Shown here: piece after piece, positions 1 to 64,000 of the stretch
How positions within the stretch are numbered: the stretch's first letter is position 1
Layout: each line of letters starts with the position of its first letter
Made by a program: the position numbers and the translations under genes
The notes under the pieces: model-generated
The model's input: only the letters and a program-made list of their open reading frames with translations
Told to the model about the DNA's origin: nothing
Databases searched by the model: none
Assembly: GCF_021390675.1 (NCBI RefSeq)
Contig: NZ_JAJEJV010000004.1
Span: 3,348,001 to 3,412,000 of the forward strand
Source: Dyella sp. 2HG41-7
GTDB lineage: Bacteria > Pseudomonadota > Gammaproteobacteria > Xanthomonadales > Rhodanobacteraceae
Reading direction: 5' to 3'
DNA: 64,000 nt

Positions 1-1
1 C

Positions 2-514
2 TCATAAACGCAACCTCGGCGCAGCGCGGCGCAAGGTCGCGCGAATCGCCCATATCGACAAAAGGGTAAACCAAATCAAGGTCCAGACCGGGATGGGCAA
101 GCCAAGAACGGGTTGCACATCATGGCAATCGCGCGAGCCGGTGTACGCGATTTTGAACACTTTGACGATGGGGAACGTGCTGAGCATGTAATCCATGCTT
201 GCGCCGCAATCCGGCAACTGGTCTACCGGCAACGACTGAACCCACAAATGTCGCACGGCCATCGCCATGCCAAATACGCCACCCACCAGCGCTAGACCGG
301 TGTATATCCAACGACCTCCAGCTCTCGGCCCATGGATGGCGCCGAGCAAAAAGGCAATGGCCATCACCACGAAGCCGGCCCGCTGAAACCAGCACAACGG
401 ACACGGGCTCATATTCAGGACATATTGCGCGTAAAACGCAAAGCCGAGCAGCGCGGCGCAAATCAGGAAGCCGGCGAAGAAACTGACGCGGTACGACCAG
501 CGAAGTGGGTTCAT
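2..514 (-). CDS. dsbB: Disulfide bond formation protein B (DsbB)
   Basis: Inner-membrane oxidoreductase that reoxidises periplasmic DsbA and passes the electrons to quinone. The 170-aa product has four hydrophobic segments. The first periplasmic pair is CPLC at residues 38-41, and a second cysteine pair lies in the next periplasmic loop (PDC and RDC motifs), as expected for DsbB. The ATG at 514 gives the normal family length; the longer open frame upstream adds 29 non-conserved residues. It has no clear Shine-Dalgarno of its own and overlaps the stop of a short leader ORF at 511-546. It lies downstream of rplQ on the same strand, behind a hairpin at 601-632. Confidence 0.95.
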   Translation of the reverse strand: MNPLRWSYRVSFFAGFLICAALLGFAFYAQYVLNMSPCPLCWFQRAGFVVMAIAFLLGAIHGPRAGGRWIYTGLALVGGVFGMAMAVRHLWVQSLPVDQLPDCGASMDYMLSTFPIVKVFKIAYTGSRDCHDVQPVLGLPIPVWTLIWFTLLSIWAIRATLRRAAPRLRL

Positions 515-546
515 GGCAAACAATCGTGGGGCGGGAACGACGACAT
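511..546 (-). CDS. Putative 11-codon leader ORF coupled to dsbB
   Basis: An ATG at 546 sits 4 nt after a purine-rich AGGAGAGG element and opens 11 codons. Its TGA overlaps the dsbB ATG in an ATGA arrangement. dsbB itself lacks a good ribosome binding site, so translation of the mini-ORF could deliver ribosomes to dsbB by termination-reinitiation. This is inferred from geometry only. The peptide (MSSFPPHDCLP) has no recognisable family. Confidence 0.35.
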   Translation of the reverse strand: MSSFPPHDCLP

Positions 547-600
547 TATCCTCTCCTCGGCACGCTGTCAGCAGCCGTTTGACACAGTCTCCAGAAAGCA

Positions 601-632
601 CAAACCCCGCCTGGTTGCCCAGCCGGGGTTTG
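601..632 (-). terminator. Hairpin after rplQ, possible alpha-operon terminator
   Basis: A perfect 9-bp stem (601-609 with 624-632) lies about 30 nt after the rplQ stop and before dsbB. On the minus strand only a weak T-rich stretch follows, so termination may be partial. Confidence 0.55.
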
Positions 633-663
633 CGTTTGGACGGCCAAATTGGCTTGAACCGAA

Positions 664-1047
664 TTACTCGGCGTCGGCGCCTTCAACGCGCGGACGGTCG
701 ACCAGTTCCACGTAGGCCATCGGCGCATTGTCGCCAGCGCGGAAGCCGCACTTGAGGATGCGCAGGTAGCCGCCGGGACGCTCGCGGTAACGCGGGCCGA
801 GTTCGACGAAAAGCTTGCCCACGGCCTGCTTGTCGCGCAGACGCGCAAACGCGAGGCGGCGGTTGGCCACGCCATCGACCTTGGCGAGCGTGATCAGCGG
901 CTCGGCAATACGGCGCAGTTCCTTGGCCTTCGGCAGGGTCGTGCGGATCAGCTCGTGCTTGATCAGCGACGACGCCATGTTCTTGAACATCGCTTCGCGA
1001 TGGCTGCTGGTACGGTTGAGCTTACGCCCAGATTTCATGTGACGCAT
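664..1047 (-). CDS. rplQ: 50S ribosomal protein L17
   Basis: Large-subunit protein near the peptide exit tunnel. The 127-aa product opens with [12 protein letters not shown], close to the canonical L17 start, and carries the usual TSSHR motif and a charged C-terminal tail (VEGADAE). It is the last gene of the alpha cluster (rpsM-rpsK-rpsD-rpoA-rplQ). A 244-bp gap containing two perfect hairpins separates it from rpoA, so its dosage could be set independently of rpoA. Confidence 0.97.
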
Positions 1048-1153
1048 GATGAGGATCTCTTTGTCTGTTGTTATGAAAAACCGGTCACGATGGCCGGCTT
1101 TCCGCGGGTTACCCGCTGTCTAAGCCCTTGGTGAAACGGGCTCTTATAAGAGC

Positions 1154-1171
1154 GCGGCCATGGATGGCCGC
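1154..1171. repeat. Palindromic GGCCATGGATGGCC-type hairpin, copy 1
   Basis: Perfect 7-bp stem with a TGGA loop in the rpoA-rplQ gap. The same core recurs at 6775-6794 in the rplF-rplR gap, which suggests a small dispersed palindromic element. Confidence 0.5.
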
Positions 1172-1256
1172 TTCTGATGCGAGAACAGTGCAGGAAAAGC
1201 ACACTCGCGATCACTTACCTGTTACGGCGATCAAGGACGATCGCACCAGTAACGCT

Positions 1257-1285
1257 GCAGCCGCAGTCTTATCGACTGCGGCTGC
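1257..1285 (-). other. 12-bp perfect hairpin directly after rpoA
   Basis: Arms 1257-1268 and 1274-1285 pair perfectly around a 5-nt loop, six bases past the rpoA stop. No T-run follows on the minus strand. It is more likely an mRNA-stabilising or processing structure, or a factor-dependent attenuation site, than a simple intrinsic terminator. Confidence 0.5.
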
Positions 1286-1291
1286 GGTACA

Positions 1292-2290
1292 TCAGCCCAG
1301 CTGCATGCCGTGCGACAAGCCCGGCGGCGGCCAGTTTTCCAGCTTCATGCCCAGGGCGAGACCACGCACGCCGAGGACATCTTTGATTTCCGTGAGCGAC
1401 TTTTTGCCAAGGTTCGGCGTCTTCAGCAGCTCCACTTCGGTCTTCTGCACGAGATCGCCGATGTAGTAGATGCTCTCGGCCTTCAGGCAGTTCGCCGAAC
1501 GCACGGTGAGCTCCAGATCGTCGATCGGACGGAGCAACAGCGGATCGAAACCGCCCTTTTCCGCCTTGTCCGTGGCGCTCTCGCGGCGCGAGAAGTCACC
1601 GAACACCGACAACTGATCGTTGAGGATTTCAGCGGCTTTGCGAACCGCATCTTCCGCACCGATGGTGCCGTTGGTTTCGATGTCCAGCACGAGCTTGTCG
1701 AGGTTGGTGCGCTGCTCGACACGAGCGGCGTCCACTTCGTAAGCCACGCGCAGCACCGGCGCGAACGACGCGTCGAGTTGCAGGCGACCGATCGGGCGAG
1801 CTTCGTCATCGGGATGCTGACGCGAGCTGGCCGGCTGGTAGCCGACGCCGCGACGCACCTTCAGACGCATGTTCAGCGCGATGTCCTTGGTGAGGTGGCA
1901 GATCACGTGTTCCGGGTTAATGATCTCCACCGAGTGATCGACGGCGATGTCGCCGGCCGTGACCACACCCTTACCTTTCTTGGCCAGGGTCAGGGTGACT
2001 TCGTCACCCGTGTGCTGACGAATCGCCACTTCCTTGAGGTTCAGCAGGACTTCGATCACGTCCTCCTGCAGACCTTCCAGAGTGGTGTACTCGTGCAGCA
2101 CGCCATCAATTTCTACCTCGACGATGGCGCTGCCAGGGATCGAGGAGAGCAGCACGCGACGGAGCGCGTTGCCCAGGGTGTGACCAAAGCCGCGCTCGAG
2201 CGGCTCAACCACCACCTTGGCGCGATTCGGTCCGAGCTGCTCGACGTTGAGGCCTCGCGGCCGCAACACGCTAGTTGACGAAACTGCCAT
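1292..2290 (-). CDS. rpoA: DNA-directed RNA polymerase subunit alpha
   Basis: 332 aa (E. coli 329). The N-terminal domain (about 1-235) dimerises and assembles beta and beta'. It shows the typical [20 protein letters not shown] segment. After a linker, the C-terminal domain (about 250-325) carries the helix-hairpin-helix [18 protein letters not shown] that contacts UP elements and activators. The start at 2290 gives the conserved [13 protein letters not shown] lead. It follows rpsD by 16 bp and clearly belongs to the alpha operon. Confidence 0.99.
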
Positions 2291-2306
2291 GCAGGGCTCC
2301 GGTTAA

Positions 2307-2933
2307 TTACTTCGAATAAAGCTCGACAATCAGCGCTTCGTTGATGTCGGTCGGCAGGTCGGCGCGATCCGGCACAGACTTGAACGTGCCCGCGAACTTC
2401 TTGCTGTCCACTTCCACCCACTGCGGACGCAGATCCATCGTGTCGAACACGGTGCCTGCTTCCTGGATGCGCAGCTGGTTGCGTGCGCGTTCGCTCACGG
2501 CAACTTCGTCGCCCGGGCGAACCTGGTAGGACGGAATGTTGACCTTCTTGCCGTTGACCAGGATGGCCTTGTGCGACACGAGCTGACGAGCCTGGGCGCG
2601 CGTGACGGCGAAACCCATGCGGTAAACGACGTTGTCCAGACGGCTTTCGAGCAGACGCAGCAGGTTTTCACCGGTGTTGCCCTTGAGGGTCGACGCCTTG
2701 GTGTAGTAGTTGCTGAACTGACGCTCGAGCACACCGTAGATGCGCTTGACCTTCTGCTTTTCACGCAGCTGGACAGCGTAGTCGGACAAACGCGCGCGCT
2801 TGTTGGCGCCATGCTGGCCGGGCTTGTTCTCCAGTTTGCATTTGGAGTCGATAGCGCGCGCCGGGCTCTTCAGGCTCAGATCCGAACCTTCGCGACGCGC
2901 GAGTTTGCAGGTAGCTCCACGATAACGTGCCAT
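2307..2933 (-). CDS. rpsD: 30S ribosomal protein S4
   Basis: 208-aa small-subunit assembly protein that binds the 5' domain of 16S rRNA. It has the N-terminal [16 protein letters not shown] region and the S4 RNA-binding domain (about residues 97-160, [20 protein letters not shown]). In enterobacteria S4 is the translational repressor of the alpha operon. No pseudoknot leader was identified here, so conservation of that control is unproven. It lies 11 bp after rpsK. Confidence 0.98.
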
Positions 2934-2944
2934 GGTTGTGCTCC

Positions 2945-3331
2945 TTAGACGCGACGCTTCTTGGGGGGACGGCAGCCGTTATGCGGAATCGGCGTGACAT
3001 CGATGATGTTGAGAACCTTGTAGCCGAGCGCGTTCAACGAACGCACTGCCGACTCGCGGCCCGGGCCTGGGCCCTTGATACGCACTTCCACCGTCTTCAC
3101 GCCGTAGTCGCCCGCAGCGCGGCCAGCCTTTTCGGCTGCAACCTGAGCAGCGAACGGGGTCGACTTGCGCGAACCGCGGAAACCCGCGCCGCCGGCAGTC
3201 GCCCACGACAGAGCATTGCCCTGGCGGTCGGTGATGGTAACGATGGTGTTGTTGAAGGATGCCTGCACGTGGGCCACCGCATCGGTGACAACACGCTTGA
3301 CTTTCTTCTTGGTCTTAACTGGCTTTGCCAT
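2945..3331 (-). CDS. rpsK: 30S ribosomal protein S11
   Basis: 128-aa platform protein of the small subunit, involved in mRNA path formation with S7. It has the lysine-rich N-terminus ([13 protein letters not shown]), the central [16 protein letters not shown] segment and the conserved tail with [14 protein letters not shown]. It sits 29 bp after rpsM and 11 bp before rpsD in the alpha operon. Length is normal for the family. Confidence 0.98.
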
Positions 3332-3360
3332 GTTCGGAATCCAAATCTCTTAAGAAGCGA

Positions 3361-3717
3361 TCACTTCTTGATCGCACGACGCGGACCCTTACGGGTGCGT
3401 GCGTTGGTACGCGTGCGCTGGCCGCGCACCGGCAGGCCACGGCGGTGGCGCAGACCGCGGTAGCAACCCAGGTCCATCAGGCGCTTGATGGCGATGCCGA
3501 CTTCACGGCGCAGATCGCCTTCCACCACGTATTTGGCGATTTCGTGGCGGATCTTCTCCACCTCGCCTTCGCTGAGCGATTTGATCTGCACGTTCGGGTT
3601 TACACCCGCCGATTCACAGACCTTCTTGGCCCGGCTGCGGCCGATGCCATAGATGCTCTGCAGGCCAACCCAGACGTGCTTCTGGACCGGCAAATTGACA
3701 CCCGCAATGCGCGCCAT
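3361..3717 (-). CDS. rpsM: 30S ribosomal protein S13
   Basis: 118-aa head protein that contacts the P-site tRNA and forms bridges to the 50S. The frame is open 14 codons further upstream, but [10 protein letters not shown] is the conserved start and has a GGAGAAAGTAC ribosome binding site, so the ATG at 3717 is chosen. It has an H2TH-like region and a basic tail ending GPRRAIKK. It is the first gene of the alpha group and follows secY directly, without rpmJ between them. Confidence 0.98.
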
Positions 3718-3837
3718 GATGTACTTTCTCCGATGCTTTCTTGCGCGGTAAACGCGCAATTCTAACCTTAATCAAACTGTCAGGAAAGCCCCGCGGCACC
3801 TACGCCGCAGCCTTCCACCCATAACCTACCTGCTGCC
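3718..3837. other. secY-rpsM intergenic region, lacking rpmJ
   Basis: 120 bp where many gammaproteobacteria carry rpmJ (L36, about 38 codons). No frame with L36 features (four zinc-binding Cys/His, KVRASVKK start) is present on either strand. The gap holds a 7-bp hairpin (3741-3747 with 3753-3759) close to the rpsM ribosome binding site. Confidence 0.6.
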
Positions 3838-5160
3838 TCAGCCGCGGCGCAGGTTGGCTTTTTTGAGCAACCCTTCGTACTGGTGGCTGACCAGATGCGC
3901 TTGCACCTGAGCCGTAAAGTCCATCACCACCACCACCACGATCAGCAGCGACGTGCCGCCGAAGTAGAACGGAACATGCCAGGCGTTCTGCATGAACGTT
4001 GGCACCAGACAGACCAGCACGAGGTAGATAGCGCCCACACCGGTCAGACGGGTCATTACGGCATCGATGTACTCAGCGGTCGAGCGACCCGGGCGGATAC
4101 CCGGAATCAGCGCGCCAGAACGCTTGAGGTTGTCGGCCGTGTCCTGCGAGTTGAAAACGATCGCCGTGTAGAAGAAGGCGAACGTAATCACCAAAACTGC
4201 GTAAATGATGTCGTACAGCGGCTCGCCGGGGCTAAGCGCCTGCACCACGTTCTGCAACCAGCGCGACTGGTGGCTGGCATTGCCCCACGTGGCGGCCATC
4301 GCCGGGAACATCAAAATACTGTTCGCGAAGATGGGCGGAATCACGCCGGACATGTTGATCTTGAGCGGCAAATGCGAGGTCTGGTTCATGTACGAACGCT
4401 GCCCGCCGGATCGCCGCGCGTAATTCACGGTAATGCGCCGTTGAGCGCGCTCCATGAACACCACGAACGCCGTGACCGCCAACACCAAGGTCACCACCAT
4501 CACGAGCTTGATCGTGCTCAGCTCGCCGTTGCTCGACATCGACAACGTGTGCGCCACTGCATTCGGCAAACCAGCCACGATACCCGCGAAAATCAGCAGC
4601 GAAATACCGTTGCCGATACCGCGCTCGGTCATCTGCTCGCCCAGCCACATCAGGAACATCGAGCCAGCGGTCAAACCGACGACCGACGACAACACAAATC
4701 CGAAGCCAGGCATGTAGACCACAGGGCCCGCCGGGCCGGTCTGCTTCATCAGCGCGACCGCGATACCGAAGGCCTGGAAGGCCGACAAGCCCACCGTGCC
4801 GATTCGCGTATACATCGTCAGCTGACGCTGACCTGCCTGACCTTCCTTGCGCAGCGCCTGCAGACTGGGGATCACCGAACCCATCATCTGCACCACGATC
4901 GATGCGGAGATGTACGGCACCACGCCCAGCGCAAACACCGACAAACGTCCCAGCGAACCACCCGAGAACATGTTGAACATGTCCAAGATGCCGCCACTCT
5001 GACCGATCAAAGCGCTCATCGCGTCCGGATTCACACCCGGCACCGGAATGAACGAGCCGAGTCTGTACACGATCAACGCACCGATCACGAAGAAGATGCG
5101 TTGACGAAGCTCGGTCAACTTACCGAGCGATCCGACCGATGTGCCTTTGGCTGCGGCCAC
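3838..5160 (-). CDS. secY: Protein translocase channel subunit SecY
   Basis: 440-aa core of the SecYEG channel for Sec-dependent export and membrane insertion. Ten hydrophobic segments are visible. The plug region has the pattern GILDMFNMFSGG, and a cytoplasmic loop carries the RRITVNYARR stretch, both typical of SecY. The C-terminus ends in the conserved QYEGLLKKANLRR. It lies 6 bp after rplO at the end of the spc operon. Its partner gene secE is at 31308-31706. Confidence 0.99.
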   Translation of the reverse strand: MAAAKGTSVGSLGKLTELRQRIFFVIGALIVYRLGSFIPVPGVNPDAMSALIGQSGGILDMFNMFSGGSLGRLSVFALGVVPYISASIVVQMMGSVIPSLQALRKEGQAGQRQLTMYTRIGTVGLSAFQAFGIAVALMKQTGPAGPVVYMPGFGFVLSSVVGLTAGSMFLMWLGEQMTERGIGNGISLLIFAGIVAGLPNAVAHTLSMSSNGELSTIKLVMVVTLVLAVTAFVVFMERAQRRITVNYARRSGGQRSYMNQTSHLPLKINMSGVIPPIFANSILMFPAMAATWGNASHQSRWLQNVVQALSPGEPLYDIIYAVLVITFAFFYTAIVFNSQDTADNLKRSGALIPGIRPGRSTAEYIDAVMTRLTGVGAIYLVLVCLVPTFMQNAWHVPFYFGGTSLLIVVVVVMDFTAQVQAHLVSHQYEGLLKKANLRRG

Positions 5161-5166
5161 GTGTGA

Positions 5167-5598
5167 TTACTCCACGCTGCCGCCGGCAGCTTCGATCGCA
5201 GCCTTGGCGCCGGCCGTAGCCAGCAGACCCGACAGCTTCACGGCGCGGCCGATCTCGCCTTTGGCGACGACCTTGACCTTCTTGGCGCGGCTGTCGATCA
5301 GGCCAGCCTGATGCAGCACGACCGCGTCGATCACGTCGGCCTTCAGATTGGCCAGCTGATACAGGAACACTTCCTGGCTCTCGGCCTTCTTCAGCGAACG
5401 GAAGCCGACCTTCGGCAGGCGGCGCTGCAGCGGCATCTGACCGCCTTCGAAACCGAACTTATGGGTACCGCCGGCGCGAGCATGCTGACCCTTGTGGCCG
5501 CGGCCAGCGGTCTTGCCCAGGCCCGAACCGATACCGCGACCGACGCGCAGGCGCGTCTTGCGCGAACCAGCTGCCGGTTTGATGTCATTCAGACGCAT
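5167..5598 (-). CDS. rplO: 50S ribosomal protein L15
   Basis: 143-aa large-subunit protein that binds 23S rRNA late in assembly. It has the glycine- and arginine-rich N-terminal extension ([20 protein letters not shown] onward), the [10 protein letters not shown] segment and the globular C-terminal half. It lies between rpmD (5 bp) and secY (6 bp). Normal length and position for the spc operon. Confidence 0.98.
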
Positions 5599-5603
5599 GA
5601 TGC

Positions 5604-5792
5604 TTACTCCTCAACCCGCACGAGGTAATAGACCGTGTTGATCAAGCCACGCACCTGCGGGCTGTCCTTCAATTCACGGACGTCGTTGAGCTTGTTCAGG
5701 CCGAGCGCCTTGACGCTCAAGCGATGACGGCTCTGTACACCGCGCAGGCCCTTGACCAGGCGGACGCGGACGGTCTTATCGTTGTTAGCCAT
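5604..5792 (-). CDS. rpmD: 50S ribosomal protein L30
   Basis: 62-aa protein of the short bacterial L30 type with the core [16 protein letters not shown] and the closing [12 protein letters not shown]. Its ATG lies inside the last codons of rpsE, an 8-nt overlap that implies translational coupling. rplO starts 5 bp further on. Confidence 0.97.
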
Positions 5793-6294
5793 TGCCCATC
5801 ACCTCTTCCACGGTCTTGCCACGCTTCGCAGCGATCTGCTTCGGCGAGGCAACGGCCTGCAGGCCCTTGATGGTGGCGCGCACCAGGTTGATCGGGTTGC
5901 GCGAACCGACAGCCTTGGCCAGCACGTTCTTCACACCGACCACTTCCAGCACAGCGCGCATGGCGCCGCCGGCGATCACGCCCGTACCTTCCGAGGCGGG
6001 CTGCATGAACACGCGAGCTGCGCCGTGGTTGGCCTTGATGGCGTACCACAGAGTGCCGTTGTTCAGGTCGATGCTCACCATGTTGCGGCGAGCGCGGTCC
6101 ATGGCCTTGGAGATGGCGACCGGCACTTCACGCGCCTTGCCATAGCCGAAGCCGACCTTGCCCTCGCCGTCGCCGACCACGGTCAGCGCGGTGAAACTCA
6201 TCTGGCGACCACCCTTGACGGTCTTGGCCACGCGGTTCACGGCAATCAGCTTCTCGAGCAGGCCGTCTGAATTTTCGCGATCAGTAGAAGACAT
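5785..6294 (-). CDS. rpsE: 30S ribosomal protein S5
   Basis: 169-aa protein at the mRNA entry side of the 30S, important for decoding fidelity. It has the N-terminal S5 RNA-binding fold ([20 protein letters not shown]) and the C-terminal dsRBD-like half containing [18 protein letters not shown]. The loop associated with spectinomycin sensitivity in E. coli (around VAKTVKGGR) looks wild-type. It overlaps rpmD by 8 nt. The gap to rplR holds a 5-bp hairpin. Confidence 0.98.
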
Positions 6295-6370
6295 AATCTT
6301 TTTCCGTGTGCCCGGACCATCCGGGACTTTTTCTTGCGGCTATGCCGCTTGGAGTTGTTGTTGTAATTGC

Positions 6371-6724
6371 TTAGAACTTGAGGCCGGCTTCACGAGCGGC
6401 ATCGGCAAGCGCCTTGATGCGACCGTGGTAGCGGAAACCGGAGCGGTCGAACGCAACGGCTTCGATGCCGGCAGCCTTGGCGCGCTCGGCGACTGCTTTA
6501 CCGACAGCAGCGGCGGCGGCCAAGTTCTTGGTGCCCTTCAAACCTTCGGCAAGCGACTTCTGCACGGTCGACGCAGCGGCCACCACGTTTTCGCCGGAGG
6601 CGTCGAACACCTGGGCGTAGAGATGTTGGCCGGTGCGATGCACCGACAGACGAGCCACCGCAAGCTTGCGGATGTGAGCGCGCGTGGACTTGGCGCGGCG
6701 CAGACGGGCTTCTTTCTTGTTCAT
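6371..6724 (-). CDS. rplR: 50S ribosomal protein L18
   Basis: 117-aa 5S rRNA-binding protein. The upstream open frame adds 23 unrelated residues. The ATG at 6724 ([15 protein letters not shown]) gives the family length and lies 7 nt after a GGAG. The conserved C-terminal [26 protein letters not shown] pattern is present. It is separated from rplF by 87 bp carrying a palindromic hairpin (6775-6794). Confidence 0.97.
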
Positions 6725-6774
6725 CATGTGTCTCCAGAAAGCGGATCGGCTTTTATGCGGCTCTTTTGAAGAGT

Positions 6775-6794
6775 CTTGGCCATGGATGGCCAAG
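6775..6794. repeat. Palindromic GGCCATGGATGGCC-type hairpin, copy 2
   Basis: Perfect 8-bp stem (6775-6782 with 6787-6794) and a TGGA loop in the rplF-rplR gap. It shares its 14-bp core and the same loop with the hairpin at 1154-1171. Confidence 0.5.
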
Positions 6795-6811
6795 TCTTCG
6801 CGAGGGATCGC

Positions 6812-7339
6812 TTATGCCTTCTTGGCTTCCTTAATGGTGATCTTCTCGCCGGAGTAGCGAACGCCCTTGCCCTTATAGGGTTCCGGCGGACGGTAACCAC
6901 GGATCTTGGCGGCAACTTCGCCCACCAGCTGCTTGTCCGAACCCTTGATCAGGATTTCGGTCTGCGACGGGGTTTCAATGCTGATGCCTTCCGGCGCATT
7001 GAAGACCACCGGGTGGGAGAAGCCCAGGCTCAGGTTCAGCGCCTTGCCGGTCATCGAAGCGCGGTAACCCACGCCGACGAGTTCCAGCTTGCGCTCGTAA
7101 CCTTCGGACACGCCCTTGATCATGTTCGCCAGCAGCGCGCGAGCGGTACCGCCGAACTTGTCCTCGGCGCCTTCGGCGACCTGGATGTTCACGGTGCCGT
7201 TGTCGTTGGCCACCGTCACGCCCGGCAGGGCATGGATGGACAAGGCGCCCTTCGGGCCCTTCACGGCGATGCTGTCTTCTGCAACCTTGAGCTCAACGCC
7301 CTTGGGCAGGGAAATCGGTTTCTTGGCAACACGGGACAT
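6812..7339 (-). CDS. rplF: 50S ribosomal protein L6
   Basis: 175-aa protein near the GTPase-associated centre. It shows the two-repeat L6 fold, with [19 protein letters not shown] at the start and the C-terminal signature [16 protein letters not shown]. It follows rpsH by 10 bp and lies in the middle of the spc operon. Length matches E. coli L6 (177 aa). Confidence 0.98.
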
Positions 7340-7349
7340 CGGAAGCTCC

Positions 7350-7745
7350 TTACGCGACCAGGCCGATGACTTCGCCGCCCACGCCTTGAGCGCGAGCTTG
7401 CTTGTCGGTCAACAGACCGGCGGAAGTCGAGATGATCGAAATACCCAGGCCGCCGAGCACCTTCGGCAGGTCACCCTTGCCGCGGTACACGCGCAGACCC
7501 GAACGGCTGACGCGCTCGATGCGCTCGATGGCCGGACGGCCTTCGAAATACTTGAGCTTGATCTCGAGCACCGGCTTGCCCTCCGCGCTGGAGGTCTTGG
7601 CGTCGAGGATGTAGCCCTCGTTCTTGAGAAGATTGGCCAGGGCCACCTTCAGTTTCGACGACGGTACGTTGACAGTCTGCTTGCCCGTTGCTTGGGCATT
7701 GCGAATGCGCGTAAACAGATCGGCGATGGGATCAGTCATGCTCAT
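7350..7745 (-). CDS. rpsH: 30S ribosomal protein S8
   Basis: 131-aa primary 16S rRNA-binding protein and, in E. coli, the translational repressor of the spc operon. The frame is open 23 codons upstream, but [18 protein letters not shown] is the conserved N-terminus and is preceded by AAGGAAG, so the ATG at 7745 is used. The C-terminal tail has the conserved [12 protein letters not shown] motif. A 223-bp gap to rpsN carries hairpins and a candidate promoter. Confidence 0.97.
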
Positions 7746-7844
7746 GAAAACTTCCTTCAGAGTGCACCGATATCCGATAAAACCGGAAATCAATATTGAG
7801 TTGTAAGCCGCCATATAAGACGGACTGCGATACGCAGACCGACA

Positions 7845-7873
7845 AGTGTAGCAGCCTTTCCGGCTTTTGCGAA
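7845..7873 (-). promoter_or_regulatory. Candidate promoter upstream of rpsH
   Basis: Minus strand TTCGCA (-35, 7868-7873) and TACACT (-10, 7845-7850) are separated by 17 bp, each matching consensus at 4 of 6 positions. Located 100 bp before rpsH, after two hairpins. Confidence 0.35.
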
Positions 7874-7898
7874 TACCGATGCTTCAAAATCGCATCAG

Positions 7899-7955
7899 CG
7901 ACGGCGTGTCACCACGCCGTCGGGGTTTGGTGTCTTGCCCTTTTAGGGGCAAGAC
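7899..7955 (-). other. Tandem perfect hairpins between rpsN and rpsH
   Basis: Two stems: 9 bp (7932-7940 with 7947-7955, 6-nt loop) and 10 bp (7899-7908 with 7913-7922, TCAC loop). They lie just downstream of the rpsN stop. Only a short TTTT appears several bases after the second stem, so they could be partial terminators or mRNA processing or stability elements. Confidence 0.5.
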
Positions 7956-7968
7956 GACCTTGGAACGA

Positions 7969-8274
7969 TTACCAGCTGGCCTTGCGCAGGCCCGGCACGT
8001 CGCCACGCATGGTGGCTTCGCGCAGCTTGTTACGGCCGAGGCCGAACTTGCGGTACACGCCACGCGGACGGCCCGACAGTTCGCAACGGTTGCGCTGGCG
8101 GCTCGGGCTGGCGTCGCGCGGCAGCTTCTGCAGCTTGGTCTGCGCTTCCATCTTTTCCTCGTAAGAGGACTTCGGATTCAGCACGATCGCCTTCAGTTCG
8201 GCGCGCTTGGCGGCGTACTTCTTGACGAGCTTGGTCCGCTTGATGTCGCGGTTAACCATGGAGGTCTTTGCCAT
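7969..8274 (-). CDS. rpsN: 30S ribosomal protein S14
   Basis: 101-aa S14 of the long, zinc-independent type: it lacks the CxxC...CxxC ribbon and has [21 protein letters not shown] near the C-terminus, ending GLRKASW. It lies between rplE (17 bp upstream) and the unusually long gap before rpsH. Head protein of the 30S, needed for late assembly. Confidence 0.98.
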
Positions 8275-8291
8275 AAATCTCTCGCGATCTC

Positions 8292-8831
8292 TTAGTTGCG
8301 GAACGGGAAGCTGAAAGCTTCCAGCAGCGCTTTGGCTTCTTCGTCGGTCTTGGCGGTGGTGGTGATGGAGATATCCATACCGCGCATCGCGTCGACAGCG
8401 TCAAAGTCGATTTCCGGGAAGATGATCTGTTCCTTGATGCCGAAGTTGTAGTTACCACGGCCGTCGAAGGCGCGACCCGACACGCCGCGGAAGTCGCGGA
8501 CGCGGGGCAGCGAGATGTTGATCAGGCGATCCAGGAATTCCCACATGGTCGCGCGGCGCAAGGTGACTTTGCAGCCGATCGGCCAACCGTCGCGGATCTT
8601 GAACGAGGCGACGGAAACGCGCGCCTTGGTCGTGATCGGCTTCTGGCCGGCGATCTTGGCCATGTCGGCCACGGCGTTTTCGAGCACTTTCTTATTGCCC
8701 GCCGCTTCGCCCACGCCCATGTTCAGCGTGATCTTGGTGATGCGGGGAACCTGCATCACGTTGTCGTATCCAAAACGCTCGGTGAGCTTTTGGATGACTT
8801 GTTCTTTGTAAAAGGTTTCAAGGCGCGTCAT
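8292..8831 (-). CDS. rplE: 50S ribosomal protein L5
   Basis: 179-aa 5S rRNA-binding protein at the central protuberance. It has the canonical [31 protein letters not shown]-type start and the [19 protein letters not shown] motif. In E. coli the S8 operator lies near this gene's start; no equivalent structure was resolved here. It is 12 bp after rplX in the spc operon. Confidence 0.98.
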
Positions 8832-8843
8832 GACTTGTGTTCC

Positions 8844-9158
8844 TTACGCGTCCAGGACCTCGCCGGACGAACGGAACACGCGGACCTTGCGCCCATCAGA
8901 GAGCGTCTTGGCACCTACGCGTTCACCCTTGTTCGTGGCGGGGTTGAACAGCTGCACATTAGAGATATGGATCGAAGCTTCACGCTCGACGATGCCACCG
9001 GCCTGGTTGGCCTGCGGATTCGGCTTGGTGTGACGCTTGACCAGGTTGACGTTGGAGACGAACACGCGATCGCCCTCAACGCGCAGCACGTCGCCGCGCT
9101 GACCTTTGTTTTTACCGGTGATCACGATGACCTGATCACCTTTGCGGATACGGTTCAT
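8844..9158 (-). CDS. rplX: 50S ribosomal protein L24
   Basis: 104-aa assembly-initiator protein with an N-terminal KOW motif ([20 protein letters not shown]). It binds the 5' end of 23S rRNA close to the exit tunnel. It sits 14 bp after rplN and 12 bp before rplE. Length matches E. coli L24 (104 aa). Confidence 0.98.
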
Positions 9159-9172
9159 GGTTCTTCTCCGCC

Positions 9173-9541
9173 TCAGAGCACTTCGGGTGCGAGCGAGACG
9201 ATCTTCATGAACTTCTCGCCGCGCAGCTCACGAGTCACGGGCCCGAAAATACGGGTGCCGATCGGCTCGAGCTTATTGTTGAGGAGTACGGCTGCGTTAC
9301 CGTCGAAACGGATCAGCGAACCGTCGGCGCGGCGCACACCCTTGGCGGTACGAACCACCACGGCGTTGTAGACCTCGCCCTTCTTCACCTTGCCACGCGG
9401 GATGGCATCTTTCACGGTGACTTTGATCACGTCACCGATCGCGGCGTAACGGCGCTTGGAGCCGCCGAGCACCTTGATGCACATCAGTTCCTTGGCGCCG
9501 CTGTTGTCGGCGGCGGAAAGCGTGCTTTGCATCTGGATCAT
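9173..9541 (-). CDS. rplN: 50S ribosomal protein L14
   Basis: 122-aa intersubunit-bridge protein and binding partner of the silencing factor RsfS. It has the beta-barrel core, the motif [18 protein letters not shown] and the conserved C-terminal [12 protein letters not shown]. First gene of the spc group after rpsQ. No promoter-like sequence was recognised in the 15-bp gap, so it is probably co-transcribed with the S10 cluster. Confidence 0.98.
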
Positions 9542-9556
9542 GGCTGCACCCTCCCC

Positions 9557-9817
9557 TTACGCTTCGGCGCGCGTGACGATTTCGACCACGCGGTGATGTT
9601 TGGTTTTGGAAAGCGGACGGCATTCCGCGATGCGCACCACGTCGCCCTCGTTCGCGCCCAGATCGTTCTGAGCGTGGAGCTTGGTGGAACGGCGCACGAT
9701 CTTGCCCAGCAGCGGATGCTGCACTTGGCGTTCGATCAGTACGGTAACCGTCTTTTCCATCTTGTTGCTGATAACGCGACCCTCGAGGGTACGCGCCTGC
9801 TTAGTGTTGTCGCTCAT
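9557..9817 (-). CDS. rpsQ: 30S ribosomal protein S17
   Basis: 86-aa OB-fold primary rRNA-binding protein. It shows the signature [19 protein letters not shown] and the downstream [23 protein letters not shown] pattern. It lies 12 bp after rpmC and is the last gene of the S10 cluster. Confidence 0.98.
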
Positions 9818-9829
9818 GTCGGCCGCCTC

Positions 9830-10015
9830 TTACTTCTTGCCGCCGAGCACGAATTTCGTGCGGGCGATATCGCGCCGAACACGGCGCAGTTGGTGCGGCT
9901 GGCTGAGCTGGCCGGTGCCCTTCTGCATGCGCAGGTTGAACTGCTCCTTGCGAAGGTCCAGCAGATGCTGTTTCAGCTCTTCGGCCGACTTGTTGTTGAG
10001 ATCTTTGGTGGCCAT
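9830..10015 (-). CDS. rpmC: 50S ribosomal protein L29
   Basis: 61-aa two-helix protein beside the exit tunnel that helps dock SRP and trigger factor. A GTG lies one codon upstream, but the ATG at 10015 overlaps the rplP stop codon by one base (TGATG) and is the likelier, coupled start. The conserved helix [17 protein letters not shown] is present. Confidence 0.96.
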
Positions 10016-10428
10016 CACATCACCGCCCTGGTCACAAACTGGGTCTGCACCGACAACTTGGCAGCGGCCAGGCGAAACGCCTCGCGCGCGGTTGCCTCGT
10101 CGACACCCTCGATTTCATAAAGCATGCGGCCTGGCTGGATCGGTGCGACCCAGTACTCCACGCCACCCTTACCGGCGCCCATTCGGACTTCGATCGGCTT
10201 CTTGGTGATCGGCTTGTCCGGGAACACGCGGATCCACAATTTGCCGCCGCGCTTCACGAAACGCGTGATGCAACGACGTGCCGCTTCGATCTGACGCGCG
10301 GTGAGTGCACCGTGCGTCGTCGCCTTGAGGCCGTATTCGCCGAAGCTGACGAGGTTGGCGCTGAACGCCAAGCCGTCGTTACGGCCCTTAAACTGCTTAC
10401 GGAATTTGGTTCGCTTGGGTTGCAACAT
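10015..10428 (-). CDS. rplP: 50S ribosomal protein L16
   Basis: 137-aa protein that organises the peptidyl-transferase region and the A-site tRNA. It starts [20 protein letters not shown] and carries [23 protein letters not shown] and the [14 protein letters not shown] segment. The Arg residue in that last segment is a hydroxylation target of YcfD-type oxygenases in E. coli. It follows rpsC by 12 bp and its stop overlaps the rpmC start. Confidence 0.98.
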
Positions 10429-10440
10429 GGCAACTCTCCC

Positions 10441-11205
10441 TTACTTCGTCCGCTCGCGGCGGCCTTCGCCACCATCGCGATCGCGACGACCTTCACGACG
10501 ACCCTCGCCACCTTCGCGTTCACGACGCGGCTGGGAGGCCTGCTGCTCTTCCTTCGGCTCCTGGCCGACCTGGGACAAGTCGAAGATTTCGCCCTTGTAG
10601 ATCCAGACCTTGATGCCGATGATGCCGTACGTGGTCTTCGCTTCGGCGGTGCCGTAGTCGATGTCGGCGCGCAGTGTATGAAGCGGCACGCGACCTTCAC
10701 GACTCCACTCGGAGCGAGCGATCTCGGCGCCGTTCAAACGACCGGACACGTTGATCTTGATACCCAGGGCGCCCAGGCGCATCGCGTTGCCCACGGCGCG
10801 CTTCATCGCGCGACGGAACATGATGCGGCGCTCGAGCTGCTGAGCGATCGATTCGGCGACCAGCTGCGCATCGAGTTCGGGCTTGCGCACTTCGTTGACG
10901 TTGATGTGCGCCGGAACGCCCATCATGTCGCTGACTTCTTTGCGCAGCTTCTCGATGTCCTCACCCTTCTTGCCGATCACCACGCCCGGACGGGCGGTGT
11001 GAATCGTCACACGGGCGGTCTTGGCCGGGCGCTCGATCTGAATCTTCGAGATACCGGCGGCAGCCAGCTTCTTGCGCAGCATCTCGCGGACCTTGAGGTC
11101 GGCAGCGAGGTACTGGGCGTATTCGCCCTTATTGGCGTACCACTTCGAGTTCCAGTCCTTGGCGATGCCGAGGCGGATACCGGTGGGATGAACTTTATGA
11201 CCCAT
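10441..11205 (-). CDS. rpsC: 30S ribosomal protein S3 with extended Arg/Glu-rich tail
   Basis: 254 aa; the core (about 1-215) has the N-terminal [14 protein letters not shown], a KH domain with [13 protein letters not shown] and the C-terminal S3 fold with WIYKGEIF. S3 lines the mRNA entry channel and contributes to helicase activity. Beyond the core, roughly 35 residues are almost entirely R, E, G, D and Q in short repeats ([13 protein letters not shown]), longer than in E. coli S3 (233 aa). It starts 13 bp after rplV. Confidence 0.97.
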
Positions 11206-11218
11206 CGTCTACGTCCTC

Positions 11219-11554
11219 TTAGTTGCCAACGACCACAGTGATGTGGCTCGTGCGCTTCAGGATGCGGGAACCGCGGCCTTTGGCGCGGGCGTGCATACGC
11301 TTCATCGCCGGACCTTCGTCGACGAAGATCTTGGAGACCTTCAATTCATCGACGTCAGCACCGAGGTTGTTCTCGGCGTTGGCGACGGCCGACAGCAGCA
11401 CTTTACGAACCATGTGCGCGGCCTTCTTGTTGGTGAACTGGAGCACGTCGCTGGCGCGGCCCACGGGCATACCGCGGACCAGGTCAGCTACCAGGCGTGC
11501 CTTCTGCGCTGAAATGCGAGCGCTGCGCAGGATCGCTTTGGCTTCGGTGCTCAT
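11219..11554 (-). CDS. rplV: 50S ribosomal protein L22
   Basis: 111-aa protein whose beta-hairpin lines the exit tunnel. Its ATG overlaps the rpsS stop by one base (TGATG); an in-frame GTG one codon earlier is less likely. The hairpin region is conserved, and the [19 protein letters not shown] stretch lies near the C-terminus. It is followed 13 bp later by rpsC. Confidence 0.97.
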
Positions 11555-11826
11555 CACTTGCCCTTCTTATCGCCGCCATGGCCCTTGAAGGTACGCGTCA
11601 CGGCAAACTCGCCGAGCTTGTGCCCGACCATGTTTTCGTTGACGAGCACCGGCACGTGCTGGCGACCGTTGTGGATGGCGATGGTCAATCCCACCATTTC
11701 CGGCAGGATCATGGAGCGACGCGACCAGGTCTTGATCGGGCGCTTGGAGTTAGTGGAAACCGCAGCTTCCACCTTCTTCACGAGGTGAAGGTCGACGAAC
11801 GGACCTTTCTTCAATGAACGCGGCAT
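11554..11826 (-). CDS. rpsS: 30S ribosomal protein S19
   Basis: 90-aa head protein next to S13. It has the [20 protein letters not shown] start and the conserved [22 protein letters not shown] end. It lies 13 bp after rplB and is coupled to rplV by stop-start overlap. Standard length and S10-operon position. Confidence 0.98.
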
Positions 11827-11839
11827 GACGGTTTCCTAA

Positions 11840-12661
11840 TTACTTGCGACGACGCACGATGAACTGCTGCGTGCGCTTGTTGTTACGGGTCTTGTAGCCC
11901 TTGGTCGGCGTGCCCCACGGGCTGACCGGATGACGGCCACCGGAGGTACGGCCTTCGCCACCGCCGTGCGGATGGTCGACCGGGTTCATCACCACACCGC
12001 GAACGGTCGGGCGAATGCCCTTCCAGCGGGTAGCACCGGCCTTGCCGAGCTTGCGCAAGCTGTGCTCGGAGTTGCCGACTTCACCGATGGTGGCGCGGCA
12101 ATCGACCGGCACGCGGCGCATTTCGCCCGAGCGCAGACGGATGGTGGCGTAGCCCGATTCGCGAGCGATCAGCTGCACCGAGGCGCCGGCCGAACGCGCG
12201 ATCTGCGCACCCTTGCCGGGCTTCATTTCCACGCAATGCACCGTCGAACCGACCGGGATGTTGCGCAGGGGCAGGCTGTTGCCGACCTTGATCGGAGCAT
12301 CGTGACCCGAGACCACGCGATCACCCACCGCCACGCCAGCCGGCGCGATGATGTAGCGGCGCTCGCCGTCGGCGTAGCACAGCAGCGCGATGTGCGCGGT
12401 GCGGTTCGGATCGTATTCCAGGCGCTCAATCTTGGCAGCGATGCCTTCTTTGTCGCGCTTGAAATCGATGATGCGGTAAGCCTGCTTGTGACCGCCGCCG
12501 CGATGACGCGTGGTGATGCGACCGAAATGGTTGCGGCCACCCGTCTTCGACTGACTTTCGGTCAGCGGCGCGTACGGTGCGCCCTTATGCAGCCCCTCGG
12601 TGCGGACGCTGACTGCGTCGCGACGACCCGGCGAGGTTGGCTTGTGATTGATTAGTGCCAT
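11840..12661 (-). CDS. rplB: 50S ribosomal protein L2
   Basis: 273-aa conserved protein close to the peptidyl-transferase centre. It has the RNA-binding region with [19 protein letters not shown] and the universally conserved C-terminal [18 protein letters not shown] motif containing the functionally important histidine. It lies 17 bp after rplW in the S10 operon. Confidence 0.99.
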
Positions 12662-12678
12662 CTGTCAGAACTCCTGGC

Positions 12679-12972
12679 TCAGGCCTTCGCAGCCACGTCG
12701 ATCGTCTGGCCTTCGGCGAGACGGACGTAGGCCTTGCGCTTGCCCTGGCGATTGCCCGCGCGGAAACGGAAGGACTTGACCTTGCCCTTGGCGTTGACGA
12801 GATTCACCTGCTCGACTTTGACGTCGAACATCTTCTCGACCGCGGCACGGACATCGGCCTTGGTTGCTTCGGGAGCAACAACGAAAACGTACTGGTTGCC
12901 CTCGGCAAGACGGGCCGCCTTTTCGGAAATGTGCGGCGCGCGCAGCGTATTCAAAATGCGTTCGTTGCTCAT
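12679..12972 (-). CDS. rplW: 50S ribosomal protein L23
   Basis: 97-aa protein at the tunnel exit and docking site for SRP and trigger factor. The start at 12972 ([19 protein letters not shown]) is chosen because its ATG overlaps the rplD TGA by 4 nt (ATGA). An ATG three codons upstream also exists. The conserved [16 protein letters not shown] segment is present near the C-terminus. Confidence 0.97.
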
Positions 12973-13571
12973 GCCAGCCACTCCTCGACCTTCTTGACCG
13001 CTTCGACGGTCATCACCACGTGGTCGGAACCGACCAGGCTGACCGGGTTCAGCGCAATCACGTCCACCACATGGAGGTACGGGATGTTGCGCGCAGCCAG
13101 GTACAGCGCTTCGTTGGCGTCTTCCGACACCAGCAGCACGCGGCCGGAAACTTGCAGCTCGACCAACTTGGCGACCATCGACTTGGTCTTCGGGGTGTCG
13201 ATGTTGAAGCTCTCGACGACCTTTAGACGACCCTGGCGATTCAGCTCCGAAAGGATGGAGCGAATGGCCACGCGATAGGCCTTGCGGTTGACTTTCTGCT
13301 CAAAGCTGCGGGGCTTGGCTGCGAACGTCACGCCACCGCCCACGAAGATCGGGGCACGGTAGTCACCGTGACGGGCGCCGCCGCCCTTCTGCTTCTTGAA
13401 CTTCTTGGTGGTACCGGACAGTTCGCCACGCGAGAGCTGCGCCTTGGTACCTGCGCGACCGCCTGCCCGATAGGCAACGACCACTTGGTGAATCAGGGCC
13501 TGCTTGAACTCGCCGCCGAACACATCGTCCGACACGCTGAGCGGCTTGGCGCCAATAACATTCAGTTCCAT
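12969..13571 (-). CDS. rplD: 50S ribosomal protein L4
   Basis: 200-aa protein with a globular domain and a long loop that reaches the exit tunnel ([17 protein letters not shown] region). In E. coli L4 represses its own S10 operon through the leader; a structured leader exists here at 14557-14867. The start at 13571 ([11 protein letters not shown]) follows GAGGAGAGACGGC, which itself overlaps the rplC stop region. Overlaps rplW by 4 nt. Confidence 0.98.
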
Positions 13572-13582
13572 GCCGTCTCTCC

Positions 13583-14224
13583 TCAACCCTTGGTGGTCGG
13601 GCGGATCACGACGTCGCCACCGGTAGCACCCGGTACCGCGCCCTTGACCGCAATCAGATGACGCTCGGCGTCGATCTTGACCACTTCCAGCCCCTGCTGG
13701 GTGCGATTCACTGCACCCATGTGGCCGGACATTTTCTTGCCCGGGAACACGCGACCCGGCGTCTGACGCTGACCGATAGAACCCGGCGCGCGATGCGACA
13801 GCGAGTTACCGTGCGTTGCGTCGCCCATGGTGAAACCATGGCGCTTGATGGTGCCCTGGAAACCCTTACCCTTGCTGACGCCGGCCACGTCGACGATCTG
13901 ACCGACCTGGAACACCTCGTCAGCCTTGATTTCGGCGCCGACGGCATATTTGCCGGCGTCGGCCGCATTCAGGCGGAATTCCCACAGACCACGACCCGGC
14001 TCGACTTTCGCCTTGGCGTAGTGGCCTTTTTCCGGCGCGGTCAGCAAGCTGGCGCGCTTGACGCCAACGGCGACCTGCACCGCGGTGTAACCATCGTTAT
14101 CTTCCGTCTTCACCTGCGTTACGCGATTCGGCGTCGCTTCAATCAGCGTTACCGGGATCGAGCGTCCGTCTTCGGTGAAGAGTCGGCTCATGCCGCATTT
14201 GCGGCCAACCAGTCCGATACTCAT
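13583..14224 (-). CDS. rplC: 50S ribosomal protein L3
   Basis: 213-aa core assembly protein near the peptidyl-transferase centre. The conserved start is [20 protein letters not shown], so 14224 is used rather than an ATG eight codons upstream. It has the [11 protein letters not shown] and [12 protein letters not shown] motifs, including the MGAVNRTQ region. It lies 20 bp after rpsJ. Confidence 0.98.
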
Positions 14225-14244
14225 GTTCGTATCCTGTCTATCGC

Positions 14245-14556
14245 TCAACCAAGCTTGATCTGAACGTCAACGCCAGCGGCGAGATCGAGCTTCATGAGCG
14301 CGTCCACGGTCTTGTCGTTGGGATCGACGATGTCCAGCACGCGCTTGTGGGTGCGGGTTTCGTACTGATCGCGAGCGTCTTTATCGACGTGCGGCGACAC
14401 CAAGATGGTGTAGCGCTCGATCTTGGTCGGAAGCGGAATCGGACCGAGAACCGTAGCGCCGGTGCGCTTGGCCGTCTCGACGATTTCGCTCGCCGAACGA
14501 TCGATCAGACGATGATCGAACGCCTTGAGCCGAATGCGAATCTTTTGGTTCGCCAT
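14245..14556 (-). CDS. rpsJ: 30S ribosomal protein S10 / NusE
   Basis: 103-aa head protein that also acts as NusE in antitermination with NusB and links NusG to the ribosome. It starts [19 protein letters not shown] and has the conserved [14 protein letters not shown] and loop [15 protein letters not shown]. First gene of the S10 operon, with a long 5' leader and its own candidate promoter. Confidence 0.98.
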
Positions 14557-14867
14557 AACCGTGTCCTGTTATCTAAAGAACAAATTTGTGAATCGAAGTG
14601 GCTTCTCACCACCTCGCACAACCCAATTGCACTGCAGGTACTGCACAAGAGCTACGGAAATTAATTCTTCCGCAGACTCCAAAACGCCGAGCAGGCCTCA
14701 TTGTCGGCCTGCCCAGACGGAAAACGTAGTGGAAACCCTTTAGGAAGCAGAGACTTAAGCTCTAAAACCCAGGGAATCCCCACAACATCCTTGTTAGCGA
14801 ACTCGAAGCACTTCCTGCGCCTCATTTCGCGGTGTGCCGCCCAAAGCAAGTTGGACGGCGAGTCAAC
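14557..14867 (-). promoter_or_regulatory. S10 operon 5' leader with candidate attenuator
   Basis: About 310 nt of non-coding sequence between the candidate promoter and rpsJ. It holds a 7-bp GC-rich stem (14691-14697 with 14706-14712) followed on the minus strand by a GTTTT tract (14681-14690), terminator-like. A weaker AT-centred hairpin follows near 14655-14672. In E. coli, L4 controls this operon by attenuation and translation in a comparable leader; conservation here is inference. A 62-codon frame in the leader (14661-14849) looks incidental. Confidence 0.5.
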
Positions 14868-14873
14868 TTGGCG

Positions 14874-14902
14874 ACTATAGCCTAGTTCCGGCCATAGGAC
14901 AA
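14874..14902 (-). promoter_or_regulatory. Candidate S10 operon promoter
   Basis: Minus strand TTGTCC (-35, 14897-14902) and TATAGT (-10, 14874-14879) with a 17-bp spacer. It lies just downstream of the tufA terminator, which fits independent initiation of the S10 operon. Confidence 0.6.
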
Positions 14903-14911
14903 GCGTTTACG

Positions 14912-14941
14912 AAAAACCGCCTGCGTTGGCAGGCGGTTTTC
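14912..14941 (-). terminator. Intrinsic terminator of the str operon (after tufA)
   Basis: A 12-bp stem (14913-14924 with 14929-14940) with a GTTG loop and a T-run (GGTTTTTCG on the minus strand), 11 bp after the tufA stop codon. Confidence 0.85.
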
Positions 14942-14950
14942 GTACAGCAA

Positions 14951-16143
14951 CTTACTTGAGGATCTTCGCGACGACGCCGGCGCCGACGGTGCGGCCACCT
15001 TCGCGAATCGCGAAACGCAGACCTTCCTGCATCGCGATCGGCGCAATCAACGTCACCGAGATCTTCACGTTGTCGCCCGGCATCACCATTTCCGTGCCTT
15101 CCGGCAACTTGATCGCTCCGGTCACGTCCGTCGTACGGAAGTAGAACTGCGGGCGGTAGTTGCTGAAGAACGGGGTGTGACGGCCGCCTTCTTCCTTCGA
15201 CAGCACGTAGATCTCGCCTTCGAAGTCGGTGTGCGGGGTGATCGAACCGGGCTTGGCCAACACCTGGCCACGCTCGACGTCTTCACGCTTCGTGCCGCGC
15301 AGCAGCAGACCCACGTTGTCGCCGGCCTGACCCTGGTCGAGCAGCTTGCGGAACATTTCCACGCCGGTCACGGTGGTCTTGACCGTGGGCTTCAGGCCCA
15401 CGATTTCGATTTCGTCGCCGACCTTGATGATGCCCGTCTCCACACGACCGGTCACCACGGTGCCACGGCCGGAGATCGAGAACACGTCTTCCACCGGCAT
15501 CAGGAAGGCCTTGTCCAGCACGCGCACCGGTTCCGGGATGTAGGTGTCCAGCGCATCCACCAGCTTGATGATCGCCGGCACGCCGATTTCGGACTGGTCG
15601 CCTTCCAGCGCCTTCAGCGCCGAACCCTTGATGATCGGGGTGTCGTCGCCCGGGAATTCGTACTTGGACAGCAGCTCGCGCACTTCCATTTCGACGAGTT
15701 CCAAGAGCTCCGCGTCGTCCACCATGTCGGCCTTGTTCAGGAACACGACGATGTAGGGCACGCCCACCTGACGGCTGAGCAGGATGTGTTCGCGCGTCTG
15801 CGGCATCGGGCCGTCGGCGGCCGAGCACACCAGGATCGCGCCGTCCATCTGCGCCGCACCCGTGATCATGTTCTTCACGTAGTCGGCGTGGCCCGGGCAA
15901 TCCACGTGCGCGTAGTGGCGGGTCGGCGATTCGTATTCCACGTGCGCCGTGGAGATCGTGATACCGCGCGCCTTTTCTTCCGGCGCCGCGTCGATCTGGT
16001 CGTACGCCTTGAATTCACCACCGAAACGCTCGGCGCCGATCTTCGTCAGCGCTGCCGTCAGCGTCGTCTTGCCGTGGTCCACGTGACCAATCGTGCCCAC
16101 GTTCACGTGTGGCTTGGTGCGTTCGAATTTACCCTTTGCCATG
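14951..16143. repeat. Direct repeat copy 1 (tufA gene), identical to 31970-33162
   Basis: The tuf coding sequence plus one flanking base on each side matches the second copy throughout, as judged from identical text and identical translations in every frame. The flanks are unrelated. This pattern fits gene conversion between the two tuf genes. Confidence 0.85.
14952..16142 (-). CDS. tuf: Elongation factor Tu (copy A)
   Basis: 396-aa GTPase that delivers aminoacyl-tRNA to the ribosome. G motifs: [11 protein letters not shown] near residue 19, DCPGHADY around 81 and NKAD around 136. Domains 2 and 3 follow. The protein is identical to the copy at 31971-33161. It is the last gene of the str operon (rpsL-rpsG-fusA-tuf), 47 bp after fusA, and is followed by a strong terminator. 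Confidence 0.99.
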
Positions 16144-16189
16144 GTTCAAACCTCTGAAAGAACTGTGTTGTTTGGAGAAGGCGGCCTTC

Positions 16190-18316
<2,127 letters not shown>

Positions 18317-18346
18317 GGTACTAACCTCGAATGCTTACGGTCTTGC

Positions 18347-18814
18347 TTACCAGCGGTAGTGCGAGAACGCCTTGTTGGCTTCCGCCATACGATGCGTTTC
18401 TTCGCGCTTCTTGATCGCGCCGCCGCGATTTTCGGAAGCTTCCAGCAGCTCGGCAGCCAGCTTGCGCGGCATGGACGTTTCACCGCGCTTGCGCGCAGCT
18501 TCGATCGCCCAACGCATGGCCAGCGCCATACGACGACCCGGACGCACTTCGACCGGCACCTGGTAGGTGGCGCCGCCGACACGACGGGACTTCACCTCAA
18601 CGGCAGGCGCGATGTTGCCCAGCGCCTTCTCGACGAGCTGCACCGGCTCGGCGTGTTTTTCGCCGAGATGGTCGAGCGCACCGTAAACGATGGCTTCGGC
18701 GACGGACTTCTTGCCGCTCTTCATCACCATGTTGATGAAACGGGCGATGAGCTGGCTGCCGTGCTTGGGATCGGGCAGGACCAGACGGGCGGGATGTGAA
18801 CCTTTACGCGACAT
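18347..18814 (-). CDS. rpsG: 30S ribosomal protein S7
   Basis: 155-aa primary binder of the 16S 3' domain at the E site. It starts [19 protein letters not shown] and has the [21 protein letters not shown] segment. S7 is the str-operon repressor in E. coli. It follows rpsL by 17 bp. The tail ends AFSHYRW, a typical S7 end. Confidence 0.98.
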
Positions 18815-18831
18815 GTTTCGTGTCCTTTAAC

Positions 18832-19206
18832 TTAGCTCTTCGGACGCTTGGCGCCGTACTTCGAACGAGCCTGGCGGCGCTTGGTGACACCAGCGCAGTC
18901 GAGGCTGCCGCGAACGGTGTGGTAACGCACACCCGGCAGGTCCTTCACACGACCGCCGCGGATGAGCACGACCGAGTGTTCTTGCAGATTATGGCCTTCA
19001 CCACCGATGTAGCTGATGACTTCGTAGCCGTTGGTCAGGCGCACTTTGGCGACCTTACGCAGCGCCGAGTTCGGCTTCTTGGGGGTGGTGGTGTACACGC
19101 GCGTGCAGACGCCGCGGCGTTGCGGGCTGCTTTGCAGCGCCGGCGAAGCGCTCTTGTAGCTCTTCGGGCTGCGGGATTTGCGCACCAGCTGATTGACTGT
19201 CGTCAT
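18832..19206 (-). CDS. rpsL: 30S ribosomal protein S12
   Basis: 124-aa decoding-centre protein. It starts [15 protein letters not shown] and contains [17 protein letters not shown] and [13 protein letters not shown]. The lysines at the classical streptomycin-resistance positions are wild-type. First gene of the str operon; a candidate promoter and a leader hairpin lie directly upstream. Confidence 0.98.
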
Positions 19207-19232
19207 GCGAAGCTATTCCTGGGAAACATAAA

Positions 19233-19257
19233 GGCAGACCGAATAAACCGGTCTGCC
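19233..19257 (-). other. str operon leader hairpin with T-rich tail
   Basis: A perfect 9-bp stem (19233-19241 with 19249-19257, 7-nt loop) followed on the minus strand by TTTATGTTT, 26 nt before the rpsL ATG. It lies just after the predicted transcription start, so it could be a 5'-protecting stem or an attenuator. If transcripts read in from rpoC, it could end them. Confidence 0.5.
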
Positions 19258-19268
19258 GAGAAGCGGGA

Positions 19269-19297
19269 ATTTAACATGGGCGCCTTACCTCAGGCAA
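19269..19297 (-). promoter_or_regulatory. Candidate str operon promoter
   Basis: Minus strand TTGCCT (-35, 19292-19297), a 17-bp spacer and TTAAAT (-10, 19269-19274), between rpoC and rpsL. Confidence 0.5.
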
Positions 19298-19342
19298 GAA
19301 AACACCAGGTAAGAGCGAGCCCGCCATCCTTGACTCGAACAC

Positions 19343-19363
19343 GAGGCGCATTCCATGCGCCTC
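19343..19363 (-). terminator. Hairpin after rpoC, possible terminator
   Basis: Perfect 8-bp GC-rich stem (19343-19350 with 19356-19363), 34 bp after the rpoC stop. It lacks a T-run, so termination would need a factor or be partial. Confidence 0.4.
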
Positions 19364-19397
19364 ATTTCGTATGTCGGTGAGTAAAGCCGATGGGGGC

Positions 19398-23609
<4,212 letters not shown>

Positions 23610-23634
23610 TGCATAAGCTCCTGTAACCCGCGGG

Positions 23635-26600
23635 TTACTTGATCTCTTCCAGGTCGATGTCGATGCCGAGCGAGCGGATTTCCTTCACGAGAACGTTGAA
23701 GGATTCCGGCATGCCCGCCGCCATCTCGTGGTTGCCGTCGACGATGTTCTTGTACATCTGGTTGCGGCCTTGCACGTCGTCGGACTTCACCGTCAGCATT
23801 TCCTGCAGGGTGTAAGCCGCGCCGTAGGCTTCGAGCGCCCAGACTTCCATTTCGCCGAAACGCTGACCGCCGAACTGCGCCTTACCACCCAGCGGCTGCT
23901 GCGTGACGAGCGAGTACGGACCAGTCGAACGGGCGTGCATCTTGTCGTCGACCAAGTGGTTGAGTTTCAGGTAGTGCATGTAGCCAACGGTGACCGGACG
24001 ATCGAACGCTTCGCCGGTACGACCGTCGAACAGATTGGTCTGACCGGATTCCGGCAGTTCCGCCAGCTTCAGCATCGCCTTCAGTTCCGCTTCCTCGGCA
24101 CCGTCGAACACCGGGGTGGCCATCGGCACGCCTTCCTGCAGGTTGTTCGCCAACGTCATGATTTCTTCGTCGGTGAGCGACTTCAGGTCGACATGTTGCA
24201 CGGCGCCGGCAACGTGGTGGTTGTAGATCTGGTCGAGGAAATCGCGAATCTGCGACACCTTCTCCTGCGCTTCGAGCATCTTCTGGATCTTCTTGCCCAA
24301 GCCCTTTGCGGCCCAGCCCAAGTGCACTTCCAGAATCTGACCGATGTTCATACGCGAAGGCACGCCCAGCGGATTGAGGCAGATGTCGATCGACGTGCCG
24401 TCAGCCATGTACGGCATGTCTTCCACCGGCACGACGTTGGACACCACGCCCTTGTTACCGTGACGGCCGGCCATCTTGTCGCCCGGCTGGATGCGGCGCT
24501 TAACGGCCAGGAACACCTTGACCATCTTGAGCACGCCCGGTGCGAGATCGTCGCCCTGGGTGATCTTGCCCTGCTTTTCCTTGAAGCGCTTGTCGAATTC
24601 TTCGCGATGACGCTTGACCTGTTCGGACGCGCGCTCCAGGAATTCGGTGACGTCCTCGTCCTTGACGTTGACCTTGAACCAGTCGTCCTTTTTCAGGCTA
24701 TCGAGGTATTCGTTGGTGATTTCCACGCCGCGCTTCAAACCGCCCGGGCCGCTGTTGGCGACTTTGCCGAGCAGCTGCGCACGCATACGGTTGTAGATCG
24801 CGCCTTCGAGGATGCGGAACTGGTCATCGAAGTCCTTGCGGATTCGCTTGATTTCCATTTCCTCGATCTGACGCGCGCGCTTGTCCTTCTCGATACCGTC
24901 GCGCGTGAACACCTGCACGTCGATCACGGTGCCGTCCATGCCCGGCGGCACGCGCAGCGAGCTGTCTTTCACGTCGGACGCTTTCTCGCCGAAGATCGCA
25001 CGCAGCAGTTTTTCTTCCGGCGTGAGCTGGCTTTCACCCTTCGGCGTGACCTTGCCGACCATGATGTCGCCGGCCTTCACTTCCGCGCCGATGTACACGA
25101 TGCCGGATTCGTCCAGACGCGCAAGCGCCTGTTCGCCCACGTTCGGGATGTCGGCGGTGATTTCTTCGGCGCCCAGCTTCGTGTCGCGCGCGATGCACGA
25201 CAGCTCCTCGATGTGGATCGAGGTGTAGCGGTCTTCTTGCACCACGCGCTCGGAGAGCAGGATCGAGTCTTCGAAGTTGTAGCCGTTCCACGGCATGAAG
25301 GCGATCAGCATGTTCTGGCCGAGCGCGAGCTCGCCCAGATCGGTCGACGAACCGTCGGCCAGCGTGTCGCCACGCGCCACCACGTCACCCACGTTCACTA
25401 GCGGACGCTGGTTGAGGTTGGTGTTCTGGTTGGAACGCGTGTACTTGGTCAGCGTGTAGATATCGACGCCGGCATCGTTCTCGCCAACTTCGCGCTCGTT
25501 CACGCGCACCACGATACGTGCAGCGTCGACCTGGTCGATTACGCCGCCGCGCTTGGCGGTGACGATGACGCCCGAGTCGCGCGCCACAGCGCGTTCGATG
25601 CCAGTACCCACCAGCGGCGTTTGCGAACGCAGCGTCGGCACGGCCTGGCGCTGCATGTTCGCGCCCATCAACGCGCGGTTCGCGTCGTCGTGTTCGAGGA
25701 ACGGCACGAGCGCCGCCGCGACCGACACGGTCTGCATCGGCGAGACGTCCATGTAGTTGATCTCGGCCGACGGACGCAGCTCGGATTCACCGCGGAAACG
25801 GCAAGACACGAAGTCTTCGACGAAGCTGCCGTCCTTGTTGAGCGGCGAGTTCGCCTGCGCGATCACGTGATCGCCTTCTTCGATCGCCGACAGGTATTCC
25901 ACCTGGTTGGTGACCTTGCCGTTGTTGACACGACGATACGGCGTTTCGAGGAACCCGTACTGGTTCGTGCGCGCGTACACGGCGAGCGAATTGATCAGAC
26001 CGATGTTCGGACCTTCCGGCGTTTCGATGGTGCAGACGCGGCCGTAGTGAGTCGGATGCACGTCGCGCACTTCGAAGCCGGCGCGCTCGCGCGTCAGACC
26101 GCCCGGTCCCAACGCGGACACGCGACGCTTATGCGTCACTTCCGACAGCGGGTTGTTCTGGTCCATAAACTGCGAGAGCTGTGACGAACCGAAGAACTCT
26201 TTCACCGCCGCCGCAACCGGCTTGGCGTTGATCAGGTCTTGCGGAGTCAGGCCATCGGCTTCGGCGAGCGACAAGCGCTCGCGCACGGCGCGCTCCACGC
26301 GCACCAGGCCGATGCGGAACGTGTTTTCCGCCATTTCGCCGACCGAACGCACGCGACGGTTGCCGAGGTGATCGATATCGTCAACGGTGCCGTGACCGTT
26401 CTTGATGTCGATCAGCACCTTCAGCACGTCGAGGATGTCGGACGAATCGCCCTGCGCAGCAAACAACGCCTGCGCTTCTTCGTTCTTGAGTTCGCCGAAG
26501 TACTTCTGGTCGTACAGCACGCCTGGGCCGATGATTTCCTTACGGCCAACGCGACGGTTGAACTTCATGCGACCCACGGCCGACAAGTCGTAGCGGTCGA

Positions 26601-27795
26601 ACGTGAAGAACAAATTGAAGAACAGGTTCTGCGCCGCTTCCTTGGTCGGCGGCTCACCCGGACGCATCATGCGATAGATTTCCACCAGCGCTTCGAGCTG
26701 CGTCTTGGTGCTATCGATGCGCAAGGTGTGCGAGATGTACGCGCCGCGATCAAGATCGTTCACGTACAACGTCGGCAGCGTTTCGATGCCGGCCTTGCGG
26801 AAGTTTTCCAGCTGCTCCGCGCTGATTTCGTCGTTGGCGGAAGCCAACAATTCGCCGGTCTTCGGATCGACGATGTCGATCGCGATGATGCGGCCGACCG
26901 GATAGTCGTCCGGCACTTCCAACGCGGTGATGTTTTCGGCCGCGAGCTGACGCACGTGGCGCGCCGTGATGCGCTTGCCCGCTTCCACCAGCACTTTGCC
27001 GCCGATGGTGAGATCGAAGGTCAGCGTTTCGCCGCGCAGGCGCTCGGCGACGAGTTCAAGCGTCGTGCCGCCCTTCTTGCCCAAATGGAACACGTTGTGT
27101 TCGAAGAAGATGCCGAGCATCTCTTCGTTGCTGTAGCCGAGCGCGCGCAGCAACACCGTCACCGGCAATTTGCGGCGACGGTCGATACGGGTGAACAGCG
27201 CGTCTTTCGGGTCGAATTCGAAATCGAGCCACGAACCGCGATACGGAATCACGCGCGCAGAGAACAGCAACTTACCGGAGCTGTGCGTCTTACCGCGGTC
27301 GTGATCGAAGAACACGCCCGGCGAACGATGCAGCTGCGAAACGATAACGCGCTCGGTGCCGTTGATGATGAAAGTGCCGGTGTCCGTCATGAGCGGAATT
27401 TCGCCCATGTAGACTTCCTGTTCCTTCACGTATTTCACGGCCTTCTTCGAGGCCGGGCTGTCCTTGTCGTAGATCACCAGGCGCACGGTCACGCGCAGCG
27501 GCGCGCCGAACGTCATGCCGCGGTTGCGGCACTCGCGCTCGTCGAACGGCGGTTCGCCCAGACGGTAATCGACGTATTCGAGGGCAGCGTTGCCCGAATA
27601 GCTGACGATCGGGAACACGGACTTCAAGGCGGCGTGCAGACCTTTGTCTTCGCGCTGCTTGGGAGCAACGTCCTCTTGCAGAAATTCACGGTAGGAATCG
27701 GTCTGGATGGTCAGCAGGTTGGGCACGCCCAATACGGGCGGACGCTTGCCGAAATCCTTGCGGATGCGCTTCTTCTCGGTAAACGAGTAGGTCAT
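23635..27795 (-). CDS. rpoB: DNA-directed RNA polymerase subunit beta
   Basis: 1386 aa from the ATG at 27795 ([17 protein letters not shown]), the conserved start; the frame is open 68 codons further but that part is not conserved. The rifampicin pocket region ([22 protein letters not shown]) is wild-type in appearance. The C-terminal clamp-associated part ends [11 protein letters not shown]. It contains the lineage-specific extra length typical of Xanthomonadales. It is separated from rplL by a 331-bp structured gap. Confidence 0.99.
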
Positions 27796-28126
27796 GGTCG
27801 GTGACGCCTCGGTTCGCTGTGGTGCCGGTGGTGCACACACCGGCAAAATGAAAAAAATTTTGGAGGGGGAATCGAGGATGAAGAGTCGAAAGCAACTCAT
27901 CCATCCTCCATGCCCCGGCTCCGCGGCATCCTTACCCGCACCGAACGAAGCACCTGCCTCTTTCGATGTGGACGAATCGAGCACGAGTGCTCGATTCACG
28001 GCGAACCTTCCTAGTTCGCTTGAACCGCTTCACGCGAACAAGTCGCCGAAGCGGGCAAAGCCCGGGGACTTACGCCCCCAGGCTTGCGTGACGCTGGATC
28101 AAACTGACGGCGCGCAAGGGCGCCAA
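27796..28126. other. rplL-rpoB intercistronic region
   Basis: 331 bp without a convincing gene. It contains a near-perfect 10-bp hairpin (27974-27983 with 27988-27997), a second GC-rich hairpin around 27822-27842 and a T-tract on the minus strand near 27849-27861. In E. coli the same gap holds a partial terminator and an RNase III site that lower rpoBC expression relative to rplL; an equivalent role here is inference. Confidence 0.5.
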
Positions 28127-28498
28127 TTACTTCAGTTCGACCTTGGCGCCGGCGGCTTCGAGGTCCTTCTTGAACTTCTCGGCGTCTTCCTTCGACACGG
28201 CTTCCTTCAGCACGCCACCGGATTCGGTGAGGTCTTTGGCTTCCTTCAGACCCAGGCCGGTGATTGCGCGGACAGCCTTGATCACGTCGACCTTCTTTTC
28301 GCCGGCGTTGATCAGAACGACGTCGAACTCGGTCTGCGCTTCAACAGCCGGGCCAGCAGCGGCCGGACCGGCAGCCACGGCGACCGGGGCAGCGGCGGAC
28401 ACGCCAAACTTTTCTTCGATGGCCTTGACCAGGTCCATCACTTCCATGAGCGACTTCGCGGCTACGGCTTCAACGATCTGTTCGTTGGTAAGAGACAT
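28127..28498 (-). CDS. rplL: 50S ribosomal protein L7/L12
   Basis: 123-aa stalk protein that recruits translation GTPases. The N-terminal dimerisation domain ([20 protein letters not shown]) is joined through an Ala/Pro-rich hinge to the C-terminal domain with KTELKEAKDL-like helix [12 protein letters not shown] and end AGAKVELK. It is 44 bp after rplJ, matching the usual rplJL pair. Confidence 0.98.
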
Positions 28499-28542
28499 GT
28501 TTATTTACCTCTGGAAATGGTTTCGATTGGATTCGCGTCGAA

Positions 28543-29067
28543 TTAGGCAGATGCCGTTTCGGCCGGGGCTGCTTCGCCGCCACCCTGCTTGTCGGCGACG
28601 GCCTTGACGGCGCGCGCAAACATCGCAGCGGGTTCGGCCAGCGCACGGGCCAGCATGGCGAGAGCCTGTTCGCGGGTCGGCAGCGAGGCCAGCACTTCGA
28701 CGTGCGAAGCGGGCAGCAACTTGCCTTCCACGGAAACGACCTTCGCCTTCAGCTTGTCGTTGCCCTTGGCGAATTCCTTGATCAGACGACCGGCAGCACC
28801 GGGTTCTTCCGTCGAGAATGCGTACAGCAGCGGACCGGTCAGGGCGTCTTTGACGACCTCGAACTCGGTACCGACCACAGCGCGCGAAGCCAGCGTGTTC
28901 TTGGCAACTTTCAAGAAAACACCAGATTCGCGAGCCTTTTTGCGCATCGCGGTCATTTGTTCGACCGTGGTGCCCGCATACTCGGCAGCGACCAAGGAGT
29001 GAGCCTTCGCGGCAACTTCTGCCAGCTCGGCGACTACTTCTTGCTTCTGAGAGAGATTCAGAGCCAT
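28543..29067 (-). CDS. rplJ: 50S ribosomal protein L10
   Basis: 174-aa stalk base protein that anchors L7/L12 dimers. The ATG at 29067 ([20 protein letters not shown]) follows GGAGGAGTGAT and matches the family start; the 46 codons upstream belong to the leader. In E. coli the L10-L12 complex represses its own mRNA by binding the leader. The tail is Ala/Glu-rich ([13 protein letters not shown]). Confidence 0.98.
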
Positions 29068-29360
29068 ATCACTCCTCCACATTGACATCCGCTTGCGGCT
29101 CCTGCCGCTGGCGGTCCTGAGCGACGCCTTCCTTGACGTCGGGGACTCAACGTCCCGGGTGGTGGCCTTTCCAGATACAAACGATTCCAGAATGGGCAGC
29201 ACCATCTACGCAGGTCGGATTCGGAAACCCTATTAAGCGATCTTGTTGAACGGTGACGGCGATTCCTTTGCCGATCACGAGCTCCCTGCCCGTCGTCACC
29301 GCGCGAAAGATCGCGCCTGCGGTCTTTGACGGCGGCTCCGGCTTTCGCCGGGGCTACCCT
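29068..29360 (-). promoter_or_regulatory. rplJ (L10) leader region
   Basis: Roughly 290 nt between the rplA terminator and rplJ, without a gene. It contains a 5-bp GGGAC/GTCCC hairpin (29143-29157) and a GC-rich inverted segment (CCGCCAGCGGCAGG...) just before the ribosome binding site. Position matches the L10 autoregulatory leader of other bacteria; base-level homology was not tested. No convincing promoter was located. Confidence 0.4.
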
Positions 29361-29396
29361 CAAAAACTGCCTGCGCGACACATGCGTGCGCGCAGG
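29361..29396 (-). terminator. Terminator after rplA
   Basis: An 8-bp GC stem (29370-29377 with 29389-29396) followed on the minus strand by CAGTTTTTG, 11 bp after the rplA stop. It may attenuate read-through from rplKA into rplJL. Confidence 0.65.
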
Positions 29397-29407
29397 ACTT
29401 GAACTTT

Positions 29408-30118
29408 TTACTTGGCCGAGGCCGCCGACAGGGTCGAGGTATCGACCGGCACGCCGACGCCCATCGTGCTGGACAGCGCAACCTTCTGCAGGTACTGGCC
29501 CTTGGCGGTGGCCGGCTTCGCCTTCAGCAGGTCGGCGATCAACGCGTTCAGGTTGTCCGCCAGCTGGGCTGCTTCGAAGTTGGCCTTACCGATCGTGGCG
29601 TGGATGATGCCCGCCTTGTCGTTACGGAACTTCACCTGGCCGGCCTTCGCATTCTTGACGGCCGTGACGACGTCGGCGGTGACCGAGCCGTCCTTCGGGT
29701 TCGGCATCAGGCCGCGGGGGCCGAGCAACTGACCGAGCTTACCGACTACGCGCATCGCGTCCGGGGTAGCGATCACGCGACCGAAGTCGAGATCGCCCGC
29801 CTGCATGCGCTCGGCCAGGTCGTCCATACCGACGGCGTCGGCGCCGGCCGCCTTGGCGGCTTCAGCCTTTTCACCGGCCGGGCAGAACACGGCGACCTTG
29901 ATGGTCTTGCCGGTGCCGTGCGGCAGCAGCGAGGAACCGCGCACACCCTGGTCCGACTTCTTCGCATCGATGCCCAGACGCACCGCCACGTCCACCGACT
30001 CGGCAAACTTGGCCTTGGCGTTGGTCTTGACGATATTGAGCGCTTCTTCCAGGCCGTAGAACTTGCCCGGCTGCACTGCCGCCTGCGCGGACTTCATACG
30101 CTTCGTGAGCTTTGCCAT
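29408..30118 (-). CDS. rplA: 50S ribosomal protein L1
   Basis: 236-aa L1-stalk protein that moves deacylated tRNA from the E site and autoregulates rplKA in E. coli. It has the conserved MAKLTKRMK start, [14 protein letters not shown] and the [15 protein letters not shown] loop. It starts 3 bp after the rplK stop, so the two are likely translationally coupled. Confidence 0.98.
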
Positions 30119-30121
30119 GTC

Positions 30122-30550
30122 TTAACCCTCCACCACCAAGCCCATGCTGCGCGCGCTACCAGCGATGGTGCGCACGGCGGCGTCCAGATCAGCAGCCGTG
30201 AGATCCGGCTCTTTCTGCTTCGCAACGTCTTCCAGCTGCTTGCGGGTGATCTTGCCGACCTTATCGGTGTTCGGCTTGGACGAACCCTTGGCGACGCCGG
30301 TGACCTTTTTGATCAGGACGGTGGCCGGAGGGGTCTTGGTGATAAAGGTGAACGTACGGTCCGAGTAGGCCGTGATGATGACCGGAATCGGCAGACCCGG
30401 TTCCATCTTCTGCGTGGCGGCATTGAACGCCTTGCAGAATTCCATGATGTTCAGGCCGCGCTGACCGAGGGCCGGGCCCACGGGCGGCGACGGGTTGGCC
30501 TGACCGGCCTTGACCTGCAGCTTGATATAACCGACAACTTTCTTTGCCAT
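30122..30550 (-). CDS. rplK: 50S ribosomal protein L11
   Basis: 142-aa GTPase-centre protein needed for RelA-dependent stringent response. The ATG at 30550 ([20 protein letters not shown]) follows GAGGAAACCTCCA; 17 codons of open frame upstream are not conserved. The N-terminal [23 protein letters not shown] and C-terminal GSARSMGL motifs are both present. First gene of the rplKA pair, with a possible promoter at 30686-30714. Confidence 0.98.
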
Positions 30551-30685
30551 TGGAGGTTTCCTCGCGAGTTCTAGCGCCTTGCGGCTCCTCGCAGTGCACA
30601 TTCCCTGGTGAGAGGGGAACTCGCGATCCTGCGAATTCCAGAAATACGGACACGCCGAGTCGAAAGACCCCGGCGTGAACCGCGT

Positions 30686-30714
30686 AGTTTAGAGATGAAA
30701 CGGGCTTTAAGCAA
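30686..30714 (-). promoter_or_regulatory. Candidate rplK promoter
   Basis: Minus strand TTGCTT (-35, 30709-30714) and TAAACT (-10, 30686-30691) with a 17-bp spacer. A 6-bp hairpin followed by GTTTC (30702-30718) overlaps the -35 and may end nusG transcripts instead. Confidence 0.35.
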
Positions 30715-30735
30715 GCCCTGTGCCGAAAGCGCCTA

Positions 30736-31296
30736 TCAGGCCTTTTCGACCTGGCCGAATTCGAGCTCGACCGGGGTGGAACGACCGAAGATCAGCACCG
30801 CGACGCGCAGGCGGTTCTTCTCGTAGTTCACTTCCTCGACCACGCCATTGAAGTCGTTGAACGGGCCGTCAGTGACGCGAACCATCTCGCCCGGCTCGAA
30901 CAGCACTTTGGGCTTGGGCTTCTCGACACCTTCGCGAACGCGGCTGAGGATCGTATCGGCCTCGCTGTCGCGAATCGGCATGGGACGATCGGCCGTACCG
31001 CCGATGAAGCCCATGACCTTCGGGGTTTCCTTCACCAGATGCCAGCACTCGTCGTCGATGCGCGGCGCCTTGCCCTCGGTGTTGGTTTCGATCTGCACCA
31101 GCACATAGCCGGGGAAGAATTTGCGCTCGCTGCGACGCTTCTGACCGCTGCGCATTTCCACCACTTCTTCAGTGGGAACCAGCACTTCGCCGAACTTTTC
31201 TTCCATGCCGGCGCGATGGATGCGCTCGACCAAAGCCTTCTTAACCTGGTTCTCGAACCCGGAATAAGCATGAACTACATACCAACGCTTGCTCAT
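30736..31296 (-). CDS. nusG: Transcription termination/antitermination factor NusG
   Basis: 186 aa. The N-terminal NGN domain ([22 protein letters not shown]) binds RNA polymerase. The C-terminal KOW domain ([31 protein letters not shown]) binds Rho or S10. It follows secE by 11 bp, the standard secE-nusG operon. S10 (NusE), its ribosomal partner, is also encoded in this window. Confidence 0.98.
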
Positions 31297-31307
31297 TTCG
31301 GCGCTCC

Positions 31308-31706
31308 TTACGAACCAAGCTTCAGCAGCCAGTCGAGCACGACCGACTTCAGAATAAGGTCAATCAGCCCCAGCAACAGCGAGAGGATGATGACGACGGC
31401 AATGATGATGCCGGTGGTCTTGATGGTCTCGTCCCGCGTGGGCCAGACCACCTTGCGCATTTCGAATTGCGACTCGGACAAGAAATGACGCGCGCGACGA
31501 CCGAGCGACGTAAACGATGCGATCGCCACCGAAACGATCACCGCCGCGATGATGGTGACCAGGCGCACCGGCGAGGCCGCCCCGATATTGCCGAGGTAGG
31601 TGTAGCCGACGATACCGGCCGCCAGCACCAGCACGGCCAGCACCAACTTGCCGATGTCGGCGCCGCTTGTGCCTTTGGACTGTTCAGCCTTGGTATTCAT
31701 GCGCAT
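31308..31706 (-). CDS. secE: Preprotein translocase subunit SecE
   Basis: 132-aa inner-membrane protein of SecYEG. Three hydrophobic segments are seen (about residues 19-40, 45-68 and 100-125), with the conserved amphipathic region [17 protein letters not shown] before the last. This is the long, three-helix SecE type of gammaproteobacteria. Two in-frame ATGs lie two codons apart; 31706 is used. It stands between tRNA-Trp and nusG. Confidence 0.97.
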
Positions 31707-31776
31707 TCATGCGGATGCCTCGATATGGGGCCATTTGGCCTATTTCGAAACACCCGCCATCGTTCCTTAGAGAAGA

Positions 31777-31852
<76 letters not shown>

Positions 31853-31970
31853 ACGTTAAAAAACTAAAAGTGAAGTCGCTCGCTTTGCTTGCCGTATACG
31901 CATCGGAGCCGAAAACAGCCGGCTCCTGCGTTTTACGGCCCGCATCGCGGGCGACTTCTCATTTTACCGC
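31853..31970 (-). other. tufB trailer with nested hairpins
   Basis: 118 nt between tufB and tRNA-Trp. An outer pairing GAAGTCGC/GCGACTTC encloses a GCCCGC/GCGGGC hairpin and a GGAGCCG/CGGCTCC hairpin. A T-run (AGTTTTTTAACG on the minus strand) follows the outer stem just before tRNA-Trp. It could be a read-through terminator or a guide for processing the tufB-tRNA transcript. Confidence 0.4.
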
Positions 31971-33162
31971 TTACTTGAGGATCTTCGCGACGACGCCGGC
32001 GCCGACGGTGCGGCCACCTTCGCGAATCGCGAAACGCAGACCTTCCTGCATCGCGATCGGCGCAATCAACGTCACCGAGATCTTCACGTTGTCGCCCGGC
32101 ATCACCATTTCCGTGCCTTCCGGCAACTTGATCGCTCCGGTCACGTCCGTCGTACGGAAGTAGAACTGCGGGCGGTAGTTGCTGAAGAACGGGGTGTGAC
32201 GGCCGCCTTCTTCCTTCGACAGCACGTAGATCTCGCCTTCGAAGTCGGTGTGCGGGGTGATCGAACCGGGCTTGGCCAACACCTGGCCACGCTCGACGTC
32301 TTCACGCTTCGTGCCGCGCAGCAGCAGACCCACGTTGTCGCCGGCCTGACCCTGGTCGAGCAGCTTGCGGAACATTTCCACGCCGGTCACGGTGGTCTTG
32401 ACCGTGGGCTTCAGGCCCACGATTTCGATTTCGTCGCCGACCTTGATGATGCCCGTCTCCACACGACCGGTCACCACGGTGCCACGGCCGGAGATCGAGA
32501 ACACGTCTTCCACCGGCATCAGGAAGGCCTTGTCCAGCACGCGCACCGGTTCCGGGATGTAGGTGTCCAGCGCATCCACCAGCTTGATGATCGCCGGCAC
32601 GCCGATTTCGGACTGGTCGCCTTCCAGCGCCTTCAGCGCCGAACCCTTGATGATCGGGGTGTCGTCGCCCGGGAATTCGTACTTGGACAGCAGCTCGCGC
32701 ACTTCCATTTCGACGAGTTCCAAGAGCTCCGCGTCGTCCACCATGTCGGCCTTGTTCAGGAACACGACGATGTAGGGCACGCCCACCTGACGGCTGAGCA
32801 GGATGTGTTCGCGCGTCTGCGGCATCGGGCCGTCGGCGGCCGAGCACACCAGGATCGCGCCGTCCATCTGCGCCGCACCCGTGATCATGTTCTTCACGTA
32901 GTCGGCGTGGCCCGGGCAATCCACGTGCGCGTAGTGGCGGGTCGGCGATTCGTATTCCACGTGCGCCGTGGAGATCGTGATACCGCGCGCCTTTTCTTCC
33001 GGCGCCGCGTCGATCTGGTCGTACGCCTTGAATTCACCACCGAAACGCTCGGCGCCGATCTTCGTCAGCGCTGCCGTCAGCGTCGTCTTGCCGTGGTCCA
33101 CGTGACCAATCGTGCCCACGTTCACGTGTGGCTTGGTGCGTTCGAATTTACCCTTTGCCATG
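31970..33162. repeat. Direct repeat copy 2 (tufB gene), identical to 14951-16143
   Basis: Second copy of the 1193-bp tuf repeat. Identity stops one base outside the coding sequence at each end. Confidence 0.85.
31971..33161 (-). CDS. tuf: Elongation factor Tu (copy B)
   Basis: 396 aa, identical in protein and apparently in DNA to the copy at 14952-16142. It sits in the tRNA-Tyr/Gly/Thr-tufB cluster and is probably processed out of a tRNA-containing precursor started at the promoter at 33636-33664. Independent expression from this tRNA operon versus the str operon lets the cell adjust EF-Tu supply along with tRNA output. Confidence 0.99.
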
Positions 33163-33244
33163 AGCGCTAAATCCCAATGGTGTCAATGAGTGAGAAGGAA
33201 AACCAAAAAAAGCTACGAGGCGATACTGCGAAAGTCGTATGCGG

Positions 33245-33320
<76 letters not shown>

Positions 33321-33354
33321 ACAAATGCACAGCAACAAGATCAAACGAGATCAA

Positions 33355-33428
<74 letters not shown>

Positions 33429-33535
33429 CCTGCGCGGAACTCGTCTGAAGAACCGTCAATCCATTTTGGTGGTTTGGACCACCTCCACAGCTCCGGTTTC
33501 ATTCCGCCAGTATCACTATCCGAAGATAGTAAAAC

Positions 33536-33621
33536 TGGTGGAGGGAGGTGGATTCGAACCACCGAAGGCGTAAGCCAGCAGATTTACAGTCTGCCCCCGT
33601 TGGCCGCTTGGGTATCCCTCC
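33536..33621 (-). tRNA. tRNA-Tyr (GTA)
   Basis: 86-nt class II tRNA with a long variable arm and encoded CCA. Acceptor GGAGGGA/TCCCTCC, anticodon loop CTGTAAA giving anticodon GTA. First transcribed gene of the tRNA-tufB cluster. Confidence 0.96.
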
Positions 33622-33635
33622 AACAAAGAACGGCT

Positions 33636-33664
33636 ATTGTGTGGATCGGCGCCGATTGTGTCAA
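33636..33664 (-). promoter_or_regulatory. Promoter of the tRNA-Tyr-Gly-Thr-tufB operon
   Basis: Minus strand perfect TTGACA (33659-33664), a 17-bp spacer and CACAAT (33636-33641). The predicted start lies only a few bases before the mature tRNA-Tyr 5' end. Confidence 0.7.
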
Positions 33665-33725
33665 CACCTTTAACGAGGGAAACCACCGATTTTTCGAGAT
33701 TTTTCCGGCCGAAGCGCGCTGTTGT

Positions 33726-34214
33726 TCAGTCGTTTCCTGCGCCTCGCGTATCGACCAATTGCTCCATGCTCTTGGACAGCTCCAGCAGGTGCAACGCCTT
33801 CTCTTGCAAGCGGCGTTCGTTGTCGTCGCGGGGCGTCCATGGCGGCACAGGCGTGGGCTTGCCATCGGGCTTATCCAACGCCACGAAAACCATCACGCAA
33901 CTCGTCGCAAGACGCTCGTCGCCCGTGCGCAAATCGCGCGCCAGCACATCGACCGCCATCTGCATGCTGGACGTGCCTGTGTGAATCAACTTGGCGCGAA
34001 CGCTGACCAAATCGCCGATCAAAATCGGCTTGACGAACTGGATGCCGCTGACGGCCGCCGTCACGCAATACGCCCCGCTCCAGCCGACGGCGCACGCATA
34101 TCCCGCCTGATCGATCCACTTCATCACCATACCGCCGTGCACCTTGCCGCCGAAATTGACGTCGGTGGGTTGGGCGAGAAAACGGAAGGTTACTTCGTGC
34201 TGCTGGCCTGACAT
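33726..34214 (-). CDS. Hotdog-fold acyl-CoA thioesterase
   Basis: 162-aa protein of the acyl-CoA thioester hydrolase family (YciA/BACH-like). The N-terminal half has the characteristic VNFGGKVHGGMVMKWIDQAG pattern containing the catalytic-region Asp and the helix start. The C-terminus adds a charged helix (DDNERRLQEKALHLLELSKS). Probably cytoplasmic and active on medium/long-chain acyl-CoAs, but substrate cannot be read from sequence. It lies 37 bp after a GNAT gene on the same strand. Confidence 0.85.
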   Translation of the reverse strand: MSGQQHEVTFRFLAQPTDVNFGGKVHGGMVMKWIDQAGYACAVGWSGAYCVTAAVSGIQFVKPILIGDLVSVRAKLIHTGTSSMQMAVDVLARDLRTGDERLATSCVMVFVALDKPDGKPTPVPPWTPRDDNERRLQEKALHLLELSKSMEQLVDTRGAGND

Positions 34215-34251
34215 GCGATCTCCAACGGAAACGCGAACGGTAGAACTCGCA

Positions 34252-34749
34252 TTATGCGCGCTTACCGGCTCGCTTCGGGAGCAGCAACGTCATTGGCGTG
34301 GTGAAAACCCCGTTGGGCGAGGGCTGTTCTGGGCCGTCCACACGAAAACCGAAGCGAAGATAGATGGGAATGGCGCAGCGCGTGGCGTTGAGCGTGAAAC
34401 GATGCGTGCCGGCGCGCCGCGTCGCATCTTGCACAGTGCGCTGCCAAAGACGTCGCGCAATACCACGCCCTTGATAGCGCGTACTCACGTAGAAATGAAC
34501 GAGATGATGATCGTCGCGCATCGCGGCCACGCCAACCAAAACGTCGTTCAAATAGGCCAAATGAAAGCGTTGGCCTTCCATGATTTTTTGGCGGAGCGCC
34601 TTCGCCGTCAGTCTCGAAAGCAATTCTCGAGCGACCTTGCGCGATTGATCGGGCGCCACCCAGCGCGCCACCACGCGACGACTCAACACGCCGATGACGC
34701 GCGCATCGTCCGGCTGCGCAAGTCGCAGCCGCAATACGTCACGAGACAT
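34252..34749 (-). CDS. GNAT-family N-acetyltransferase
   Basis: 165-aa protein with acetyl-CoA binding motif A (YVSTRYQGRGIARRLWQRTVQ, about residues 88-108) and the terminal NATRCAIPIYLRFGFRVDGPE motif. Substrate unknown. An ATG two codons earlier exists, but the one at 34749 is better spaced from GGAG. A terminator after ychF lies 36 bp upstream, so it probably forms a two-gene unit with the thioesterase. Confidence 0.85.
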   Translation of the reverse strand: MSRDVLRLRLAQPDDARVIGVLSRRVVARWVAPDQSRKVARELLSRLTAKALRQKIMEGQRFHLAYLNDVLVGVAAMRDDHHLVHFYVSTRYQGRGIARRLWQRTVQDATRRAGTHRFTLNATRCAIPIYLRFGFRVDGPEQPSPNGVFTTPMTLLLPKRAGKRA

Positions 34750-34784
34750 GAGCATTCACTCCGGCCATAAGGCGAATGCTCGCA

Positions 34785-34812
34785 TAAAAAAAGCCCCGCT
34801 TTTGCGGGGCCT
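34785..34812 (-). terminator. Intrinsic terminator after ychF
   Basis: 7-bp GCCCCGC/GCGGGGC stem (34793-34799 with 34804-34810) followed by a 7-T run on the minus strand. Confidence 0.9.
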
Positions 34813-34818
34813 TCGAAC

Positions 34819-35910
34819 TCAAACGTTGAACAGGAAGTGAAGTACGTCGCCGTCTTTGACGAGATATTCCTTACCTTCCTTGCGCAACTTGCCGGCGGCC
34901 GCCGCGCCGCTTTCACCCTTGAAATGGATGAAGTCGTCGTACGACACCGTTTCCGCACGGATAAAACCGCGCTCGAAATCGGTGTGAATGACGCCCGCGG
35001 CTTGCGGTGCGGTCGCGCCGCGTTTCACGGTCCACGCGCGCACTTCTTTTTCGCCCGCGGTGAAATACGTCTGCAGATTAAGCAGTTTGTAGCCGGCGCG
35101 AATCACGCGATTGAGGCCCGGCTCTTCCAGGCCGAGATCCTTCAAGAATTCATCGCGATCGGCATCGTCCAGTTGCGACAATTCTTCTTCGATCGCCGCA
35201 CAAACCGGCACCACTTCCGCACCCTCGCCCGCTGCGCGCTGACGCACCGCATCCAGATGCGGATTGTTTTCAAAGCCGTCTTCACGCACGTTGGCGATGT
35301 ACATCAGCGGCTTGAGCGTCAGCAGAAAAAGATCGCGAATCAAGGCTTTTTCTTCGTCATCCAGGCCCAGGCTGCGCGCGGATTTTCCTTCATTGAGGCC
35401 TGCCGCGAGCTTTTGCAACACCGGCTTTTTCGCCAGTGCTTCTTTATCGTTGGCCTTGGCGGCTCGCTCGGCGCGATTGAGCGCTTTTTCGACCGAGTCC
35501 AAATCCGCCAGCGCCAATTCGGTATCGATCGTTTCGATGTCCGCGATCGGATCGACCTTGCCCGCGACGTGAATGATGTCGGTGTGTTCGAAACAACGCA
35601 CCACGTGCGCAATTGCATCGACTTCGCGAATATGCGATAGGAACTTGTTGCCAAGGCCCTCGCCCTTCGACGCGCCGGCGACCAAGCCTGCGATATCGAC
35701 GAACTCCACCGCCGTCGGCACTACTTTCTGCGGCTTGACGATAGCCGCTAGCGCATTCAAACGAAGATCCGGCACCGGCACCACGCCCACATTGGGTTCG
35801 ATGGTGCAAAACGGGAAGTTGGCTGCTGCAATACCCGCCTTGGTCAGCGCGTTGAACAAGGTGGATTTGCCGACGTTAGGCAGGCCGACGATGCCGCATT
35901 TGATGCCCAT
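34819..35910 (-). CDS. ychF: Redox-regulated ribosome-binding ATPase YchF
   Basis: 363-aa OBG-family P-loop protein that prefers ATP. It begins [25 protein letters not shown] with the Walker A motif, has a coiled region ([22 protein letters not shown]) and a C-terminal TGS domain ([17 protein letters not shown]). It associates with ribosomes and influences stress and leaderless mRNA responses in E. coli. It lies 61 bp after pth, the usual pairing, and ends at a strong terminator. Confidence 0.97.
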
Positions 35911-35971
35911 GAAGAACTCCGAAAAACTAAAAACGAGAAACGTGAGATATCAGAACTGCATGAAAGCACGC

Positions 35972-36571
35972 CTACGGCGGCGACTTTTTTTCCGTTCCCG
36001 GGGTATGTAATTGCTGCATGGCTTTGTCGAATTGACCGCTGACTGCAAGCGGCAGCACGTTAAGCGCTTGCGCGATACCATCGAGCATGGCGTCTTCGTC
36101 TTTCGCCGAAGGGCGACCGAGCACCCACGACGTCACCTGATCCTTGTGACCCGGATGACCGATACCGACACGCAAGCGATGAAATTTGCCGTGGCCCAAG
36201 TGCGACACGATATCGCGCAGGCCGTTTTGACCGCCATGGCCGCCATCGAACTTCAAACGCACGGTACCCGCTGGCAGATCCAACTCGTCGTGTGCAACGA
36301 GGCACTCTTCCGGTTCGATCTTGTAGTAGCGCAACGCGGACGCCACGGCGATGCCGCTTTTGTTCATGAACGTTGAAGGCTTCAGCAGCCAAACGGGATC
36401 GCCGCCGATGCGCACCTTGCAGGTTTCGCCGTGCAATTTGCCATCGAACCCGAAACGCTCGCCCTGACCTGCTGCGAGGGCGTCAACAAACCAGAACCCG
36501 GCGTTGTGCCGGGTTCTGAGGTATTCGGCACCGGGGTTACCCAGTCCGACAATGAGACGCAAACCTGCCAT
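35972..36571 (-). CDS. pth: Peptidyl-tRNA hydrolase
   Basis: 199-aa enzyme that recycles peptidyl-tRNA released prematurely from ribosomes. It has the [20 protein letters not shown] block with the catalytic His (residue about 22), the [11 protein letters not shown] segment and [12 protein letters not shown]. The ATG at 36571 (MAGLRLIVG) is favoured over a TTG five codons upstream. It follows rplY across a hairpin (36590-36620) and precedes ychF. Confidence 0.97.
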
Positions 36572-36589
36572 AGAGCGCTTCGGCAAGAC

Positions 36590-36620
36590 GCATCCGCATT
36601 CCTAGCAGGAACACGGATGC
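36590..36620 (-). terminator. Hairpin between rplY and pth
   Basis: Nested stem of 7 bp (36590-36596 with 36614-36620) and 5 bp (36599-36603 with 36607-36611). No T-run, so it is probably an mRNA stabiliser or partial attenuator rather than a strong terminator. Confidence 0.4.
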
Positions 36621-36628
36621 GCCGCGGC

Positions 36629-37297
36629 TTACTTCTTCGGTTCCTTGGAAGCTTCGGCAGCCGGCTTGGCAGCCTCACCCTCGGCGCCTTCGGCAGCCGG
36701 AGCTTCTTCCACTTCTTCCTGCACGGTCACGGCACTGACCACCGCCACGTCGTGGTCGGCGCCCAGGTGCAGCGAAACGATTTCCACGTCCGCCGGCAGC
36801 TTGAGCTGCGACAAGTGGATGATGTCGCCAGGCTTGAGGTCGGACAGGTCGAGTTCGATGAACTCCGGCAGATCCTTCGGCAAGCAGGACACTTCCACTT
36901 CCGTCAGGTTGTGCGAAACCACCACGCCGGCGGTCTTGCCAGCCGGGGATTTTTCCTGGTTCAGGAAGTGGATCGGCACGTTCACGCGGATCGCTTCGTT
37001 TTCGTTGATGCGCTGGAAGTCCATGTGCAGCATCTGCTGCTTGAACGGATGCTTCTGCCAGTCGCGCACCAGCACCTTCTGCACCTGGCCGTCGACGTTC
37101 AAGTCGAGCACGGACGAGAAGAACCACTCGTGCTTGGCGGCGAGCAGGATGGTGTTGTGCTCGATCTGGATGCTTTCAGCGGGTTGACCCGCACCGTAAA
37201 CCACTGCGGGCACGAAGGACGCACGACGCAGGCGGCGGCTCGCACCTTTCCCCTCGTCTTTGCGGGCCTGTGCCGCGATTTCATGAGTCTTAGCCAT
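36629..37297 (-). CDS. rplY: 50S ribosomal protein L25, long Ctc/TL5 form
   Basis: 222-aa 5S rRNA-binding protein: an N-terminal L25 domain (residues about 5-95, GASRRLRRASFVPAVVYG) is followed by the beta-rich TL5 domain (VEVSCLPKDLPEFIELDLSDL) and an Ala/Glu-rich tail of about 30 residues (EEAPAAEGAEGE). E. coli L25 has only the first domain. It lies between prs and pth, as in related genomes. Confidence 0.95.
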   Translation of the reverse strand: MAKTHEIAAQARKDEGKGASRRLRRASFVPAVVYGAGQPAESIQIEHNTILLAAKHEWFFSSVLDLNVDGQVQKVLVRDWQKHPFKQQMLHMDFQRINENEAIRVNVPIHFLNQEKSPAGKTAGVVVSHNLTEVEVSCLPKDLPEFIELDLSDLKPGDIIHLSQLKLPADVEIVSLHLGADHDVAVVSAVTVQEEVEEAPAAEGAEGEAAKPAAEASKEPKK

Positions 37298-37430
37298 GTC
37301 GGAATTGCCTTAGGTTTTTGAAAGCCGCCTCGCGGCAGCCAGACTGACTCTCCCGCGACCAGAAGAGCCGTATTGCCCGCGGATGCGGGCGGAAAAGCGG
37401 GTAAGTATACAGAAAATCGAGCAACGTGGC

Positions 37431-37467
37431 TCCCTCTCCCCTCCGGGGAGAGGGCTTGGGTGAGGGG
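37431..37467 (+). repeat. REP-like palindromic element, copy 1
   Basis: Perfect 10-bp palindrome CCCTCTCCCC/GGGGAGAGGG with a 3-nt loop, followed by CTTGGGTGAGGGG. Same element class as copy 2 in opposite orientation, in the prs-rplY gap. Confidence 0.75.
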
Positions 37468-37527
37468 CAAATCTCGCGAGATCGCGAGTTCGAAGCACCG
37501 CTTTCTGGAGCCCGGGGCAAGCCTTGA

Positions 37528-37562
37528 CCCCTCACCTCAGTCCTCTCCCCGGCGGGGAGAGG
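37528..37562 (-). repeat. REP-like palindromic element, copy 2 (inverted)
   Basis: Palindrome CCTCTCCCC/GGGGAGAGG with GCC loop and tail ACTGAGGTGAGGGG on the minus strand. Head-to-head with copy 1, about 60 bp apart, and 10 bp after the prs stop. Confidence 0.75.
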
Positions 37563-37572
37563 AAGAAAACCC

Positions 37573-38529
37573 TTAGTCGATGTAGAGCGAGCTCACCGAT
37601 TCGCCGTACGCGATGCGGCGGATCGTTTCGGCCAGCAATTCGGCTACCGAAAGCTGACGAATACGCGCACAAGCCTTGGCCTCTTCGCGCAGCGGCAGGG
37701 TATTGGTGACCACCAGCTGGTCGAGCTGGGAATTCTCGATATTGCGGATCGCCGCGCCGGACAGCACCGGATGCACGCAGTAAGCGACGACCTTGCGCGC
37801 GCCGCGCTCTTTCAGCGCAGCCGCCGCGGCGCACAGCGTGCCGGCGGTGTCGACGATGTCGTCCACCATCACGCAAGTTTTGCCCTCGACGTCGCCGATG
37901 ATGTTCATCACCGTGGCCACGTTGGCCTTCGGGCGGCGCTTGTCGATGATGGCCAGATCGGCATCGTCCAGGCGCTTGGCGATCGCGCGAGCGCGCACCA
38001 CGCCGCCGACGTCCGGACTGACCACGATCAGATCGTCCATGCTGTAGTTGCGCCAGATGTCCGCCAGCAGGATCGGCGAAGCATAGACGTTGTCGACCGG
38101 CACGTCGAAGAAGCCCTGGATCTGGTCGGCATGCAAGTCGACCGTCAGCACGCGATCCACGCCGGAGGTGCCGATCAAGCGCGCCACCATCTTGGCCGTA
38201 ATCGGCACGCGCGCGGAGCGCGGGCGGCGATCCTGGCGGGCATAACCGAAGTATGGGATGACCGCGGTCACGCTGGCCGCGGACGCGCGCTTGAGCGCAT
38301 CGACCAAGGTGAGCAATTCGAACAGATTCTCCGCGCTCGGCGCGCCGGTAGGCTGCAGCACGAACACTTCCTGGCGGCGGACGTTCTCTTCGATCTCGAT
38401 CTGCACTTCGCCGTCGCTGAACTTGCCGACCAAGGCTTTGCCGAGCGGCACGCCCAGGCGATGAGCGACGTCTTCGGCGAGTGCACGGTGCGCATTGCCG
38501 GTAAACAGCATCGGGCTGGACGTATCCAC
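37573..38529 (-). CDS. prs: Ribose-phosphate pyrophosphokinase
   Basis: 318-aa enzyme making PRPP from ribose 5-phosphate and ATP for nucleotide, His and Trp synthesis. It has [18 protein letters not shown], the [15 protein letters not shown] region and the PRPP-binding loop [14 protein letters not shown]. The likely start is a GTG at 38529, 8 nt after GAGGAAA; an ATG six codons in is an alternative. It is transcribed after tRNA-Gln and before rplY. Confidence 0.96.
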
Positions 38530-38684
38530 GGTTGTTTCCTCAGAACCAGGCTATTGTTAGTTCAGCACTGAAAAGGGGATGGCCGCCTTTTCAACTCACC
38601 CGTCGGGTCCCTGCCCGAAGCGGGCTCTATCGTATCGAACTCTGTTGCACTCGATACGCGGCAATCTCATCCAGATTGCACGAA

Positions 38685-38708
38685 ACAGGGGGTCATGAGA
38701 CCCCCTGT
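38685..38708 (-). terminator. Terminator after tRNA-Gln
   Basis: Perfect 10-bp stem (38685-38694 with 38699-38708), 4-nt loop, then TTTCGTGC on the minus strand. It lies 6 bp after the tRNA-Gln 3' end and before prs. Confidence 0.7.
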
Positions 38709-38714
38709 CGAATA

Positions 38715-38791
38715 TGGCTGGGGCGGTAGGATTCGAACCTACGCATGCGGGAATCAAAATCCCGTGCCTTAACCAGCTTGGCGACGCCCCA
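38715..38791 (-). tRNA. tRNA-Gln (TTG)
   Basis: 77 nt with encoded CCA. Acceptor TGGGGCG/CGCCCCA, anticodon loop TTTTGAT giving anticodon TTG, T loop GTTCGAATC. Located between the ispE-like gene and prs. Confidence 0.96.
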
Positions 38792-38822
38792 ATATCTCGA
38801 TTGTCATTTGCCTCCGCCGGAC

Positions 38823-40202
38823 TTACGCCGCTGCCGCGTGGCGCGCGAGCGCCCGATGCAACGGCGACAACCCGACGCCCTCGACCACGTACGCCGAGAA
38901 CGATGTCGGACAACGCCGAACAACCGCTTCAGCCCGCTCAGGCGTGGGCGTTTCCAGAAAAACGCAACCGCCTGCACCGGAAAGCCGTGCGTGACCATGG
39001 TCTCCCAGCCAATCCAACGCCACAGCAACCCGAGGGTATCGCGCGCGGACGAATGGTTCGAAGACGTTCTCCAGCGTTTCGCCGGAAGCAAAGGATGAAA
39101 TTGTGGCTGGCGACGCAATGCGTGTCAATTCAGTTGTTTGAAAAAAATCGTCGACCGACACGTGTTCGTGCGGGTCGAGCACCACGTACCAGCGCCGCGG
39201 CAACTTGATCGGTCGGGCGCGATCGCCCGCACCCGTCACCCACGCCGAACGGCCGCGCACGAACAACGCGGTTTCCGCATCGAGCTCGCTTGCCAAATCG
39301 GCCACCTCGTCCACATCCAAACCGCATCGCCAAAGATGATTCAGCGCAAGCATCGCGGCGGCGGCGTGCGAAGCGCGACTGCCCAAACCGTCGATCGCGG
39401 GAACACGCGTTTCAATCTCGATTTCTGCACCTTCACGCACATTCGCGCGACTGCGCAGCAATTCGGCTGCGCGGATCAGCAAATCGTTGGAACCGTCCTG
39501 CACGCCCGCAACGCAATGGATGCGCCCGTCATCGCGTGCACGCACGCGAAGTTCGTCGCTCCAATCCAACAGGCGAAAGACGGTTTGCCATTGCCGCTGG
39601 CCGTCATCGTTCTCATCAAGCATGCGCAAGAATAGATTGAGCTTTATCGGCGCCGGCCAAATGCTCCATTCGCTTGCATCGGGCGACGAAAGCACACGCG
39701 ACATGAACACGCGCAACGTGTCGGGAAACCCGTGTTCTTGATCGCGCTCGCGCGCATAGGCGTAAGCGGGATCGTTCTTATCGACAATCGAAAAACCATG
39801 CTTGGCGTAGAACGGCGCATTCCACGACACATCGGCAAGCGTGCCCAGGTCGACGCGCCGATAACCCGCCGCGCGCGCCCAGGCGCAGGCATGTTCAAGC
39901 AACGCCGTACCGATGCCGCGACGGTGGAACGCCGGCAACACATCGATCTCGGCGATGCCGATGATCTGTCCATCTTGCTCTGCATCGAGCCAAATGAATC
40001 CCACTGGCTCGTCGCTTTCGTCATCGATCGCGACCCAAACGAAACCGCGCTGAATTTCTTCCGCAAGCTGCTCCGGCGGAATGGATACGGACGAATAAAA
40101 ACGCCACGCCGCATGTCCGCGAAACATTTCCACGGCTGCGCGCTCGATGGTGCAAAGGGCGTCTACGTGCGATGTAGTGGCCCGCTCAATTCGAAATGTC
40201 AT
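38823..40202 (-). CDS. GNAT acetyltransferase fused to a degenerate IspE-like kinase
   Basis: 459 aa in one uninterrupted frame. Residues 1-170 are a GNAT domain with the acetyl-CoA motif VLPAFHRRGIGTA (88-100) and WNAPFYAKHGF. Residues 178-459 align by eye with IspE (4-diphosphocytidyl-2C-methyl-D-erythritol kinase): WPAPIKLNLFL with Lys187 (E. coli Lys10), LALNHLWRCGL, RLSGAGGCVF and GLSPLHRAL. Key kinase features are missing: the ATP loop GLGGGSS reads GLGSRAS (272-278), the substrate motif DGYHELQT reads DGQRQWQT (200-207), and catalytic Asp141 of E. coli corresponds to Glu310 (GADVP reads DAETA). The locus (lolB, here, tRNA-Gln, prs) is the usual ispE site. Kinase activity is doubtful. 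An internal ATG at 39704 has no visible ribosome binding site. Confidence 0.85.
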   Translation of the reverse strand: MTFRIERATTSHVDALCTIERAAVEMFRGHAAWRFYSSVSIPPEQLAEEIQRGFVWVAIDDESDEPVGFIWLDAEQDGQIIGIAEIDVLPAFHRRGIGTALLEHACAWARAAGYRRVDLGTLADVSWNAPFYAKHGFSIVDKNDPAYAYARERDQEHGFPDTLRVFMSRVLSSPDASEWSIWPAPIKLNLFLRMLDENDDGQRQWQTVFRLLDWSDELRVRARDDGRIHCVAGVQDGSNDLLIRAAELLRSRANVREGAEIEIETRVPAIDGLGSRASHAAAAMLALNHLWRCGLDVDEVADLASELDAETALFVRGRSAWVTGAGDRARPIKLPRRWYVVLDPHEHVSVDDFFQTTELTRIASPATISSFASGETLENVFEPFVRARYPRVAVALDWLGDHGHARLSGAGGCVFLETPTPERAEAVVRRCPTSFSAYVVEGVGLSPLHRALARHAAAA

Positions 40203-40258
40203 GACAAAGCGCCATCAAAGTTCGTGTCAGCAACGCATACCACCCATGAATGCGATGG

Positions 40259-40873
40259 TTATTGCAAGCTCCACGATTGAATCGCGAGCCGCACTTTGTA
40301 CGGCGGTTTCTCGGCAAACACTTTCAAGGGCAGCGGCGGTTGACGCGTCGTATCCCACGCGAGATAGCTCACCGTCCAGCCATCCTGCTGCAAAACGGAA
40401 GGCAAACGATCGTCACCAAAACTCAGGTCGGCTTGTGCGCCGTGTGCCCGCAATCCGAGCACCCATGCGCGCAATTCATCGAGCGGTACTTCCCAATGCA
40501 GCGCGCGCCGCATAAGCGCCTCCGCGTCCGCTCCGCGCTGAGGACCGCCATCGACGCCGTCTAGCTCGGCGCCGTCCGGGCCGCCGCTCAAGCGATAGCT
40601 CTTGCCGGATACGGGCGCGCGAAAAATGAGTTCATAGCTGGCGCCGTTCTGCGTCCACGTGAAGTCGCTGCCCGGCACGCCCTCTTTGCCGTCGGAGACT
40701 GCGAGCCGACCCTGCAAAACCCAGTGATCGGCGTTGGCCAGTTGCTGTTCGCGCGCAGCCTGTTGCGATAACGACGCGGCATCTCCCTGGTTGCGCACGA
40801 GCTGCTTCGGCGCGCACGCAGTCAATAGCAGCAGCGGTGCGAGCGCTGCGATAACGCGGAATCGTGAGGTCAT
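40259..40873 (-). CDS. lolB: Outer membrane lipoprotein LolB
   Basis: 204-aa lipoprotein receptor that accepts lipoproteins from LolA and inserts them in the outer membrane. The ATG at 40873 gives a signal peptide with lipobox LLTAC (Cys20); its ATGA overlap with the preceding TPR gene supports it. The mature part has WVLQGRLAVSDGKEG and the closing PPYKVRLAIQSWSL, typical of LolB. It precedes the IspE-like gene as in E. coli. Confidence 0.93.
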   Translation of the reverse strand: MTSRFRVIAALAPLLLLTACAPKQLVRNQGDAASLSQQAAREQQLANADHWVLQGRLAVSDGKEGVPGSDFTWTQNGASYELIFRAPVSGKSYRLSGGPDGAELDGVDGGPQRGADAEALMRRALHWEVPLDELRAWVLGLRAHGAQADLSFGDDRLPSVLQQDGWTVSYLAWDTTRQPPLPLKVFAEKPPYKVRLAIQSWSLQ

Positions 40874-42609
40874 GGCTCTAGGCGCTTCAAAGTTTGTTGC
40901 AGGTTGGCGTTGTGCGGATCGATGCGACGCACTTGATCGAAGACTTGCTGCGCCTGATCGCGATCGCCCTGCTTCCACAGCACTTCGCCGAAGTGGACGC
41001 CGACGTCGGCGTCTTTGCCGGTTTGCCACGCGTTGCGCAGCACGGCCACCGCTTCGTTTAGATTTCCGAGCCGATATTGCAGCCAACCCCACGAGTCGGC
41101 GATCGACGGATCGTTTGGCTTGGCCGCACGTGCGGTCGCAATCAACTTCTCCGCTTCGGCAAGATCGCGATCGGCATCGGCCAGCGTGAATCCCAGCGCA
41201 TTGCTCGCATCGATATCGTTCGGCTTGACCTGCAGCAGATGACGGAAATCCGCAACGGCGAGATCGATTTTGCCGATTTCCGCATACGCCAAACCACGCC
41301 CGTACAACAGATCCGGATCGTCCGGCGCCACCTGCAGCGCATGACTGAATGCATCAGTGGCTTCCGGGTAACGCTTGTCGCGCAGATAGAGATCGGCATC
41401 CACTTCGTACGCGCGGCGCAGTTGTGCGGGCTGATCCAGGTAATCGGTCTGCATCTCGGCCAATTGCTGATGCGCTTCGGCGCTGCGGCCGAGGTCCTGC
41501 AGCAAAATCGCGCTACGCAAGTCGGCATCGAAAGCGTGATCGTCGTCGTCCGGCACCTGGTCGTACCACTTCAGCGCCTCGTCCTTTTTGCCCAGCACTT
41601 CGGCCAATTGACCGAGCAAATACGCACTGGACGTGCGCACATCATCGGGTGCTTGCGCGAGTTGCTGATAGACCTGGCCAAGCGACTTGTTGTCTTTGGC
41701 ATTGGCCGCCAGCGCAGCGCGCAAGGCGTAGGTCTGCGCGTTCTGCGGCCCTTTCTCCAACAGATGCGCGGCTTGCGAATATTGACCGCTTTGACCCAGC
41801 AACGAGGCGTAGGTCAATCGCAATCCGATGTTGGTGGGATCTTTCACTTGCGCCTGGCGCAACAGCGTCAGGCCGCCCGTTCGATCGCCGTTATTGAGCT
41901 TCAGCTGCGCCGCCCACGCATAGGTTTCGGCGGTGCCGAAACGCTTCAACGCGCCATCGGCGATTTGTCCGGCGTAGGCGTGGCGGCCCAACTGTTCGCC
42001 GAGTTCGCTCATGGCGAGCCACGCTTTGGGATCGGCCGGCAGATGCTCCGGCGTGGCCAGCGATTCGAGCAGATTGGCGGCGAGCGCCGGATCGCGACTG
42101 CCGATCAACACGCGCCCGAACATGCGCCAGGCATCCTTGTCGCCGCTCGTGATAAGCAGGGAAAGCTGGCGACGTGCTTCGTCAGTCTGCCCCTGCTCCA
42201 CCGCCAACTGGGCTCGGGCTTGGGCCAGCTGCGCTGGCGTCGCGCCCAGCGCCTGCCAGCGGTCAATGGCGCGTCTGGCGGCCTCCGGATCGTGGATGGC
42301 GATGCCCAAGGCGGCGGCCTTTCCGGCCACATCCGGGTCGCTCGAAAGCGCCATGGCTTTGTCATAGGCCTGGGACGCGGCCTTGAGATCGGCCCCGGAC
42401 AGCGCCAACTCTCCTGCCATCAGCTGGGCCAGCAGGTCGTGATCGGCATCCGGGGTGGCTACGGTTACCGTTGCCAGCGGCTGTTGCGACGCTTTAGATG
42501 GAGGGCTCGACCGATGCGGTACCGCGGCACATCCGACCATGCCAAGCACGACCAACCCTACAGCTACAAACTGCCGCACTTGCTTGAACTTGCCCGTCCC
42601 GCTCAGCAC
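40870..42609 (-). CDS. TPR-repeat lipoprotein
   Basis: 579 aa starting with GTG at 42609 after GGAGGAATAGT. The N-terminus has a lipoprotein signal with Cys27 (GMVGC). The rest is a string of about a dozen tetratricopeptide-like helices, for example PDDPDLLYGRGLAYAEIGKIDLAVADF and a final WGWLQYRLGNLNEAVAVLRNAW. Probably a periplasmic or outer-membrane scaffold; partner unknown. It is divergent from hemA and overlaps lolB by 4 nt. Confidence 0.85.
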   Translation of the reverse strand: MLSGTGKFKQVRQFVAVGLVVLGMVGCAAVPHRSSPPSKASQQPLATVTVATPDADHDLLAQLMAGELALSGADLKAASQAYDKAMALSSDPDVAGKAAALGIAIHDPEAARRAIDRWQALGATPAQLAQARAQLAVEQGQTDEARRQLSLLITSGDKDAWRMFGRVLIGSRDPALAANLLESLATPEHLPADPKAWLAMSELGEQLGRHAYAGQIADGALKRFGTAETYAWAAQLKLNNGDRTGGLTLLRQAQVKDPTNIGLRLTYASLLGQSGQYSQAAHLLEKGPQNAQTYALRAALAANAKDNKSLGQVYQQLAQAPDDVRTSSAYLLGQLAEVLGKKDEALKWYDQVPDDDDHAFDADLRSAILLQDLGRSAEAHQQLAEMQTDYLDQPAQLRRAYEVDADLYLRDKRYPEATDAFSHALQVAPDDPDLLYGRGLAYAEIGKIDLAVADFRHLLQVKPNDIDASNALGFTLADADRDLAEAEKLIATARAAKPNDPSIADSWGWLQYRLGNLNEAVAVLRNAWQTGKDADVGVHFGEVLWKQGDRDQAQQVFDQVRRIDPHNANLQQTLKRLEP

Positions 42610-42701
42610 ACTATTCCTCCAACCACTTGTCGGTTCCGGCGTAAGCCGGATTTGTCTAGTCTACGCCGGCCCACGCCCGTCGCCTCCATTCGCATCACGT
42701 C

Positions 42702-43976
42702 ATGAAGCTGATCGCCCTCGGGCTCAACCATCTCACCGCGCCGGTCAGCCTGCGCGAACAGGTGGCGTTCGACGAAGACGCAGCGAACGAGGCCCTGCGC
42801 GAACTCGCTCATGTGCCAGGCGTCGAGGAGGCGATGATCCTCTCCACCTGCAATCGCACCGAGCTTTACGTCAGCGTAACAGCCGGCGCTGAAAACGCGC
42901 CGCAGGAGTGGCTCAGCCGTCACCATCGTCTGACTCCGGGCAAGCTTGACGAGTTCCTGTATCGCCATGATGACGAAGCGGCCGTGAGACATATGTTTCG
43001 GGTCGCCACCGGGCTGGATTCGATGGTGTTGGGCGAACCGCAAATTCTTGGCCAGGTGAAAGAGGCGTATCAGCAAGCGCGAGAAGCCAACGCGCTGAAA
43101 ACGCCGATGGATCGCCTGCTGCAACACACGTTTGCGGTCGCCAAACGCGTTCGCACCGATACGCGCATCGGCGCGCATACCGTGTCCGTGGCATTCACGG
43201 CGGTGCGGCTGGCCGAGCGCGTGTTCACCGATTTGCGCCAAGCGTGCGTGCTGCTGATCGGCGCGGGCGACACCATCGAGCTGGCGGTGCGCCATCTCGC
43301 CGAAAAGCAGGTGCGACGGCTGATCGTCGCCAACCGCACGTTGGAAAACGCGCAAGAACTCGCCAGTCGCCACGGCGGTTACGCGATCTCGTTGCACGAT
43401 CTTCCGCAGCATCTGGCGGAAGCCGATATCGTCATCGCGTCCACCGCCGCACGACAACCCGTGCTGACGCGCGCGATCGTGGAAAAAGCGATTGCGGCGC
43501 GTCGCCGCAAACCAATGTTTATGGTCGACATCGCCGTGCCGCGCGATATCGAACCATCGGTGGGCGAACTGGACGACGTGTATCTCTACGGCATCGACGA
43601 CTTGCGCCAGGTAATCGACGACAACCGTCGCTCGCGCGAAACGGCAGCGCGCGAGGCCGACGCCATTATCGATCTCCAAGTCGAGCGCTATATGTCCTGG
43701 CGTCGCGCGTTGACGATCCGCAATCCCGCGGTGGATCTGCGCCTGCACGCGGAGTCGTATCGCGATCAAGTACTGGAAAAAGCGCGCGCCATGATCGCGC
43801 GCGGTAAATCGCCTGACGAAGCGCTATCGTTCCTCGCCAATACCTTGACCAACAAATTGCTGCATCACCCGAGCGCACGACTGCGCGAAGCCACGCTCAA
43901 CGGCGATCACGATCTGCTACACGCTGCAGGTCGTTTGTACGGCCTGGACGAGACGACCGAAACGAACGACGAATAG
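42702..43976 (+). CDS. hemA: Glutamyl-tRNA reductase
   Basis: 424-aa NADPH-dependent enzyme making glutamate-1-semialdehyde, the first committed step of C5-pathway tetrapyrrole synthesis. It has the catalytic Cys in MILSTCNRTELYV (about residue 50), the nucleotide-binding LLIGAGDTIELAVRHL (about 182-197) and a C-terminal dimerisation helix region. It starts MKLIALGLNHLTAP and is followed by prfA, the common hemA-prfA pair. Confidence 0.98.
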   Translation: MKLIALGLNHLTAPVSLREQVAFDEDAANEALRELAHVPGVEEAMILSTCNRTELYVSVTAGAENAPQEWLSRHHRLTPGKLDEFLYRHDDEAAVRHMFRVATGLDSMVLGEPQILGQVKEAYQQAREANALKTPMDRLLQHTFAVAKRVRTDTRIGAHTVSVAFTAVRLAERVFTDLRQACVLLIGAGDTIELAVRHLAEKQVRRLIVANRTLENAQELASRHGGYAISLHDLPQHLAEADIVIASTAARQPVLTRAIVEKAIAARRRKPMFMVDIAVPRDIEPSVGELDDVYLYGIDDLRQVIDDNRRSRETAAREADAIIDLQVERYMSWRRALTIRNPAVDLRLHAESYRDQVLEKARAMIARGKSPDEALSFLANTLTNKLLHHPSARLREATLNGDHDLLHAAGRLYGLDETTETNDE

Positions 43977-44063
43977 CGAGAGCGGCTGGCTGCCGCGCTC
44001 GATGTGCCATTCGTTCGCGAGCGCACCGCTCGCATCCGCCTTTCTTTTTTTCGGTCTCTTTTC

Positions 44064-45143
44064 ATGACTCCTTCCATTCGCCGCAAACTCGAAGCCACCG
44101 TCGAGCGCCACGAAGAGCTGAGCCTCTTGCTGGCGCAAGCGGATGTGCTGGCCGACAACACGCGCTTTCGCGATCTGTCGCGCGAATACGCGCAACTTCA
44201 GCCCATCGCCGACGCGATGCGCGACATGGCGCAATCCGAGCGCGAACTCGCCGATGCACGCGTGATGCTGAACGATCCCGAACTGCGCGACATGGCCGCC
44301 GAAGATATCGCGCGGCTCGAATCGCGCATGGCCGAGCTCGAGGGCGAATTGCAGTTGCTGTTGATCCCGAAAGATCCGCGCGACGAAGCCAACCTGTTTC
44401 TTGAAGTACGCGCCGGGTCCGGCGGCGATGAAGCGGCCATTTTCGCGGGCGATTTGTTCCGCATGTACACCCGCTACGCCGAGCGCCAACGCTGGCAAGT
44501 GGAAATACTCAGCGAAAACCCGGGCGAACATGGCGGCTACAAGGAAATTATCGCGCGTGTCGAAGGCAAGGGTGCGTTCTCCAAATTGAAATTCGAATCG
44601 GGCGTGCATTGCGTCAAACGCGTGCCGCTCACCGAATCGCAAGGCCGCGTGCATACGTCCACCGCCACGGTCGCCGTGCTGCCGGAACTGGACGAGATCG
44701 GCGATATCGAGCTATCCCCCGCCGACCTGAAAATCGATACCTTCCGCGCCTCTGGCGCAGGCGGCCAGCACGTCAACAAAACCGATTCGGCGATCCGCAT
44801 CACGCATTTGCCCAGCGGCATCGTGGTGGAATGCCAGGATGAACGTAGTCAGCATAAAAACCGCGCGCGCGCGATGAGCCTGCTCAAAGCCCGCCTGCTG
44901 GATGAAGCCCAGTCCAAGCAGACAGCGGAACAGGCACAATCGCGCCGTCTGCAGGTGGGCACCGGTGATCGTAGCCAGCGCATCCGCACTTATCGCTATA
45001 AGGACAACCTGGTCACGGACCATCGCATCGGCCTGGACCTGCACAACTTGCCTGACGTCATGGCTGGCCATTTGGATGAGCTGTTTAGCGCATTGACGCG
45101 CGAGCATCAGGCAGACGAACTGAAGTCGCTGGCCAGCCACTGA
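44064..45143 (+). CDS. prfA: Peptide chain release factor 1
   Basis: 359-aa class I release factor for UAA and UAG. The start [19 protein letters not shown] is conserved; the frame is open 20 codons upstream. It carries [15 protein letters not shown] with the catalytic GGQ and the codon-recognition PxT motif as PLT in [14 protein letters not shown]. The tail ends [17 protein letters not shown]. It lies 87 bp after hemA. Confidence 0.97.
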
Positions 45144-45285
45144 GAGGTCCGCGGCAGCCGCGATTGGCGTTACTCTTACGGGACCAAGGGGGCTATGTCT
45201 TTCCAACCGTCGTTCCGGAAAAAACCGGCATGACGGCTCCGAATGCAGGCTTCTTCACTCTGCCTCTTCACGCCACCGTTAGCCG

Positions 45286-47388
45286 ATGACCGACGCGCCA
45301 TCTACCGACATCGCCTCCACCCTGCAAAAGCTCAACGAGCTGCTACAGCGGAACAACAATGAGGAAGCGGTTCGATTTGCGTCGACCGCGCGGCGGCAAT
45401 TTCCCGTATCGGCCGAATTGATTCGCCTGCACGGCCTAGCATTGTTGCGCCTGGGGCATCGCCGCGAAGCGCAGGTGGCGATGAATCGCGCCGCGGAATT
45501 GGCGCCGGACAACATCGAACTGCAATGCAATCTCGCCAATCTCGCCATGTCCGAAGGCCGCGCCGGCGCCGCGATCGAACGCATGCAGCGGGCCTTGATG
45601 AAAACACCCGGACACCCCGCGTTGTTGCAGACGCTAGGCGGCGCGTATATGTCTGCCGGACAACGCATACAAGCACGTGACGCGTTCGCATCGGCGTTGC
45701 AGCGCGTGCCGCAACACCCGGCCATCCGTCTCAACCTTGCCGCAGTGGAAATCGAACTGGGGCATTTCACGGAAGCCGAGGCGCTACTTCGCCAGGTGCT
45801 GCAGCAAACGCCGAATTCCGATTTGGCGCATGCGATGCTGGGCCACCTGTTGTACATGCAACGTCGCCCGAAAGAAGCCGCCGCATCCTTGTTGCAAGCC
45901 GGCCAACTCGCACCGAACAACGTGCAGCATGTATTCCAAGCCGCCTTGATGATGGCGGAAATGAATGATTTGTCCGCTGCGCAAGAGGGCTTCACCGAAG
46001 CGCTGCGGCGTGCGCCCGACTCCGCGCCGATCATGAGCCAGCTTCTACTGACCCGCCGTCGCCTGTGTCGCTGGCAAGACATCGATGCGCTCAGCAAGCG
46101 TGTCGTCGACGCGGCGTCGCGTGGCGATCAAGGTGTTCACCCGTTTGCATTTCTTTCTGAAGGCGCAGACGCCGCGCTACAACTTCGTTGTGCAAAAAAC
46201 TACGCGTCGGCAATCGAGGAGCAGGCTGCGCCATTGCGCAAGCAGCTCAATTTGCGCCATGCGTTGCCGCTGCCGGATGCTCCGATCCGCGTCGGCATGC
46301 TTGCCGAGGGTTTCAACGATACGGCGGCCGGTCAACATATCGTCGGCTTTGTCGAAGCGCTCGCCGAAAGCGATCTGGACATTCACCTTTTCGCCATCAC
46401 GCCGGACGATGGCAGCCCCGTGCGTCGTCGCCTTTCCGCCGCCGCGACGCTGCACGACATTTCCGCTCTCGATCGCGCGCAAGCGGCTTCGTTGATCCAC
46501 GGTACCGCGATCGAAATCCTGTTCGATCTCAACGGTTACCGCGGTCGCGCCAATACCGAATTGATGGCGCTGCGCGCTGCGCCCATTCAAGTGGGGTGGC
46601 TTGGATATCCCGGTAGTTCGGGTGCGCCATGGATGGACTATTTGGTTACCGACGCCATCACGCTTCCCAGCGAGCTGCGTGCGCACGTCAGCGAAAAAGT
46701 CATCCGCCTGCCGCGTTGCCATCAGCCCAGCGACCCGAATCGTTTCCATTCGGAACCGCCGCCGCGCTCCGCGTGCGGGCTGCCGGAAAAAGGTGTGGTG
46801 TTCGCGTGTTTCAGCGACACGCATACCATCACGCCCGAAGTATTCGTCCGCTACATGCTGATTCTTGAGCAAGTACCCGACAGCGTGCTGTGGTTGCTGA
46901 GCGAGCCGTCCGACACCAACGAACGTTTGCGACAAGCCGCTCAGGCCGTCGATATCGATCCGGAAAGGCTGATCTTCATGCCGCGCGTGCAGTATTCGGA
47001 TTATCTAGGGCTTTACGCGCACGTCGATCTCTATCTGGATACGGTGCCGATCAATTCGCGCGCCGCCGCATCGGATGCATTGTGGGCCAACCGCCCGGTA
47101 CTTACGCGCACCGGCAACACCATCGCATCGCGTACCGTGGCGAGCTTGCTGCATCATTTTGGCCTCCCCGAACTGATCACCGCCGACAACGCGTCATTCG
47201 TCGACATGGCCGTCACGCTTGGCAACGACACCGAGGCTTTGGCGACGCTGCGTCGTCACTTGATGCTGGAACGCAGCCTCAATCCGCTATTCGACTTGAA
47301 AGGATTAGCCTCGGATTTCCGCCGCGCCGTGCGTGCGATCAGCGCTCGTTACCGCATCGGCCGTCCGCCGACGGATGTCGATTTGTAG
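45286..47388 (+). CDS. TPR protein with O-GlcNAc transferase-like (SPINDLY-type) domain
   Basis: 700 aa. Residues 1 to about 260 form tetratricopeptide repeats. Residues 330-700 resemble the bacterial OGT catalytic region, with DLNGYRGRANTELMALR (414-430), APIQVGWLGYPGSSG (432-446), DLYLDTVPINS (581-591) and the closing NPLFD. Positions that bind donor or catalyse in known OGTs differ: the DFxxH motif reads GFNDT (342-346), the NFNxxxK segment reads CFSDTHTIT (508-516) and the PYNGxTT loop reads PINSRAA. It may glycosylate proteins with an altered donor or be a non-catalytic scaffold. It converges with acyP 10 bp downstream. Confidence 0.75.
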   Translation: MTDAPSTDIASTLQKLNELLQRNNNEEAVRFASTARRQFPVSAELIRLHGLALLRLGHRREAQVAMNRAAELAPDNIELQCNLANLAMSEGRAGAAIERMQRALMKTPGHPALLQTLGGAYMSAGQRIQARDAFASALQRVPQHPAIRLNLAAVEIELGHFTEAEALLRQVLQQTPNSDLAHAMLGHLLYMQRRPKEAAASLLQAGQLAPNNVQHVFQAALMMAEMNDLSAAQEGFTEALRRAPDSAPIMSQLLLTRRRLCRWQDIDALSKRVVDAASRGDQGVHPFAFLSEGADAALQLRCAKNYASAIEEQAAPLRKQLNLRHALPLPDAPIRVGMLAEGFNDTAAGQHIVGFVEALAESDLDIHLFAITPDDGSPVRRRLSAAATLHDISALDRAQAASLIHGTAIEILFDLNGYRGRANTELMALRAAPIQVGWLGYPGSSGAPWMDYLVTDAITLPSELRAHVSEKVIRLPRCHQPSDPNRFHSEPPPRSACGLPEKGVVFACFSDTHTITPEVFVRYMLILEQVPDSVLWLLSEPSDTNERLRQAAQAVDIDPERLIFMPRVQYSDYLGLYAHVDLYLDTVPINSRAAASDALWANRPVLTRTGNTIASRTVASLLHHFGLPELITADNASFVDMAVTLGNDTEALATLRRHLMLERSLNPLFDLKGLASDFRRAVRAISARYRIGRPPTDVDL

Positions 47389-47398
47389 CAAACCGCGC

Positions 47399-47665
47399 TT
47401 ACGTAACGGCAAACCCTTTTTGCACCGAACCATCGTATTCGCTGCGCAAAACTGCTTCCACGTGCGCAGCAGACGGTCCTTGCCAAAGCCATTGCTCAAG
47501 CTGAGCGAGCGCCTCGGCGCTTCCGCATGCCACCACTTCCACGCTGCCATCGGAAAGATTACGCGCGTAACCGTCCAAACCAAGACGCAGCGCTTCGTTG
47601 CGCGTGCTGGCGCGAAAGAACACGCCTTGCACGCGACCGCTCACCAGGAAACGTGCGCCGCGCAT
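47399..47665 (-). CDS. acyP: Acylphosphatase
   Basis: 88-aa enzyme hydrolysing acyl phosphates. It has the signature [13 protein letters not shown] with the catalytic Arg and [17 protein letters not shown] with the catalytic Asn. It is encoded 4 bp after the tlpA-like gene, in a yihY-tlpA-acyP unit. Confidence 0.93.
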
Positions 47666-47669
47666 GGCA

Positions 47670-48137
47670 TCACTTGCCGATCGCGGCGCTCAATGCCGCC
47701 GAAGTGATCGGCCCCATAAAGTGCTTGGCGACTTTTCCATCCGGGGAAATAAGCCACGTCGTTGGCAGGCCTAACGGCTCGTCGAAATCGGTGAGCGGCT
47801 TGTCCATGGTGACCTGGACAACGGGATAAGACACCGGATGCTTGGCGAGGAATGCGCGTATATCGGAAGGATCGGTGTCTTCATACGCGACACCCACCGC
47901 ACGCACATTCGGATGTGTCGCCACGAAGTGCGAAATATCCGGCAGTTCTTTGATGCACGGCACGCACCAGGTCGCCCAGAAATTCACGATGACCCAATGA
48001 CCGCGTTGCGCCGCCAGGTCGTAAGGTTTGCCGTCCAGCGCCGTGGCTTTGAGCGACGGTTGCGCCGGCATCGCCGCGTAGACGGGAGTGGTCAGCATGC
48101 CAACCGCCAGCAACAGCGATAACGCGAACAACTTCAT
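47670..48137 (-). CDS. TlpA-like periplasmic thioredoxin-fold protein
   Basis: 155 aa with an N-terminal signal peptide (cut after VYAA) and a thioredoxin fold with [15 protein letters not shown] (CVPC active site, about residues 58-61). The remainder follows the AhpC/TSA-Redoxin pattern with [14 protein letters not shown] (cis-Pro). Likely a periplasmic thiol-disulfide reductant, perhaps for cytochrome maturation. It is 11 bp after yihY. Confidence 0.85.
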
Positions 48138-48148
48138 AGTTCCGATTC

Positions 48149-49450
48149 CTAAGTTTGTGACGATGGCCGGGTAGGTGCCGTTCCCGCCGAAAAAGGATAA
48201 ACCTGATCAAGACGCGCGCCCAATGTGTCGTCGAGCGCTTCGGCGAGCCGCGTAAGTAGCGACAACAATTCGGTCGGCAACTTGATGCCAGCGGCCTCAG
48301 CCTGCTCGACCGGGCTCAGTGGCAATTGATAACCGGTGTGTTGATACACGATCAGCAAGTCGGTGCTATCCAGACTGCGGACCAGCGACCAGCTGCCGCC
48401 TTCGCTGCGATGGATCAGGCCCGATCGCACCAGGTCTTCGAAATAAATCGCGATGACATCGCTGCGCAAACTGGGCTCCGCTTCGCGAATCGCACCGAGA
48501 TCGACGCATCGTCCCGCACGTTGCGCATCGACGAAATGGCGGAGCACCACCAGCAATCCAAGAAACTCCGATCCTTCCGGCATGACATCGCACGGCTTTT
48601 GGTATTCGAAAGCCGAAATGGATGCAGCCACCGACGCGCACAAAATCACGATCACCCAGGACAGATAAATCCACAGCAGGAGCAGCGGAATAATCGCCAG
48701 CGCTCCGTAGATCTGCTGGTAGTTCTGTGCGTTGCGGACGTAGTGGGTAAAGCCCCAACGGGCGAGCTCGAACAAAATGGCGCCAAGCAAGGCGCCGATG
48801 GCCGTGTGTTGCTTGTTGACGCGTCGATTCGGAATCGTGGTGTACATCAGCCACAGGGTGAGAAACGTCACCACAAACGGCATCGCCTTCAACAACTCTT
48901 GCCCGATGCCGAGCTCATCTCCCGCATTGCGCAACATGGGCACCGCCGCGACATACGATGTCACCGCAATACCACCCACCACCAGCACCGGCCCCAACGT
49001 GAGCGCCGCCCAATAAAGCAGCAATCGAGGACCCCATGGGCGATGCTGGCGTACCTGCCAGATGCGATTGAGCCGGTCTTCGATGCTATTCATCATCGAC
49101 ACGGCGCTGAACAGCATCACCAAAATACTGATGCCGGTCAGCTTGCGCGCATTGGATGCAAAATCGAGCAGCGCTTTCTGTACCGTCTCGCCGGCCGCGG
49201 GCACGAAATTGCTGAAGACGAAATTGATCAGCGTGTCGCGCGCTTCCTCGAACATGGGAAAGGCCGCGAACATCGCCAGCACCGCTACGGTGAGCGGCAC
49301 CAGCGATACCAGCGTGGTATACGACAGCGCGCCCGACGTCTCGAAACACTTATCGTCGAGGAAGCGCTGCCAGAGGAAATGGCCGAAAGTCAGTGTGCGG
49401 TCGCGATCGAAACGCAGATTCATGACGTTGATGTACATCCCTGATGCCAT
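48149..49450 (-). CDS. YihY/BrkB-family inner-membrane protein
   Basis: 433 aa with about six transmembrane segments and the family motif ALSYTTLVSLVPLTVAVLA. The long C-terminal cytoplasmic part (about 290-433) contains a winged-helix-like DVIAIYFEDLVRSGLIHRS stretch. Often mis-annotated as ribonuclease BN; function unknown. Start is uncertain: 49450 or the ATG at 49423 (MNLRFDRDRTL). It is transcribed divergently from wrbA across about 25-50 bp, so their promoters must overlap. Confidence 0.85.
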   Translation of the reverse strand: MASGMYINVMNLRFDRDRTLTFGHFLWQRFLDDKCFETSGALSYTTLVSLVPLTVAVLAMFAAFPMFEEARDTLINFVFSNFVPAAGETVQKALLDFASNARKLTGISILVMLFSAVSMMNSIEDRLNRIWQVRQHRPWGPRLLLYWAALTLGPVLVVGGIAVTSYVAAVPMLRNAGDELGIGQELLKAMPFVVTFLTLWLMYTTIPNRRVNKQHTAIGALLGAILFELARWGFTHYVRNAQNYQQIYGALAIIPLLLLWIYLSWVIVILCASVAASISAFEYQKPCDVMPEGSEFLGLLVVLRHFVDAQRAGRCVDLGAIREAEPSLRSDVIAIYFEDLVRSGLIHRSEGGSWSLVRSLDSTDLLIVYQHTGYQLPLSPVEQAEAAGIKLPTELLSLLTRLAEALDDTLGARLDQVYPFSAGTAPTRPSSQT

Positions 49451-49475
49451 CCGTACACTACCCCATCCCGTGTGA

Positions 49476-50434
<959 letters not shown>

Positions 50435-50492
50435 CAAAACACCACCACGTTCCTGCCTATACTGGCCGTAACCGCTCGCCGAGGTGATGGTC

Positions 50493-52136
50493 ATGGGATT
50501 TCTGCAAGACGCCCCGCAACTCGCGCATCCCTATCGCAGCGACCGTCTGCTGATCGCCTTGCTCGATCGCATCTTTCCCTCCAAACGTCGCGCCGCGCTG
50601 GATTTCGATCTGGACGCGCTGGGCGATTACGCGCAAATGACGTGGGAGCGCAACAACCGTAGCGAACGGCGCAAACCGATCCTGACGCAGTGGGATGCAT
50701 GGGGACGTCGCGTGGATCGGGTGGAATTGACGACCGCTTGGCGGGAAGGCCCACAGCTCACCACGCGTCACGCCATTCTTGCAGCCGGTCACGAAGTGCA
50801 CGAGCACGCGCGATTAGAAGAATTCGCGCGTGCGTACGTTTATCACGTCGCCAGCGAGTTCTATACGTGCCCGCTCGCAATGACCGATGGCGCGGCCACC
50901 GCGTTAAAAGCATCAGGCAACAAAGCGCTGATCGATCGCGCCGTGCCGCATTTCATAAGCCGCGACGTCCATAAGTTCTGGCTCTCCGGTCAATGGATGA
51001 CGGAAAACGCCGGCGGCTCCGATGTCGGTCAGACCGAGACCATCGCCAGGCAAGACGCCGACGGTCAATGGCGCTTGTATGGCCGCAAGTGGTTCAGTTC
51101 GGCGGTTATCGGCGAAGCGGCGTTGGCGTTGGCGCGCCCCGAAGGCGCCAAAGAAGGCGCCGGAACGCTTGCGCTGTTCTACGTCGAAACCATGAACGGC
51201 GAAGAACGCAAACCCGAGTTGATCATCGATCGTCTCAAAGACAAGCTGGGCACGCACGAATTGCCAACCGCCGAAATTCATCTCGACGGGCTGCCCGCAT
51301 GGCCCATCGGCGAACTTGCGCACGGCGTACGGCACGTTGCGCCGATGCTCAATATCACGCGCACATGGAATGCGATCGGCGCCATTGCCAGCATGTCGCG
51401 CGCGATCAGCCTCGCGCGCGATTACGCGTCCCGACGTCGCGCATTTGGCAAATTGCTGATTGAGCAGCCGCTGCACGCGCAAACGCTCGCCGATATGCAG
51501 GCCGAATTCGAAGGGGCTTTCGCGCTGACCTTTGAAGTGGCGCACTTGCTTGGGCGTGTCGAACAAAATGCCGCCACGCTGCAGGAAGCTGCGTCATTGC
51601 GATTGCTCACGCCACTGGTGAAATTGTGGACCGGCAAGATGGCCGTGAATCTTTGCTCGGAAGCGCTGGAATGTTTCGGCGGCGCCGGCTATATCGAAAA
51701 CACAGGGTTGCCTCAGCTGCTGCGCGATGCGCAGGTTTACGCCATCTGGGAAGGAACCACCAATGTGCTGTCGCTCGATAGCTTGCGCGCGCTGGCTGGC
51801 AACAACACCTTCGCGGCCTTCCGCAAAGTGATTGGCGGATGGCTGACCCAGGCCCACAACGAGCCGGCCAGCTTCGCCATCCATTCGGCGCTGGAGGCCA
51901 CCGCCATGCATCTGGACACGGAAAAGGTCGAACGCAACGCCTTGGAGGCCGGCGCGCGCGGCATCGCCCTTACGCTGGCGCGCTGCGCGGCGGCGGCCTT
52001 GCTGGCGCGTCAGGCGGCTTGGTCGTCCACGCGCGGCGACGAACGCCCGGGCGCTGCCCTGCGCCGCTTTCTGGGCCACGGATTGCTGCGTCTTTCCGAT
52101 ATCGGCGGGGAGGACACCCGCCGGCTGCTGGAATAA
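50493..52136 (+). CDS. AidB-like acyl-CoA dehydrogenase family protein
   Basis: 547-aa flavoprotein. It has the FAD-binding WMTENAGGSDVGQTET and FGGAGYIENTGLPQLLRDAQ, plus YAIWEGTTNVLSLD at the active-site side, and the AidB-type N-terminus (QDAPQLAHPYRSD). E. coli AidB is an alkylation-stress protein; other members oxidise branched acyl-CoAs. The ATG at 50493 follows GAGGTGATGGTC; a -10-like TATACT lies 30 bp upstream. No Ada genes are adjacent. Confidence 0.85.
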   Translation: MGFLQDAPQLAHPYRSDRLLIALLDRIFPSKRRAALDFDLDALGDYAQMTWERNNRSERRKPILTQWDAWGRRVDRVELTTAWREGPQLTTRHAILAAGHEVHEHARLEEFARAYVYHVASEFYTCPLAMTDGAATALKASGNKALIDRAVPHFISRDVHKFWLSGQWMTENAGGSDVGQTETIARQDADGQWRLYGRKWFSSAVIGEAALALARPEGAKEGAGTLALFYVETMNGEERKPELIIDRLKDKLGTHELPTAEIHLDGLPAWPIGELAHGVRHVAPMLNITRTWNAIGAIASMSRAISLARDYASRRRAFGKLLIEQPLHAQTLADMQAEFEGAFALTFEVAHLLGRVEQNAATLQEAASLRLLTPLVKLWTGKMAVNLCSEALECFGGAGYIENTGLPQLLRDAQVYAIWEGTTNVLSLDSLRALAGNNTFAAFRKVIGGWLTQAHNEPASFAIHSALEATAMHLDTEKVERNALEAGARGIALTLARCAAAALLARQAAWSSTRGDERPGAALRRFLGHGLLRLSDIGGEDTRRLLE

Positions 52137-52198
52137 TTACCCACACCCCACGGCCAGTGCGGCTAAAATGCGCCTCCACCCTCCAGCCCAGCGCGATC

Positions 52199-52696
52199 AT
52201 GCAGCATCTGACCATCGTTACGACCGGCGGCACCATCGACAAGATCTACTTCGATGACAAATCCGATTACAAGATCGGCGCTCCGCAAATCGGAGAGATT
52301 CTTGGTCAGCTCGGCGTCGCGTTCCAGTTCGACGTCATTCCGATTCTGCGCAAAGACAGCCTGCACGTCACCGCGGAAGATCGCGTACTGATTCGCTCCA
52401 CGATCGAAGCGCAACCCAGCCGTTACGTACTGGTGACGCACGGCACCGACACCATGGTGGAAACCGCGAAGGAACTCGCCTCGATCAAGGGCAAGGTGAT
52501 CGTGCTGACTGGCGCGCTGAATCCCGCGCGCTTCCAAGGTTCGGATGCGGTGTTCAACATTGGCTGTGCCGTCGCCGCCGTGCAGACGCTGCCCGACGGC
52601 GTGTATATCGCGATGAACGGTCGCGTGTGGAATCCGGCGAAGGTGCGCAAGAATCGCGATGCGAATCGATTCGAGGAAATCGGCGGCGGCGCTTAA
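52199..52696 (+). CDS. Short asparaginase-domain protein
   Basis: 165 aa, covering only the N-terminal half of a type L-asparaginase (usual 320+ aa). Both catalytic Thr regions are present: TTGGTIDK (residues 8-15) and VTHGTDTMVETA with the Thr-Asp pair. The C-terminal domain is absent and the gene ends normally with TAA, so it looks like a stand-alone family rather than a fragment. Its stop overlaps the stop of the convergent pilin gene. Substrate unknown. Confidence 0.75.
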   Translation: MQHLTIVTTGGTIDKIYFDDKSDYKIGAPQIGEILGQLGVAFQFDVIPILRKDSLHVTAEDRVLIRSTIEAQPSRYVLVTHGTDTMVETAKELASIKGKVIVLTGALNPARFQGSDAVFNIGCAVAAVQTLPDGVYIAMNGRVWNPAKVRKNRDANRFEEIGGGA

Positions 52697-53157
52697 GGAT
52701 TGACGGTTACCGATACTTCATCGACATAGTCGCCTGGTGGCGCATCGCGTAACGCGCCCGCCGCCATTGAGACGTTGACGTACGCCGTAATCAAATTATC
52801 GGGACCTTGTCCCGTGTCGGACGTCGAACCGAAACTCACGACGGAGTAGGCGACTTCAGCGCTCCCGTTTATTTGTTTCATGTGGTGCGATCCACCGACC
52901 GCGCGATCAATACTTACGTTGAACGTGGTGCCCGAGCTGCACCAAAATTTCACCGTGCCGGTTTTTTGGATTGACTCGTTAGACGTTCCGGCCCTATGCA
53001 CGCCGAAGTCGGCATCGGTCGGCGGCTGATCGGAGAAATCGCATCCTCCTTCGACAGTCACCATGACCTTTATCCCGGTCTCCTGAAAAGCAGAGGCACG
53101 ACACGATAAAGCCAATGCCAGACATAGAGCGATGCATCGCACATGTTTCTGCTTCAT
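52693..53157 (-). CDS. Spore coat U-domain pilin (second pilin)
   Basis: 154 aa with a signal peptide (cleaved near ASA/FQ), an immunoglobulin-like SCPU domain with paired cysteines (GGCDFSDQP, KFWCSS) and a C-terminal donor-strand-like AGALRDAPPGDYVDEVSVTVNP. It is a paralogue of the pilin at 57165-57632, sharing MKQKxVxC and the APPGxYxDxVxVT tail. Likely assembled through the usher at 53858. It is 153 bp after the tip-like gene. Confidence 0.8.
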   Translation of the reverse strand: MKQKHVRCIALCLALALSCRASAFQETGIKVMVTVEGGCDFSDQPPTDADFGVHRAGTSNESIQKTGTVKFWCSSGTTFNVSIDRAVGGSHHMKQINGSAEVAYSVVSFGSTSDTGQGPDNLITAYVNVSMAAGALRDAPPGDYVDEVSVTVNP

Positions 53158-53310
53158 AGAAAATACCCTCTTTATCGGACGCGGATGGTGCGCAACGACA
53201 TGACGGGTGGTCTATCTGCTCAATCGCTTTGGGCCTACGCGTTTCGGCCGTGGGGCGATTGAAGGCAATCACGCTGGATAACGCTTGGTTCCGCTGGTGA
53301 AATGAGCGTG

Positions 53311-53865
53311 TCATTCGACATCGATGGTGACGATAACGGTATCGGAATATCGTCCCGGCGGTACGCTTTGATGCGCAAAGATCGTCGCGAATACGTCCAG
53401 CGTGGTGGATCCTGCTGAGACAGATCTGTTGATCGGCACGCTTTGCCCTTCGCCGTTTCCCCAAATTTGGCTGCGACCATAATCGGTATAAAGTTGGTAG
53501 CGCAACGTGGCGCCACCGCTCTCTTGGCGCAAGAGACGATATTGAAAATCAGCACTCTCCGGGCTCGGCGACGCACGTACAAGAACTCGGACGTCTTGCG
53601 TGCAGATCATGGTCATCCCCATGGAATCTCCAACATCGTTACTCTGCCCGGATCTATAACTCCGCAAATAGATATCGTTGGTCATGATGGTGCATTCCGC
53701 CGCGGCCGGAACAGGTTCGGTATGAGGCGGCAACGGGTGCGCCGACGGAGGCAAGGCATCGACAGGCTCTGCTGGCGGAGGCATCGTGAATTGAGCCCAC
53801 GCGCGCGTACTGTCGAGCATCAACAGCACAGCCACCAAACCACAAAACCATAAGCGCTTATTCAC
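53311..53865 (-). CDS. Spore coat U-domain protein, likely tip or minor subunit
   Basis: 184 aa with signal peptide (ends AWA/QF), then a proline-rich spacer (PPPAEPVDALPPSAHPLPP), then an SCPU domain with two Cys (AECTIMTND, MTMICTQD). The end, PPGRYSDTVIVTIDVE, resembles the donor strand of the other pilins. It overlaps the usher gene by 8 nt. By analogy with CsuE, it may be the tip adhesin, though it is short. Confidence 0.75.
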   Translation of the reverse strand: MNKRLWFCGLVAVLLMLDSTRAWAQFTMPPPAEPVDALPPSAHPLPPHTEPVPAAAECTIMTNDIYLRSYRSGQSNDVGDSMGMTMICTQDVRVLVRASPSPESADFQYRLLRQESGGATLRYQLYTDYGRSQIWGNGEGQSVPINRSVSAGSTTLDVFATIFAHQSVPPGRYSDTVIVTIDVE

Positions 53866-56233
53866 AGGTCACCTGCCCTGCCTGCCAGATGGCAGGCTTC
53901 TGCTCAGGTACGTGGATCACGGCAACACATGCGGGTGACGCATCGGGCACGTCGATGCGATAGCTGCCGTGGGAAACGTTATCCAATTCGAAGAATCCGT
54001 CATTGCCGGTGCGGCTGTTCAATATCTGTCCGGTTGGCGTGGTGACCGTGATGAGGTAATTGTCTACAGCTCCGCCGCCGTTCGCCGACGAAAAATGCAG
54101 GTTTCCATTTACGGCGGAGATTCTCGGCAGATCGAACTTCACCAACACACCCGCGCCATCGGCGGGCACAACATCGACCTTGGGTGAAAGCAGATCGACG
54201 TCCGGCGGTAAATCGTCGTCGCGCACCGACAACGTCGTAACGCCATAAGGCGCAACTTCCGGCACCAGCAAAGTGCCGTTACGCCCCGTCGTGCCGATAA
54301 GTTGTCCTGCACGATAGATGCCCACGCCTGGATAACCGGCATCGACAACCGCAAAAGCGCTATTGATTTCCGGCGTTAGATAGACATGGCCGCCCATCAC
54401 AGCTATTGCGCCGCTAACGGCGACATGCGTCGCTTGTTGCACGAATTGTCCATCATCCAGATCGCGCACACCCACATCGGCTTGCATCCAACGACTCAGC
54501 CACGTGCCACTCACATCTTTGTCATTGATGGGGCCTTGCCAACTGTCGTAGAGCCGGTAGCCAAAACCACCTTCGGTGGGGGGATAAGAATTGGCTTCGA
54601 TGTACCGCTGCGGCGAAGTGTTGGTTACATCGCGATAGCCAGCGATCACGGTCGTCTGGGAGCCGAGCGGATAGTAAACAGATGCGAAAATGCCGCGCAG
54701 ACGCGTGCCGGCTCCACGCGTGTAGAGGCCGCTTACGTTGAATTGCCCGCGCCAAGGTAGCCGCAACGACCACGACAACGACTCGCTGGTCACCACGCTC
54801 TGGTCGAAGCGATAGAGTCTGCCCACATTGGCAGACAGCAACCCAAACGATCCAAGCTGCTGCGAAATACCCAGAGAATAGCGATCACGTGCGCGCAAGT
54901 CGGGCAGCACAGGCTGCTCGCCGTTGTCCTCGGGTAGGGTCAACGTACTGTCGAAATCCTTTTGTGCGTGCCGCCATTGGAATTGCAATTGCGTGCCGCG
55001 CCAGACACCTTGGTAATTGAATTCGTGCGCATAACGGCGCATGTGATGGTATTGACGCTGCGCACTCATCAACGTCATGGTGCCCATCGGCCCCAAGCCG
55101 AATGTCATCAGCGGCGAAAGACGACGATCACCTTGGATATAGCTATCGTTGGTGCCAATGGTCCACCCATCGGTCATACCGTAGAGATACGCAATGCTGG
55201 CTGCTTTGCCGCTATATCCACCGCTGCCGAAACCTGCGCGTGGCGAACCCGCGCTGATGTCGAAGGTGTCGTATCCGGCCTTCAGCAGTTCGTTGGAAAA
55301 GTAGTAGGGGATCGCGTACGTATGCTGATTGCCGGCCGCATCCGTCACCAGGACACTGATATTGCGCAGGCCGCCATAACCTTGCAGGTTCTGCAAGTTG
55401 AACGGACCGGGGCCGATTTGCGTGGATCCGATCATGACGCCATCCATGTAAATCTGAACTTGCGAAGGCGATTGGGCGATACCGGACATGCTGGCCGTCG
55501 GGTTGGTGACTTGTCCGGGCTGCAGTGCGTAGCTGCGCTGCAACGTGAGGCCCGCCAGGGAAAAACTGGTCCCCAGATCACCCGTGCTTGGCGTGTAATC
55601 GCCGATCAACAGCCGCAAGGCTTGGTTGGGCCAATCGTGATAAGCGACGGTATCGAATCGAGTGTTTTGAAATCCAGACGGTGTGCTGGTTAACACCTGT
55701 TCGTCGAAGATCGACCACCCGAAAAGACGAAGATGAGGCGACAAGAACATTTGTTGAAACGTTCTGGCTTGGGATTCTGTACGGTCGTAACGGTAATCCA
55801 AAAATCCGGACCAGGTCGGCTCGGGCGTCAAGGTATGAATCACCGCTCGAGACAGATTGACCTCGCCACCCTTCAACCTGTCGCCAGGCACAACGACATG
55901 GATGGCGAGCTCGTTGAAATCGATGTCGATCTTGGCGCCTTGAATGCGTTGCGGATCGAAATAATCTTTGCCGTGGAAGTGGTCCAAGGTCGGCGTGGTC
56001 ACCAATCCGATCGCATTAAGCATGGACGCAGGCAATAAGGCATGTTCGCCGTCGGTCAACCCATCTTCTTCTGTGGGCGCACCGTGATTGACATCGACCA
56101 CCCATGTCACGTCGCTCAACGGGGCCTGCATACGATCCACGGTTTGTGCGCTGGCCGCATGGATCGCCAGCAACCAACCCACGCCCCACCAGCGCCAGTC
56201 CGCAGCGATGCGGATGATCGGGCATTTGCGCAC
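53858..56233 (-). CDS. Outer membrane usher protein (archaic chaperone-usher type)
   Basis: 791 aa from a GTG at 56233, chosen because GGGGAGAGG lies 5-6 nt upstream and it puts the signal peptide (WLLAIHAASA) at the N-terminus. The upstream ATG at 56314 would add 27 unlikely residues. The usher N-domain, the large beta-barrel (repeated G-x-Y/W strands), the plug region with VLVTDAAGNQHTYAIPYYFS and the two C-terminal Ig-like domains are recognisable. It exports and assembles the SCPU pilins here. Confidence 0.9.
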   Translation of the reverse strand: MRKCPIIRIAADWRWWGVGWLLAIHAASAQTVDRMQAPLSDVTWVVDVNHGAPTEEDGLTDGEHALLPASMLNAIGLVTTPTLDHFHGKDYFDPQRIQGAKIDIDFNELAIHVVVPGDRLKGGEVNLSRAVIHTLTPEPTWSGFLDYRYDRTESQARTFQQMFLSPHLRLFGWSIFDEQVLTSTPSGFQNTRFDTVAYHDWPNQALRLLIGDYTPSTGDLGTSFSLAGLTLQRSYALQPGQVTNPTASMSGIAQSPSQVQIYMDGVMIGSTQIGPGPFNLQNLQGYGGLRNISVLVTDAAGNQHTYAIPYYFSNELLKAGYDTFDISAGSPRAGFGSGGYSGKAASIAYLYGMTDGWTIGTNDSYIQGDRRLSPLMTFGLGPMGTMTLMSAQRQYHHMRRYAHEFNYQGVWRGTQLQFQWRHAQKDFDSTLTLPEDNGEQPVLPDLRARDRYSLGISQQLGSFGLLSANVGRLYRFDQSVVTSESLSWSLRLPWRGQFNVSGLYTRGAGTRLRGIFASVYYPLGSQTTVIAGYRDVTNTSPQRYIEANSYPPTEGGFGYRLYDSWQGPINDKDVSGTWLSRWMQADVGVRDLDDGQFVQQATHVAVSGAIAVMGGHVYLTPEINSAFAVVDAGYPGVGIYRAGQLIGTTGRNGTLLVPEVAPYGVTTLSVRDDDLPPDVDLLSPKVDVVPADGAGVLVKFDLPRISAVNGNLHFSSANGGGAVDNYLITVTTPTGQILNSRTGNDGFFELDNVSHGSYRIDVPDASPACVAVIHVPEQKPAIWQAGQVTCE

Positions 56234-56340
56234 GCAGCCTCTCCCCGACCAATTGTATTGATCAACCACCCATCGAGAAGCTGACGCGCTCCCTACGTAT
56301 GCACGCCGCGCCATCCTGGCGCTTGTCGCCTCCGACCCTC

Positions 56341-56359
56341 GTAGGACGCACGCTCCTAC
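56341..56359. repeat. GTAGGA REP-like hairpin between chaperone and usher
   Basis: GTAGGA/TCCTAC stem (56341-56346 with 56354-56359), the core of a REP type common in Xanthomonadales, in the 181-bp gap that splits the pilus operon. Confidence 0.55.
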
Positions 56360-56414
56360 ATGCGCCCTACTTTCACTTCACTCACGCCGCGTCACCCGAA
56401 TCACGCAGTCGCCA

Positions 56415-57146
56415 TCAACCTGCTTTACAAGCGCCGCTAGGTATAGAGATAGGCAGATCGACGGGTTTGCCTTGATCCGTTTTGATGTGCAACTTAGCTT
56501 GCGCTTGATTGCACACGCTGCCGGAAACAGGCAGTGAAAACACATGCGATGCGCCGGGCAACACGTACCACTCATCCAAGGCGGCGCCTTGAATGCCGGC
56601 GGGGTCGGATGCAATGGATGTCAGATGCGCGTGCGCCGTGCCTTGGTTGATAAGTCGCACTTTGACAATTCCGGCGCCGCCGCCTTCCACGCTGGCGCTG
56701 AGTTGCGAACTTGCTTTGGGCTTATGAACAAAAAGCGGCACGCCGAATCTTTCTCGTAGTTCGATATTTTCACCGGCCTCATGAGTCAGTACAGGTAACT
56801 CCGTGATATAGAGCCGATACGCTTTTTCGGTATCCGGAAGGTCGCTCTTACCCGATGTGGTTACGCGAATGACGCGCTTGCCCTTGCCTGCCAACGTGAA
56901 CTTAGCGGGATAGAACGTCAAGTCGCTCGTATCGCTGTAAACATCCTTGCCGTCGGCCTGCGTCCAGGCTTTGGCTTGCACTTCTAAGTCGACGGGTGTG
57001 TCGCCGGGATTAGTCACTTCCACCGTGGTGGAACGATTACCGGCCAAATCCAACCGCAGCGGTGATACGCCAAATCCAGCCGCTCCCGCAGTCCCGGCCA
57101 CCAATATGCTGATCAGGCCCGTCGCAAGACGCTTGTTCGCAATCAT
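56415..57146 (-). CDS. Periplasmic pilus chaperone
   Basis: 243 aa with signal peptide (cut near AGA/AGFG), the N-terminal Ig-like domain with PLRLDLAGNRSTTVEVTNPGDTPV and the G1-strand region GKRVIRVTTSG with EKAYRLYITELP, matching PapD-like chaperones of the archaic branch. The C-terminal domain is shorter and Cys-containing (SVCNQAQ, SGACKAG). The ATG at 57146 is 7 nt after GGAG. It is 18 bp after pilin 1. Confidence 0.9.
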   Translation of the reverse strand: MIANKRLATGLISILVAGTAGAAGFGVSPLRLDLAGNRSTTVEVTNPGDTPVDLEVQAKAWTQADGKDVYSDTSDLTFYPAKFTLAGKGKRVIRVTTSGKSDLPDTEKAYRLYITELPVLTHEAGENIELRERFGVPLFVHKPKASSQLSASVEGGGAGIVKVRLINQGTAHAHLTSIASDPAGIQGAALDEWYVLPGASHVFSLPVSGSVCNQAQAKLHIKTDQGKPVDLPISIPSGACKAG

Positions 57147-57164
57147 CACGTGACTCCTTTGGGA

Positions 57165-57632
57165 TCAGAGATCGGCAGTAACCGTTACGACGTCTTCGTA
57201 TTCTCCAGGTGGTGCGTTTTTCATCGCGTTTGCGGCGACGGTGAAATCGACATCCACGTGAATCAGCGTGTTTCCGGTGCCGGTACCCGATTTCGGAGTG
57301 TGGTCCAGGGTGTAATCGATATAGTCGTTCGTTCCCTGATGCTTCATGCGCCGTGTGCTGCCACTTGAGTTCTGCCCGTCATCCACCACGACGGTAAAAG
57401 GGATGTCCTGCGAACACCAAAAATTCGCTTTTCCTGTCTCTTTTTTTTGAGGGTGATCCATCCCAGAGGTGTGCTCACCGAAGTGCGCGTGAGTGGGTTC
57501 TAGCACGTCATAACCGCACCCACCATTTAGCTTCACACCCACTTTCAATTGCTGCCCCTGAAAACTGAAAGCAGCACAAGGAAGCGTAAGAGCCAGACTC
57601 AAAACCATGCATTGCACAGGCTTCTGTTTCAT
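57165..57632 (-). CDS. Spore coat U-domain pilin (first pilin)
   Basis: 155-aa pilin with signal peptide (ends AFS/FQ), one SCPU domain with Cys pair (GGCGYDV, NFWCSQD) and a C-terminal strand KNAPPGEYEDVVTVTADL. First gene of the five-gene pilus operon. Its leader (GGGGTATTTCGT before ATG) resembles that of the paralogue at 52693-53157, as expected if that gene arose by duplication. Confidence 0.8.
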   Translation of the reverse strand: MKQKPVQCMVLSLALTLPCAAFSFQGQQLKVGVKLNGGCGYDVLEPTHAHFGEHTSGMDHPQKKETGKANFWCSQDIPFTVVVDDGQNSSGSTRRMKHQGTNDYIDYTLDHTPKSGTGTGNTLIHVDVDFTVAANAMKNAPPGEYEDVVTVTADL

Positions 57633-57857
57633 ACGAAATACCCCTTCTCTAGAAACGGATATCGCGCAGCTTGTCTGATGAGCGGCATTTTGTTGCCGCT
57701 GATTTCACCGTATACGCCGTTCTTGTTGAAAGTTCTACTAAACGCGCGCGGGCGATTTCCCGGCGTGTATATAACGAATAGAAAATCGAAAACGAAAAGC
57801 CAATGCCGCTGTCAGCGCTTTATAAAAAGCTGTCATAGCTGCTTTCGTTGTTGCGAA
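57633..57857. other. AT-richer region upstream of the pilus operon
   Basis: 225 bp without a gene, noticeably AT-richer than its surroundings and containing a 7-bp hairpin (57681-57687 with 57694-57700). Probably the promoter region of the pilus operon; several TA-rich -10-like sites exist (TTATATA around 57762-57770) but none has a convincing -35. Confidence 0.4.
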
Positions 57858-58415
57858 TCAGAGCATGCCCGTTTCGAGCTTCGCCGCGTCGGACATCATC
57901 GAGTGATTCCACGGCGGATCGAACACCAGATCCACATCCGCTTCGGCAACAGTGGGAATCAATTCCAGTTTGGTGCGCGCATCGTCGATCAACACATCGC
58001 CCATGCCGCAACCTGGCGCTGTCAGCGTCATCTTGACGTACACCTTGCGCTGATCGGGTGCGGTGGTTTCCAAACTTACGTCGTAGACGAGACCGAGTTC
58101 GACCACGTTGATGGGAATTTCCGGATCGAACACGGTGCGCAATTGCTGCCACACCAGTTGCTCGACATCCGCATCAGTGGCGTCGGCGGGCAACTCCAAC
58201 GGCGGCGGCGGTTCTTTGCCAAGTGCATCAGCGTCGTTGCCCGCTACGCGAAACAGGTTGCCTTCCACATACACCGTAAAACTGCCGCCAAGCGCCTGCG
58301 TGATGTAACCGACCTGTCCGGCCGGCAGCACCACGCTCTCGCCCTGCGGCACCATCACCGCATTGCAGTCCCGTTCCAGGGTGAAAGGTTCGCTGCTTAG
58401 ACTGAAACCGCTCAT
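57858..58415 (-). CDS. sufT: SufT-like Fe-S cluster assembly protein
   Basis: 185 aa. The N-terminal region (FTLERDCNAVMVPQGESVVLPAG) is specific to SufT. The C-terminal DUF59/MIP18 domain has VFDPEIPINVVELGLVYDV and TLTAPGCGMGDVLID with the conserved Cys. It supports Fe-S cluster maturation. No suf genes are adjacent in this window. Confidence 0.9.
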   Translation of the reverse strand: MSGFSLSSEPFTLERDCNAVMVPQGESVVLPAGQVGYITQALGGSFTVYVEGNLFRVAGNDADALGKEPPPPLELPADATDADVEQLVWQQLRTVFDPEIPINVVELGLVYDVSLETTAPDQRKVYVKMTLTAPGCGMGDVLIDDARTKLELIPTVAEADVDLVFDPPWNHSMMSDAAKLETGML

Positions 58416-58436
58416 GCCATCTCATCGATCATTGGG

Positions 58437-58459
58437 GGAAAGCCGTCAGGCGGCTTTCC
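58437..58459. other. Hairpin upstream of sufT
   Basis: Perfect 9-bp stem (58437-58445 with 58451-58459), 5-nt loop, in the gap between sufT and the plus-strand membrane protein gene. Role unknown. Confidence 0.4.
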
Positions 58460-58643
58460 GGCCCTCTATTATGCCGGCCGCTCGTGGGGCCTGTCCCCCA
58501 CATCAGGTTGAATCGGTCGAATCTCAAGGGAGGTCGGCAGTCATGCTAGGGAGAGCGGCCCCTGCCACGCTAAGATGCCCGCTTTGTTTTACCCGGCAGG
58601 ACACCTAAGTGAGCATTTTCCACTTCCATGGCGGCAACCGCCC

Positions 58644-59087
58644 ATGACCGTACGCCAGATCATCGGCGAAGGCTTCGCGCTGGGGTGTGCCTTGATGTTG
58701 GGTTTGGCGGCTGGCGCGATCTGGCTTGTTCCAACCGTGTTTCTGCATCGACCGCTGCCGTGGCTGGCAGTACCGGCAGGCTGGCTGCTGGCGAAAGCCA
58801 TGCGCAAATGGGTGCACACCAGGAAATGGAATGCGGCGGTGCTCGCGGCGCTCGCCGTGGTCGTTGCGAGTGTCTACATCCGCGTGTTGATCACCACAGT
58901 CAACATCGCGGCGATGTTGGGTTACGGATTGATCGACGCCCTGCGCACCGCCGGTGCGTCGATGCTGCTGGATCTCGCGCGTTTCGGCGTCAGCAAGCAG
59001 GACGTGGTGTGGGGCGTGATTGGGATCGTCGTCGCGATGGTGACGGCGTTGCGTTCGCCCACCGCGACGATGCGTAAACCCAATTAG
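58644..59087 (+). CDS. Small inner-membrane protein, unknown
   Basis: 147 aa with four predicted transmembrane segments (about residues 10-30, 35-55, 65-90, 120-140) and a basic cytoplasmic loop (KAMRKWVHTRKWNAA). Not recognised. The ATG at 58644 (MTVRQIIGEGF) is a plausible start; the frame is open 23 codons further. Its stop overlaps the stop of convergent pntB. Confidence 0.6.
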   Translation: MTVRQIIGEGFALGCALMLGLAAGAIWLVPTVFLHRPLPWLAVPAGWLLAKAMRKWVHTRKWNAAVLAALAVVVASVYIRVLITTVNIAAMLGYGLIDALRTAGASMLLDLARFGVSKQDVVWGVIGIVVAMVTALRSPTATMRKPN

Positions 59088-60559
59088 CCGTCTAGCGTCT
59101 TGAGCTCCGACACGAGCTGGCCGGCTGCCGCCTGACCATCGCCGTAAAGCATTCGCGTGTTATCCGCATAAAACAGCGCGTTTTCGATACCCGCAAAGCC
59201 AGTGCCTTTGCCGCGCTTGACCACGATCACTTGCTTGGCGTCGGCGACGTCGAGAATCGGCATGCCGTAGATCGGCGACGTCGGATCGGTTTTGGCCATG
59301 GGATTGACCACATCGTTCGCACCGATCACCAAGGCAACATCGGTGACAGGGAATTCGGGATTGATGTCTTCCATGTCGACAATCAAGTCGTACGGCACGC
59401 CCGCTTCGGCGAGCAACACATTCATGTGACCCGGCATGCGACCCGCAACAGGATGAATGGCAAATTTCACCTTCACGCCGCGCGATAGCAGCAGCTGCGC
59501 GAACTCCCACACTTTGTGCTGCGCTTGCGCGACGGCCATGCCATAGCCCGGCACGATCACCACGCGCTCGGCGTAAGCCATCATCACCGCTGCGTCGGCT
59601 GCTTCGATGGGCTTCTGACTGCCGCCAATCTCCTGCGCCGTGCCACCTGCCGCAGCGCCAAAGTTGCCAAACAGCACATTGCCGATGGAGCGGTTCATCG
59701 CTTTCGCCATCAATTGCGTCAGCAACGTACCGGCGGCGCCCACCACCATGCCGGCGATGATCATCGCTTCGTTCTGCAGTACGAAGCCTTCGAACGCCAC
59801 CGCCAAACCGGTGAAAGCGTTATAGAGCGAAATAACAACGGGCATATCGGCGCCGCCGATCGGCAGCGTCATCAACAAGCCAAATAACAGCGCGAGTGCG
59901 AAGAAGGCGCAGATCAAGGGAATTGTCAGATGCCCCATCGCGAGAGCGATGCCGATCAGCACCGTTGCCGCCAGCACCAACAGGTTCACCACTTGCTGAC
60001 CTGGGAAAACAAAGCGCCGATCGAGCCAGCCCTGCAATTTCGCAAATGCGATCAACGAGCCGGAGAAGCTGACCGATCCGATCAACGCGCCGAGCACGCC
60101 CAAGGCGAGCGCGATGGGAGTGAGCGGCTCAACCACCGCGGCGCCGTGTAAGGCCGACCAACTTTCCGGCATCAGCGGAAAGGTGTTGGGCGCCGTGATG
60201 GCACCCATGATCGCAATATTTTGCGCATGCCCGACCAGTTCCGCAGCGCCGATAGCCGCCGCAGCGCCGCCGCCCATGCCGTTATAGAGAGCCACCATCT
60301 GCGGCATGGCCGTCATCGCCACCCGTCGGCCGGACCACCAAGCCGCTGAAACGCCGATCAGCACGGCCGCAAGAATCAGCCCGCGATGATGCATATCGGG
60401 CAGGAACAACGTGGCGACCACCGCCAGCAGCATGCCGAACCCGGCCCACACGATGCCGCCGCGCGCCGTGCGGGGCGAGCTCATGCGCTTCAAACCGAGG
60501 ATAAATAAGAGAGCGGCTATGAAATACGAAGCGTCGATCAACGTCTGTAGCCAGGCCAT
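59084..60559 (-). CDS. pntB: NAD(P) transhydrogenase subunit beta
   Basis: 491-aa inner-membrane subunit that couples proton movement to NADPH formation. The N-terminal half has about nine transmembrane helices. The C-terminal NADP-binding domain III has VPGYGMAVAQAQHKV, AIHPVAGRMPGHMNVLLAEA and a GANDVVNP motif. The ATG at 60559 overlaps the pntAb stop by one base (TGATG), so the pair is coupled. It converges with the gene at 58644-59087. Confidence 0.96.
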   Translation of the reverse strand: MAWLQTLIDASYFIAALLFILGLKRMSSPRTARGGIVWAGFGMLLAVVATLFLPDMHHRGLILAAVLIGVSAAWWSGRRVAMTAMPQMVALYNGMGGGAAAAIGAAELVGHAQNIAIMGAITAPNTFPLMPESWSALHGAAVVEPLTPIALALGVLGALIGSVSFSGSLIAFAKLQGWLDRRFVFPGQQVVNLLVLAATVLIGIALAMGHLTIPLICAFFALALLFGLLMTLPIGGADMPVVISLYNAFTGLAVAFEGFVLQNEAMIIAGMVVGAAGTLLTQLMAKAMNRSIGNVLFGNFGAAAGGTAQEIGGSQKPIEAADAAVMMAYAERVVIVPGYGMAVAQAQHKVWEFAQLLLSRGVKVKFAIHPVAGRMPGHMNVLLAEAGVPYDLIVDMEDINPEFPVTDVALVIGANDVVNPMAKTDPTSPIYGMPILDVADAKQVIVVKRGKGTGFAGIENALFYADNTRMLYGDGQAAAGQLVSELKTLDG

Positions 60560-60867
60560 CACTTGGCCTCCCCGCGGCCCTGACCGGGCTTGCTGGACTT
60601 GAACATCTCCAGCATCCGCTCGGTCACGACGTAACCGCCGGCGGCGTTGCCGGCACCTAACAGTACGCCGACGAAGCCAATCGCAATTTCAAACGAAGTT
60701 TGCGCATGACCTAGCGCAATCATGGCTCCAACCAGCACAATGCCGTGTATGAAATTGGAGCCCGACATCAAGGGCGTGTGCAGGATCACCGGCACCCGCG
60801 CGATGATTTCATACCCCGTGAACGCAGCCAGCATAAAGATGTAAAGCGCCAGGAACCCATCCAGCAT
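60559..60867 (-). CDS. pntAb: NAD(P) transhydrogenase subunit alpha, membrane part
   Basis: 102 aa with three hydrophobic segments; starts MLDGFLALYIFMLAAFTGYE after GGGGGAAGCAC. This is the separate membrane piece of the alpha subunit seen in genomes where PntA is split. Its normal neighbour pntAa lies on the same strand but 1.7 kb upstream, beyond three plus-strand genes. Confidence 0.92.
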   Translation of the reverse strand: MLDGFLALYIFMLAAFTGYEIIARVPVILHTPLMSGSNFIHGIVLVGAMIALGHAQTSFEIAIGFVGVLLGAGNAAGGYVVTERMLEMFKSSKPGQGRGEAK

Positions 60868-60996
60868 GTGCTTCCCCCGCCAATTGGTCACATTCACCGC
60901 ATCATACGGTGAGTGCGATGCTGCGATCCACGCCGCCTTACTGTGCGTGGAATGCGGGGGCGCCTGTCAGTCAACCCACGCTAGCCCCGCGCGTTG

Positions 60997-61647
60997 ATGT
61001 CGAGAGTCGAACAGATGGAGCCCCGGAATGCTCGCCCTGACGATGCGGAGAACGGCGCCATGAATGGCGTCTCAGCCGTTTTCGAGGCGGAACTTCTTGC
61101 GCCTGATGGTCAAGCCGTCCCTGCGACCCTGGATGCGTTCCTGGCGAGCATGGAGCGGCGCGCCTTCCGCATGGCGGAGCTGCACCTGGGTAACCGGGAA
61201 GACGCGTTGGATGCCGTGCAGGACGCGATGCTCCGCTTGGTGAAGCATTACCGCACCAAGCCGGCGCAGGAATGGACGCCGCTGTTCTGGGGCATTTTGC
61301 GCCGGCGCATCGTGGATCTGCAGCGCCGACGCAAGGTGCGTTCGATCGTGATCGGCTGGCTCGGCGGCGGGCACGATGACGACGGAGACGAATTGCCGGC
61401 ATGGGAACCGGCCGATAACGGCCCAGACCCGTTGGAAAAGCTTCATGGCGAACAGTCCTATGCGGATATGGCCGCGGCGGTGAAAAAGCTTCCGCAGCGT
61501 CAACGCGAAGCCTTCATGCTGCGCGTTCTGGAAGGACTGGATGTCGCGGAAACCGCCACCGCGATGGGGTGTTCGGAAGGCAGCGTAAAAACTCATCTCT
61601 CGCGGGCAATGCAACACTTGCGAGAGCACTTGGAGGCGTGGCGATGA
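60997..61647 (+). CDS. RNA polymerase sigma-70 family (ECF-like) factor
   Basis: 216 aa. Region 2 is seen in MAELHLGNREDALDAVQDAMLRLVKHY, and region 4 in LPQRQREAFMLRVLEGLDVAETATAMGCSEGSVKTHLSR with its helix-turn-helix. Alternative starts at 61015 and 61060 (after GCGGAGAA) are possible. It overlaps the next gene by 4 nt, and that gene is probably its regulator. Target promoters unknown. Confidence 0.85.
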   Translation: MSRVEQMEPRNARPDDAENGAMNGVSAVFEAELLAPDGQAVPATLDAFLASMERRAFRMAELHLGNREDALDAVQDAMLRLVKHYRTKPAQEWTPLFWGILRRRIVDLQRRRKVRSIVIGWLGGGHDDDGDELPAWEPADNGPDPLEKLHGEQSYADMAAAVKKLPQRQREAFMLRVLEGLDVAETATAMGCSEGSVKTHLSRAMQHLREHLEAWR

Positions 61648-62033
61648 ACTCGTCCGACAAACAATTCGAACAGCGCGCCCGCGCGCTTTACCAAGAGGCG
61701 ACGCAACGCATCGATCCGGTTACCGCCGGTCGTCTGCGCGCCGCCCGTCGCACGGCGCTCGAAGCGGCCTCTGCGCATGCGTCGCCGCATCATCGCGCGC
61801 GCGTGCTGGTGCCGGCGGGTGCGCTGGCCGCCATCGCGTTGGCCGCGCTTATGATCTGGCAACCGCTTCCGCATTCGCAGCCCGAGCACAACCCGCAAGC
61901 CGCCGTCGCGAGCGAGCAGCAAGATAGCGAATATCTGCCGCCCGAAGCGGACAAGACCGATCCCGGCCTGGTCCAGAATCTCGACTTTTACAGTTGGCTT
62001 GCCGCCAATGACAGTAGCCAAACCAAACGCTGA
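61644..62033 (+). CDS. Putative anti-sigma-like membrane protein
   Basis: 129 aa starting MNSSDKQFEQRARALYQEATQ, coupled by ATGA overlap to the sigma factor. One transmembrane segment is predicted (VLVPAGALAAIALAALMIW, about residues 58-76), then a short periplasmic tail. Position and topology suggest an anti-sigma factor, but no family motif was recognised. Confidence 0.6.
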   Translation: MNSSDKQFEQRARALYQEATQRIDPVTAGRLRAARRTALEAASAHASPHHRARVLVPAGALAAIALAALMIWQPLPHSQPEHNPQAAVASEQQDSEYLPPEADKTDPGLVQNLDFYSWLAANDSSQTKR

Positions 62034-62036
62034 TCC

Positions 62037-62552
62037 ATGTTGCCACGACGACTCCGCCTGCCATCGCTATTGCCTCTACTGCTCGGTCTGACGATCGCGG
62101 CGCCATCGTATGCGCAAGATGGCGCAACGCATCCGTGGAACACGCTTAGCCCGGCTCAGCAGCACCTGCTTGAGCCGCTGCAATCGCAATGGGACACGCT
62201 TCCGCCCAAGCGCCAGGAGCATATGCTTGAGCGCACGCAGGAATGGATGCAGTTGCCGCCGCAACGCCAGCAGGAAATTCGCGACCGCATCGCGCGCTGG
62301 CAGCAGATGACGCCGGAACAACGGCAGCAGGCGCGCGAAAACCAGCACCTCTACGACACGCTGCCGAGTCAAAAGCAGCAGCAGCTGCACGATGCGTTCA
62401 AGCGCTTCCAGCAACTTCCGCCGGATCAACGCGAAGCGTTGCGCCGCCAGTGGATGGAACAATCTCCTGAAGAGCGCCGTCAGTGGCTGCAACACATGGG
62501 GCCGCGCTCGACGCTGCCGTCGGGGCGCGCGTTCGGCATGCCGCGCCACTGA
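62037..62552 (+). CDS. DUF3106-like periplasmic protein
   Basis: 171 aa with a signal peptide (ends PSYA/QDG) and repeated W-x-x-L-P/MxPxQR units (WNTLSPAQQHLLEPL, WMQLPPQRQQE, WQQMTPEQRQQA, FQQLPPDQREAL), typical of DUF3106. It follows the anti-sigma-like gene by 3 bp. Heavily charged and probably helical; function unknown. Confidence 0.8.
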   Translation: MLPRRLRLPSLLPLLLGLTIAAPSYAQDGATHPWNTLSPAQQHLLEPLQSQWDTLPPKRQEHMLERTQEWMQLPPQRQQEIRDRIARWQQMTPEQRQQARENQHLYDTLPSQKQQQLHDAFKRFQQLPPDQREALRRQWMEQSPEERRQWLQHMGPRSTLPSGRAFGMPRH

Positions 62553-62570
62553 GGCGCGTTCCCATCATCG

Positions 62571-63671
62571 TTACGCGGTAAACGACACCTCGCCATTGCG
62601 GGTCACGCAACTCTTGGCGACGAGTTCATCGTCGAAATCCGGCCTTAGCGCGCCATCGCGTATCAATAGCTCGGCGAAGTTGTAGATGTTGCGCGCGTAC
62701 ATTTCCGACGCGTGCAGCGGCGCCCCCGCCGCGAGATTGAGCGGCCCCAGGATCGTCACCCCGTTATGTTCCACGCGCTCGCCCGGACGGGTGAGTTCGC
62801 AATTGCCGCCACTCTCCGCAGCAAGGTCGACGATCAACGCGCCAGGCTTCATGCCTTGCACCATCGCGATGGTAAGGATTTTAGGCGCCGCGCGACCCGG
62901 CACGGCCGCCGTGGTCACGACGGCGTCGAATACTTTCAAATGATCCGCCAGCGCCTGCTGCTGCGCCGCGCGTTCTTCGGCGGTGAGCTCGCGCGCATAG
63001 CCACCGCTGCCGGCGGCGCTCACGCCGAGATCCAGAAATTTCGCACCCAGTGATTCCACTTGTTCGCGCGTTTCGGGGCGCACGTCGTAACCTTCGATCT
63101 GCGCACCGAGACGGCGCGCCGTGGCGATTGCCTGCAATCCCGCCACACCCGCACCGATCACCAACACGCGCGAAGGACGAATGGTGCCGGCCGCTGTCGT
63201 CAACATGGGGAAGAACTTCGGTGCGCTCTCGGCAGCGATCAACATGGCGCGATAACCAGCCACCGCCGCTTGCGAACTCAACACATCCATCGCCTGCGCG
63301 CGCGTGGTCCGCGGCAACAGCTCCAAGGCGAACGCCGTCAATTTCTTTTGCGCCAGCGCTGCGAGGCGCGAAGCCGCACCGTGCGGACGCAATTGACCCA
63401 GCACAATCGCACCCTCGCGCAAGCTTCCAAAGGTGCTGTCTTCGAGCGGCAACACGCACGCCAACAGATCGGCCTGCGCCAACACGTCCGCCGCACTCGC
63501 AAACTCGACATCCGCGTAGCTGGCATCGGGAAACCCGGCCGCCGTGCCCGCGTCGCGCTCCAGCAAAACACGTAGCCCTTTGCCGCGAATTTTTTTGGCC
63601 ACTTCGGGGGTGATCGCCACGCGGCGTTCGCCAGCAGCGGTTTCACGTAATGCGGATACGGTGATCGACAT
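62571..63671 (-). CDS. pntAa: NAD(P) transhydrogenase subunit alpha, NAD-binding part
   Basis: 366 aa from the ATG at 63671 (MSITVSALRETAAGERRVAI), which follows AGGGGATGCCCG. It is a Rossmann-type NAD-binding domain I with VLVIGAGVAGLQAIATARRLGA and the alanine dehydrogenase-like LVDLAAESGGNCELT. It lacks membrane helices; pntAb carries them. Separated from pntAb by the plus-strand sigma trio. Divergent from cdd. Confidence 0.95.
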   Translation of the reverse strand: MSITVSALRETAAGERRVAITPEVAKKIRGKGLRVLLERDAGTAAGFPDASYADVEFASAADVLAQADLLACVLPLEDSTFGSLREGAIVLGQLRPHGAASRLAALAQKKLTAFALELLPRTTRAQAMDVLSSQAAVAGYRAMLIAAESAPKFFPMLTTAAGTIRPSRVLVIGAGVAGLQAIATARRLGAQIEGYDVRPETREQVESLGAKFLDLGVSAAGSGGYARELTAEERAAQQQALADHLKVFDAVVTTAAVPGRAAPKILTIAMVQGMKPGALIVDLAAESGGNCELTRPGERVEHNGVTILGPLNLAAGAPLHASEMYARNIYNFAELLIRDGALRPDFDDELVAKSCVTRNGEVSFTA

Positions 63672-63736
63672 CGGGCATCCCCTGCGGAGTAGTCCTTTCA
63701 TCCTAGCGGATACATACGGGCTTCGGGTTAGACTGA

Positions 63737-64000
<264 letters not shown>

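What the first reader, a model, noticed from the sequence alone, without database searches (positions are those of the whole stretch)
38823..40202. Acetyltransferase fused to an IspE that has lost kinase hallmarks
The usual ispE site encodes a single 459-aa protein. Its first 170 residues are a complete GNAT domain. Its IspE half keeps Lys187 (E. coli Lys10) and the overall fold signatures. The ATP loop GLGGGSS has become GLGSRAS, the substrate motif GYHEL has become GQRQW, and the catalytic Asp (E. coli Asp141) has become Glu310. In the MEP pathway IspE is normally essential. Either the cell has another IspE, uses the mevalonate route, or the fused domain gained a new role such as binding a nucleotide for the acetyltransferase.
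Basis: partly seen in the sequence, partly recalled or inferred. Interest (0 to 1): 0.8.

Follow-up and report, generated by a model that had tools for sequence, protein, structure and literature searches.

The report
Dead isoprenoid kinase tail on acetyltransferase
In this soil bacterium an acetyltransferase still carries the worn-out remains of an enzyme from a pathway its lineage has replaced, and the part of that gene kept longest appears to be a promoter for the next gene.

Summary
The 459-aa ORF (38823..40202, minus) at the ispE site is a GNAT acetyltransferase fused to an IspE half with changed ATP loop, CDP-ME motif and catalytic Asp. It is not an assembly error. The fusion occurs in 16 of 25 other genera sampled; 44 of 44 fused relatives taken to lie outside this genus keep all 11 active-site residues checked. 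In this genus (16 genomes) the MEP pathway is broken: ispG 0, ispF 0, ispH 1 (a probable MAG), dxr over cut-off 1. HMG-CoA reductase is in 16. The IspE half has eroded: three near-intact, seven with 4-7 of 11 residues, one broken, five deleted. GNAT is kept in 16. One Rhodanobacter MAG repeats the pattern. The half is relaxed but not neutral (dN/dS about 0.2-0.3 in the seven). Inside it lies a conserved TTGACA-N17-(C/G)ACAAT promoter, apparently for tRNA-Gln-prs. In the five deletion genomes this is the only ispE DNA detected (BLAST in four, by eye in the fifth). Best reading: a probably dead domain kept for structure, plus a promoter kept for the neighbour. Catalysis and transcription are untested.

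The parts
38823..40202 (-). fused ORF, GNAT + IspE-like half, 459 aa
   Evidence: orthologous fusions
39687..40202 (-). GNAT acetyltransferase half (residues 1-172), kept in 16 of 16 genomes of the genus
   Evidence: 8 of 406 reference-invariant cells changed in seven eroded lineages
38823..39671 (-). IspE-like half (residues 178-459 and stop), active site eroded
   Evidence: dN/dS
39642..39644 (-). Lys187 (E. coli Lys10), retained
39588..39602 (-). substrate motif GQRQW in place of GYHEL (residues 201-205)
39369..39389 (-). ATP loop GLGSRAS in place of GLGGGSS (residues 272-278)
39273..39275 (-). Glu310 in place of catalytic Asp (E. coli Asp141)
39100..39128 (-). sigma-70-like promoter TTGACA-N17-CACAAT inside the IspE half, inferred to drive tRNA-Gln and prs
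38715..38791 (-). tRNA-Gln (ttg), starts 31 bp after the ORF's stop
37573..38529 (-). prs-like gene (ribose-phosphate diphosphokinase), downstream
   Evidence: ORF; same gene order in E. coli; name by order and recall, not by a family search
40259..41092 (-). lolB-like gene, upstream
   Evidence: ORF; same gene order in E. coli; name by order and recall, not by a family search

Best explanation
The gene descends from a GNAT-IspE fusion that is common in this bacterial family. The genus carries mevalonate genes (shown) and lacks late MEP genes (shown), so making CDP-ME phosphate became pointless (inferred). Selection on the kinase active site lapsed, and seven lineages lost parts of it in different ways (shown). 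The acetyltransferase stayed under strong selection (shown). The IspE half of the window protein is therefore most likely catalytically dead (inferred). It is kept for two reasons. First, it serves as a structural or partner domain of the acetyltransferase, because its frame is open and still under protein-level selection (selection shown, role inferred). Second, its DNA holds a promoter, most likely that of the downstream tRNA-Gln-prs transcript (conservation shown, transcription inferred). In one subclade the GNAT came to do without the domain, and all detectable ispE DNA except the promoter was deleted (shown).
For: Pathway, in 16 genomes of the genus: ispG 0, ispF 0, ispH 1, in G150, 4% contaminated, dxr over cut-off 1, below cut-off 6, none 9, HMG-CoA reductase 16, HMG-CoA synthase-like gene 16. 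In the own genome one operon holds mvaD, a phosphomevalonate kinase-like gene, HMGR fused to mevalonate kinase, and idi. In 147 genomes of the family, 130 have an IspE over cut-off: 9 of the 26 with HMGR and, by subtraction, all 121 without; 5 of those 9 are eroded. Erosion: all 11 residues kept in 44 of 44 references, 4-7 of 11 in seven lineages. Reference-invariant cells changed in the seven: GNAT 8/406, active site 39/77, rest of kinase N part 148/476, C part 31/301; independent case L050: 0/58, 6/11, 26/68, 8/43. Selection: tip dN/dS of kinase N part 0.21 (0.19-0.27) against 0.12 in references; GNAT 0.08 against 0.11. Promoter: GAATTGAC and ACAATTTC invariant in 59 of 59 fused genes, using rare codons (ACA is 7% of Thr codons elsewhere, used 55/55 and 54/55); in the five deletion genomes it is the only ispE-like DNA detected (BLAST in four; read-out in G080).
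Against: The window protein and six of seven other eroded proteins scanned still pass the TIGR00154 cut-off. Among the seven eroded lineages, Lys10 and Ser109 are kept in 7 and Asp141 in 4, so total loss of activity is less sure for some of them than for the window. Clade G038/G149/G150 keeps 10-11 of 11 residues with unrelaxed dN/dS (0.09) although ispF and ispG are missing there too; that does not fit one ancestral loss followed by uniform decay. For the C part the methods disagree: no relaxation by tip fit of 380-452 (0.14 against 0.15), some by codon model of 331-452 (0.240 against 0.115-0.187). HMG-CoA synthase and phosphomevalonate kinase score below their curated cut-offs, and the HMGR profile is named 'degradative'. 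ispD was not tested. The promoter scan alone finds 1 site against 0.8 expected in shuffles. No structure model was obtained.
Confidence: 0.74

Rival explanations
1. The kinase half is simply a young pseudogene tail: no role at all, open only because too little time has passed.
For: In G017 it is broken and in five genomes deleted. Active-site residues change most. The codon model shows some relaxation of the C part too.
Against: If each tip mixed normal and neutral phases so as to give its dN/dS, about 7.6 stops would be expected in the kinase N part over the seven open lineages (12.7 if N-part rates are applied to the whole half); none is seen. The open genes are a selected sample, since two further lineages broke or lost the half, and this was not formally corrected for. 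The C part beyond the promoter keeps low dN/dS (0.14).
Confidence: 0.22
2. The half is still an enzyme, acting on another substrate or with a rebuilt active site.
For: Lys10 is kept in 10 of 10 fused genomes of the genus, Asp141 in 4 of 7 eroded ones, and the C-terminal glycine motif RLSGSGGC has at most one change in each of the seven. The altered loop GLGSRAS resembles that of other GHMP kinases (recalled).
Against: All seven eroded lineages differ in ATP loop and in substrate motif, although some single residues recur (Asp at His26 in three, Gln at Tyr25 in three). Tyr25 and His26 are lost in seven of seven. A shared new activity should leave a shared new motif.
Confidence: 0.06
3. It is a ligand-binding regulatory domain for the acetyltransferase (pseudokinase sensor).
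For: Lys187 and the C-terminal glycine motif persist and protein-level selection persists. Where the half is lost, the GNAT has charged residues at positions that are small in the fused genomes of the genus (A18D, A38R, P43K, A111E, A112K), as if an interface were uncovered.
Against: No ligand is known; the half is dispensable in five genomes. Of the charged residues, Glu111 also occurs in 9 of 24 fused references, Arg38 in 3 and Asp18 in 1. The interface was not modelled.
Confidence: 0.2

Closest known systems
IspE, CDP-ME kinase (E. coli 1oj4; TIGR00154)
   Same: Homologous over residues 181-452; same site between lolB- and prs-like genes; Lys10 and most of the C-terminal glycine motif kept
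   Different: Tyr25, His26, three loop residues and Asp141 changed; IspF, IspG and IspH not found in the genome; N-terminal GNAT
GNAT acetyltransferase PA2271 (9cr5)
   Same: Residues 2-171 align over nearly the whole 174-aa chain
   Different: Here it carries an IspE tail; natural substrate unknown
Partial MEP pathways kept beside mevalonate in Listeria (review PMC13001223; section 15 part 1 read)
   Same: Mevalonate supplies isoprenoids while MEP fragments persist
   Different: In Listeria the fragment ends at MEcDP and is thought to have a non-isoprenoid use; here IspF is not found and the IspE active site is eroded
Pseudoenzymes: pseudokinases of other folds (recalled)
   Same: Catalytic residues lost, purifying selection on the protein; fold presumed kept
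   Different: GHMP family, arising inside a fusion after pathway replacement, with several stages within one genus

Membership tests
IspE (CDP-ME kinase) | Match to curated IspE profile over cut-off | tested here: met
   169.5 bits against 138.7
IspE (CDP-ME kinase) | Intact ATP loop GLGGGSS | tested here: not met
   GLGSRAS; the checked loop residues intact in 44 of 44 references
IspE (CDP-ME kinase) | CDP-ME binding Tyr25 and His26 (roles recalled) | tested here: not met
   Gln202 and Arg203
IspE (CDP-ME kinase) | Catalytic Asp141 and Lys10 (roles recalled) | tested here: not met
   Lys187 kept, Asp replaced by Glu310
IspE (CDP-ME kinase) | Works within a MEP pathway | tested here: not met
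   dxr, ispF, ispG, ispH not found in G000; ispD not tested
IspE (CDP-ME kinase) | Phosphorylates CDP-ME | not testable with these tools
   needs an assay
GNAT acetyltransferase | GNAT profile over gathering score and conserved core | tested here: met
   63.6 bits against 20.7; 57 of 58 reference-invariant sites kept in the window protein
Pseudogene | Frame broken or evolving neutrally | tested here: not met
   Open frame; dN/dS 0.30 (0.22-0.43) on the window's own tip, kinase N part
Pseudoenzyme | Catalytic residues lost, protein under selection | tested here: met
Pseudoenzyme | Fold retained and no activity | not testable with these tools
   structure service busy on 13 attempts; no assay
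Sigma-70 promoter inside a gene | -35/-10 hexamers with 17 bp spacing, conserved at DNA level | tested here: met
Sigma-70 promoter inside a gene | Transcription starts there | not testable with these tools
   needs 5' end mapping

The most novel reading that the evidence does not exclude
A metabolic kinase stranded by pathway replacement was turned into a non-catalytic partner domain of the acetyltransferase it was already fused to, perhaps a sensor that binds a phosphorylated ligand through the kept Lys187 and glycine motif. One genus preserves the stages, from intact-looking kinase through eroded kinase to a bare promoter scar.
Probability: 0.3. Interest if true: 0.72.

Novelty: new variant of a known kind. 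Interest (0 to 1): 0.6.

Why it matters
The fate of an IspE domain after mevalonate takes over can be followed here within one genus, with three near-intact copies, seven eroded, one broken and five deleted, and one apparent independent repeat in Rhodanobacter. It gives a testable case of how an enzyme domain becomes a pseudoenzyme inside a fusion. It also suggests that a gene relic can be kept for a neighbour's promoter. Practically, eight of nine relatives scanned pass the IspE equivalog cut-off although six of those eight are eroded, so profile annotation alone would credit such genomes with a CDP-ME kinase.

Tried and rejected
Assembly error: rejected, the fused frame is open in 10 of 16 genomes of the genus and matched in 51 of the 80 loci kept (94 were found; the other 29 listed match the GNAT half only). 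A second IspE: none found in this assembly (completeness 99.99%). Fusion gained together with kinase loss: rejected, fused relatives have intact motifs. RNA element in the 3' part of the ORF: Rfam gave only the tRNA and one sub-threshold hit. Literature: ten searches over open-licence PMC papers; judged from titles and abstract starts, none of the listed papers describes a GNAT-IspE fusion, mevalonate replacement in Dyella or Rhodanobacter, or a tRNA-Gln-prs promoter in ispE. Papers beyond the lists (one search listed 15 of 55, 10 of 96, 10 of 11) were not seen. Search listings only, except PMC13001223 (abstract, passages, section 15 part 1) and PMC10663253 (passages). Structure prediction could not be run: busy.

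The other 44 fused loci were taken as outside the genus because their identity to the window is 57-63% against 66-71% within it; no tool assigned their genus. L050 was kept apart as the independent case. The rate sets used 24 of the 44 references, one search used 12.

Confidence lowered from 0.76 to 0.74, the pseudogene rival raised from 0.20 to 0.22.

Full report
What is there. The ORF at 38823..40202 (minus) encodes 459 aa. It lies between a lolB-like gene and tRNA-Gln/prs, the order seen in E. coli apart from the tRNA (lolB and prs named by order and recall). Residues 1-172 are a GNAT acetyltransferase; 181-452 are IspE-like from end to end.

The fusion is old and normally intact. A scan for relatives kept 80 of 94 loci; 51 of the 80 match the whole fused protein, from Dyella, Rhodanobacter, Luteibacter and Frateuria and a few contigs under other names. 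I fetched 29 ispE loci covering the 25 other genera of the family sample, one or two each; L140 gave no ORF by my pattern, its genus being covered by L164. By motif and reading of the context, the fusion is present in 16 of 25 other genera and absent in 9 (g12 judged by reading because the pattern missed it). Of 44 fused references taken to lie outside the genus, 44 keep all 11 active-site residues checked.

The genus has changed isoprenoid pathway. In 16 genomes of the window's genus: ispG 0, ispF 0, ispH 1 (G150, a probable MAG with 4% contamination), dxr 1 over cut-off, 6 below it and 9 none, dxs 16. Dxs also feeds thiamin and pyridoxal phosphate synthesis (recalled). These five profiles rang in the E. 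coli control each time. HMG-CoA reductase is in 16 of 16. In the own genome an operon beside hopanoid genes (HpnH, I, J, K) carries diphosphomevalonate decarboxylase, a phosphomevalonate kinase-like gene, HMG-CoA reductase fused to mevalonate kinase, and IPP isomerase. An HMG-CoA synthase-like gene lies on another contig of the own genome, and one is found in 16 of 16. The phosphomevalonate kinase (77 bits) and HMG-CoA synthase (151 bits) are below their curated cut-offs and the best HMGR profile is named degradative, so a complete mevalonate route is inferred. ispD was not tested. Only one IspE over cut-off is in the genome; the other TIGR00154 hits are a homoserine kinase-like gene (by neighbours and recall) and the mevalonate kinase part.

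Across the family. In 147 genomes, 26 have HMG-CoA reductase and 130 have an IspE over cut-off. Nine of the 26 are among the 130, so by subtraction all 121 without HMGR have IspE over cut-off and 17 with HMGR do not. Of the nine, five (G000, G066, G104, G125, G135) have eroded active sites and four (G038, G039, G136, G043) keep the motifs. These counts are not corrected for kinship; the losses lie in at least four genera (the window's, that of G024, that of G130, that of G137).

Stages of decay. GNAT is kept in 16 of 16 genomes; the full fused frame is open in 10; G017's IspE half is broken; in five it is deleted right after the GNAT. On a GNAT tree the five form one clade (100/99) with the window as nearest relative at moderate support (81/93), so the deletion may be one event. 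Seven open lineages keep 4-7 of 11 residues, three keep 10-11. Erosion is uneven: in the seven, Tyr25 and His26 are lost in all, Lys10 and Ser109 kept in all, Asp141 kept in four. At sites invariant in 44 references, changes in the seven are 8 of 406 cells in GNAT, 39 of 77 in the active site, 148 of 476 in the rest of the kinase N part and 31 of 301 in the C part; in the three near-intact 3/174, 2/33, 15/204 and 4/129. The eleven sites were chosen from the finding's motifs and recalled E. coli residues; the C part includes the promoter codons.

Selection. Codon-model dN/dS for the whole IspE half is 0.274 in the seven, against 0.101, 0.138 and 0.072 in three sets of eight references and 0.126 in the three near-intact; for GNAT 0.078 against 0.048, 0.098 and 0.051; for the C part 331-452 0.240 against 0.183, 0.187 and 0.115. 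Least-squares tip estimates: kinase N part 0.21 (0.19-0.27) against 0.12; C part 380-452 0.14 (0.09-0.23) against 0.15; the window's own N part 0.30 (0.22-0.43). Synonymous divergence is near saturation for some rows, so values are rough. If each tip were a mix of normal and neutral phases, about 7.6 stops would be expected in the N part over the seven; none is present. Survivorship bias applies, because two other lineages broke or lost the half. The half is thus relaxed, mainly around the active site, but not free; whether the C part is relaxed at all depends on the method.

A promoter inside the gene. tRNA-Gln starts 31 bp after the stop, leaving little room for a promoter outside the ORF. 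A scan finds one site, TTGACA-N17-CACAAT at 39128..39100 minus; by itself that is no more than chance (1 against 0.8 in shuffles). Conservation is the evidence. GAATTGAC and ACAATTTC are invariant in 59 of 59 fused genes, with codons that are rare elsewhere in these genes. Synonymous divergence dips there in all three sets scanned. The pattern is found in 27 of 28 readable loci across the family, fused or not; the miss is L158. It is present in 16 of 16 genomes of the genus. In the five deletion genomes 118-159 bp remain between the GNAT stop and tRNA-Gln; BLAST at E 1e-3 finds a 15-50 bp promoter stretch in four and nothing in G080, where the -35 and -10 are nevertheless readable. Transcription is not shown.

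Mechanism proposed. Mevalonate made the kinase dispensable; the GNAT kept the frame alive; the IspE fold was kept as a partner of the GNAT; the promoter was kept for prs. Where the half was lost, the GNAT has charged residues at positions that are small in the ten fused genomes of the genus (A18D, A38R, P43K, A111E, A112K, among 13 clade-specific columns of 172). This would fit an uncovered interface, but the clade's stem is long, and Glu111 (9 of 24), Arg38 (3 of 24) and Asp18 (1 of 24) also occur in fused references.

Open problem. Either the late MEP genes were lost several times and recently there, or intact IspE has a use outside the pathway.

Noticed in passing
L120:8716-11085 (+), own genome contig C4: HMG-CoA reductase and mevalonate kinase are fused in one 789-aa protein, in a mevalonate operon beside hopanoid (hpn) genes; in the 26 family genomes with HMGR the open frame is 755-957 aa, which would fit the same fusion (not tested).
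   Followed up: partly
window 39100-39128 (-) and ispE of 24 of 25 other genera sampled: A sigma-70-like promoter sits inside ispE across the family, apparently for tRNA-Gln-prs.
   Followed up: yes
L104, L105, L108 (G149, G038, G150): Near-intact IspE under normal constraint although ispF and ispG are missing (ispH only in G150); dxr is over cut-off in G038, split in two frames in G149, not found in G150.
   Followed up: partly
L050 / L134 (Rhodanobacter FW106_bin.11, G137): Apparently independent erosion of the fused IspE (Lys10 to Arg, Asp141 to His) in a genome with HMGR; promoter readable.
   Followed up: partly
window protein residues 381-450, in this genus: Synonymous divergence stays low from the promoter to the end of the ORF in the seven eroded lineages (pS 0.34-0.45 against 0.66 in the GNAT half), mostly lower than in two reference sets beyond residue 400; cause unknown.
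   Followed up: no
L008 (CAJCJD010000242.1): A contig filed as Candidatus Eremiobacteraeota carries a typical fused gene of this Dyella-like genus and shares a 200-base stretch with G150; the label is probably wrong.
   Followed up: no
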